Shown piece by piece: positions 1 to 39,247 of a stretch of DNA of 39,247 bases (position 1 is the first letter of the stretch; every line of letters begins with the position of its first letter). The notes below the pieces were generated by a model. It was given only the letters and a program-made list of their open reading frames with translations, ran no database searches and was not told the DNA's origin. A program made the translations under genes and the position numbers. This DNA is from a bacterium (GTDB lineage: Bacteria; Bacillota_I; Bacilli_A; Acholeplasmatales; JAEDCM01). Where the stretch lies: assembly GCA_024694145.1 (NCBI GenBank), contig JAILKD010000051.1, positions 1 to 39,247 on the forward strand, read 5' to 3'.

Positions 1-900
1 AACTTTAAGCCATATGAATTATTATGTAACTTATTTATTAAAGTAATAAACTTTTTGTCTAATATAAGAATTGGTTTAATAGAAGTTCCATCCTTAAATA
101 GTTTTCACATAATGAGTTATTATATATCTATTTTCTTTTTATTTGCGAAAAGAAAGTTTATATATTTAATAATAATTATCTTTGTAGTATTTATGAAAGG
201 CAAAATCACTATAGGAGGGTATGTGAAAATACTTGATGTAGGACAAGGAGATACAAGTTTAATTAAAACAAATAAATATATGATAATGATTGATTGTTTT
301 AATGATTCATATAAATACTTACAAAAAGAAGGAATTAATCATATAGATTATTTAATTGTAACGCATGGACATAACGATCATGCTGAAGATTTGATGGATA
401 TATATTATTCAAATATAAAAGTAGATACATTAATTGTGAGTTTCTATGATGATTCATCGTATATTAATGAGGCATGTTCATATTATAAAAATGTTTTACG
501 TTTTAAAGCAAATGATGAAATAAATTTGGATAAATTAAATATAAAATGTTTAGCTCCAACAAGTAATAATAGTAATTTAAATAATATATCTTTAGTACTT
601 AAAATTAGAGTATTAAATAAAGACTTTTTATTTATGGGGGATTATGAACTTGAAGAAACATTATTAAATTCAAATATCAAATGTGACATTTTAAAAGTAG
701 GACATCACGGAGCAAAATATGCCTTTACTAAAGCATTTATTGATAAATGCAATCCAAGTATGTGCGTTATAAGTTGTGGTGCTTATAATAAGTATAATCA
801 TCCAAGTGATGTATGGATAGATTATTTTAATAAAAATAAAATAAAATATCATATAACTTATATTGATAAAACATATACTTATAGGAAATTTTTTGTTTAG
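1..900 (+). CDS. comEC: ComEC/Rec2 competence protein, C-terminal part (5' truncated by window)
   Basis: This is the C-terminal end of the ComEC DNA-uptake channel, including its extracytoplasmic metallo-beta-lactamase-like domain. Frame 1 is open from base 1, so the TTG at 55 is probably not the start and the gene begins upstream of the window. What is visible is a last hydrophobic segment (about bases 110-210), then the domain opening LDVGQGD and the metal motif THGHNDH, then a GHHGA segment. This order is typical of ComEC. In the family the channel takes single-stranded DNA across the membrane during transformation, and the lactamase-like domain is a proposed nuclease. The next gene starts 8 bases after the stop, and comEC next to holA is a common Bacillota gene order. 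Identification is firm; the full length cannot be judged. Confidence 0.9.
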   Translation, partial: NFKPYELLCNLFIKVINFLSNIRIGLIEVPSLNSFHIMSYYISIFFLFAKRKFIYLIIIIFVVFMKGKITIGGYVKILDVGQGDTSLIKTNKYMIMIDCFNDSYKYLQKEGINHIDYLIVTHGHNDHAEDLMDIYYSNIKVDTLIVSFYDDSSYINEACSYYKNVLRFKANDEINLDKLNIKCLAPTSNNSNLNNISLVLKIRVLNKDFLFMGDYELEETLLNSNIKCDILKVGHHGAKYAFTKAFIDKCNPSMCVISCGAYNKYNHPSDVWIDYFNKNKIKYHITYIDKTYTYRKFFV

Positions 901-908
901 GAGAAATT

Positions 909-1157
909 ATGGGGTTTATAGAAAATGAATATAAAATAAAAAACAAGAATCTAATTGATTCTGTTAGATCAAACTATTTGTATGGCGAAAAATTAATAAA
1001 ACTTAATGAAGACTATAGATATGGTTTGATATCTATTGGTGAATATAGAATAAAAAAGATTTATTATAAAATGATTATTCAAGAACAAACTAAATGGGAA
1101 TGTCCTCTAACAAAAAGAGAAAGAAGAAAAATATATGATAAAGCAAAGAAAAAGTAG
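909..1157 (+). CDS. small basic hypothetical protein (82 aa)
   Basis: I do not recognise this protein. It is 82 aa, rich in Lys, Tyr and Glu, with no signal peptide, membrane segment or cysteine pair (one Cys, in WECPLTKRERRK). The C-terminus is strongly basic and ends in a run of lysines, so nucleic-acid binding is possible but unproven. Coding is supported by a Shine-Dalgarno-like AGGAG just upstream of the ATG and by its position 8 bases after comEC, which implies translation from the comEC transcript. It sits between comEC and holA, where related genomes often carry a short unrelated gene. Confidence 0.6.
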   Translation: MGFIENEYKIKNKNLIDSVRSNYLYGEKLIKLNEDYRYGLISIGEYRIKKIYYKMIIQEQTKWECPLTKRERRKIYDKAKKK

Positions 1158-1207
1158 ATTGATAGTTTTCTTTATTTATTCCATAAATAGAAATTTAAAA
1201 ATAACTA

Positions 1208-1216
1208 TGTTATAAT
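1208..1216 (+). promoter_or_regulatory. extended -10 promoter for holA
   Basis: A TGTTATAAT string (extended -10 form TGnTATAAT; hexamer at 1211-1216) lies 20 bases before the holA ATG. No convincing -35 hexamer is seen at the right distance. The same extended -10 form recurs before gmk, rimP, priA, rnr and the gene at 30855. Confidence 0.5.
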
Positions 1217-1235
1217 AAAATTTGGAGTGATTGGT

Positions 1236-2177
1236 ATGGATAATCTTTATTTGTTATTATCAACCGATGAATATTTAATAAAAAATAAGGTTGATGAAAT
1301 ATTAAAAGTTAAAGGCTTAGATGAAGAAATACTAGAAAACTATGATTTGGATGAAGGAGATATTACTGATTTAGTATCTTGCCTAAACACTGATTCTATA
1401 TTTGATGATTTTAGAATATTTTGGGTTAAAAATCCATCTGTTTTATCTAGTAATGCTAAAGTAAGTGAAGATGAAATTAATGCTTTAACAAGCTTTTGTT
1501 CAAATAAAGATAATGAAAACATACTAATACTTTCTTCAACTAATTACCAAAAGGATAATAAATTATCTCAAATAATAAATAAGTATTTTGAAAAAATAGA
1601 TTTAGATAAAACATCTATGTCGCTAGAAGATTATTTAAATAAATACGTTCTTGATAATAATCTAGATATGGATGAAAAAATAAGAAAAGAAGTGTTAGAT
1701 AGAAGTAGTGATTATCAAACACTAGAAAACAATTTACTTAAATTAAGTTTATATGCAGATGGTAGTAAAATAACTATTGAGATGGTTAATCTACTTACAA
1801 ACAAAGAAGTAGATAATAAAATATATGATATCACATCTAATATGTTTGAAGGAAATACTAGCGCAGCTTATTTAGCACTAAAAAACTTATTAGATGAAAA
1901 TGTTAGTCCATCAATAATACTTTCGAATATTAAAAATAGTGTTGTATTACTTTTATATACAATAAAATTACACTTAAAAGGTAAAATGCCATTTGACATA
2001 GCTCAAGAATTAAATGTATCTAGTGGTAGAGCATATCATTTGGTAAGACATGCAAGAACATTAGGTGAAAAGAAAATAGAAAATATGATTAAGCAACTAC
2101 ATAAAATAAATGTAGATGTTAGAAGTGGTGCAGGAGATGAACTTACTTTATTAGAGTTATTTGTGCTTCAAAAATAG
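1236..2177 (+). CDS. holA: DNA polymerase III subunit delta
   Basis: HolA is the clamp-loader delta subunit. It opens the beta sliding clamp and works with tau/gamma and delta-prime at the replication fork. The protein opens with MDNLYLLLSTDEYLI, the usual delta N-terminus, and at 313 aa is close to the family's usual size of about 330. The Walker motif is degenerate, as expected for delta. I start it at the ATG at 1236, because a GGAGTG ribosome site ends just before it; a GTG at 1227 overlaps that site and is less likely. It follows comEC and the 82-aa gene but has its own extended -10 promoter. Sequence conservation in this family is low, so the call rests on the N-terminus, size and context. 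Confidence 0.88.
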   Translation: MDNLYLLLSTDEYLIKNKVDEILKVKGLDEEILENYDLDEGDITDLVSCLNTDSIFDDFRIFWVKNPSVLSSNAKVSEDEINALTSFCSNKDNENILILSSTNYQKDNKLSQIINKYFEKIDLDKTSMSLEDYLNKYVLDNNLDMDEKIRKEVLDRSSDYQTLENNLLKLSLYADGSKITIEMVNLLTNKEVDNKIYDITSNMFEGNTSAAYLALKNLLDENVSPSIILSNIKNSVVLLLYTIKLHLKGKMPFDIAQELNVSSGRAYHLVRHARTLGEKKIENMIKQLHKINVDVRSGAGDELTLLELFVLQK

Positions 2178-2192
2178 AAAGGAGGTTTAATC

Positions 2193-3257
2193 ATGAGAGA
2201 TTTAATTAGGATTAATCTTAATCTTGATTATAGTAAAAGAATACTATGTGTAAGTGATATACATGGTGGGTATGATTTGCTTGATAAAGCTTTAAAAAGG
2301 GTTAATTATGATCAAGAAAAAGATTACTTGATTATTTTAGGTGATGTAATTAATAGAGGAGAACACAGCCTAGAATCTTTTAATTATATTATGAATTTAT
2401 GCAAAAATAAAAATGTTTATATGATTAAAGGTAATCATGAAGAAGACTTCCATAATAGAAATGATTTACAACGTGATTTAATTAAAATGTATGTTACAAA
2501 GAAAACGTCTTTATTGTGCGATTTATTTGAAGGTAATGATTATTCAAATATGAATGAAGACGAAATATTTGATTATGTATATGAACACTATAAATATATC
2601 TTTGATTTTATTGAACAATTACCAGATATGATTGAAACTGAAAAGTACATTTTTGTCCATTCAGCATATTTTGATACTAATACTGTTTCGTCTGTTGTTA
2701 GAACTGCTGATTATTTAAAATATAATTATAAATCAAAGGATAAGTGGATTATTTGTGGACACTATCCAACAGCAAATTATCCTGAACTAACTAATAATAA
2801 GTTTAATTGTAACCCACTAATATTAAAAGATAATAAAATATGCTTAATAGATGGTGGTAAAGGAACAAAAGAATTTGGGCAAGTTAATTTATTAATTATA
2901 GAAAATGATAAGTTTAATTCTATTTATGAGGATTGGTTTAATAAAGTAGAAGTAGTTAATGACCAAAAAGAAAGTGGGTCTGTTTCTATTACTTATAAAG
3001 ACCCTTATGTTAGAGTTGTTGGAGATTTTGGCTTTTGGCTATCTTGCGAGTATCATAATGATATAGTAATGCTTGAAAAACGTCTTGTATATTTAGATAA
3101 AAATGATGAATATAATGCAAGAAATTCTACTAATTGGTTTTTAAAACTTAATAAAGGTGATATAGTTTCACTTATTTATAGAGGTGAAAGTATAAGCCAA
3201 ATAAAAAAAGATGGCATTATAGGTTATGCCTATAACACCAACTTAAAACTAGATTAA
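2193..3257 (+). CDS. calcineurin-like (PPP-type) metallophosphoesterase with C-terminal extension
   Basis: This is a two-metal phosphoesterase of the PPP/diadenosine-tetraphosphatase/PrpE type. Metal-binding motifs appear in order: SDIHGG (D22, H24), LGDVINRGEH (D51), GNHEED (N81, H82), VHSAYF (H156) and GHYPT (H190). The last 110 residues or so lie outside the catalytic fold and contain a small beta-rich segment (for example VRVVGDFGFWLSCEYH) that I cannot assign. Substrate is unknown; protein phosphatase or nucleotide hydrolase are both possible. An AAAGGAGG ribosome site precedes the ATG. The 3' end overlaps the convergent rqcH by 9 bases, and no terminator separates the two genes. Confidence 0.82.
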   Translation: MRDLIRINLNLDYSKRILCVSDIHGGYDLLDKALKRVNYDQEKDYLIILGDVINRGEHSLESFNYIMNLCKNKNVYMIKGNHEEDFHNRNDLQRDLIKMYVTKKTSLLCDLFEGNDYSNMNEDEIFDYVYEHYKYIFDFIEQLPDMIETEKYIFVHSAYFDTNTVSSVVRTADYLKYNYKSKDKWIICGHYPTANYPELTNNKFNCNPLILKDNKICLIDGGKGTKEFGQVNLLIIENDKFNSIYEDWFNKVEVVNDQKESGSVSITYKDPYVRVVGDFGFWLSCEYHNDIVMLEKRLVYLDKNDEYNARNSTNWFLKLNKGDIVSLIYRGESISQIKKDGIIGYAYNTNLKLD

Positions 3258-4841
3258 ATTTAAACTATTTACATAATCTATATCAGGGTCTATGTAGATA
3301 GTTTTTTCATTTGAATAACTTAAAAAACAATTTCTTTTATTAGGTATTCTTTTTAAATATTTTATTTCTGTATAGATAATTGGGACGCTTGATGAATACT
3401 TAGCTTTTGAAAAGTATGCACAAATCATACTAGCAAGTCTTATAGATTCCTCATTAACAAGTCCACTTAAAACTACATGGCTGCTTGGCATATCTTTTAC
3501 ATGAAACCATAAATCGCTAGATTTAGCCAAATTCTTTGTTAGATAAGCGTTTTGCTCATTATTTTTTCCAATATAGATTGTATAATCATTTGCCTTATAA
3601 GTAGTGATTTTTATTTTACTTTTTTTATTAGTTTTCTTTGGATTAATTTCATTAGATATACCTAATATATCATTAATGTTAGAAAACTCTATTTGACTTT
3701 CTAGTAATTTATAATATTCTATTTCATCTTTGCATTCATCTATTTGGCTTGGTATAATTTTACAAGCTTTTTTCTTTTTATTATATATTTGGAAATACTT
3801 ACTAGCATTTTTATTAGCTGATAGTGCTGGATCTAATTCTATATCTATATTTGAATTGTCATAATAATTAAATAGAGTAATAGAAGTAGCTCCTTTAGGA
3901 ATTAGATGAAGGTTGTTGTATAATAATTCGCCTTTAATTCTATATGATTCACTATTAAGTGCATCGTTTAAATCGTTAGTTAAATTAACTAGTTTTCTTT
4001 CATATTTATCAATTCTACTTTTAATTAAATGTGTTAAATTATTACTTCTAACTCTTATCTCGTTTGTTTTAGTTTTTTCATAATAATAGTCATCTAATAA
4101 TTCTGATAAGGAATTATAATATGTTTTGTTCTCATTAATAAAAGGTATATCCATAAAATAGATATTTTTTTCATATTTTGTTGGTTTATATGAATTTATA
4201 AAGCTATAAAACAAATCAGAATTATTATAAGTATAATTAGATATAAAATTTGACACGCCATTAAACTTATTTGATAAATCTTTTGAACCAAAAATGTTAA
4301 TAAATTCTTTTTTTAATTCACTGCTTGAATAATCAAATGGGTTAAGTTTGCTTATTTTTATATTATATTCAATATTTGGAAGAACTGTTCTTGTTTCACT
4401 TTCAAATGGGTTTATATATTTATATGCAGATATTATTTTATCATTTATACATAATACTAAATTGGAATGTCTACCCATTAGCTCTAGATATAATTTAACA
4501 TCTATCTTATCGCCTATTTCATCAATTTTACTTACATTAATACATACAATTCTGTCATTGTGAACTTGAAAAATACTCTTTATTATGCCGTTTTCTAAGT
4601 ATTTCCTAAGTAAAACAGTTAAATTAGTAATATTAGAATCATTATCATAAACTCTATTTGTTAAATTCATATGAGCAAGCTCAGTATGAATAGTGATAAA
4701 TAGGTTATGATTTTTCCCATTAGATCTAATATTAAATAAAAAATCTGTAGGGCTTATTTGATTAATTTTGCTAATTTTTCCATTATCTAGAATTTTAAAT
4801 TCATTAACTAGATGATGTATAAATAATCCATCTATAGGCAT
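3249..4841 (-). CDS. rqcH: ribosome quality-control factor RqcH (NFACT family, Rqc2 homologue)
   Basis: RqcH binds stalled 50S subunits carrying peptidyl-tRNA and recruits tRNA-Ala to add C-terminal alanine tails that mark the nascent chain for proteolysis. The 530-aa protein has the NFACT-N domain first, with the conserved Asp-Arg pair (HNDRIVCI, D96/R97) and LELMGRHSN (E120). A coiled-coil middle follows (about 255-390), then the NFACT-R domain with DLWFHVKDMPSSHVV (about 443-457). Older annotations call such proteins fibronectin-binding. I start it at the ATG at 4841, since GGAGTG lies just upstream; the GTG at 4850 is inside that site. It is the only minus-strand gene here and converges on the phosphoesterase. 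It complements the tmRNA-SmpB pathway encoded at 29.9-30.7 kb. Confidence 0.93.
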   Translation of the reverse strand: MPIDGLFIHHLVNEFKILDNGKISKINQISPTDFLFNIRSNGKNHNLFITIHTELAHMNLTNRVYDNDSNITNLTVLLRKYLENGIIKSIFQVHNDRIVCINVSKIDEIGDKIDVKLYLELMGRHSNLVLCINDKIISAYKYINPFESETRTVLPNIEYNIKISKLNPFDYSSSELKKEFINIFGSKDLSNKFNGVSNFISNYTYNNSDLFYSFINSYKPTKYEKNIYFMDIPFINENKTYYNSLSELLDDYYYEKTKTNEIRVRSNNLTHLIKSRIDKYERKLVNLTNDLNDALNSESYRIKGELLYNNLHLIPKGATSITLFNYYDNSNIDIELDPALSANKNASKYFQIYNKKKKACKIIPSQIDECKDEIEYYKLLESQIEFSNINDILGISNEINPKKTNKKSKIKITTYKANDYTIYIGKNNEQNAYLTKNLAKSSDLWFHVKDMPSSHVVLSGLVNEESIRLASMICAYFSKAKYSSSVPIIYTEIKYLKRIPNKRNCFLSYSNEKTIYIDPDIDYVNSLNLI

Positions 4842-4926
4842 AATAATCACTCCAATTCTAATTATAGCATAAATATTGAGTTTAAGGGATAAAACTATTA
4901 TAATAATTCATATAGGAAGTGAGTAT

Positions 4927-5388
4927 ATGGAAATTTTAAAAGCTAAAAAAACAGACTTAGATATCATTAAATACATTTGTGATACTACAATTAATAAAAT
5001 ATATCCAAAGTATTATCCGAAAGGAGCAGTTGATTTTTTTATTAATCATCATTCTTTAGAACATATAAAAGCAGATATTAAAAATGGCTTTGTCCATATT
5101 ATTAAAGATGAAGATAAAATAATAGGTACGGTAACAGTTAAAAATAACAACATGAATAGATTGTTTGTACTACCAGAGTATCATAAAAAAGGCTATGGTA
5201 AGGCATTAATCACTTTTGCTGAAGAAATGATTTTTAAGAAATATGACTCTATTATAATAGATGCAAGCTTACCAAGCAAGTCTTTATATTTAAAGATTGG
5301 CTTTAAAGAAATTGAATATGATAAAATTCTAACAGATAATGGTGATTATTTGTGTTATGGTGTAATGAAGAAGGAGAAATTAAACTAA
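4927..5388 (+). CDS. GNAT-family N-acetyltransferase
   Basis: This is a 153-aa acetyltransferase of the GNAT fold, which transfers acetyl from acetyl-CoA to an amine; the substrate cannot be told. The acetyl-CoA loop is visible as LPEYHKKGYGKALI (R/Q-x-x-G-x-G/A type), preceded by the beta-strand NRLFV, and the C-terminal part has SLYLKIGFKEIEYD, typical of GNAT strand-helix endings. I place the start at the ATG at 4927, behind GGAAGTGAG; an upstream TTG at 4876 would add 17 residues that look like leader. A TATAAT lies at about 4899, between the divergent rqcH and this gene. The last codons and the stop form one arm of the terminator hairpin. Confidence 0.85.
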   Translation: MEILKAKKTDLDIIKYICDTTINKIYPKYYPKGAVDFFINHHSLEHIKADIKNGFVHIIKDEDKIIGTVTVKNNNMNRLFVLPEYHKKGYGKALITFAEEMIFKKYDSIIIDASLPSKSLYLKIGFKEIEYDKILTDNGDYLCYGVMKKEKLN

Positions 5389-5402
5389 TTTCTCTTTTTT
5401 TG
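5374..5402 (+). terminator. intrinsic terminator overlapping the GNAT stop codon
   Basis: There is a 9-bp perfect stem, GAGAAATTA with TAATTTCTC, around a 3-base loop at 5374-5394, followed by a T-run. The gene's TAA stop (5386-5388) lies in the 3' arm, so coding and termination share sequence. Confidence 0.85.
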
Positions 5403-5454
5403 TTTCAATGAAAACATTTACTTTTATAATTTACCGTCAATTTAATATTATATA

Positions 5455-5483
5455 TTAACTTATTTTTATAATTATGATATAAT
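5455..5483 (+). promoter_or_regulatory. promoter for gmk-rpoZ
   Basis: TTAACT (5455-5460), a 17-base spacer and TATAAT (5478-5483) with the extended TGA before it. It lies 32 bases before the gmk ATG. Confidence 0.65.
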
Positions 5484-5515
5484 ATAATGTAATCTCGATT
5501 ATAGGCGGTGATTAT

Positions 5516-6136
5516 ATGAAACTTAATGAAAGAGGAATGCTTATAGTACTTTCAGGTCCATCTGGAGTAGGTAAAGGAACTGTTAGACGTGCTTTGTTTG
5601 AAAAGCGTGGAAACAAACTTGATTACTCAGTATCAATGACAACACGTCCAATACGTCCGGGTGAAAAAGATGGTGTAGATTACTACTTTGTTTCTAAAGA
5701 AGAATTTGAACAAAGAATAAAAGATGGAAAATTCTTAGAGTATGCATCATTTATTGGTAATTATTATGGAACACCACTTGACAAGGTTGAAGAAAAGATT
5801 GCTCAAGGTAAGGAAGTAGTTCTTGAAATTGAAGTTAATGGTGCTTTACAAGTAAAAGAAAAAATGAAAGATGCTGTAATGATTTTCTTAGTACCACCAT
5901 CAAAGGAAGATTTATTTAAGAGATTAAGAAGTAGAGGTACAGAATCAGAAGAAGTAATTGAAAAAAGAGTTAAAAAAGCTTCTGATGAATTTAAAATGGC
6001 ATATCATTATGATTACATCGTTGTTAATGATGATGTTGATAATGCCGCAGATAGAATAATGGCAATAATTAGAGCTGAGCATGCAAAAACTATGCGTTCT
6101 ATTTATAAATACAAAAAACTAATGGAGGAAGAATAA
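5516..6136 (+). CDS. gmk: guanylate kinase
   Basis: Guanylate kinase phosphorylates GMP to GDP with ATP and is essential for guanine nucleotide supply. The 206-aa protein has the P-loop GPSGVGKGT (residues 14-22), the GMP-binding stretch SMTTRPIRPGEKDGVDYYFV, and the lid region RLRSRGTESEEVIEKR. Length matches the family at about 205. The ATG follows GGCGGTGATT. rpoZ begins two bases after its stop, the usual gmk-rpoZ pair of Bacillota, so the two genes are almost surely one transcript. Confidence 0.97.
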   Translation: MKLNERGMLIVLSGPSGVGKGTVRRALFEKRGNKLDYSVSMTTRPIRPGEKDGVDYYFVSKEEFEQRIKDGKFLEYASFIGNYYGTPLDKVEEKIAQGKEVVLEIEVNGALQVKEKMKDAVMIFLVPPSKEDLFKRLRSRGTESEEVIEKRVKKASDEFKMAYHYDYIVVNDDVDNAADRIMAIIRAEHAKTMRSIYKYKKLMEEE

Positions 6137-6137
6137 C

Positions 6138-6365
6138 ATGAAACAAACAGAATACGATGGAATGCGTTACCCATCAATTGATGATTTACTAGAAAAGGTT
6201 GATTCTAAATATAAACTTGCTTACATTGCTGCACTACGTGCTAAACAAATTGAGCAAGATCCAAACTTTGATGATCCTGACTGCAAGTGTGTAAAACCAG
6301 TTGGTCAAGCTCTAGAAGAAATATTAAATGATAAGGTTTCATTAGAATTTGAAAAAATAGGCTAG
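6138..6365 (+). CDS. rpoZ: DNA-directed RNA polymerase subunit omega
   Basis: Omega is the small RNA polymerase subunit that helps fold and hold beta-prime and assemble the core. The 75-aa protein has the family core YPSIDDLLEKVDSKYKLAYI followed by AALRAKQI, and later VGQALEEI. It starts one base after the gmk stop with GGAGGAAG upstream. The TAG stop is exactly the three-base loop of the following terminator, so the gene ends inside the hairpin. Confidence 0.95.
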   Translation: MKQTEYDGMRYPSIDDLLEKVDSKYKLAYIAALRAKQIEQDPNFDDPDCKCVKPVGQALEEILNDKVSLEFEKIG

Positions 6366-6378
6366 GCCTATTTTTTTT
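6352..6378 (+). terminator. intrinsic terminator with the rpoZ stop codon as its loop
   Basis: An 11-bp stem (6352-6362 with 6366-6376) encloses TAG (6363-6365), which is the rpoZ stop, and runs into a T-tract. Confidence 0.85.
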
Positions 6379-6384
6379 AAAATT

Positions 6385-7338
6385 ATGAATAAACCATTTT
6401 ATTTAAAAAAAGGGTCAACTATAGGAATTATCGCTCCTTCATTTGGATTATTTGATGAGAAACATTTAAATAAATATAAAGAAGCAAAAGAGTTTTTTAT
6501 AAGTAACGGCTTTAAAGTTGTAGAAGGCAAATACATTTATACAGAAAACTTATTTAGCGATACAAAAGCTAATTTGCGTGCTAAAGAATTTATGGATATG
6601 TATTTAGATCCAAATATTGATATGTTATTATCTGTTTGTGGTGGAGAATTATTAATGGAATTACTTGAATATATTGATTTTGATAGAATAAAGAATGCAA
6701 AAACTAAATATATATTAGGTTATTCGGATAATACAAATCTAACATTCTTACTAACAACACTATGTAACATAGAATCAATTTATGGGATAAATGCAACCGC
6801 ATTTGCAAACAATAAACTCAAATATGTTAATGATACGTTTGAATTGTTAAAAGGAAATAAATTTGAATTTGATTCATATGATTTTTTTGAAAATGAATTA
6901 GAAGAATTTGTTAACAAAGTAGAATATATTGGTAATGTTGATATGAAAGGAATGCTACTTGGTGGTTGCTTAGAAGTGCTTAAAAACATATGTGGCACTA
7001 AATATGATAAAGTAAGTGAATTCACTAAAAATAATAAAGACATAATTTTTTATTTTGATGTATGTGAATCAAATCCGCTTCAAGTTTATCAAACACTATG
7101 GCAACTAAAAAATGCTAATTGGTTTAATAATATTAAAGGTTTTGTGTTTGGCAGAACTATTAATGATAATGAATTATTTAGCTATAAAGATGCTATTTAT
7201 AGAGCATTATCAGATATAACTACAAATATTGTAATAAACGCTGATTTAGGCCATATTCATCCAATTATGCCATATATAAATGGTAGAATTTGTCATATAG
7301 TAGTAAATAAAGGAAAAGCAAAATTTATTTATGAATGA
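6385..7338 (+). CDS. LD-carboxypeptidase, peptidase family S66 (LdcA/MccF-like)
   Basis: S66 enzymes cut the L,D-peptide bond of murein tetrapeptides during wall recycling; MccF relatives inactivate microcin C. The Ser-Glu-His triad of the family is visible: GYSDNT (Ser114), DVCESN (Glu228) and LGHIHP (His290). The N-terminus (PFYLKKGSTIGIIAPS) and length (317 aa) fit the family, so the ATG at 6385 is right, although no clear Shine-Dalgarno precedes it and it begins only 7 bases after the rpoZ terminator. The last 8 bases overlap uvrC. The choice between LdcA and an MccF-like role cannot be made here. It ends in TGA, which shows that TGA is a stop in this genome. Confidence 0.85.
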   Translation: MNKPFYLKKGSTIGIIAPSFGLFDEKHLNKYKEAKEFFISNGFKVVEGKYIYTENLFSDTKANLRAKEFMDMYLDPNIDMLLSVCGGELLMELLEYIDFDRIKNAKTKYILGYSDNTNLTFLLTTLCNIESIYGINATAFANNKLKYVNDTFELLKGNKFEFDSYDFFENELEEFVNKVEYIGNVDMKGMLLGGCLEVLKNICGTKYDKVSEFTKNNKDIIFYFDVCESNPLQVYQTLWQLKNANWFNNIKGFVFGRTINDNELFSYKDAIYRALSDITTNIVINADLGHIHPIMPYINGRICHIVVNKGKAKFIYE

Positions 7339-9070
7339 TATTATAAAAAATAAGCTTAAACTACTACCTGAAAAACCAGGTTGCTATATGATGAAAAATA
7401 ATGATGGATTAATCATATATGTAGGTAAAGCTAAAATACTTAAAAACAGAGTCAAAAGTTATTTCACAGGTAGTCATAATGCAAAAACAACACTTCTTGT
7501 TAGTGAAATATGTGACTTTGAATTTATAATGACAAATTCTAATTTAGAAGCTTATTTATTAGAAATCAATCTAATAAAAAAACATAGACCTAAATATAAT
7601 ATTGATTTAATGGATGATAAAACATATCCTTATATTTTACTTACTAAAGAGGATAATCCTAGATTATTAGTAGTAAGAAATACAAAAATAAAAGGAGATT
7701 TATTTGGACCATATCCAAATGTTACTGCCGCAAGAAAGACAGTAGATTTACTTAATTCACTTTATCCATTTAGGAAGTGTAATAAGATAGGTAAAAAAGA
7801 ATGCTTGTATTATCATATAAATAATTGTCTTGCTCCATGTATTAAGGAAGTTAATAAGGATGAATATAGTGAATATATTAAGAAAACAAAGAGTTTCTTA
7901 AATGGTGATACATCATTTGCTTTAAATGAATTAAAGACAAAAATGGATAATTATTCAAAAGAATTACAATTTGAAAAAGCAACGGAATGTCGTGATTTAA
8001 TTAATAGTATTAATGAAACTACAGAGCGTCAAAAAATAAGCATTAATGATAATGTCGATAGAGATGTATTTAATTATTATAATGATGATAAAAACATATG
8101 TATTTATACATTATTTATGAGGCAAGGAAGAATTGTTCAAAATGATTGTATAGTTTTAGAATTAATTGATGAACCGCTTGAAATGTTTGTCAATTATTTA
8201 ATAGAATTCTATGATAAATCATTAAAACCAAAAGAAATAATGCTACCAGTTGAAATAGAAGATTTAGCTAGCTTATTAGATATTAAAATATTTGTTCCAA
8301 AAATTGGTGAGAAAAAACAAATAATAGATATGGCATATGATAATGCAAAAAATACACTTCTTACTAAAGATGAACTATATAAATCAAAATTAGAACGTAG
8401 TATTAATGCCTTAAATGAACTTGCTATTTTGCTTAATATACATTACCCTAGACGAATTGAAATGTTTGATAACTCAAATACATTTGGAAGTTATGCAGTT
8501 AGCGCAATGGTAGTATATATTGATGGAAAAAAAGAACCTAGTGAATATAGAAAATATAAGGTAGAATTTGATGGAATTGATGACTATCAAACTACACGTG
8601 AAATAATATATAGAAGATATTATAGAGTATTAATGGAAGATTTAGAAAGACCTAATTTAATCATTATGGACGGAGGAAAAGGTCATATGGATGCCGTTTT
8701 AAGCGTTACTAATGATCTAAATTTAGATATACCTGTAATAGGCTTAAAGAAAAATAGACACCATAAGACTGATAGAATAATCTATAATGATAAAGAGTAT
8801 CCTATAAGTGGTGCACTATATCAATTATTAAGTAATATGCAAGAAGAAGTTCACCGCTTTGCGATAACTTTCCATAGGAATTTAAGAGCTAAAGGTATGT
8901 TTGAATCAAAACTTGATAATATTAAAGGTTTGGGTGAAAAATCTATTAGAAAATTAATAGATGAATTTAAAACTATAGAGAATATAGAAAATGCAAGTAT
9001 TGAAGATTTTGAAAGAATAGGATTAAAAAGATTTTATAATGATGTAATGAATGCTTTAAAAAATAAATAA
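7331..9070 (+). CDS. uvrC: excinuclease ABC subunit C
   Basis: UvrC makes both incisions around a lesion bound by UvrB in nucleotide excision repair. Domains in order: GIY-YIG endonuclease at the N-terminus (GCYMM, IIYVGKAK, R40), the cysteine-bearing segment near 136-160, a UVR helix pair that contacts UvrB (about 197-226, ELQFEKATECRDLI), the RNase H-like C-terminal nuclease (IDGKKEPSEYRKYK, IMDGGKGH), and a helix-hairpin-helix end (NIKGLGEKSIRKLIDEF). At 579 aa it is of normal length. Its ATG overlaps the end of the LD-carboxypeptidase gene, implying coupled translation. uvrA and uvrB are not in the window. Confidence 0.96.
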   Translation: MNDIIKNKLKLLPEKPGCYMMKNNDGLIIYVGKAKILKNRVKSYFTGSHNAKTTLLVSEICDFEFIMTNSNLEAYLLEINLIKKHRPKYNIDLMDDKTYPYILLTKEDNPRLLVVRNTKIKGDLFGPYPNVTAARKTVDLLNSLYPFRKCNKIGKKECLYYHINNCLAPCIKEVNKDEYSEYIKKTKSFLNGDTSFALNELKTKMDNYSKELQFEKATECRDLINSINETTERQKISINDNVDRDVFNYYNDDKNICIYTLFMRQGRIVQNDCIVLELIDEPLEMFVNYLIEFYDKSLKPKEIMLPVEIEDLASLLDIKIFVPKIGEKKQIIDMAYDNAKNTLLTKDELYKSKLERSINALNELAILLNIHYPRRIEMFDNSNTFGSYAVSAMVVYIDGKKEPSEYRKYKVEFDGIDDYQTTREIIYRRYYRVLMEDLERPNLIIMDGGKGHMDAVLSVTNDLNLDIPVIGLKKNRHHKTDRIIYNDKEYPISGALYQLLSNMQEEVHRFAITFHRNLRAKGMFESKLDNIKGLGEKSIRKLIDEFKTIENIENASIEDFERIGLKRFYNDVMNALKNK

Positions 9071-9099
9071 ATGTGTTAAAATAATAAATGGTGATTTTT

Positions 9100-9942
9100 A
9101 TGATAAAAATAGGATCAATTCATAGTCTTGATCTAAATAATAGATTATTTACTATTAAATGTAAGAATAAAATTGAATATTTTTATCTACAAAGTGGACT
9201 TGTTAAAAAGTTCCAAAGATATCTAGATAAAAGAGTATTTGTAGAGTTTGATTGTAATGGAGATAAAGACACTCATAATAATATAAGTGCTAGAAAAGTT
9301 AATTACTTCATTAAAATCTTTAAAAATACACCTCATAATAGAGAAATATTTTATGACCTATCTATTATAAGAAGTGGGGTAAAACAATTACTAACAAATC
9401 AAGAAAACATAATGTTTTTAGACTTAGAAATGACTATGCAATCATTTGATTCACCAAAAGACTTTAAATCAGAAATAATTCAAGCAGGTTATTTAATAAC
9501 TGATAAGTTTGGTAATGATTTAGAAAGAAAGAATTATTATATTAAACCAACTCTTTTTCCTAAATTGAACAAGAGAACTTTGAAGTTTTTAAGTTTAAAT
9601 GAAGAAGATGTAAATAATGGTGTTAGTTTTAATGAGTTCTATAATATATTTAAAGATACACTAAATAAATATAATAACCCATCTATTATTGTTTGGGGCA
9701 AAAATGATGTTTTAGCTTTAAAAGCATGTTATGAAATAAATGAACTAGAACCACTTAAACCTAATTATATTAATTTACTTCAAGTTCATAAAAATTATTT
9801 CAATCTAAAAAATGATTTAGGATTATTTGATGCATATAAAAAGTATACTGGTGCAGATTTAAATCAAGAACATGATGCACTTGTTGATGCATTTATGACA
9901 AAAAATGTATTCTTTGAATTTAAAAAAGAAGCTATCAGATAA
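9100..9942 (+). CDS. DEDDh-type 3'-5' exonuclease with N-terminal extension
   Basis: The C-terminal 180 residues form a DnaQ/KapD-like exonuclease of the DEDDh class. Metal residues are seen at FLDLEM (D108, E110), WGKNDVLAL (D203) and EHDALVDA (H258 with D263). The first 75 residues or so are a small beta-rich region with no known motif, possibly an OB-like or adaptor domain. KapD-type proteins have been linked to sporulation-kinase control, and others trim RNA ends; substrate here is unknown. I choose the ATG at 9100, using GGTGAT as ribosome site; an in-frame ATG at 9088 overlaps that site. It follows uvrC by 29 bases and is probably cotranscribed. Confidence 0.8.
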   Translation: MIKIGSIHSLDLNNRLFTIKCKNKIEYFYLQSGLVKKFQRYLDKRVFVEFDCNGDKDTHNNISARKVNYFIKIFKNTPHNREIFYDLSIIRSGVKQLLTNQENIMFLDLEMTMQSFDSPKDFKSEIIQAGYLITDKFGNDLERKNYYIKPTLFPKLNKRTLKFLSLNEEDVNNGVSFNEFYNIFKDTLNKYNNPSIIVWGKNDVLALKACYEINELEPLKPNYINLLQVHKNYFNLKNDLGLFDAYKKYTGADLNQEHDALVDAFMTKNVFFEFKKEAIR

Positions 9943-9988
9943 TACTAAAATTTGATAAAAAAATATAAAAATTAAACTAAAAATAACG

Positions 9989-10044
9989 AAAAATGGCTTA
10001 AAAATACAGTGATTTGAAAAATTGCGTAAAAAAGCCATTTTTTT
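9989..10044 (+). terminator. probable large-loop terminator after the exonuclease gene
   Basis: An 11-bp perfect stem (AAAAATGGCTT, 9989-9999, with AAGCCATTTTT, 10032-10042) is followed by T residues. The loop is 32 bases, unusually long, so efficiency is uncertain. Confidence 0.55.
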
Positions 10045-10045
10045 A

Positions 10046-10074
10046 TTGACAATATTTTATATATTCCATATAAT
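10046..10074 (+). promoter_or_regulatory. consensus sigma-A promoter for the ORF6N-PLD gene
   Basis: TTGACA (10046-10051), exactly 17 bases, then TATAAT (10069-10074): a perfect match to the vegetative consensus, and the best promoter in the window. It lies 26 bases before the ATG. Confidence 0.85.
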
Positions 10075-10100
10075 TCAAGCATAAATGAGGGGTGAATTAT

Positions 10101-11078
10101 ATGGATAAGGAAATAATAATACCAGAGTTAAATAATGAAATAATAGAATCTATGATTTATGTTATAAGAGGAGTAAAAGTAATGCTTGATTTTGAACTGG
10201 CAAAAATATATGGTTATGAAACAAAAAGATTTAATGAGCAAGTAAAAAATAATATTAATAAATTTCCAGATAGATATAGGTTTCAATTGTCAGAAGAAGA
10301 AGTTAATTATATATCGAGGTCGAAAAAATCGACCACGATTATGCAAACTATAGGTAAAAAAGGAGGACGTGTATATCTTCCATACGCCTTTACTGAGCAA
10401 GGCATCTATATGCTTATGACAGTTTTAAAAGGTGAACTTGCTACAAAACAAAGCATTATGCTTATTGATACTTTTAAGCAGATGAAAGATTATATTATTG
10501 AATCAAATAATTTAATTACTTCTAACGAACTGCTTAAATTAACAAATAAGGTATATGAAACTGAATCTAATACAAATAAAAATACTAAAGATATTAAAGA
10601 TATCAAGAAGAAACTATCTGTTGTTATGGATAATTTTATAGATCCAAAGACATATAAGCGTTTTGTATTTTTTAAAGGAGAAAGAATAGAAGCGGATAAT
10701 GCATATCAAAAGATTTTTAGTCTAGCTAAACATTCCATATTTGTTATTGATGATTATATTGATATAAAAACACTACAATTATTAAAATGTGTTAAATCCA
10801 ATATAAAGATAGTATTTTTTTCAGATAATAAAAATAAAACCATTAATAGAAGTATTGTAGATGATTATAAAAAAGATACAAACATTGAATTAATTATTAA
10901 AGAAAACAAAACTTTTCATGATAGGTATATAATTATTGATTATGATTTTAAAAAGGAATTGTTATTTCATTTAGGTACATCTATAAAAGATACTGGTAAT
11001 AGTGGAAGTGAAATTAATCAAATAGAAGATATAGACATTTATAAAGAGAAAATAAGTATAATATTAGGAAAGAATTAA
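10101..11078 (+). CDS. ORF6N-domain protein with C-terminal single-HKD phospholipase D-like domain
   Basis: Residues 10-130 match the ORF6N DNA-binding domain of phage and mobile-element proteins (VIRGVKVMLDFELAKIYGYE, FPDRYRFQLSEEE, YLPYAFTEQGIYMLM). A lysine-rich, probably helical linker follows (about 140-180). Residues 185-325 resemble a one-motif PLD nuclease: FHDRYIIID gives H273-x-R275-x4-D280, with Arg where Lys is usual, and HLGTSIKDTG follows as the GS-like strand. PLD domains with one motif normally dimerise. The fusion suggests a nuclease directed by a DNA-binding domain, seen in defence and mobile contexts, but the function is unproven. The gene stands alone between terminators with a near-perfect promoter. 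I use the ATG at 10101 behind AGGGGTGA rather than the GTG at 10092. Confidence 0.82.
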   Translation: MDKEIIIPELNNEIIESMIYVIRGVKVMLDFELAKIYGYETKRFNEQVKNNINKFPDRYRFQLSEEEVNYISRSKKSTTIMQTIGKKGGRVYLPYAFTEQGIYMLMTVLKGELATKQSIMLIDTFKQMKDYIIESNNLITSNELLKLTNKVYETESNTNKNTKDIKDIKKKLSVVMDNFIDPKTYKRFVFFKGERIEADNAYQKIFSLAKHSIFVIDDYIDIKTLQLLKCVKSNIKIVFFSDNKNKTINRSIVDDYKKDTNIELIIKENKTFHDRYIIIDYDFKKELLFHLGTSIKDTGNSGSEINQIEDIDIYKEKISIILGKN

Positions 11079-11086
11079 AGATATAT

Positions 11087-11113
11087 AAAAAACGGCTAAT
11101 TTTAGCCGTTTTA
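11087..11113. terminator. bidirectional terminator between the ORF6N-PLD gene and RNase J
   Basis: AAAACGGCTAA and TTAGCCGTTTT form an 11-bp perfect inverted repeat with A residues on the left and T residues on the right, so it can terminate both converging genes. Confidence 0.85.
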
Positions 11114-11118
11114 TTATT

Positions 11119-12795
11119 TTATACTATCATTGTTGAAACTATTATTAATGGTTTTCTATTTGTTTTATCTTCAATTAATTTAGCAACATTATTAATTATT
11201 ACATTTTTAATTGCTACTTGATTAATTGATTGGCTCTTATCTAATTCTTCTCTAGCATGATAATAAGCAGTAGTAGCTATTTGTTTAGTTAAATCTTCGC
11301 TAGATTTCATATAAACAAATCCTCTAGAAATAATAGTTGGTTCCATCATTATTTCTTTTGATTTTTCATTTATTGTTACAACAATTGATACCATACCATC
11401 TTCACTTAAGATTCTACGTTCTTTAATAATTGCACTATTTAAATCTCCAACTATTGTTCCATCAATATAAGTTAAACCAGTATGAACACTACCTGCAATT
11501 CTAGCACCTTCATCAGAGAATGCAACTACAGTTCCGTTATCAATAACAAATATGTTATCTGGTCTACAACCACATTCCATAGCAATAGCCATATGAGCTA
11601 CTAGCATTCTATATTCACCATGAATTGGAATGAAATGCTTTGGCTTAACAAGGGATTGCATTAATTTTAATTCACCACTAGCAGCATGTCCTGATGTATG
11701 AACGTCTGTTAAAGGAGAATTAGTAATTACATTAACACCGTTTCTAAATAATTGATTAATTGTTTTATTTACACCTGCATTATTTCCAGGAATTGGACTT
11801 GATGAGAATATTACAGTATCACCTGGAATAGTTTTAATAAACTTATGTGTACCATTAGCTATTCTTGATAATGCTGCAAGAGGTTCGCCTTGAGAACCTG
11901 TACATAATATAGTTACTTGATTTGGTGGGTAATTATTGATTTGATCAGCTGTAATAAAAGTATCTTTCTTAGCTTTTATTAAACCAGCATTTTGACCAAT
12001 TTCAATAGTTTTTTCCATGCTTCTACCAAATACAGCAACATGACGTTTAAATTTAATAGATATATCAATTATTTGTTGAACACGATATAAATTTGAAGCA
12101 AATGTTGCAATTAATGCACGACCTTCAATATGATCAAATATATCACGTAATGATGAATAAACTTTTCTTTCACTTATAGTAAATCCCTCAACAAGCGCAT
12201 TTGTTGAATCTGCTAGTAAGCATAAAACACCTTCATCTGATAATCTAGTTAGTTTATCATATTCAGTAGCTGGTCCTAGTGGAGTAAAATCAAATTTGAA
12301 GTCTCCTGAGTGAATTATGTTACCATAAGGTGTATGGAAACATATAGCAAATGCATCAGGAATTGAGTGTGTCATTCTTATAAATGATACAGTAATATCA
12401 TTGAATTTAAATTTGTGATTACTCTTATATTCAATGATATTTGGTTTATCAAGTGCTATTTCACTTAATTTATCTTGAATAAGTTCAACAGCAACGCCAC
12501 TAGCATAAATCTTTTTTATTTTAACTTGTTGTAATAAATATGGTATACCACCAATATGATCTTCATGACCATGTGTTATAAATAAACCTACTATTTTGCT
12601 TTCATTTTCTTTTAAATATGTGAAGTCAGGAACTATCGCATCTATTCCTAGTAGTCTTTCATCAGGAAAAAGAAGACCACAATCAACAATGAATATTTGA
12701 TTTAGGTATTCAATACAATACATATTTTTACCTATTTCACCTAATCCACCAAGCGCATAAATCCCAACTTCATTTTCTTTTAAAACACTAGACAT
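11119..12795 (-). CDS. rnjA: ribonuclease J
   Basis: RNase J is the 5'-3' exoribonuclease/endonuclease that drives mRNA decay and rRNA maturation in many Gram-positive bacteria. The 558-aa protein has the metallo-beta-lactamase zinc motif THGHEDHIGG (HGHEDH, residues 75-80), HSGDFKFD, the beta-CASP domain (LLADSTNA through CTGSQGEP) and the HTSGHA and PIHGEYRM motifs, then a C-terminal domain. Length matches RnjA/RnjB at about 555. The ATG at 12795 follows a GAAAGGAG site. A -10-like TATAAT (ATTATA at 12867-12872 on the plus strand) lies upstream, though the -35 is unclear. It diverges from the rimP operon across 292 bases. Only one paralogue is visible, so A versus B cannot be settled. Confidence 0.93.
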   Translation of the reverse strand: MSSVLKENEVGIYALGGLGEIGKNMYCIEYLNQIFIVDCGLLFPDERLLGIDAIVPDFTYLKENESKIVGLFITHGHEDHIGGIPYLLQQVKIKKIYASGVAVELIQDKLSEIALDKPNIIEYKSNHKFKFNDITVSFIRMTHSIPDAFAICFHTPYGNIIHSGDFKFDFTPLGPATEYDKLTRLSDEGVLCLLADSTNALVEGFTISERKVYSSLRDIFDHIEGRALIATFASNLYRVQQIIDISIKFKRHVAVFGRSMEKTIEIGQNAGLIKAKKDTFITADQINNYPPNQVTILCTGSQGEPLAALSRIANGTHKFIKTIPGDTVIFSSSPIPGNNAGVNKTINQLFRNGVNVITNSPLTDVHTSGHAASGELKLMQSLVKPKHFIPIHGEYRMLVAHMAIAMECGCRPDNIFVIDNGTVVAFSDEGARIAGSVHTGLTYIDGTIVGDLNSAIIKERRILSEDGMVSIVVTINEKSKEIMMEPTIISRGFVYMKSSEDLTKQIATTAYYHAREELDKSQSINQVAIKNVIINNVAKLIEDKTNRKPLIIVSTMIV

Positions 12796-12988
12796 AGAAA
12801 AAAACTCCTTTCAAAAAAGATTATTTTTAAAACCTATATTAACTATATATCGGTTAAGTTTCTTATATTATATATCATTTAAAACTAAAATAAAAGAACT
12901 TGTAAAAAGATAACGTTTACTTTCATCAAACTATCACATAACAATAACTATATATTATTAATTATATGTATATAAATAAAAAAATATG

Positions 12989-13017
12989 TTTACTTATTGA
13001 TTTTTATTTGATATAAT
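12989..13017 (+). promoter_or_regulatory. promoter for the rimP-rbfA operon
   Basis: TTTACT (12989-12994), 17 bases, TATAAT (13012-13017), with an extended TGA before the -10. It lies about 70 bases before rimP, leaving a leader long enough for the hairpin. Confidence 0.65.
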
Positions 13018-13039
13018 ACTATTGCATAATAGTGTTAGC

Positions 13040-13068
13040 ATGAGTGAGTTAAAGTTCTCACTCATTTT
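13040..13068 (+). promoter_or_regulatory. leader hairpin, possible attenuator of the rimP-nusA operon
   Basis: ATGAGTGAG (13040-13048) and CTCACTCAT (13057-13065) pair perfectly around an 8-base loop and are followed by a short TTTT. It lies between the promoter and rimP. The T-run is short, so it may be a weak terminator/attenuator or an mRNA-stabilising 5' stem. Confidence 0.5.
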
Positions 13069-13087
13069 AATTGTAAGGGGTGATGTT

Positions 13088-13519
13088 ATGGAGAATGTAA
13101 AAAAAATACTATTACCTTTCCTTGAAGAAAAAGGATATAAACTATATGAAATGAAGTTTGTAACTGAATTTGGTGAAAAGATTTTAAGAATCATTATTGA
13201 TAAGCCAAATGGAATTACAGTTGATGAACTTGCAGAAGTAAATGAATATATTTCAGAAAAAATTGATGATGATATATCAGAAGTTCCATATATGCTTGAA
13301 GTATCAAGTAGAGGAGCTGAAAGAGAATTTGAATTTGATGAATTAGATAATATGATTGATAAATATGTCATGATTAAAACAGATAAAGAAAACTTTGGCT
13401 TCATTAGAGAAGTTAAGGAAGATGAAATCATATTAGAAATGAACATTAAAGGTGCAATAAGAAAAAGACCAATAAAGAAAAACGAGATAACAAAAATGCG
13501 CTTAAGCGTTAAATTTTAG
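13088..13519 (+). CDS. rimP: ribosome maturation factor RimP
   Basis: RimP helps assemble the 30S subunit. The 143-aa protein has the N-terminal alpha-beta domain (KILLPFLEEKGYKLYEMKF, LRIIIDKPNGITVDEL, YMLEVSSRGAEREF) followed by the Sm-like C-terminal barrel. SSRGAER is close to the family's SSPGLDR motif with changed residues. I start at the ATG at 13088, behind GGGGTGATG; the longer frame back to 13022 runs through the leader hairpin and is not coding. First gene of a classic operon with nusA, ylxR, ylxQ, infB and rbfA. Confidence 0.92.
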   Translation: MENVKKILLPFLEEKGYKLYEMKFVTEFGEKILRIIIDKPNGITVDELAEVNEYISEKIDDDISEVPYMLEVSSRGAEREFEFDELDNMIDKYVMIKTDKENFGFIREVKEDEIILEMNIKGAIRKRPIKKNEITKMRLSVKF

Positions 13520-13528
13520 GAGGATTTT

Positions 13529-14602
13529 ATGATTAGTAAAGAGTTTTTCGAAAATGTAGAATTAATGGCTAAAGAAAGAGGTATTACTGTTGAACAAGCT
13601 TTAGAAGCTGTTAGAGAAGGTATGATTAAGGCTTATAAAAAAGCAACAGGTAATCCATGTGCAAGAGTAGAATTCAAGACAGAAAAGAATGAAATTTTAA
13701 TGTATTCACAAATGCTTGTTGTTTCAGAAATCACTGAAGATCCTGAAATTGAAATGAAACAAATCACTTTAGCAGAAGCTAAGGCTATATCAAATAGATA
13801 TAAAGTTGGTGATATTGTTGAACAAAAGATTGATCCTAAAAAGGATTTTGGTAGACAAGCAGTTTCTACAGGTAAACAAACATTCAATCAAAATGTAAGA
13901 AATTCAGAAAAAGCTAACATTTCTGAGTACTTCAAGAATCAAGAAAATGAAATGATTGATGCTACTGTAATTAGAATTGATGAAAAGGGTGCAACACTAC
14001 AACTTGCTAATAACTATACAACATTCTTACCAGCAAGAGAAATCTTAGTAAATGATAACTTAACTGTTGGTGAAAGAATTAAAGTTTATCTAGTAAGTGT
14101 TGAAGATGGTACTAAAGGACCAAAGATTACTGTTTCAAGAAGTGATAAGAACTTAGTAATTAGATTAATGGAACAATCTATTCCAGAAATCCAAGATGGA
14201 ACAATTGAAATCATGGGTATAGCTCGTGATGCTGGAGATAGAAGTAAAGTAGCTATTCGTTCAGTGGATCCAAACGTTGATGCTATTGGTTCATGCGTTG
14301 GTGAAAAAGGTGCTAGAATTAATAGTATTGTTTCAGCATTAAATGGCGAAAAGATTGACTTATATAAGTTTAGTAGTGTTCCAGAAGAATTAATTGCTAA
14401 TTCTTTACAACCAGCTACTGTACTTGCTGTAATTGATGTTGATCCTAAAGCTAAAACAAGTTTAGCAATAGTACCAGATGATCAATTAAGCTTAGCAATT
14501 GGTAAGCAAGGACAAAATGTTAGACTTGCTGTTCAATCATGTGGTTGGAAAATTGATATTAAATCTGAAAGTGATGCTAAAGCAGAAGGCCGTTCATTTT
14601 AA
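13529..14602 (+). CDS. nusA: transcription termination/antitermination factor NusA
   Basis: NusA binds RNA polymerase near the RNA exit channel and modulates pausing, intrinsic termination and antitermination. The 357-aa protein has the N-terminal RNAP-binding domain (about 1-125), an S1 domain (about 130-200, EMIDATVIRIDEKGATLQL), and two KH domains (GSCVGEKGARINSIV and LAIGKQGQNVRLA). It ends soon after KH2 and lacks the acidic C-terminal repeats of Proteobacteria, which is normal for Bacillota. AGGAGG precedes the ATG, 9 bases after rimP. Confidence 0.96.
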   Translation: MISKEFFENVELMAKERGITVEQALEAVREGMIKAYKKATGNPCARVEFKTEKNEILMYSQMLVVSEITEDPEIEMKQITLAEAKAISNRYKVGDIVEQKIDPKKDFGRQAVSTGKQTFNQNVRNSEKANISEYFKNQENEMIDATVIRIDEKGATLQLANNYTTFLPAREILVNDNLTVGERIKVYLVSVEDGTKGPKITVSRSDKNLVIRLMEQSIPEIQDGTIEIMGIARDAGDRSKVAIRSVDPNVDAIGSCVGEKGARINSIVSALNGEKIDLYKFSSVPEELIANSLQPATVLAVIDVDPKAKTSLAIVPDDQLSLAIGKQGQNVRLAVQSCGWKIDIKSESDAKAEGRSF

Positions 14603-14630
14603 TAAAAAAATAATATAAGGAGGAATTTAT

Positions 14631-14891
14631 ATGAAAGTTAAAAAAATTCCTATGAGAACTTGTGTTGTAACACATGAACAATTTCCTAAAAAAGAATTAA
14701 TTAGAGTAGTTAGAAATAACGAAGGTGTTGTTAGTGTGGATACAAACGGTAAAGCACCAGGTAGAGGTGCATACTTAAAATTAGATAAAGAAGTAATTCT
14801 AAAAGCTAAAAAAACTAAAGCATTAGATAATAAACTTGAAGTAAGTATACCTGATGAAGTATATGAGGAGTTACTAAAACTAGTTGGATAA
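14631..14891 (+). CDS. ylxR: YlxR/RnpM-family RNA-binding protein (DUF448)
   Basis: The 86-aa protein carries the family signature PMRTCVVTHEQFPKKELIRVV, and later GKAPGRGAYL. YlxR was recently described as an RNase P modulator (RnpM) and as a nucleoid-associated regulator in Bacillus. The usual paired Cys residues of the family are reduced to one (CVVTHEQF). AAGGAGGA precedes the ATG. Its end overlaps ylxQ by 8 bases. Standard member of the nusA-infB operon. Confidence 0.93.
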   Translation: MKVKKIPMRTCVVTHEQFPKKELIRVVRNNEGVVSVDTNGKAPGRGAYLKLDKEVILKAKKTKALDNKLEVSIPDEVYEELLKLVG

Positions 14892-15201
14892 GGTATTACA
14901 ACTCTTAAGCTTAGTTAGAAAAGCAAATAAGCTAATCACAGGTGAAGAGTTTGTTACTGATGCTATTAGAAATAAAAAAGTATATTTGGTATTTCTTGCA
15001 AGTGATGCAGGAATTAATACAACAAAAAAAATAAAAGATAAGACAAAGTATTATGAAATACCTCTAATTGATAATTATTCATCAATTGATTTATCAAATG
15101 CAATTGGTAAAAAAAGAATGGTTATAGGTATAACTGATAAAAATTTTGCCACAAGTATAAAAAAAGGGTGTGATAGTTATGGCAAAAAAAATGAAGAATA
15201 A
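14884..15201 (+). CDS. ylxQ: YlxQ, L7Ae-family RNA-binding protein
   Basis: The 105-aa protein has the L7Ae/L30e fold: [34 protein letters not shown] and [15 protein letters not shown], a family that binds kink-turns in RNA. The start is a TTG at 14884 inside the end of ylxR, which fits the usual N-terminus of this family and suggests translational coupling; no ATG lies near. The 3' end overlaps infB by 23 bases. Position between ylxR and infB is conserved in Bacillota. Confidence 0.85.
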
Positions 15202-17002
15202 AGATGAAAGAACTAGTAATATTCCTGTTAAAAAGAAAGAAGAAAACACAGGAGACAAAGTAGTTATTTATAAACAAAATATGACTGTTGGCGATTTTGC
15301 TAAGGAATTAAATGTTAGTTTGGGTGAAGTTGTTAAAAAGTTAATGATGGCTGGTATAATGGCATCAGTTAATCAAGTAGTAGATAGAGAAACATATGAA
15401 TTAGTTGCTATGGATTTTGGTTATGAATTACAAGATGAAGTAGTAACTGATGCTACTCGTTTTGATGAAATCAAAGTTGAAGATACTGATGATGTACTAG
15501 AAAAAAGACCTCCAGTAGTAACAATCATGGGTCACGTTGACCATGGTAAAACTACACTACTTGATACTATCAGACATACAAGAGTAACTGATGGTGAAGC
15601 AGGTGGAATTACACAAAGAATTGGTGCTTACCAAGTTAAAAGAAATGATGAATATATTACATTCATCGATACTCCAGGACATGAAGCATTTACTGAAATG
15701 CGTGCTAGAGGAGCTAAAGTAACTGATATTACAGTATTAGTTGTTGCTGCTGATGATGGTGTAATGCCTCAAACTGAAGAAGCGATAGTTCATGCTCAAG
15801 CAGCTAATGTACCTATTATTGTTGCAGTAAATAAAATGGATAAACCAGGAGCAAATCCTGATAAGGTTATGCAAGGTTTAACAAAATATAATTTAATCCC
15901 AGAAGAATGGGGTGGAGATACTATATTTGTTAAAGTATCTGCACTTAAGGGAACTGGTTTAAATGAATTATTAGATATGATTCAATTAACTGCTGATATG
16001 CAAAACTTAAGAGCAAATCCAAAGAGACTTGCTACAGGTACAGTTATTGAAGCTAGACTAGATAAATCAACAGGACCAACTGCATCAGTTATTGTTGAAA
16101 ATGGTACACTAAAGAATGGTGATAATATTGCTATTGGTAATACTTGGGGTAAAATTAGAACAATGACAGATGATTTAGGTAGAAAACGTGATATTGCACT
16201 TCCATCTACTCCAGTTGAAATTACAGGATTAAATGATGTTCCACAAGCTGGAGATAAGTTCATGGTAGTTTATTCAATTGATGAAGCTAGAAAGATTAGT
16301 GAAGCTAGAACAACAAGAACTATTGAAGCAAAAGATAAGAAAACAAGAATTGCATCACTAGATGATATTAATAAAGCTTACAAAGATGGTGAAGCAAAAG
16401 AACTTAATCTAATTGTTAAAGGTGATACTCAAGGTTCAGTTGAAGCAATTAGACAATCTTTAGAAAAATTAGATGTTGAAGGAATTAAAGTTAATGTTAT
16501 TAGAGCAAGTGTTGGTGCTATTACTGATACTGATGTAACTTTAGCTGATGCATCTAATGCAATTATCATTGGCTTTAACGTTAGACCTAGTGGAATTGTT
16601 AGAGAAACTGCAAAGAATGCAGGAGTTGAAATTAGATTATACAATATAATTTATAAATTACTAGAAGAAATTGAAGATGCCTTAAAGGGTATGCTAGATC
16701 CTGAATATGAAGAAGTAGTTACTGGTAGTGCTGAGGTTAGAAACTTATTTAAAGTATCTAAGATTGGTACAATTGCTGGTTGCTATGTAACTGATGGTGT
16801 AATTCAAAAGGATTCACTAGTTAGAATTATTAGAGATGGTATAGTTGTATATGAAGGAAAAATGGCTTCATTAAAACGTTTCAAGGATGATGCTAAAGAA
16901 GTTAAGCAAGGCTTTGAATGTGGTATAACTATTGAAAACTATAATGATATTAAAGAAGGAGATATCTTTGAAGCATCAGTATCTAAGTTAAAGGAGAGAT
17001 AA
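15179..17002 (+). CDS. infB: translation initiation factor IF-2
   Basis: IF-2 is the GTPase that brings fMet-tRNA to the 30S and promotes subunit joining. The 607-aa protein has a short N-terminal part with the IF2_N helix ([22 protein letters not shown]), then the G domain: GHVDHGKTT (118-126), [23 protein letters not shown], and SALKGTG. The beta-barrel, IF2 and fMet-tRNA-binding domains follow. It is shorter than enteric IF-2 because the long N-terminal domains are missing, as usual in small Bacillota genomes. I use the ATG at 15179 behind GGGTGTGAT, not the GTG at 15170. fmt, which formylates its substrate, lies at 21.7 kb. Confidence 0.97.
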
Positions 17003-17003
17003 T

Positions 17004-17351
17004 ATGAGCGTAACAATAGAACGATTACAATCTCAAATTTTAAGAGAATTATCAATTCTTCTTCAAAGAGAAATCAAGAATACAAAAATCGGTTATGTGA
17101 CAATAACTGAAGTAAGACTAACAAATGATTTATCATATGCATATGTTTATTACACAGTGCTTGGTAATAAAGATAGAATAGAAGTGACTCAAGAAGCTTT
17201 AGAAAAATCAGAAGGCTTTATCAAAAGTGAAATAGCAAAAAAAGTAAAGATGAGAAAGATTCCTGAATACATTTTTAAATATGATGATTCACTTGATAGA
17301 GGAAAAAGAATTGATGAACTTTTAGATGAATTAAAAGTTGATAAAAAATAA
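17004..17351 (+). CDS. rbfA: ribosome-binding factor A
   Basis: RbfA is a KH-like protein that binds immature 30S and helps 16S rRNA 5'-end maturation. The 115-aa protein has the family features ERLQSQILRELSILLQREIKN, YVTITEVRLTNDLSYAYVYY and RKIPEYIFKYDDSLDRGKRIDELL. AAGGAGAG precedes the ATG, one base after infB. Last gene of the rimP operon; a terminator follows. Confidence 0.95.
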   Translation: MSVTIERLQSQILRELSILLQREIKNTKIGYVTITEVRLTNDLSYAYVYYTVLGNKDRIEVTQEALEKSEGFIKSEIAKKVKMRKIPEYIFKYDDSLDRGKRIDELLDELKVDKK

Positions 17352-17358
17352 TTATACG

Positions 17359-17392
17359 AAAGGCATAATGAAAGTTATGCTTTTTATTTTTT
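17359..17392 (+). terminator. intrinsic terminator of the rimP-rbfA operon
   Basis: AAAGGCATAA (17359-17368) pairs with TTATGCTTTT (17375-17384) across a 6-base loop, with one G-T pair, and runs into a long T-tract. Confidence 0.85.
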
Positions 17393-17436
17393 TAAAAAAG
17401 ACTATAATAATAGGTGAGAAGGAGATGTAATTAAAA

Positions 17437-18234
17437 ATGAATAAGGAATTATTTAAAAAATGTTTAGCTGAATTTATCGGCACATTTGTATTAGTATTCT
17501 TTGCATGTGGAACAGCTGCTTTAACTGGTAATGTTGTTGCAACATCATTAGCATTTGGTCTAGTAATTGTTGCTATGGCATACTCTATTGGTAGAATTTC
17601 AGGTTGCCATATTAACCCAGCAGTTTCAATTGCATTCTTAGTAGAAAAGAAAATAAGCGTTAAAGAATTCTTTGCATACATCATTAGCCAAATCTTAGGT
17701 GGCATTATTGGTGCATTAGTATTATTTGGAATTCTAAAGATGACTGCTTATAACTTTACAGGAATGGAAGCTACAATTGGTGATGCTTCAAACTACGTTC
17801 CTGGAGAATTCAAAGCAGCACCAATCTTTGCAGCAATCTTTGCTGAAATCATTTTAACTTGTGTATTTGTATTTGTTATTCTACATGTTACAGATGAAAA
17901 GAGTGAAAAGTCAAACGGATTAATGGCTGGACTTATTATTGGTTTAACTTTAACTTTAGTTCATTTGGTAGGTATTGGTATTACAGGTACATCAGTTAAC
18001 CCTGCAAGAAGCTTAGCTACTGCAATTACTTCTGGTATATTCTTTGAATCTACAGAAGCATTAAAGCAAGTATTTATCTTCATTATTGCACCACTTATTG
18101 GTGGATGCTTAGCTGCTTTACTTCATATGTTCTTAGTAAAAGATACTAAAGAAGAAGTTAAAGAAGTAAAAGAAGCTGAAGTTGTTGAAGAAACTACTGA
18201 CGAAAAAGATACTAAAAAAGCTAAAGCAAAATAA
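17437..18234 (+). CDS. aqpZ: aquaporin, AqpZ-type water channel
   Basis: This 265-aa MIP-family channel has six membrane spans and both NPA loops (GCHINPAVS, residues 60-62; TGTSVNPARS, 188-190). The selectivity-filter residues align with AqpZ: F40 in LAFGL, H176 in LVHLV, T185, and R191 after the second NPA. The residue after NPAR is Ser, not the Asp of glycerol facilitators. Water is therefore the expected substrate. The C-terminus carries an unusual charged tail of about 30 residues, rich in Glu and Lys, with unknown role. A TATAAT (17403-17408) and GGAG (17421-17424) precede it; the ribosome site to ATG gap is long at about 12 bases. Single gene with its own terminator. Confidence 0.92.
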   Translation: MNKELFKKCLAEFIGTFVLVFFACGTAALTGNVVATSLAFGLVIVAMAYSIGRISGCHINPAVSIAFLVEKKISVKEFFAYIISQILGGIIGALVLFGILKMTAYNFTGMEATIGDASNYVPGEFKAAPIFAAIFAEIILTCVFVFVILHVTDEKSEKSNGLMAGLIIGLTLTLVHLVGIGITGTSVNPARSLATAITSGIFFESTEALKQVFIFIIAPLIGGCLAALLHMFLVKDTKEEVKEVKEAEVVEETTDEKDTKKAKAK

Positions 18235-18255
18235 TCTAAATAATAATTATTCATA

Positions 18256-18283
18256 AAAATGGCTAGCAATAGCCGTTTTTTGT
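18256..18283 (+). terminator. intrinsic terminator after aqpZ with GCAA tetraloop
   Basis: AATGGCTA (18258-18265) and TAGCCGTT (18270-18277) enclose the GNRA tetraloop GCAA, followed by a T-run. Confidence 0.85.
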
Positions 18284-18350
18284 TTGATTAAAATTTAAAT
18301 TTTCTAAAATATCAATAAAAGTGTATAATATAATTATAGGGAGTGATTTT

Positions 18351-19298
18351 ATGCATAAGATTGAACTTCATATTCATTTAGATGGATCTGTTAGAGTAAA
18401 TACTGCAAGTGAAATATTAAATATTGATTTTGATACTTGCTATAAGGCTATGACAGGTAAAAACTTAAAGTCATTAGATGAATATTTAACTAAATTTGAT
18501 TATCCAATTAAAGTTATGCAAACATATGATAATATAAAAAGAGTTTCATATGAATTAGCACAAGATTTAATTAAAGATGATGTTATATATGCAGAAGTTA
18601 GATTTGCTCCTATATTTCATACATCTATTTTGTCATTAGAAGACGTATGTAAAGCTGTTTTAGATGGCTTTAATATGCTTAAAGATAAAATAAAGATTAA
18701 TCTAATACTATGTATGATGAGACATTTAAGTTTTAGTGATAATAAAAAAATAATTGATTTATACAATAAACATATTGATGAAAGGATTGTTGCACTTGAT
18801 TTAGCTGGTTCTGAACAATTATTTCCTAATGAATTATTTACAGAACTATTTGAAATAATAAAAAAGAATAATATTCAATTTACAATACATTCTGGTGAAG
18901 TAGATTTAGTTAATAATATAAAAATAGCTTTAGATAATAATTTTAAAAGAATTGGCCATGGAATTAATATTATTAAAGATAATAAATTAATAGATCTAGC
19001 AAAACAAAAAGATGTATTGTTTGAAATATGCCCTACATCTAATCTAGATACATTTAATGTTAAAAGCTATGAAACTCATCCAATTAAAAAACTATATGAT
19101 ATGGGATTAAATATAAGTATTAATACTGATAATAGAACAGTTTCAAATATTACTCTAAATGAAGAATATGGCTTGCTTAAGAAATATTTCAACTTTACAG
19201 ATGAAGATTTTAGGAAAATAAATATTAACGCTATGAAGCATTCGTTTGCTAGTAAATCTATAAAAGAAGAAACAATTAAGTTGCTTAAAACAATTTAA
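18351..19298 (+). CDS. add: adenosine deaminase
   Basis: Adenosine deaminase converts (deoxy)adenosine to (deoxy)inosine in purine salvage. Zinc and catalytic motifs are all present in the 315-aa protein: HIHLDGSV (H7, H9), HSGEVD (H180, E183), GHGINI (H203), CPTSN and INTDNRTVS (D260). The NTDN form, in place of NTDD, is common in the Gram-positive branch. I use the ATG at 18351 behind GGGAGTGATT; the longer frame to 18321 lies over the -10-like TATAAT. Monocistronic, ending inside a small terminator. Confidence 0.92.
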   Translation: MHKIELHIHLDGSVRVNTASEILNIDFDTCYKAMTGKNLKSLDEYLTKFDYPIKVMQTYDNIKRVSYELAQDLIKDDVIYAEVRFAPIFHTSILSLEDVCKAVLDGFNMLKDKIKINLILCMMRHLSFSDNKKIIDLYNKHIDERIVALDLAGSEQLFPNELFTELFEIIKKNNIQFTIHSGEVDLVNNIKIALDNNFKRIGHGINIIKDNKLIDLAKQKDVLFEICPTSNLDTFNVKSYETHPIKKLYDMGLNISINTDNRTVSNITLNEEYGLLKKYFNFTDEDFRKININAMKHSFASKSIKEETIKLLKTI

Positions 19299-19312
19299 TT
19301 GTTTTTTTATTG
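19287..19312 (+). terminator. terminator overlapping the add stop codon
   Basis: AAAACAAT and ATTGTTTT form an 8-bp stem with a 3-base loop that includes part of the TAA stop, followed by more T residues. It is GC-poor, so strength is uncertain. Confidence 0.55.
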
Positions 19313-19340
19313 AATTATAAAAATAATTCATTAAAATATG

Positions 19341-19349
19341 TGATATAAT
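19341..19349 (+). promoter_or_regulatory. extended -10 promoter for priA
   Basis: TGATATAAT (hexamer 19344-19349) lies 20 bases before the priA ATG. No -35 is evident. Confidence 0.5.
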
Positions 19350-19369
19350 AGATTTGTGGGGGTGGCTCT

Positions 19370-21667
19370 ATGAATGCTTTAGTAATTGTAGATGTAAAAG
19401 CTAAACAAGTTAATAAGCCTTATACATATATAGTTCCTAAAGAATTTGAAGGAATTATTGAGCGTGGTTCTAGAGTTATCGTTCCATTTGGACCTAGGAC
19501 TGTCTTAGGCTTTGTTGTTGATCTAATTGATGAAGTTAATAGCAATTTAAAAGAGATTAATGAAGTATTAGACATAGTACCTGTTTTAAGTATGGAAATG
19601 CTTAGTTTATCTAAAGTGATTGCCAAAGAAACATCATCATTTTTAATTACTGTTTTAAAGACAATGATACCTAATGCACTATCAGTATCATATAATAAAA
19701 CATTAAAGAAAATTAATGATATTACAACAAATGAAATAAGCAATTATTTTAATGATAGTGATGAAATAGATTATAAAGTAATTGATAAAAATTATTATTC
19801 ACAACTAAAATATGAAATTAAGCTTAAAAATATTGAAGTAGTGTATAACTATGAAAGAAAAGATAAAGTAAAAGAAAATAGCTTTGTTAAATTATTAAAA
19901 TATGCATTTTTAAAAGAAGAAAAACAACAAGCTATATTAGACTATTTGCTAGACAAAAAAGAAGTTAATAAAAAAGATTTAAAAGATTTCTCTGAATCAA
20001 GTTTAAAGACTTTAGAGAAAAATGGATATATTTCTATTTATAAACAAGAAGTTTATAGAGAAATTAATAACCCAATTAGTAATGCACCTATTATAAAAGA
20101 ATTAAATGAGGAACAAACTTTAGCGTATAAAAAGGTTGATTTATATGATGATAAAACTTATCTATTATATGGTGTTACAGGTAGTGGAAAAACTGAAGTA
20201 TATTTAAGATTAATAGAAGACTGCTTAGAAATGGGTAAAAGTGCAATATTTTTAGTTCCAGAAATATCTTTAACTCCACAAATGACTGCAAGAGTTAAAT
20301 CAAGAATAAAAGATTGTGCAGTATTTCATAGCGCAATGAGTGATAATGAAAGATATGATGAGTGGAGAAGAATATATAGAGATGAAGTAAAAGTAGTTGT
20401 AGGTGCTAGAAGCGCTATATTTGCTCCACTAAAAAATATTGGAATAATTATAATTGATGAGGAACATGAGCATACATATAAACAAGATACTAATCCTAGA
20501 TATAATGCAAAAGATATAGCTAGACTAAGAGCTGATTATCATAATTGTCCATTGATTTTAGGATCTGCTACACCATCAATTGAATCATTCTATAAAGCAA
20601 AACTTGGTGAATATAAATTATTGAATCTACCACATAGAGCTAATAATTCAGTATTACCTAATATGCATATAATAAATATGAGTGATGAAATAGCTATTGG
20701 TAATAGAAGTATGTTTTCTAATACTTTAAGTAATATGATAAGTGATAGATTAGATAAAAAAGAACAAATCATGTTACTAATTAATAAAAGAGGTTATTCA
20801 AGCTTTATGTTATGTAGAAACTGTGGTGAGGCTGTAAAATGCCCTAACTGCGACGTTACCTTAACATATCACAAGACTACTGATAAGCTTGTTTGCCATT
20901 ACTGTGGATATAGAATGGACAAGGTAACTGAATGTCCTAGTTGTCATTCTAAAATGATAAAAGAACTTGGTGCTGGTAGTGAACAAGTAGAAGAATTTAT
21001 CAAAAAGAAATATAAATGTAATGTAATTAGAATGGATTCTGATACTACAGTAAAAAAAGGAAGCCATGCACAAATGATTAAGGATTTTATGGATGGCAAG
21101 GCTGAAGTATTAGTTGGAACACAAATGATTTCTAAAGGACTTGATTTCGATAATGTTACATTAGTAGGTATATTACTTGCAGATATAACTTTAAAAATGC
21201 CTGATTTTAGAAATTCAGAGCGTACTTATGATTTAATTATGCAAGTTGCAGGTCGTGCTGGTAGACGTGGAGTAAAAGGTGATGTAGTTGTACAAAGTTA
21301 TAATACTAATCACTATGCAATAGATTCAACTAAGTTTAACAATTATGAAATATTCTATAATAAAGAAATTAAAGCTAGAGAATTATCTAACTTACCACCA
21401 TTTGTGCATATATCACAAATAGTTATAGAACATGAAGATTTAAAGAAAGCTTTTGAAATAGGTTATATGGTAAAAAGTAAAATAGCTAAATTATTACCAA
21501 AAGCTTTTGTTATGGGGCCTGCAACAGCAAATATTGCGAAGGTTAATAATAAATTTAGAGTTCAACTTACAGTTAAAAACAAGGATGTTAACTATGATTT
21601 ATTTAAAATTATAGAAGAAAATCAAGATATTAATATTTATGTTGATCACGACCCAGTATTAATTTAA
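19370..21667 (+). CDS. priA: primosomal protein N' (replication restart helicase PriA)
   Basis: PriA is the 3'-5' helicase that recognises stalled forks and reloads the replisome. The 765-aa protein has the 3'BD domain (about 1-100), a winged-helix part, the Walker A GVTGSGKTEVY (268-278), DEEHEHTYKQD (helicase box II), a zinc domain with the expected cysteine pairs (CRNCGEAVKCPNC, CHYCG, CPSCHS) and QVAGRAGRRG (box VI). Size is normal. It begins behind GGGGGTGG. fmt follows after 12 bases, the standard Bacillota priA-fmt order. Confidence 0.95.
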   Translation: MNALVIVDVKAKQVNKPYTYIVPKEFEGIIERGSRVIVPFGPRTVLGFVVDLIDEVNSNLKEINEVLDIVPVLSMEMLSLSKVIAKETSSFLITVLKTMIPNALSVSYNKTLKKINDITTNEISNYFNDSDEIDYKVIDKNYYSQLKYEIKLKNIEVVYNYERKDKVKENSFVKLLKYAFLKEEKQQAILDYLLDKKEVNKKDLKDFSESSLKTLEKNGYISIYKQEVYREINNPISNAPIIKELNEEQTLAYKKVDLYDDKTYLLYGVTGSGKTEVYLRLIEDCLEMGKSAIFLVPEISLTPQMTARVKSRIKDCAVFHSAMSDNERYDEWRRIYRDEVKVVVGARSAIFAPLKNIGIIIIDEEHEHTYKQDTNPRYNAKDIARLRADYHNCPLILGSATPSIESFYKAKLGEYKLLNLPHRANNSVLPNMHIINMSDEIAIGNRSMFSNTLSNMISDRLDKKEQIMLLINKRGYSSFMLCRNCGEAVKCPNCDVTLTYHKTTDKLVCHYCGYRMDKVTECPSCHSKMIKELGAGSEQVEEFIKKKYKCNVIRMDSDTTVKKGSHAQMIKDFMDGKAEVLVGTQMISKGLDFDNVTLVGILLADITLKMPDFRNSERTYDLIMQVAGRAGRRGVKGDVVVQSYNTNHYAIDSTKFNNYEIFYNKEIKARELSNLPPFVHISQIVIEHEDLKKAFEIGYMVKSKIAKLLPKAFVMGPATANIAKVNNKFRVQLTVKNKDVNYDLFKIIEENQDINIYVDHDPVLI

Positions 21668-21679
21668 AGGAGTGGTATA

Positions 21680-22600
21680 ATGAGAATAGTATTTATGGGT
21701 ACACCAAACTTTTCAGTACCAATTTTAGAAGAATTAATTAAAAACTATGAAGTAGTATTAGTAGTAACACAACCAGATAAGGAAGTTGGAAGAAAAAGAA
21801 TACTTACACCTTCTCCTATAAAAGAAGTTGCTACTCGCAATAATATTGAAGTATTTCAACCAGTAAGAATAAAAGAAGATTATCAAAAAATACTTGATGC
21901 TAAACCTGATATTATTATTACTGCTGCTTATGGGCAAATTATACCAAAAGAAGTTTTAGATTATCCAAAGTATAAATGCGTTAATGTACATGCGTCCCTT
22001 TTACCTAAATATAGAGGTGGAGCTCCAATACACTGGGCAATTATTAATGGTGATGAATATGCAGGTGTTACAATAATGTATATGGCGCCTAAAATGGATG
22101 CTGGAGATATAATAAGCCAAGATAAAATACTTATTAATGATGATAATACAACTAATCTAACAACTAGATTAAGTGTTTTAGGTAGAGATTTATTAATAAA
22201 AACATTACCATTAATTTTTAGTGGTAATATTAATCCAATAGAGCAAAACGATAACAAAGTTACTTTTGCTTATAATATTAGTAAAGAAGATGAAAAAATC
22301 AACTTCAATAATACTTGTAAAATGGTGTATAATCAAATTAGAGGTTTATCAGAAGTTCCAGGTGGTTATGCAATATATAATGATAAGAAAGTAAAGATAT
22401 ATGCATCTACTTATGAGGAAAAAGAAATAAAAGGCGAAATTGGAGAAATAGTAGAATCTAATAAACGCTTAGGAATAAAAGTAAAAAATGGCGTTATTTA
22501 CCCATTAATTATACAACTAGAAGGCAAAAACAAAATGTCTATTAAAGACTTTTATAATGGAATGCCTAACTATTTTAAAATAGGTGAAATCATAAAATAA
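21680..22600 (+). CDS. fmt: methionyl-tRNA formyltransferase
   Basis: Fmt formylates Met on initiator tRNA with 10-formyl-THF. The 306-aa protein has MRIVFMGTPNFSVPIL at the N-terminus, the catalytic stretch VNVHASLLPKYRGGAPI, then INGDEYAGVTIMYM and the C-terminal tRNA-binding domain (about 205-306). Size matches the family. AAAGGAGTG precedes the ATG. def is not visible nearby. Confidence 0.95.
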   Translation: MRIVFMGTPNFSVPILEELIKNYEVVLVVTQPDKEVGRKRILTPSPIKEVATRNNIEVFQPVRIKEDYQKILDAKPDIIITAAYGQIIPKEVLDYPKYKCVNVHASLLPKYRGGAPIHWAIINGDEYAGVTIMYMAPKMDAGDIISQDKILINDDNTTNLTTRLSVLGRDLLIKTLPLIFSGNINPIEQNDNKVTFAYNISKEDEKINFNNTCKMVYNQIRGLSEVPGGYAIYNDKKVKIYASTYEEKEIKGEIGEIVESNKRLGIKVKNGVIYPLIIQLEGKNKMSIKDFYNGMPNYFKIGEIIK

Positions 22601-22615
22601 AACGGAGGATTAAAA

Positions 22616-23926
22616 ATGAAAAAGCTATTTGTTAAAATTTTTGGCAAATTTAATAATATGCTTTCATTTGAAAAAGGTATTGATATTACTGATGACTATC
22701 AAGTACTTAAAAGAAAGAACATAGTTATCAAAAATATTATATTCTTATCGAATATTACTTATACCTTAATCCTATTTTTGATTTCATTAATTGCTAGTGG
22801 TACATCTAACTGGGTACTAACAATTATATTTGTCCCTGTAACATTTGGACTTAATAGAACTTTATCAAAACTAATAAATGAACAATCGCATGATAAAACA
22901 AAACAGCAAATAGCCATGTATATTGCAGCATTCTATATGATTTTATCAAGTGTATTAATTTATTTTAAACTTAAAACCCAAATGAATGTTGAAGGTAAAG
23001 AATATTTAGGCTTAGGTGAGGCTGGTTATATTCTAATATATTACTCGTTACTTGTTATATCTTTGTATCAAGATAAGAAGATGTTAATAAGTATTTCTAA
23101 ATGGATGCTTGTAATTATTACATTAATTCATTTTGTTATTACTTATAGTATTGTTAATGAAGATTATGCAACTAATCTAGTTAAATTTATTCAAACATTC
23201 TTTACAACAAAAGAGTTCTTGGATATACTTCTTAGAACATTGTTCTTAATATTATTTATGGTTGTTTTAACTACAAATGTAGGTATTGCACAATATGCTT
23301 ATTTAGAAAGAAAGAATGAAGCAGTTAAACGTCAAGGTGTTCAAACTGACTATAGTGATGTTGTTAATGATTTATTTTCTGTTATTTTAGGAATGCGTAC
23401 AGTAAGTGGTAATGATAGAGACCATATAACTATGATAAGCGCTTTAGTAAGCGATTTAGGACGTGTTATGAAATTATCTAATGTTGAACTTGATGAACTA
23501 AAAAAATACACATCTATTCATATAGAAGAGCGTAAAAACTTAGTAGTTGTTAAAAAAGAAAATATGAGCGAAGAAGATTATGCTGAAGTTAGACGTAGAA
23601 GCGAAATAGGTGCAAGAGTTGCTAGACGTTTACAACTAGAACAAAAATGTGAAGATATAATTAGAACACATATTGAAGGTGCTCCAACTAAATCATTTAA
23701 AAATGAAATGAATAATATGCTTATGGATAAGGAATCACAAATAATATTAATATGTGATTGTTATGTAACAATGAGAGAAGCAAAAAGTTATAAGAGACCT
23801 TATTCTCATAAGCTAACAATTGATTTTATGAATCATGAATTAATGGATTATTTCAATGAAGATGTATTTGATAAGTTTATGAAAAATAGTGACAAGGTAG
23901 AAGAACTTTATAATAGTTCAATATAA
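22616..23926 (+). CDS. six-TM membrane protein with degenerate HD-GYP-like domain
   Basis: The N-terminal half has six hydrophobic spans (about 36-60, 66-82, 99-118, 136-152, 157-179 and 203-225). The C-terminal half (about 245-425) follows the HD-GYP layout. H270 matches the first His and H352 matches the THxEG position. ILICDCYVTMREAKSYKRPYSH resembles the usual D-x-YDAM-x-RPYR segment, with D381 kept. The diagnostic HD pair is H302-I303, so the metal Asp is lost, and the next expected His is replaced in RRRSEIG. It may therefore be a non-catalytic sensor or scaffold, or a diverged hydrolase. HD-GYP proteins hydrolyse cyclic-di-GMP. It follows fmt by 15 bases behind a GGAGG site and ends at a terminator, so it is probably in the priA-fmt transcript. 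Confidence 0.65.
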   Translation: MKKLFVKIFGKFNNMLSFEKGIDITDDYQVLKRKNIVIKNIIFLSNITYTLILFLISLIASGTSNWVLTIIFVPVTFGLNRTLSKLINEQSHDKTKQQIAMYIAAFYMILSSVLIYFKLKTQMNVEGKEYLGLGEAGYILIYYSLLVISLYQDKKMLISISKWMLVIITLIHFVITYSIVNEDYATNLVKFIQTFFTTKEFLDILLRTLFLILFMVVLTTNVGIAQYAYLERKNEAVKRQGVQTDYSDVVNDLFSVILGMRTVSGNDRDHITMISALVSDLGRVMKLSNVELDELKKYTSIHIEERKNLVVVKKENMSEEDYAEVRRRSEIGARVARRLQLEQKCEDIIRTHIEGAPTKSFKNEMNNMLMDKESQIILICDCYVTMREAKSYKRPYSHKLTIDFMNHELMDYFNEDVFDKFMKNSDKVEELYNSSI

Positions 23927-23931
23927 AATAT

Positions 23932-23958
23932 AGCGTCTAAAATAAGACGCTTTTATTA
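23932..23958 (+). terminator. intrinsic terminator after the HD-GYP-like gene
   Basis: AGCGTCT (23932-23938) and AGACGCT (23945-23951) pair perfectly around a 6-base loop and are followed by TTTATTATTT. Confidence 0.85.
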
Positions 23959-23983
23959 TTTATAGAAAAATATAATAATTTGT

Positions 23984-24012
23984 TTGACTTTAAATATTAT
24001 TTGTAGTACTAT
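23984..24012 (+). promoter_or_regulatory. promoter of the SAM riboswitch / metK transcript
   Basis: TTGACT (23984-23989), 17 bases, TACTAT (24007-24012). It lies just upstream of the riboswitch, so the RNA would start near 24019. Confidence 0.6.
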
Positions 24013-24035
24013 AGTAATGAACTTAATAAAACAAA

Positions 24036-24168
24036 CTTATTAAGAACCGTGGAGAATAGCTAATCTGTGAGGCGGTAGCAACCTTTTAAGTAAGGTGCTT
24101 TTAGCGAGGGATTTTATATCTAGCAATGAGAAAAAACAAAGACCTTTGCTAGAAGGTCTTTTATTTTG
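24036..24168 (+). promoter_or_regulatory. SAM-I riboswitch (S-box) with transcription terminator
   Basis: The aptamer fits the SAM-I layout. P1 is CTTATT (24036-24041) with AATGAG (24125-24130). P2 closes with ACCGT/GCGGT. GCAACC and AAGGTGC form P3 (ACCTT 24081-24085 with AAGGT 24092-24096). The P2 loop GCTAA (24059-24063) can form the family pseudoknot with TTAGC (24101-24105). The expression platform is explicit: TCTAGCAA (24119-24126), sharing two bases with the P1 3' strand, can pair with TTGCTAGA (24146-24153) as antiterminator. That pairing excludes the terminator AAGACCTT/AAGGTCTT (24139-24146 with 24153-24160), which is followed by T residues. High SAM should stabilise P1 and turn off the downstream TSCPD and metK genes. 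P2 and P4 are short compared with Bacillus examples. Confidence 0.92.
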
Positions 24169-24185
24169 TTTAAGGAGGGATAAAT

Positions 24186-24422
24186 ATGGAATATATAACA
24201 AAAGGTGTTTGCGCTAGAAAAATAAACTTTGAAATAATAGATGGAAAACTTCATAATGTTAGTTTTGTTGGTGGCTGTAATGGAAATTTAAAAGCTATAT
24301 CAAAACTAGTTGAAGGAATGGAAGCAACAAAAGTTATTGAACTTTTAAAAGGAAACACATGCGGGTTCAAAACTACATCATGTGCAGATCAATTATGTAA
24401 AGCAATAGAGGAGGTATTATAA
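24186..24422 (+). CDS. TSCPD-domain cysteine-rich protein (TIGR03905-like)
   Basis: This 78-aa protein is almost entirely a TSCPD-type domain: [17 protein letters not shown], then [15 protein letters not shown]. Cysteines at 9, 31, 59, 66 and 71 could bind metal. The motif that names the domain is altered here to TTSCADQ. The domain also occurs at the C-terminus of B12-dependent ribonucleotide reductases; the role of the stand-alone form is unknown. It is the first gene behind the SAM-I riboswitch and its stop overlaps the metK ATG by one base (TAATG), so its synthesis is tied to SAM supply. AAGGAGGG precedes the ATG. Confidence 0.85.
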
Positions 24423-25555
24423 TGCGTTATTTATTTACATCAGAAAGTGTAACAGAAGGTCATCCTGATAAAATATGTGATCAAATTAGTGATGCAATAC
24501 TTGATGATATTTTAGCTCATGATAAAGATGCTAGAGTAGCTTGTGAATGTACAACAACAACAGGTATTGTATTTGTATGTGGTGAAATTACAAGTAATTA
24601 CACACCTAATATTGATGATATTGTTAGAAATACAGTTAAAGAAATTGGCTATGATAGGGGAAAATATGGTTTTGATGCTGAAAACATTAGTGTCATGACA
24701 TCTATTCATAAACAATCACCAAATATAGCTATGGGAGTAGATAAAGGTGGTGCTGGAGATCAAGGTATTATGTTTGGTTATGCATCAAATGAAACACCAG
24801 AACTTATGCCACTACCAATTATGCTTGCTCATAAACTAGCATATAGATTAACTCAAGTTAGAAAAGAAAAAATATTAACTTACCTACGTCCAGATGGAAA
24901 GACACAAGTAACTGTTGAATATGAGAATAATAAACCAATTAGAATTGATACAGTATTACTTTCAACACAACATGCTGAAAGTGTTAGTCAAGCAAGAATA
25001 GCACTTGATATTAAGAAGTTTGTTTTCGATGAAGTGCTACCTAAAGAATTAATTGATGAAAATACAAAATTTATCATTAATCCTACAGGTATGTTTATTG
25101 TTGGTGGACCTAAAGGTGATAGTGGTTTAACAGGTAGAAAAATAATAGTTGATACTTATGGTGGAGCTAGCCGCCATGGTGGTGGTGCTTTTAGTGGTAA
25201 AGACCCATCTAAAGTAGATAGAAGTGCTTGCTATGCAGCTAGATATATTGCTAAAAATATAGTTGCTGCTAAACTTGCAGATAGATGTGAAATACAATTA
25301 TCTTATGCAATTGGTGTTGATAAACCAGTAAGTATTTATTTAAATACATTTAATACAAATAAGGTTAGTGAAGAATCTATTATTGAATGTATTAAGAAGA
25401 ACTGTCCACTTACTCCAAAATGGATAATTGAAACATTAGATTTAAAACGTCCAATTTATAAGCAAACAGCAGCTTATGGACATTTTGGTAGAGAACTAGA
25501 TGATTTTACTTGGGAAAGATTAGATTTAGTTGAATTATTCTCTAAGTTATTATAA
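24422..25555 (+). CDS. metK: S-adenosylmethionine synthase
   Basis: MetK makes S-adenosylmethionine from Met and ATP. The 377-aa protein has the signatures [16 protein letters not shown] (N-terminal ATP/metal region), [12 protein letters not shown] (hexapeptide region), the flexible-loop lysine region, and [22 protein letters not shown] (P-loop-like). C-terminal [12 protein letters not shown] is also typical. It is slightly shorter than Bacillus MetK at about 400 aa. GGAGGTATT precedes the ATG. Expression is governed by the SAM-I riboswitch, giving end-product feedback. Confidence 0.97.
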
Positions 25556-25579
25556 AATAATAATGATGGGGGTGTTTAT

Positions 25580-26731
25580 ATGGACTTCAAGGAACTTGAG
25601 GCTGAACGCCAAAAAAGACTGGCTGCATATAAGAAAAGATTAAAAGTAGGTTTAATAGTTATTGGATGTGGAATTCTAGCTATAATATTAGGATTCTTAC
25701 TACTTAGAGTAGAAAAAATAGCAGAATTAGCAAAAGTAATTATTATTTTAGGTTTCTTAACTGTTGGTGTTGGTATAGGTATATCATCATCAAGATTTGC
25801 TATTGCTAAAAAATATAGTAGAGAATTTAAACAACCTTTAGTTCTTACTTTGTTAAAAAAGTGGTATGATAATGCAAATTATGAAGAACATGGTAGAATT
25901 CCTCTAGCTGAAATTATGAATTCAGGATTACTTACTAGAAGACCTGATAGAGTTCATATGGAAGATTTAATTGAAGGATCATTCCATAATGTAGGTTTTA
26001 GAGTTTGTGATGCTCACTTAGAAGAAGAACATACATATACTGACTCTAAAGGTAATACTCATACAGAATGGATTACATTCTTTAGAGGTAGATGGTATCA
26101 ATTCATGCTTAATAGAAGTTTTGATACAGTTATTCGTATTAAAGAAAAGAAAAGAATCAAAGAAATGATTACTAAAGGCTTAGAAAAAGTAGAAGTTGAA
26201 TCAATTGATTTTACTGATAAGTTCATGGCATATGCAAAAGATGAACATTGGTTCTTCTATATCTTTACTCCAGTAGTAGTTGAAAAAATGATGGAATTAG
26301 AAAAAATGCATAAAGGACGCTTTATGTTTTCTATTGAAGGTAATATAATTAATATTGGTATTGATGATAATAGAGACTACCTAGAAATAAGTCTTAAAAC
26401 ACCAATAGATGAAAAGAGTATAAGAGCTTATGAAACACAAATAAACATTATGGCAGCTATTATTTCTGAATTTAGATTTGATACAGAAAAATATAATCCA
26501 GTTGATTATAGTAAAATGCATAGTGGTGAAATCAATGTTTCTGAAGATGAAATAGCTGATTTTATTAATCAAGGTGTTAAGAATGCTGAACAAAAATTAG
26601 AAAATTTAGATAATGTTGTTGAAGCTAAATTAAATCAAATTGATAATATGGATGCAGAAAGTGCTGCAAATGAAGTGGAAAAAATTGATACAGAAGTAGA
26701 AGAAATAGAAAACCACTTCGATAATTTATAG
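25580..26731 (+). CDS. DUF3137-type membrane protein
   Basis: The 383-aa protein starts with a basic helix, then two membrane spans (about 23-43 and 50-70), then a large soluble domain and an acidic helical tail. The soluble part includes HMEDLIEGSFHNVGFRVCDAHL, EEEHTYTDSKGNTHTEWITFFRG and RWYQFMLNRSF, which match the DUF3137 pattern. The molecular function is unknown. DUF3137 proteins often sit next to LemA genes, as here (LemA starts 59 bases later). It follows metK by 24 bases with no terminator, so it may share the SAM-controlled transcript. The ATG has a GGGGGTG site. Confidence 0.8.
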   Translation: MDFKELEAERQKRLAAYKKRLKVGLIVIGCGILAIILGFLLLRVEKIAELAKVIIILGFLTVGVGIGISSSRFAIAKKYSREFKQPLVLTLLKKWYDNANYEEHGRIPLAEIMNSGLLTRRPDRVHMEDLIEGSFHNVGFRVCDAHLEEEHTYTDSKGNTHTEWITFFRGRWYQFMLNRSFDTVIRIKEKKRIKEMITKGLEKVEVESIDFTDKFMAYAKDEHWFFYIFTPVVVEKMMELEKMHKGRFMFSIEGNIINIGIDDNRDYLEISLKTPIDEKSIRAYETQINIMAAIISEFRFDTEKYNPVDYSKMHSGEINVSEDEIADFINQGVKNAEQKLENLDNVVEAKLNQIDNMDAESAANEVEKIDTEVEEIENHFDNL

Positions 26732-26790
26732 GCTATTACAGAGAAATCTGATAATACAAATATACTTAAAATATATAGGAGGAAAAAATT

Positions 26791-27378
26791 ATGATTTATG
26801 GAGTTCCAGTAGGTGCAATTATTGCAGTTGCAATTGTTGCTTTAGTTCTTATTATCGTCATTGGATTTGTTTCATGGTATATTAAAACAGGAAACAGATT
26901 ACTTAAGATGCAAGTAAAATGTGATGAAGCAGTATCAGGTATTGATGTACAATTAACAAAAAGATTTGATACTTTAACAAAAATGTTAGACATCACTAAA
27001 GGCTATGCTAAACATGAAAAAGAAACTTTAATTGGTGTTGTTGAAATGCGTAGACCAGTTCAAGGTTCATCAATTGCTGAAAAGCAAGAATGTGAAGCAC
27101 AAATGAACCAAGCTATGAAGAATATCAACATCGTTATGGAAAGATATCCTGAATTAAAGGCTGATAAGAACTTTGCTCAATTAAATAGCGCTGTTATGGA
27201 TATTGAAGAAAACCTTCAAGCTGCAAGACGTGTTTATAACTCTAACGTTAGAGCTTTAAATGAAGCAATCGTTGTATTCCCATCAAGCTTTGTAGCTAAC
27301 AAAAAAGGAATCACAAAGAGAGACTTCTTCGAAGCAGAAGAACAAAAACGTCAAGACGTTAAAATGGACTTTAGCTAA
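26791..27378 (+). CDS. lemA: LemA family protein
   Basis: LemA proteins are single-pass membrane proteins with a long helical bundle; their molecular role is not settled. The 195-aa sequence has one N-terminal span (about 5-28), then NRLLKMQVKCDEAVSGIDVQLTKRFDTL, ENLQAARRVYNSNVRALNEAI and FPSSFVANKKGITKRDFFEAEE, all typical of the family. Length matches at about 190. AGGAGG precedes the ATG. It is the second gene of a pair with the DUF3137 protein and ends at a terminator. Confidence 0.92.
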   Translation: MIYGVPVGAIIAVAIVALVLIIVIGFVSWYIKTGNRLLKMQVKCDEAVSGIDVQLTKRFDTLTKMLDITKGYAKHEKETLIGVVEMRRPVQGSSIAEKQECEAQMNQAMKNINIVMERYPELKADKNFAQLNSAVMDIEENLQAARRVYNSNVRALNEAIVVFPSSFVANKKGITKRDFFEAEEQKRQDVKMDFS

Positions 27379-27399
27379 AATTAATTTTTAATATAAATT

Positions 27400-27428
27400 A
27401 GGGAATTGCTTGTGCAATCCCTTTTTTA
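27400..27428 (+). terminator. intrinsic terminator after lemA
   Basis: AGGGAATTGC and GCAATCCCT pair around TTGT with one bulged base, then a T-run. Confidence 0.85.
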
Positions 27429-27440
27429 TTTAATTTTTGA

Positions 27441-27468
27441 TTGACTAATAAATATTTTATGGTAAAAT
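27441..27468 (+). promoter_or_regulatory. promoter for secG
   Basis: TTGACT (27441-27446), 16 bases, TAAAAT (27463-27468) with TGG just before the -10. It lies 52 bases before the secG ATG. Confidence 0.65.
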
Positions 27469-27520
27469 AACTATGTATGTAATTATAGTGATAATTACAC
27501 TGTTAATGGAGGTAGAAGCT

Positions 27521-27748
27521 ATGAAAGCAATAGATTATATCGTTTTAGTAATAGCCTTATTATTAATAGTTTTAATTATGATGCAAGAATCAAAGGATAA
27601 CATCCAAGATGCATTCAGTGGTGAGAAAACAGATCTATTCAAAAACCAAAAACAAAGAGGTATTGAAAAGATAATGAGTATTGTAACTGCTGTAGTTGCT
27701 GTGTTGTTCTTAGTATTAACATTCGTTGCAACAGTTATTCCTAGATAA
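27521..27748 (+). CDS. secG: preprotein translocase subunit SecG
   Basis: SecG is the small accessory subunit of the SecYEG channel. The 75-aa protein has two membrane spans (about 3-22 and 49-72) joined by a cytoplasmic loop with QESKDNIQDAFSGEKTDLF, matching the SecG core. I start at the ATG at 27521 behind GGAGGT; an upstream ATG at 27473 would add a run of hydrophobic leader residues and lies right at the promoter. secG before rnr and smpB is a standard Bacillota order. Confidence 0.92.
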   Translation: MKAIDYIVLVIALLLIVLIMMQESKDNIQDAFSGEKTDLFKNQKQRGIEKIMSIVTAVVAVLFLVLTFVATVIPR

Positions 27749-27757
27749 TAAACTATG

Positions 27758-27784
27758 AAAAAATGATTCCAAATCATTTTTTTA
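27758..27784 (+). terminator. terminator between secG and rnr
   Basis: AAAATGATT and AATCATTTT pair across a 3-base loop with T residues following. The stem is AT-rich, so it may be leaky and allow secG-rnr read-through. Confidence 0.65.
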
Positions 27785-27797
27785 TTTGCCTTAAAAA

Positions 27798-27806
27798 TGG
27801 TATAAT
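27798..27806 (+). promoter_or_regulatory. extended -10 promoter for rnr-smpB(-ssrA)
   Basis: TGGTATAAT (hexamer 27801-27806) lies 20 bases before the rnr ATG. No clear -35 is seen. Confidence 0.5.
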
Positions 27807-27826
27807 TAATTAGAGGAGGTAATTTT

Positions 27827-29884
27827 ATGAAAGAAAAAATACTTGCCTATCTAAAAACTAAAAAAAGAGCAACTATGCATGATATTTGTGTAGCACTTAA
27901 TGTTAAGAATAAAACTGATGCACAAGTTGTAAAGAAAGTAATTAAAGAACTTCTTGATACTAATAAAATAATTCATGCAGGAGATTATTACGGCCTAATA
28001 GAAAACTTCACAAGCTATGAAGGAATAATAGAAGTTAAAGAAGCTGGATATGGTTTTGTTTCTGTTGATGGTCTTGAAAAAGATATTTTTATTCCTGCAG
28101 ACTATATTAATGATAGTCATACAAATGATAGAGTAAAAGTTGTATTACTTCCTAAATATTCAAAATATGGTGCTAAAGATGAGGGCTGTGTTGTTAGTAT
28201 ATTAGAAAGAAATATTAAAAAAATAATAGGTGTATTTGATGGTAAAAAAATAATACCTGATGATACAAAAATAGACTATGAAATTAGAGTTAATAAAGGT
28301 CAAGAAAATGGCGCAGTTAAGGGACACAAAGTAGTTGCAGTACCTACTAGTTTTCACTTTGATTATATTACTTGTAAAATAGAAAAAATATTAGGACATG
28401 TTGATGACCCACATGTTGATATATTATCACTTTGTGAAGCATATGAAATACCTTATGTTTTTCCTAAAGAAGTAATAGAAGAAATAAAAGATATACCTGA
28501 TCATGTCTTAGATAATGAATTAGAAGGTAGAATTGATTATAGAGATTTACTTACTATAACTATTGATGGTGATGATGCAAAAGACTTAGATGATGGAATC
28601 AGTCTAGAATATAAAGATGATAAATATACATTATATGTTCATATAATGGATGTAAGTCATTATGTACTTGAAGATTCACCACTAGATAAAGAAGCTTTCT
28701 TTAGAGGAACAAGCTGTTATTTAGCTGATACAGTTATTCCAATGTTACCACACTATTTATCTAATGGAATATGCTCATTAAATGGTGGTGTTGATAGATT
28801 AACTATAACATGTAAGATGGTAATAGATAAAAAAGGGTTTGTTATAGATAGTAAAATAGAGCCAACTATAATTCACTCTAATTATAGAATGACTTATAAA
28901 AATGTTAATAAGATATTAGATGGAGATTCAATTTACCCTGATTTACATGAACTAGTATTCAATTCAAGAGATCTAGCAAGAATCTTAAAAAATAGAAGAA
29001 TGATAAACGGATCAATTGAATTTGAAACTGTTGAACCAAAAATAGTATGTGATCCTGATGGTAATGTTTTAGAAGTTAAACCACATGAACGTGGAGTAGC
29101 TGAAAGCATAATAGAAGAATTTATGCTTATAGCTAATCAAACAGTTGCTAAAACTATTAAGAATATGAATTTACCATTCTTATATCGTATCCATGAAAAT
29201 CCAGATCCAACTAAGATGGCTCAAATGATTAAGATTTTAAAGGGATTAAGCATTAACCCTCATAGGAAAGCTGATCAAATATCTCAGTTTGATTTGCAAA
29301 AATTACTAAAGACAGTTCCAGAAGATAAAAAAGCAGTTACAAATAGTGTTTTACTTAGATGTATGATGAAAGCTAGATATTCTAAAGAGCCTCTTGGTCA
29401 CTATGGTCTAGCATTCCAAGATTACACTCATTTTACCTCTCCAATTAGACGTTATCCGGATTTAACAGTCCATAGATTACTTAGAAAATATTTATTTGAC
29501 TTTGAATATGATAAATCATATTATACTTCACTTGATGAAATAGCTGATTGGACAAGTAAAACTGAACGTAGAGCAGTTGACTGTGAAAGAGATGTAGATA
29601 AAATGAAATCTGCTGAATATATGGAAGGTCATATAGGAGAAGAATACATAGGCTTAATTAGTGGTATAACTAGTTATGGAATATATGTAATGCTAGAAAA
29701 TACTATTGAAGGATTAATTAGTATTCATTCTATTAAGGGTAGATATATTTATAATGATGAATTTATGCAACTAGTTAATCCATATAACGGACATACATTT
29801 AGAATAGGAGATAAATTAAATGTAGTATGTGTTAAAGCAAGTAAAGCTTTATCACAAATTGATTTTGAACTAAAGGAGGAATAG
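27827..29884 (+). CDS. rnr: ribonuclease R
   Basis: RNase R is a processive 3'-5' exoribonuclease that degrades structured RNA, including nonstop mRNA released by the tmRNA-SmpB system. The 685-aa protein has an N-terminal winged-helix region, cold-shock/OB domains (about 65-220), the RNB catalytic domain with TIDGDDAKDLDDGISLE, FTSPIRRYPDLTVHR and RAVDCERDVDKMKS, and a C-terminal S1 domain (about 603-683, EEYIGLISGITSYGIYVMLE). Size is a little short of Bacillus RNase R because the lysine-rich tail is missing. AGGAGG precedes the ATG, and smpB starts one base after the stop. Confidence 0.96.
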   Translation: MKEKILAYLKTKKRATMHDICVALNVKNKTDAQVVKKVIKELLDTNKIIHAGDYYGLIENFTSYEGIIEVKEAGYGFVSVDGLEKDIFIPADYINDSHTNDRVKVVLLPKYSKYGAKDEGCVVSILERNIKKIIGVFDGKKIIPDDTKIDYEIRVNKGQENGAVKGHKVVAVPTSFHFDYITCKIEKILGHVDDPHVDILSLCEAYEIPYVFPKEVIEEIKDIPDHVLDNELEGRIDYRDLLTITIDGDDAKDLDDGISLEYKDDKYTLYVHIMDVSHYVLEDSPLDKEAFFRGTSCYLADTVIPMLPHYLSNGICSLNGGVDRLTITCKMVIDKKGFVIDSKIEPTIIHSNYRMTYKNVNKILDGDSIYPDLHELVFNSRDLARILKNRRMINGSIEFETVEPKIVCDPDGNVLEVKPHERGVAESIIEEFMLIANQTVAKTIKNMNLPFLYRIHENPDPTKMAQMIKILKGLSINPHRKADQISQFDLQKLLKTVPEDKKAVTNSVLLRCMMKARYSKEPLGHYGLAFQDYTHFTSPIRRYPDLTVHRLLRKYLFDFEYDKSYYTSLDEIADWTSKTERRAVDCERDVDKMKSAEYMEGHIGEEYIGLISGITSYGIYVMLENTIEGLISIHSIKGRYIYNDEFMQLVNPYNGHTFRIGDKLNVVCVKASKALSQIDFELKEE

Positions 29885-29885
29885 T

Positions 29886-30329
29886 ATGAAGATTATAGCT
29901 TCAAATAAAAAGGCATATCATGAGTATTTTATACATGATACTTATGAAGCTGGCTTAGTACTTACAGGTACAGAAATTAAATCTATAAGAGCTTCAAAAG
30001 CTAATATTAACGATGCCTATATAAGTATTAAGAATAATGAAGCTTTTATAATCGGAATGCATATTTCTAAATATGATATGGGTAATATCTTTAACCACAA
30101 AGAAACTAGGGATAGAAAGCTATTGCTTCATAAAAAAGAAATCCTTAAACTAAGCCAAAAAATACAACTTAAGGGGTTAACAATTATTCCCCTTAAGTTG
30201 TATATAGATAAAGGTTTAGCAAAACTTGAAATAGGGGTTGCTGAAGGTAAAAAATTATATGATAAAAGAGAAGATCTAAAGAAAAAAGATCAATTAAGAA
30301 AAATTGAATCAGAATTAAAGAATAGATAA
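29886..30329 (+). CDS. smpB: SsrA-binding protein SmpB
   Basis: SmpB binds the tRNA-like part of tmRNA and guides it into the empty A site of stalled ribosomes. The 147-aa protein has NKKAYHEYFIHDTYEAGLVL, TGTEIKSIR, NINDAYISI, LTIIPLKLYIDKG and GVAEGKKLYDKRE, all family hallmarks, with the basic C-terminal tail (LRKIESELKNR). It begins one base after rnr. The tmRNA gene begins four bases after its stop. The reading frame contains a 15-bp perfect inverted repeat at 30162-30203, spanning the conserved LTIIPLKLY segment. Confidence 0.97.
   Translation: MKIIASNKKAYHEYFIHDTYEAGLVLTGTEIKSIRASKANINDAYISIKNNEAFIIGMHISKYDMGNIFNHKETRDRKLLLHKKEILKLSQKIQLKGLTIIPLKLYIDKGLAKLEIGVAEGKKLYDKREDLKKKDQLRKIESELKNR
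30162..30203 (+). repeat. 15-bp perfect inverted repeat (RNA hairpin) inside smpB
   Basis: ATACAACTTAAGGGG (30162-30176) and its exact complement (30189-30203) enclose a 12-base loop. No T-run follows, so it is not a typical terminator. In the smpB mRNA it would form a strong stem 131 bases before the tmRNA 5' end. Confidence 0.9.
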
Positions 30330-30333
30330 ACAC

Positions 30334-30724
30334 GGGGGTGTTTATGGATTCGCCATGCTACGAAAAAGTATGCTTGCATGTCGTGGTTAAGCACGTTAAA
30401 ACTCGAGGTTTCAAATAACCGGAAAAACAAATTTATTCGCACGTTCAAACAATATGAACGTTGCATTCGCTTGCTAATTTACCCAACGAGGTATAGAGCG
30501 ATATCACTTTAACAGCCTTTCCTGCACTGTTAATCTGATACTTCATCCAGCAGGGATATACCTTTAGGTGCTATTCTAACCGAAAAGAAGAATTTAATAG
30601 AATGTAGGTATTATTTGGTTCGTTAGATTACCTGGTAGTATTGAATTTTAAAATGTAACTAAGCATGTAGGTAGCATATGGATTTTTAGTGTGTACAGGG
30701 GTTCGACTCCCCTCACCTCCACCA
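30334..30724 (+). ncRNA. ssrA: transfer-messenger RNA (tmRNA, SsrA)
   Basis: tmRNA rescues stalled ribosomes and adds a degradation tag. The 5' end GGGGGTG (30334-30340) pairs with CACCTCC (30714-30720) to form the acceptor stem. The 5' part has the GGATTCG D-loop motif; the 3' part has GGGGTTCGACTCCCC as T-arm and an encoded ACCA end. The tag reading frame runs 30421-30474 with TAA at 30475, giving GKTNLFARSNNMNVAFAC. It starts like the Bacillus subtilis tag (GKTN) and shares NVA-x-A near the end, but is four residues longer and ends in Cys rather than Ala-Ala. The gene begins four bases after smpB, so transcription is from within or before smpB. Its last 13 bases plus one recur at 31959-31971. 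Confidence 0.95.
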
Positions 30725-30725
30725 A
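30713..30725 (+). repeat. att-like direct repeat, copy 1 (tmRNA 3' end)
   Basis: TCACCTCCACCAA covers the end of the tmRNA acceptor stem, the CCA and one base more. An identical 13-mer lies at 31959-31971. The 3' ends of tmRNA and tRNA genes are favoured integration targets. Confidence 0.6.
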
Positions 30726-30733
30726 CAGTACTC

Positions 30734-30765
30734 AACGACCAACTTTGGTCGTTTATTATTTTATC
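30734..30765 (+). terminator. intrinsic terminator after ssrA
   Basis: AACGACC (30734-30740) and GGTCGTT (30747-30753) pair around AACTTT, then an AT-rich T-containing stretch. Confidence 0.8.
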
Positions 30766-30814
30766 AAAAAGAGGATGGCTAAAGCATAATAATATATGTA
30801 AAATCATACCTGTG

Positions 30815-30823
30815 TGGTATAAT
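30815..30823 (+). promoter_or_regulatory. extended -10 promoter for the 237-aa gene
   Basis: TGGTATAAT (hexamer 30818-30823) lies 31 bases before the ATG at 30855, after the ssrA terminator. Confidence 0.5.
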
Positions 30824-30854
30824 ATTGACATAGATATTCGGTGGTGATAATTGT

Positions 30855-31568
30855 ATGTATGTAATAGTTTTAAAAGATGATGGTTCATATTATATTACTA
30901 AGGCTGTAGCTATTTATTATGATGGATGGGAAACAGAATACTTTCTTTTAAATGAAGATGAGAATTTTGAAAGAGTTTTTGAGTATTCACAAAACTCAGG
31001 AGAAAAAATAGAAAAAAGGGTATTTCTTTATGATGAAGATATTGATGATGATGACTTTATGTCAGATGGCTCATATGAGGGGTATTCACGATTTGTTAAT
31101 GATAAAAAGATGCTAGATAGAATTAGGAATGGTGAAAAAAACATTTTTGATGATGGAACAATGTGGGCATATAGAGGCTTTATTACTGATTCAATTGATA
31201 ATAATATAGTTGATGATGAGCATTCATGCAAAGTTTTATATAATTTTGCTGGTGGCTTTCATGATGCTGTTGTAAAAGAGTACTACTATGACGAAAATAA
31301 TAATTCTTTAAAAATCATACTAGAAGGAGTTTGGGGAGTTGAAAAACTAACGTTGACTTTTGAGGAAGTTGTGAAGTACAACATAGAAGAATATTATGAT
31401 ACAAATTACTTTTTAAATGGTAGCTTATTCTACGAAGATAATAATGTTTGTTTTGTAAACGATGAATGCAATTGTAAGAAAGACATTTGTGAGGAATGGA
31501 CATTTGTATATTCTAAACGTCTAAAATATGATATTATATTCGAAAAACATAAAACAAAGGAGTTATAA
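30855..31568 (+). CDS. acidic protein of unknown function (237 aa), possible ssrA-island cargo
   Basis: I do not recognise this protein. It is 237 aa, soluble and very acidic, with no signal peptide or membrane span. The N-terminal 70 residues look like a beta-rich module (YVIVLKDDGSYYITKAVAIYYDGWE), followed by a DEDIDDDD acidic stretch. The C-terminal half has FHDAVVKEYYYDE, then LKIILEGVWGVEKLTLTFEEV, a strand pattern reminiscent of small immunity-like or stress proteins, which is only a resemblance. A Cys-rich end (CFVNDECNCKKDICEEW) could bind metal. The ATG has GGTGGTGAT upstream. The 46-aa gene starts two bases after its stop. It lies between the att-like repeats. Confidence 0.6.
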   Translation: MYVIVLKDDGSYYITKAVAIYYDGWETEYFLLNEDENFERVFEYSQNSGEKIEKRVFLYDEDIDDDDFMSDGSYEGYSRFVNDKKMLDRIRNGEKNIFDDGTMWAYRGFITDSIDNNIVDDEHSCKVLYNFAGGFHDAVVKEYYYDENNNSLKIILEGVWGVEKLTLTFEEVVKYNIEEYYDTNYFLNGSLFYEDNNVCFVNDECNCKKDICEEWTFVYSKRLKYDIIFEKHKTKEL

Positions 31569-31570
31569 TT

Positions 31571-31711
31571 ATGACCGAAAAAGAAAAGAAGGATTTAGAA
31601 AGGATTACAAAACCTATTGTAGATGATTCAAATAGTGCAAGATTTACAACATATTGTCCTAGAACAAAAGAGGATAATGAAACAAAACCGAATAGAAAAG
31701 AAAAAAAGTAA
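31571..31711 (+). CDS. small hydrophilic protein (46 aa)
   Basis: An ATG at 31571 behind AAAGGAG (inside the end of the previous gene) opens a 46-codon frame ending in TAA at 31709-31711. The product starts MTEKEKKDLERITKPIVDDS and ends NRKEKK; it is highly charged, with no membrane span. It contains one FTTYCPRTKED segment. No family is recognised. Ribosome site and two-base spacing to the 237-aa gene suggest translational coupling and a two-gene unit. Confidence 0.5.
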   Translation: MTEKEKKDLERITKPIVDDSNSARFTTYCPRTKEDNETKPNRKEKK

Positions 31712-31958
31712 AACAAAATGAGCGTGAAAAGTAGTGTGCCAATATTAATTAGAATGCCATATTAGATATTCAATATGTGATATTAAAAAGATAAAAAAAT
31801 ATTTTCAAAAGATGGGATTGCATAGTTGAACCCCGTTCCTTTTGAAAGAATAACCCCGTTTTAGATAAGAAAATGGGGCAAACTATGGTGGAAGTTTGTA
31901 TAAACTGGAGAATTTGATACAAAATCATCAATTTGACGTGACTGTCGACAAGAAGGAG

Positions 31959-31971
31959 TCACCTCCACCAA
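31959..31971 (+). repeat. att-like direct repeat, copy 2
   Basis: An exact copy of the 13 bases at the tmRNA 3' end (30713-30725). The sequence before it (GACAAGAAGGAG) does not match the tmRNA T-arm, so identity stops at the acceptor stem. Confidence 0.6.
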
Positions 31972-31982
31972 TAAAAAATGAT

Positions 31983-32005
31983 AGAGGTTTTAAAACCTCT
32001 TTTTT
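31983..32005 (+). terminator. intrinsic terminator downstream of the distal repeat
   Basis: AGAGGTTTT and AAAACCTCT form a perfect 9-bp palindromic stem followed by T residues. It lies 12 bases after the second repeat, where the terminator of an original ssrA copy would be expected. Confidence 0.75.
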
Positions 32006-32009
32006 GTTA

Positions 32010-32024
32010 GCAACAACCTGTTGC
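32010..32024 (+). promoter_or_regulatory. possible operator of the XRE regulator
   Basis: GCAACA, a 3-base spacer and TGTTGC make a perfect inverted repeat directly abutting the -35 of the XRE gene. This is a typical autoregulatory position; binding is inference. Confidence 0.4.
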
Positions 32025-32053
32025 GTGACACTACACGATTATAAATGTATAAT
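32025..32053 (+). promoter_or_regulatory. promoter for the XRE/zinc-ribbon gene
   Basis: GTGACA (32025-32030), 17 bases, TATAAT (32048-32053), 20 bases before the ATG at 32073. Confidence 0.65.
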
Positions 32054-32072
32054 GATGTTAGAGGTGAAGAAG

Positions 32073-32828
32073 ATGGAAACTAAAGATGTTTTATATGAAT
32101 TAAGAACTAAAAATGGGTTATCACAAGATGAATTAGCTGAAAAAGTATTTGTAACTAGACAAGCAGTATCACGTTGGGAAAATGGTGATACAGTTCCAAA
32201 TACTGAAACATTAAAACTATTATCAGATATATTTAATGTCTCAATTAATACACTTTTAGGATCTCCAAGAAAATTGATATGTCAATGTTGTGGTATGCCA
32301 CTAAATGATGAAATAATAGGCCATGATAGCAATGGAAGCTTGAATGAGGATTATTGTAAATGGTGTTATGCTGATGGTACATACACATATAACGATATGG
32401 ATTCACTTATAAGTGTTTGTATTCCACATATGGTTAAAGCTGGCTTTGAAGAAAATCAAGCTCGTGAATATATGAAACAAATGTTACCTAATTTAAAATA
32501 TTGGAAGAACCACGATTATTTAAGTGATGGTGGTAAATTTGAAGCTTTTAAAAAAGAACTTATAACAGAAATAAATGACTTAAATATTAAAGGTATGCCT
32601 AAGGTAGAAAGCTTAAGTGCATTAGTAGGCTCTTATGTAAATTTAGCTTATCCACTACCTAGTGGAATAAAAGCTCAATTTTTAAATGATCAAACTACAT
32701 ATTTAGGTACACAGCTTGAAAGTGATAAATTCTGTTATGGAGTTGTTGCTAATGTTGATTTTATCTTAATATGTACATACGAAGAAGATGGCAATAACCC
32801 TAATTTATTACTATTTAAAAAAAGATAA
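32073..32828 (+). CDS. XRE-family regulator with putative zinc-ribbon domain
   Basis: Residues 5-62 form a Cro/XRE helix-turn-helix (LRTKNGLSQDELAEKVFVTRQ, AVSRWENGDTVPN). Residues 68-150 match the putative zinc-ribbon domain often fused to it: CQCCGMPL (C70, C73), YCKWCYADG (C95, C98), FEENQAREYMKQMLPNLKYW. The last 60 residues or so (from MPKVESL) are a third part I cannot place. Such proteins are probably metal- or stress-responsive repressors; the ligand is unknown. The ATG at 32073 has GAGGTGAAG before it. A frame back to 31896 runs through the repeat, terminator and promoter and is not coding. It is the last AT-rich gene before the composition change. Confidence 0.82.
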   Translation: METKDVLYELRTKNGLSQDELAEKVFVTRQAVSRWENGDTVPNTETLKLLSDIFNVSINTLLGSPRKLICQCCGMPLNDEIIGHDSNGSLNEDYCKWCYADGTYTYNDMDSLISVCIPHMVKAGFEENQAREYMKQMLPNLKYWKNHDYLSDGGKFEAFKKELITEINDLNIKGMPKVESLSALVGSYVNLAYPLPSGIKAQFLNDQTTYLGTQLESDKFCYGVVANVDFILICTYEEDGNNPNLLLFKKR

Positions 32829-33033
32829 AGATAAAATAGCTGCTTCAATAAGTGTATGGGCATAACAGTGCCTAAGCGTATCCAGGTATATTCATGAATC
32901 AATGTTCTCAACCTTCCTGGAGCAAACTGAATACTGCAGCTATGCTGCATGATATGTTTTCGGTGACAAAAACACGTTATGTTCTGTCGATGCTAGCCTT
33001 CCTTATGGTTCACTTGAAAACTTTAAATCTAGT
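32829..33033. other. junction region between AT-rich and more GC-rich DNA
   Basis: 205 bases without a credible gene. Short inverted repeats occur: GGCA/TGCC around TAACAG (32860-32873), TGCAGC TAT GCTGCA (32935-32949) and the palindrome ATTCATGAAT. Base composition rises through this stretch. I see no transposase or IR pair that explains the change. Confidence 0.5.
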
Positions 33034-34323
33034 TTATCGGTTAAACAAAATGTCAACATTGAAGATGTTATCTTTTACAGTGAGAGTCACTTTACCATCA
33101 TATTTAGAGACAATATTTTTCATGGATTTGACACCGAAGCCATGGGAGCTTTTGTCTTGTTTGTTAGTGACGGGAAGATTGTGTTCCATGATGACTTGAC
33201 CAACGAAAGGATTCTCAATATGAATAGAAGTATATTTCTCGGTTCCTTTGACAATGAAGGTGATGTATTTGGCTTTCCCATCTTCTACTTTACTTGTCGC
33301 TTCAATCGCATTAGATAAAGCATTACCAACGAGAGAATATAGATCATATACATCTAAAAACGAAAGGCGTGAAGCGTCCACCATGGTATTGAATTCGATG
33401 TGATTTCGATAACAAATATTTCCATTTTCCGTCAATAGTACATTGAGTGCTTCATTCTCTGTTTTGAATTGATTTTCAAACATGAAGACACTATCAGAGA
33501 TATCTTTGATATCTTTTTCTTGAAGATTGAGTTTCCCATTCAAGAGAGCGTTTAAGCGATGCTTTAAATCATGATAAGTTGCCATCGTAGATTTGGAGAT
33601 CTCATAATGTTTAATATTTTGTGAATATAGAGTTTGAATGATCTCTCCTTCTTTTTCTGTCTTTTCTTGTTTTAGCATAATAAAGATAATAAATAAAACA
33701 AGCAAACTAGAAATGATGGAATAGATCTTAGATATCATAGAATGGAATTTTAAATCCGCATTGCCAATAACAACCGTAAGAGAAGAAAGAATGATATCGA
33801 CTAAAACCACAAAACCTGTGATCATCAAGGTTTTCGGTGGGTTTTTAAAGACGGAATAAAGATGATTTTTCTTAAAAACTAGAGCGAAGATAGTGAATAG
33901 AGTCAAATGAACTAGGATATAGACAATAAGGTATAGATAGTTATTATATAAAGTCACTCCCTCTCCAAAGATTGCGTCCAAAGTCAAACTGATGGTAGCG
34001 GAGATGGAGTGATGCAATAAATAGCTTGTGGCCGCGAAGAACAATCCGTTGAACCATGTGATTTTCACGCATGCTAGAATGGTCAAATAAGTGAAGAAGA
34101 GAATGCTAAGATACATGAAGATACAATATAGATAATCGACAAAATAATTATCAATCCTCACTAAAGGAATAAAGTAAGTGAGAGTTGCAAAAACAAGAAA
34201 ACTAAGAATGACTCTCAGAAGATAATTTTTCCTTCTCTCAAGGAAATAAGCGATAAATTGTCCGTAACAAAAACACTCGATAAAAATTAATAAATTCACA
34301 TTGTTAACAAAAGTAAAGATCAT
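33034..34323 (-). CDS. AgrC-like sensor histidine kinase (GHKL type, HPK10)
   Basis: A peptide-sensor-type kinase of 429 aa. Six or so membrane spans fill residues 5-217. The dimerisation segment has the phospho-acceptor TYHDLKHRLNALL (H251), as in AgrC. The GHKL ATPase follows with LVGNALSNAIEA (N334, N338) and a G-box HGFGVKSM (about 394-401). The D-box is weak: VTLTVKDNIFNV closes the protein without the usual extended tail. Its ATG overlaps the end of the response-regulator gene by four bases (ATGA), so the pair is cotranslated. No agrB/agrD-like genes are visible, so the signal is unknown. Codon use is more GC-rich than the left part of the window. Confidence 0.88.
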   Translation of the reverse strand: MIFTFVNNVNLLIFIECFCYGQFIAYFLERRKNYLLRVILSFLVFATLTYFIPLVRIDNYFVDYLYCIFMYLSILFFTYLTILACVKITWFNGLFFAATSYLLHHSISATISLTLDAIFGEGVTLYNNYLYLIVYILVHLTLFTIFALVFKKNHLYSVFKNPPKTLMITGFVVLVDIILSSLTVVIGNADLKFHSMISKIYSIISSLLVLFIIFIMLKQEKTEKEGEIIQTLYSQNIKHYEISKSTMATYHDLKHRLNALLNGKLNLQEKDIKDISDSVFMFENQFKTENEALNVLLTENGNICYRNHIEFNTMVDASRLSFLDVYDLYSLVGNALSNAIEATSKVEDGKAKYITFIVKGTEKYTSIHIENPFVGQVIMEHNLPVTNKQDKSSHGFGVKSMKNIVSKYDGKVTLTVKDNIFNVDILFNR

Positions 34324-35030
34324 AAAGAACCTCCTAAGAAGCGAGAGAAGTCAGCCATGAGTTCCTTCTTTCGATTTCTGGAAATCAATACCACTTCATC
34401 GTTATCTAAAGTCAGATCATACTTGTGAATCCCTTTGACATGATTGAGATTGACAAGATAACAATAATTACAACGAGAAAACTGACAATTATCCATCTTA
34501 TCAATGATTTCTTTTAGAGCTCCTCTCGTGGTAAAGTTTCCCTTGGTCGTATGATAAATCACATTGTGTTTCTGCACTTCGATATAGAGAATATCGGAAT
34601 GCTTAAACACATTCTTTCCATTACTTAAAGAGATTATCTTATCATTCTGTACTTTTTCATTGGCCACACGGATAATCTTGTTCATCTTAGAAAAGAAGGT
34701 GGAATCATTCAAAGGTTTTAAGATGTAATCTAAAGCGTTGACTTCATAACCAGAGATCGCATATTGAGAGAGATTTGTCAAAAAGATGATGATGACATCT
34801 TTATCCTTTTGTCTCACTTTCTTCGACAATTCCATGCCGTTGATATCCGGTAATTCAATATCAAAGAAAATGACATGGAAATGCTTTTTATCCTGACAAA
34901 GATATTCCTTTCCACACGTAAATAGAGTCAAAGAAAGGTTTAAGTGATTATCTTGACAATAACGGTGAAAGAGAGAGGTGAAGCGCTCTGCGTCGTTTTT
35001 ATCATCCTCAATCAAAGCAAATTTAATCAT
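34320..35030 (-). CDS. AgrA/LytR-type response regulator (receiver plus LytTR)
   Basis: The 236-aa protein has an N-terminal receiver domain with the acidic pair EDD (8-10), the phospho-acceptor FFDIELPD (D57) and LTNLSQYAISGYEVNALDYILKPL (T/K switch region), then a LytTR DNA-binding domain (about 130-236) with LYIEVQKHNVIYHTTKG, FSRCNYCYLVNLNHVKGI and LISRNRKKELMADFSRFL. LytTR regulators bind direct repeats upstream of target promoters. The partner kinase overlaps its 3' end. It lies 82 bases beyond the beta-glucosidase gene and a terminator, so it probably has its own promoter in that gap (not resolved). Confidence 0.9.
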   Translation of the reverse strand: MIKFALIEDDKNDAERFTSLFHRYCQDNHLNLSLTLFTCGKEYLCQDKKHFHVIFFDIELPDINGMELSKKVRQKDKDVIIIFLTNLSQYAISGYEVNALDYILKPLNDSTFFSKMNKIIRVANEKVQNDKIISLSNGKNVFKHSDILYIEVQKHNVIYHTTKGNFTTRGALKEIIDKMDNCQFSRCNYCYLVNLNHVKGIHKYDLTLDNDEVVLISRNRKKELMADFSRFLGGSL

Positions 35031-35067
35031 GGTCGAAGTCCTCTATAATTAAAATAACAAAAAAGCA

Positions 35068-35101
35068 GAAAATAGGAATAGAGTTTTCTATTCCTATTTT
35101 C
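35068..35101 (-). terminator. intrinsic terminator of the beta-glucosidase gene
   Basis: A 14-bp perfect stem (35068-35081 with 35088-35101) around a 6-base loop; on the minus strand it is followed by GCTTTTTTG. Strong signal, so the response-regulator pair is likely a separate transcript. Confidence 0.88.
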
Positions 35102-35112
35102 GCTATTGAATA

Positions 35113-38100
35113 CTAATTTTCTTCCTTTTGTCTAAGGCGGAACACGCTATAAACCACCAAAGCGACAATTCCCGCACCTACAACACCATCAATGACGTAT
35201 AACCAGATACGCCAAGGAGAAATCTTGTAGCTGACGATAGCGCCAGGAGCAGCACCTTGCATCAAGTTGGAGTTAGCGTAGGCAAAGGCGATATCCTTCA
35301 TAGAGTGTCTGATGCAGTGATAGTAAGTGGCAGTAGACTTATCAGCTAAAGTGACCGTCTGGAAGTCCATGGCTTTCTCGGTGACCATGAAGTGCATTCT
35401 CACATCACATCCAGCTCTTAATAACTTATCGACATTACCAGGCATAGCTTCTAAGCCCATATCGGTAGAGAAGACACCTTGGAAGCCCCATTCTCCACGA
35501 GTCATATTCGTGATCAAATCATAGCTAGCGGCTTGCCAATCAGTACCGATGTGAGTGGCAGCACCCATTAAACCAGAGCAACCTCTGACCACTTTCTTAC
35601 CGATAGTTCCCTTATCATCAGAGATGTACTTCAAAGTTTTTCTAGATTCCTTCAAAGCGATTTCGAAAGCCTTCATATCCGTTTCACGATAAGCTTGTTC
35701 TGTACACCAAGCGAGCATGGAAGTACAAACACCCTCATAAGAGTGCCATCCAAAGTGTTTGAGATAGCAAACCAACCCTTTTTCTTCCGCACCAGAGACT
35801 GTTTTAGCACAAATCTTACCAGTCAAGACAGGATCTTCAGAATAATATTCGAAGTTTCTGCCGTTGAAAGGAGAACGATGCAAGTTGGCGGCAGGGCCAT
35901 ACCAGCCGTTGATGGCGATATCTTTTTGAAGAGCTTCTTCACCGATGGCTAAGCCATATTCATAGGCTAAATCGACATTGTAAGTGGCAGCAACAAGAGG
36001 TTCAGCGCAATAGGCACAAGTGTCAAATCCACCACCAGTACCAGTCAATCCTAAGCCTTGTGGGCCATCATGATCAGCAGTAACGGGTTTGCCGATAGAG
36101 GCGACTTCGGAAGTACCAAAGGCTCTTAACACCATCGGTAAAGCTTCATCATAATCGAGCTGATCTAACAATTCTTCATAACGAGGATCGTAGTAATCCG
36201 CACCTCTCAAATCAATCAAGCCCAAGCCGTTATCCTGCTTCATCTTAGGCATCTCACTCTTCTTGACAAGAGAAGTATCCGTTTCCCCAAGTTTAGGATC
36301 AGTCTTGTAATCAAAGCCGCGCATTTCCTTTAAATATTGCTCTGCTAAGTTTCTGTTCTCGCTAGGAGCAGTAGGGAAGGTGTTCTTCCAGTCTGCTCTA
36401 GTGAAGATGGTAGCTTCATTGCCTTCCATATAATCAGAGATCTGATCAAAGTGGTTGGTAGCAGCCACAAATTTGGCATCCTTATCCAAGAGCGCTTTGG
36501 CAGGGAATGGAAGAGGATTTCCATTCTCATCCCATTGAGCCTGAGCATTGATTTCGGATTTTCTCGGATTGGCATTGGTATAGAACTCCGTATTAGCAAT
36601 ATGAGCGACTTTGCTATCGAAAGTTTCATGAGAGTTCTTACCTAAAGTGATAGTGTAATCCCCATTTTCAAGGACATAACATCCCTTCGTGCCATCGTTG
36701 TTATCATGGCGGTAAGAGTAGGAGGCCATCTCTTCTTTCAAGAATTCTAATTTGACGTTCTTCTTCTCTCCGGCTTTGACTTCGACTTTGTCAAAAGCGA
36801 TTAAGTTCTTTGTCGCTTTTTCAATGTGTAAGTCTTTATCAAACTGTGTATAAGGAGCAGTGTAATAAAGCTGAACCACTTCCTTACCATCTCTAGCACC
36901 CTTATTGGAGACTTCTACTTCCACAGAAATCTTATCTCCACCATCGGAGAAGTTAACAATCTTCTGCTCAAAGGTGGTGTAGGATAAACCGTATCCAAAA
37001 GGATAATTGACCGCGCCCTTAGTCTTTAAAGAACCATCCGCATTCAATTCTCCATACACGAAGGAAGGATCCATCTCAGAAGCAGTCTCATAATAACGGT
37101 ATCCGTAATAGATACCTTCTTCATATTCGTAGAAATAGACACCATGTTGGCCATTCCACAAGGATAAATCTAAGGTGTTAGCATATTGGTGATCACCAAA
37201 GTTGATGATGGAAGGATTCTTCAAGATATCATTGTCCCAGATATCCACGGTTCTACCACTAGGGTTAACCTCACCGGCTAAGATATCTCCTAAAGAATCA
37301 AAGCCCATAGAACCAGGTCCAGAAATCCACAAAATGGCATCCGCCTCATATTCTCCCTTCATCAATTCTTCGATTTCCATGATGTTGGAACTGTTGATGA
37401 TGGCGACCACATTCTTACATTTCTGCTTAGCTAATTTTAAGGTTTCTTTTTCTGTGGTAGTCAAGGCTAAAGCATGTCTTGTTCCATCAGAATATTCTTT
37501 GTCGTATAAGTTACCGCCTTCACCGGCATTTCTACCGATATAGACGATAGCAGTAGAATTAGAGGTGTTCTCTAATAAACCATCATAAACACTGGTTTCA
37601 AAGTTATAGATGGTTGGATCAGCTCCGTTAAAGGCACCCTCACCAATAGTAGCACCACCATCTTTGATTTCTTTGACCGGGGTAGCACTATCTAATAATT
37701 TATTAGAGACTGCTGGGTTGACTTGGAAGTGTTTCGCTAATCCTTCCACAGAAGTGACGATATAGTCTTTGCTAGTATCCACAGCACCAGAACCAGTTCC
37801 TCCAAAGACAGGATCTCTATAACGATATCCAAAAGGAACGACATTGCTCTGCTTGGCTAACGGTAAAGTATTATTAGAGTTTTTCAATAATACAATACCT
37901 TCATCTGTGATCTTCTTGGTCAGTCTAGCGGCGTTCATCAAAGAGCCGTTTTCTCCCATGGCAGAAGGACAGACTTGTTCATAATAATTCTTGTCCCAAC
38001 TCTCTGTACCTTCGATATTGATGACTTCTCTTTCACCCCTAGCAACATAGGTGTCTAAGGTCTTAGACCAGATTTCCGCTTCGACATTTGCGACAATCAT

Positions 38101-38175
38101 CGCTGCACTTGTCACTGCAATGATTGGAAATGTGATCAAAGCAAATGTCTTTTTACGCATTTTCGCTTTTGCCAT
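35113..38175 (-). CDS. membrane-anchored GH3 beta-glucosidase with permuted domains
   Basis: The 1020-aa glycoside hydrolase of family 3 likely releases terminal beta-linked glucose. Order is reversed from most GH3 enzymes. The alpha/beta C-domain comes first (about 82-400, DEGIVLLKNSNNTLPL, AGEGGN with a candidate acid/base Glu219, YPFGYGLSYTTF), then a fibronectin-III-like domain (about 415-480). The TIM-barrel domain follows (about 690-960) with TADHDGPQGLG, YLKHFGWHSYEG and VFSTDMG, whose Asp905 aligns with the nucleophile. A basic N-terminus with one span (10-30) and a C-terminal span (about 985-1010) before RLRQKEEN put both ends inside and the enzyme outside. AGGAGG precedes the ATG. 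Permuted GH3 enzymes are known in rumen Bacillota. Substrate cannot be predicted precisely. Confidence 0.9.
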   Translation of the reverse strand: MAKAKMRKKTFALITFPIIAVTSAAMIVANVEAEIWSKTLDTYVARGEREVINIEGTESWDKNYYEQVCPSAMGENGSLMNAARLTKKITDEGIVLLKNSNNTLPLAKQSNVVPFGYRYRDPVFGGTGSGAVDTSKDYIVTSVEGLAKHFQVNPAVSNKLLDSATPVKEIKDGGATIGEGAFNGADPTIYNFETSVYDGLLENTSNSTAIVYIGRNAGEGGNLYDKEYSDGTRHALALTTTEKETLKLAKQKCKNVVAIINSSNIMEIEELMKGEYEADAILWISGPGSMGFDSLGDILAGEVNPSGRTVDIWDNDILKNPSIINFGDHQYANTLDLSLWNGQHGVYFYEYEEGIYYGYRYYETASEMDPSFVYGELNADGSLKTKGAVNYPFGYGLSYTTFEQKIVNFSDGGDKISVEVEVSNKGARDGKEVVQLYYTAPYTQFDKDLHIEKATKNLIAFDKVEVKAGEKKNVKLEFLKEEMASYSYRHDNNDGTKGCYVLENGDYTITLGKNSHETFDSKVAHIANTEFYTNANPRKSEINAQAQWDENGNPLPFPAKALLDKDAKFVAATNHFDQISDYMEGNEATIFTRADWKNTFPTAPSENRNLAEQYLKEMRGFDYKTDPKLGETDTSLVKKSEMPKMKQDNGLGLIDLRGADYYDPRYEELLDQLDYDEALPMVLRAFGTSEVASIGKPVTADHDGPQGLGLTGTGGGFDTCAYCAEPLVAATYNVDLAYEYGLAIGEEALQKDIAINGWYGPAANLHRSPFNGRNFEYYSEDPVLTGKICAKTVSGAEEKGLVCYLKHFGWHSYEGVCTSMLAWCTEQAYRETDMKAFEIALKESRKTLKYISDDKGTIGKKVVRGCSGLMGAATHIGTDWQAASYDLITNMTRGEWGFQGVFSTDMGLEAMPGNVDKLLRAGCDVRMHFMVTEKAMDFQTVTLADKSTATYYHCIRHSMKDIAFAYANSNLMQGAAPGAIVSYKISPWRIWLYVIDGVVGAGIVALVVYSVFRLRQKEEN

Positions 38176-38527
38176 ATTTACCTCCTAAGCATTTAGCTGA
38201 GAAAGTTTTACCACACCCCATTTTTTTCTGACATACCTGTTGCATAAGGTGTCATGAAAGTGGCACACTCTGTAAGCGCTTAAATGTTGATTTAACTATG
38301 ATGAAGACAGAAAAAAATCCTATAAAAAAGCCTCTCCCGAAGATGAAGTGAACCCCTCTAATTGGACCAAGGAGTAGGTCAAGGATGAAAGAGGTCTTAT
38401 GATTCTAAGTGGTGACCTTCTATTGGTGGTTTCGCAAAAATATCTCAATGTTACGAAATAAAGGAAAAAGAAGAAAGAAAGATAACGTAAAACATAGGTA
38501 ATGAAAATAAAAGGAGCTTTTAACAAA
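38176..38527. other. divergent intergenic region between GH3 and SGNH genes
   Basis: 352 bases with no gene I accept. It carries a cre/LacI-like palindrome (38271-38284) and a sequence resembling an IS3-type terminal repeat (from 38349). Promoters for the two divergent genes must lie here, but no hexamer pair is convincing in either direction. Confidence 0.6.
38271..38284 (+). promoter_or_regulatory. cre-like / LacI-family operator
   Basis: TGTAAGCGCTTAAA contains the perfect palindrome TAAGCGCTTA and fits the catabolite-responsive element consensus apart from the final CA. It lies 96 bases upstream of the GH3 start. CcpA or a local LacI-type repressor could act here; no such regulator is in view. 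Confidence 0.5.
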
Positions 38528-39247
38528 ATGAAACCTCGTTTCTTCTTATTGCCTTTGCTTGTCGCAATTGTCTTGCCTTCTTGTGGTTCTACGACTTCTT
38601 CAACTTCAAGTTCAACAATCCCTGATTCATCCGTAACAGTGATTGAAAAGACCTATCAACCACAATACACCATTCCCAGTGATGATGATCTAGATACTTC
38701 CTTAAGTGCAAATGCCAATGATTTTGACGCTAAGAAAGTAACCAAGGTAGAAAGTCCTTTGAACGGTAAATATTTCTATTGGTTAGGTTCTTCGGTCACT
38801 TATGGAGCTTCTTCTAATTCCGTCTCGATGGTTGAATATCTTTCCGCTCTTACGGGTGCTACCTGCAAGAAGGACGCTATCAGCGGCACCACCCTTCTTT
38901 GTGATATGAAAAGCGATAATACAGGTGTGAAATCCTATGTCAATCGTCTCAAGACCAGCAAGGTCTTTGATGAGAATCAATATCTGGATGGTTTTATCTG
39001 TCAGATTTCGACCAACGATTGCACCTCTGATAGACTTTCAAAACGTGGGGAAATGACTGCAAGTGATGTCTTTGATATGGAACAGTTTGATATCTCAACT
39101 ACCTTAGGTGCTGTCGAATATATCATCTCTTATGTGACTACCACCTGGGATTGTCCAGTCTACTTCTATTCTGGTTCCTATTTTTCCGATGGTACCAATT
39201 CTGCCAAACGTGAAAACGGCAATCCTAAAGGAAGTGATTATGCTACT
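38528..39247 (+). CDS. SGNH/GDSL-hydrolase-like lipoprotein (3' end beyond window)
   Basis: The frame is open from the ATG at 38528 to the window end (240 codons, incomplete). The N-terminus is a lipoprotein signal: MKPRF, a hydrophobic core, then the lipobox LPSC with Cys19, followed by a Ser/Thr-rich linker (GSTTSSTSSS). The soluble part has YWLGSSVTYG, which matches block I of SGNH hydrolases (nucleophile Ser in GSS), and CQISTNDCT, which matches the G-x-ND block III. Such enzymes are esterases, often deacetylating glycans, which would fit the neighbouring beta-glucosidase. GGAG lies 11 bases before the ATG. Catalytic Asp-His near the C-terminus are beyond the window. Confidence 0.75.
   Translation, partial: MKPRFFLLPLLVAIVLPSCGSTTSSTSSSTIPDSSVTVIEKTYQPQYTIPSDDDLDTSLSANANDFDAKKVTKVESPLNGKYFYWLGSSVTYGASSNSVSMVEYLSALTGATCKKDAISGTTLLCDMKSDNTGVKSYVNRLKTSKVFDENQYLDGFICQISTNDCTSDRLSKRGEMTASDVFDMEQFDISTTLGAVEYIISYVTTTWDCPVYFYSGSYFSDGTNSAKRENGNPKGSDYAT

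Follow-up and report, generated by a model that had tools for sequence, protein, structure and literature searches.

The 13-nt sequence TCACCTCCACCAA that closes the tmRNA gene ssrA occurs a second time downstream, as an exact match on the same strand with 1246 bp between the starts of the two copies, and the interval so bracketed holds two orphan genes. We consider, with a probability of roughly 0.55, that the second copy is an ssrA 3′ fragment displaced by tyrosine-recombinase integration of an element that has since decayed and lost its integrase. The window, i.e., the whole stretch of DNA analyzed, is contig C10 (39,247 bp) of G000, a 1.57-Mb draft genome that is 84% complete and comprises 101 contigs; its features are listed in Table 1. 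A sequence-only reading of this DNA had reported the two copies of the 13-mer, a terminator after the second copy, and an interval with two unrecognized genes and no integrase. These observations were borne out, since both exact copies, the terminator with T tails on both strands, and the 237-aa and 46-aa ORFs were located, and neither an integrase nor an integrase relic was found in 30726-32072.

Table 1. Features of the ssrA locus and its right flank (positions in the window).
Feature	Position	Strand	Remarks
ssrA (tmRNA)	30334-30724	+	ARAGORN and Rfam RF00023, 145.5 bits
First TCACCTCCACCAA copy, putative attL	30713-30725	+	Last 12 nt of ssrA plus one A
Intrinsic terminator	30734-30753	+	9 nt past the ssrA end
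Orphan 237-aa gene, first of a probable two-gene operon	30855-31568	+	ORF; no family match
Orphan 46-aa hydrophilic ORF	31571-31711	+	Own AAAGGAG Shine-Dalgarno; two bases past the 237-aa gene
About 250 bp without recognizable genes or informative homologues	31712-31958		Only short low-complexity matches elsewhere
Second TCACCTCCACCAA copy, putative attR or displaced ssrA 3′ fragment	31959-31971	+	Exact match
Terminator	31983-32000		7-bp stem, T tail on either strand; 11 nt past the second 13-mer
Palindrome GCAACA-ACC-TGTTGC	32010-32024		Kept or nearly so before the six HTH/zinc-ribbon genes compared
HTH_3 + Zn_ribbon_2 regulator	32073-32828	+	First gene right of the repeat
Right flank to contig end	32840-39247	-	Genes named from sequence alone
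Histidine-kinase-like gene	33034-34323	-	Named from sequence
Response-regulator-like gene	34320-35030	-	Named from sequence
GH3-like protein	35113-38175	-	Named from sequence

The ssrA gene lies downstream of rnr and smpB. In terms of the tmRNA, TCACCTCCACCAA takes in the last base of the T-stem, the seven-base 3′ strand of the acceptor stem, ACCA, and an additional A. The second copy thus begins at the junction of the T-stem and the acceptor stem and extends through the CCA in the orientation that it has in ssrA, while the identity ends at both edges of the 13-mer and the flanks of the two copies are unrelated. The repeat starts right at the T/acceptor-stem junction, which Islander (PMC4383910) lists among the crossover subsites of tDNAs, and a terminator follows each copy 9-11 nt downstream; both features support an insertion. 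A repeat of 13 bp is not too short for a tyrosine integrase, because identity blocks of 10 and 15 bp have been documented for these enzymes, with at least 7 bp being typical (PMC10111431). According to the integration reading, a tyrosine recombinase would have inserted the element by crossover at the T-stem/acceptor-stem junction of ssrA, and the element would have kept ssrA whole by supplying a substitute for the acceptor strand and CCA. The original gene end and its terminator would have been pushed downstream, where they would now appear as the second 13-mer and the hairpin beyond it. The element would once have been larger, and loss of its integrase would have left the present remnant, an orphan two-gene operon as cargo and approximately 250 bp of non-coding DNA. 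The uninterrupted site before insertion would have read ...GACTCCCCTCACCTCCACCAATAAAAAATGATAGAGG..., and the circular junction ...GACAAGAAGGAGTCACCTCCACCAACAGTACTC..., with GACAAGAAGGAG as the left arm next to the second 13-mer. The circle reconstructed in this way contains two 9-mer repeats resembling arm sites, versus a mean of 1.2 in shuffled sequences, an uninformative difference.

The 237-aa protein had no significant match in Pfam, PADLOC, NCBIfam, or PHROG (one PHROG match was insignificant), no relevant match in PDB, and no homologue in phage, plasmid, or viral-contig collections; its structure, predicted without an alignment, had a pLDDT of 41 and was of no use. A search of 100 relatives and of 392 genomes from the phylum gave only a distant protein of G435, another genome of the class (Bacilli), with 31% identity over aa 126-229 and a GGFHDA..KE..Y-like motif in common with the C-terminal half of the 237-aa protein, and a 25-aa N-terminal relic of the gene in G096. 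The 46-aa protein belonged to no family in the libraries searched, and its ORF probably forms one operon with the 237-aa gene. The DNA between this ORF and the second 13-mer contains AACCCCGTT twice, 23 nt apart. The base composition of the interval is host-like, which argues against an insertion, as does the lack of an integrase or its relic, and no phage, plasmid, or viral homologues of the interval were found. Matches to 52 nt of Acinetobacter plasmid DNA were judged to be due to chance. The second copy together with its left arm was also absent from the viral contigs, a further point against insertion. A scan with the ssrA tail mainly hit viral contigs that encode a tmRNA or tRNA arrays themselves and was uninformative. 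A separate observation concerns a recurrent leader sequence (L093:6604-6990; L094 at ~7320-7630 and ~9440-9670; L095:4764-4927), which in G057 lies downstream of tRNA-Cys. The same leader precedes HTH/zinc-ribbon genes in G057 and G053, occurs at a second place in G053, and precedes the truncated relic of the 237-aa gene in G096, and it is possibly a mobile or hotspot sequence.

The comparison set included only two genus mates, G001 and G002, both of them MAGs (one record is labeled as an Acholeplasmatales from yak rumen, the other as bacterium RUI155). In G001, ssrA is 90% identical to that of G000 and the same 13-mer is present once. The order of genes after ssrA is different, which is consistent with an insertion in G000: a ttcA-like gene begins ~25 bp on, and after it come a 146-aa gene, TetR, and p211. 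In G002, ssrA ends with TCATCTCCACCA, followed by unrelated terminator-like sequence, and the contig stops ~200 bp further on; at the end of this contig (L032:6882-6973), part of ssrA recurs in inverted and diverged form (84%), probably through an artefact of assembly. Other DNA follows ssrA in both G001 and G002; the interval thus varies among members of the genus, as expected of an insertion. Neither genus mate has the 237-aa gene, nor do the remaining genomes of the order covered by the searches, and the outcome that had been proposed as a refutation, namely that all relatives carry both genes, thus did not occur. The check that had been proposed was to find a relative in which a single 13-mer is directly followed by the terminator at 31983. 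It yielded none, as G001 has the ttcA-like gene and G002 unrelated sequence at this position. Consistently, a DNA search for the predicted empty site (ssrA joined to 31972-32045) in 160 genomes of the order did not find it. The absence of an empty-site relative counts against insertion, but only as weak evidence, because just the two genus mates were in the set.

The simplest objection to the integration reading is that the repeat is a coincidence. The 13-mer consists mostly of TCACCTCC, the complement of a perfect Shine-Dalgarno sequence, similar strings recur in coding DNA, and many places were inspected. In agreement with this view, seven copies of TCACCTCCACCAA with one mismatch exist elsewhere in the genome; no tRNA or tmRNA was found in the 3-kb loci of six of the seven, and some at least are coding, for example one that reads as the reverse complement of GGDEF codons. 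We rejected these copies as additional att sites, considering that none of those read adjoins a tDNA and that at least some are coding. Coincidence would also account for an identity that does not extend one base beyond 13, and for the failure to find an integrase, a relic, or an empty site. By contrast, the two copies bracketing the interval are the only exact ones in the entire draft genome, and Markov models of order 1-4 trained on G000 predicted just 5e-6 to 5e-5 copies of TCACCTCCACCAA in 1246 nt. When any 13-mer of the ssrA tail was allowed to match within 8.5 kb downstream, the models predicted 2e-4 to 1e-3 matches. In 70 other ssrA loci from Bacilli and other bacteria, for which downstream DNA of up to 6 kb, and often less, was available, the longest downstream match to the ssrA tail was 9 nt versus 13 nt here. 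Nor is there a background of such strings in the window, since TCACCTCC is found nowhere else in its 39 kb and the complement GGAGGTGA has zero occurrences. Moreover, the position, orientation, and extent of the second copy are each as integration predicts. On these grounds it is very unlikely that the repeat is mere background, whereas a single short match inspected post hoc leaves room for luck, and we regard coincidence as unlikely overall while granting it an appreciable chance. The reverse strand of the second 13-mer was also considered as a Shine-Dalgarno sequence, and this was rejected, as no genuine ORF has its start codon at a suitable spacing from it.

The DNA to the right of the second 13-mer is not demonstrably native, ancestral chromosome, which weakens the case for an insertion and bears on two other explanations. 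The HTH/zinc-ribbon protein has 87% aa identity to its counterparts in another family of the order, and the gene therefore moves horizontally; one of the copies in the other family lies ~300 bp downstream of a tRNA-Cys. The palindrome at 32010-32024 sits just upstream of a near-consensus promoter, GTGACA-17-TATAAT, and is a probable autoregulatory operator. GC content rises from ~32.83 kb, and GC3 changes from 0.09-0.21 to 0.36-0.42 across the kinase/regulator/GH3 block; for the GH3-like protein, a search of ten genomes gave only partial relatives of 30-37% identity. Contig C38 of the same draft starts inside a second HTH/zinc-ribbon copy (C38:1-280, L090), which is 87% identical to the gene on C10, has 98% DNA identity to the gene of the other family, and appears to have been transferred recently. 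C38 next carries TetR and p211, which in G001 lie a few genes past ssrA, and shares no identical overlap with C10. The segment 32830-39247 is either a foreign block of over 6 kb or a contig chimera.

These features raise the question of whether the 13-mer forms an att-like junction inside, or an edge of, a larger tandem or accreted region that runs from ssrA through the HTH gene and the kinase/regulator/GH3 block past the contig end. In line with such a region, a DNA search with 30726-38500 matched the two genus mates only at their homologues of the HTH gene, the GC3 shift follows directly on the HTH gene, and the genes that come after ssrA in G001 have their G000 counterparts on C38, behind the second HTH copy. 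However, no further 13-mer lies rightward in the window and no integrase was recognized there, the right block is itself possibly an assembly chimera, and without an identical overlap between C38 and C10 the far edge cannot be joined. We consider this explanation improbable as an account of the repeat, although a larger variable region may have one of its edges at this locus, and the simplest reading of the flank is that the stretch from ssrA to TetR was remodelled in the G000 lineage, the 13-mer delimiting no more than the first segment of that stretch. If, on the other hand, the downstream arrangement were partly an assembly or binning chimera, the bracketing would not be a real locus. The incompleteness and fragmentation of the draft, the GC step, and the existence of C38, on which an 87%-identical HTH copy continues differently, are compatible with a chimera. 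The composition break, however, lies ~850 bp to the right of the second 13-mer, and because the composition is host-like in ssrA, in the two repeats, and in the HTH gene alike, the interval itself is probably joined correctly, so that this explanation has only a very slight chance. A further alternative is that a minimal, integrase-less two-gene cassette of ~1.2 kb passes from one ssrA 3′ end to another in rumen Acholeplasmatales, moved in trans by an integrase encoded elsewhere. Mobilization in trans, which had been suggested from the sequence, gained no evidence here, and we judge such a cassette highly improbable. The only integrase element of the genome that could be placed beside a tDNA, a small one, is at tRNA-Cys, not at ssrA (contigs C75, L223:2492-2721, and C1, L221), with its own tyrosine integrase abutting the tRNA. 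That element and the ssrA interval occur in the same genome and are both tDNA-adjacent, but they differ in target, and a DNA search of the genome found no similarity between them. The integrases of G000 were dismissed as helpers, that of C1 sitting at tRNA-Cys and that of C49 having no tDNA on its contig. C75 and C1 share an exact 141-nt overlap, which suggests a branch in the assembly graph.

Returning to integration followed by decay, the claim that an insertion had left the direct repeat thus held in part: the repeat is unlikely to be random, its position, orientation, and extent fit, and the 237-aa gene is absent from both genus mates, but an integrase, a mobile homologue, and an empty site were not found. 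Integration is favored by the presence, in this same genome, of a tyrosine integrase next to a tDNA (tRNA-Cys), and by the record of ssrA as an established target of genomic islands; among the ssrA islands of Dehalococcoides, whose integrase is a serine recombinase, 15 have no integration module (PMC3146451). The interval described here resembles them in that integrase-less members exist. The Dehalococcoides islands, however, have a 20-bp repeat with crossover in the T-loop and with a conserved motif next to each copy of it, occur as many tandem copies in different strains, and carry a serine-recombinase module in typical members, whereas here a 13-bp repeat begins at the T/acceptor junction, a single repeat in one genome encloses 1.25 kb, and no recombinase was recognized in the interval. 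Measured by the rules of Islander (PMC4383910), the second 13-mer is a 3′ fragment that reaches the gene end, lies downstream on the same strand, and starts at the J subsite, and no conserved protein domain overlaps this fragment, the interval genes having no Pfam match and the HTH domain of the ORF that overlaps the fragment starting after 32073. By contrast, Islander calls for a tyrosine integrase in or overlapping the interval, which is lacking, and for a length of 2-200 kb, so that the 1246 bp fall below its 2-kb floor. A comparison of the TIGER type relies on an uninterrupted attB joined at the repeat, and none was present in a set with only two genus mates.

If real, the locus would belong to a well-known class, as a minimal or decayed case, and would again show ssrA serving as an insertion hotspot, here in a little-studied lineage of rumen Acholeplasmatales, with the orphan two-gene operon as island cargo. 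General understanding is left unchanged, as islands at ssrA have been described before, also without an integrase; the practical value is a lead to sites of horizontally acquired genes in these genomes. A minor observation concerns the tmRNA itself. The tag peptides predicted for G000 and for L031, L032, and L033 end in FAC or AFC, e.g., GKTNLFARSNNMNVAFAC; the usual ending of tmRNA tags is LAA.
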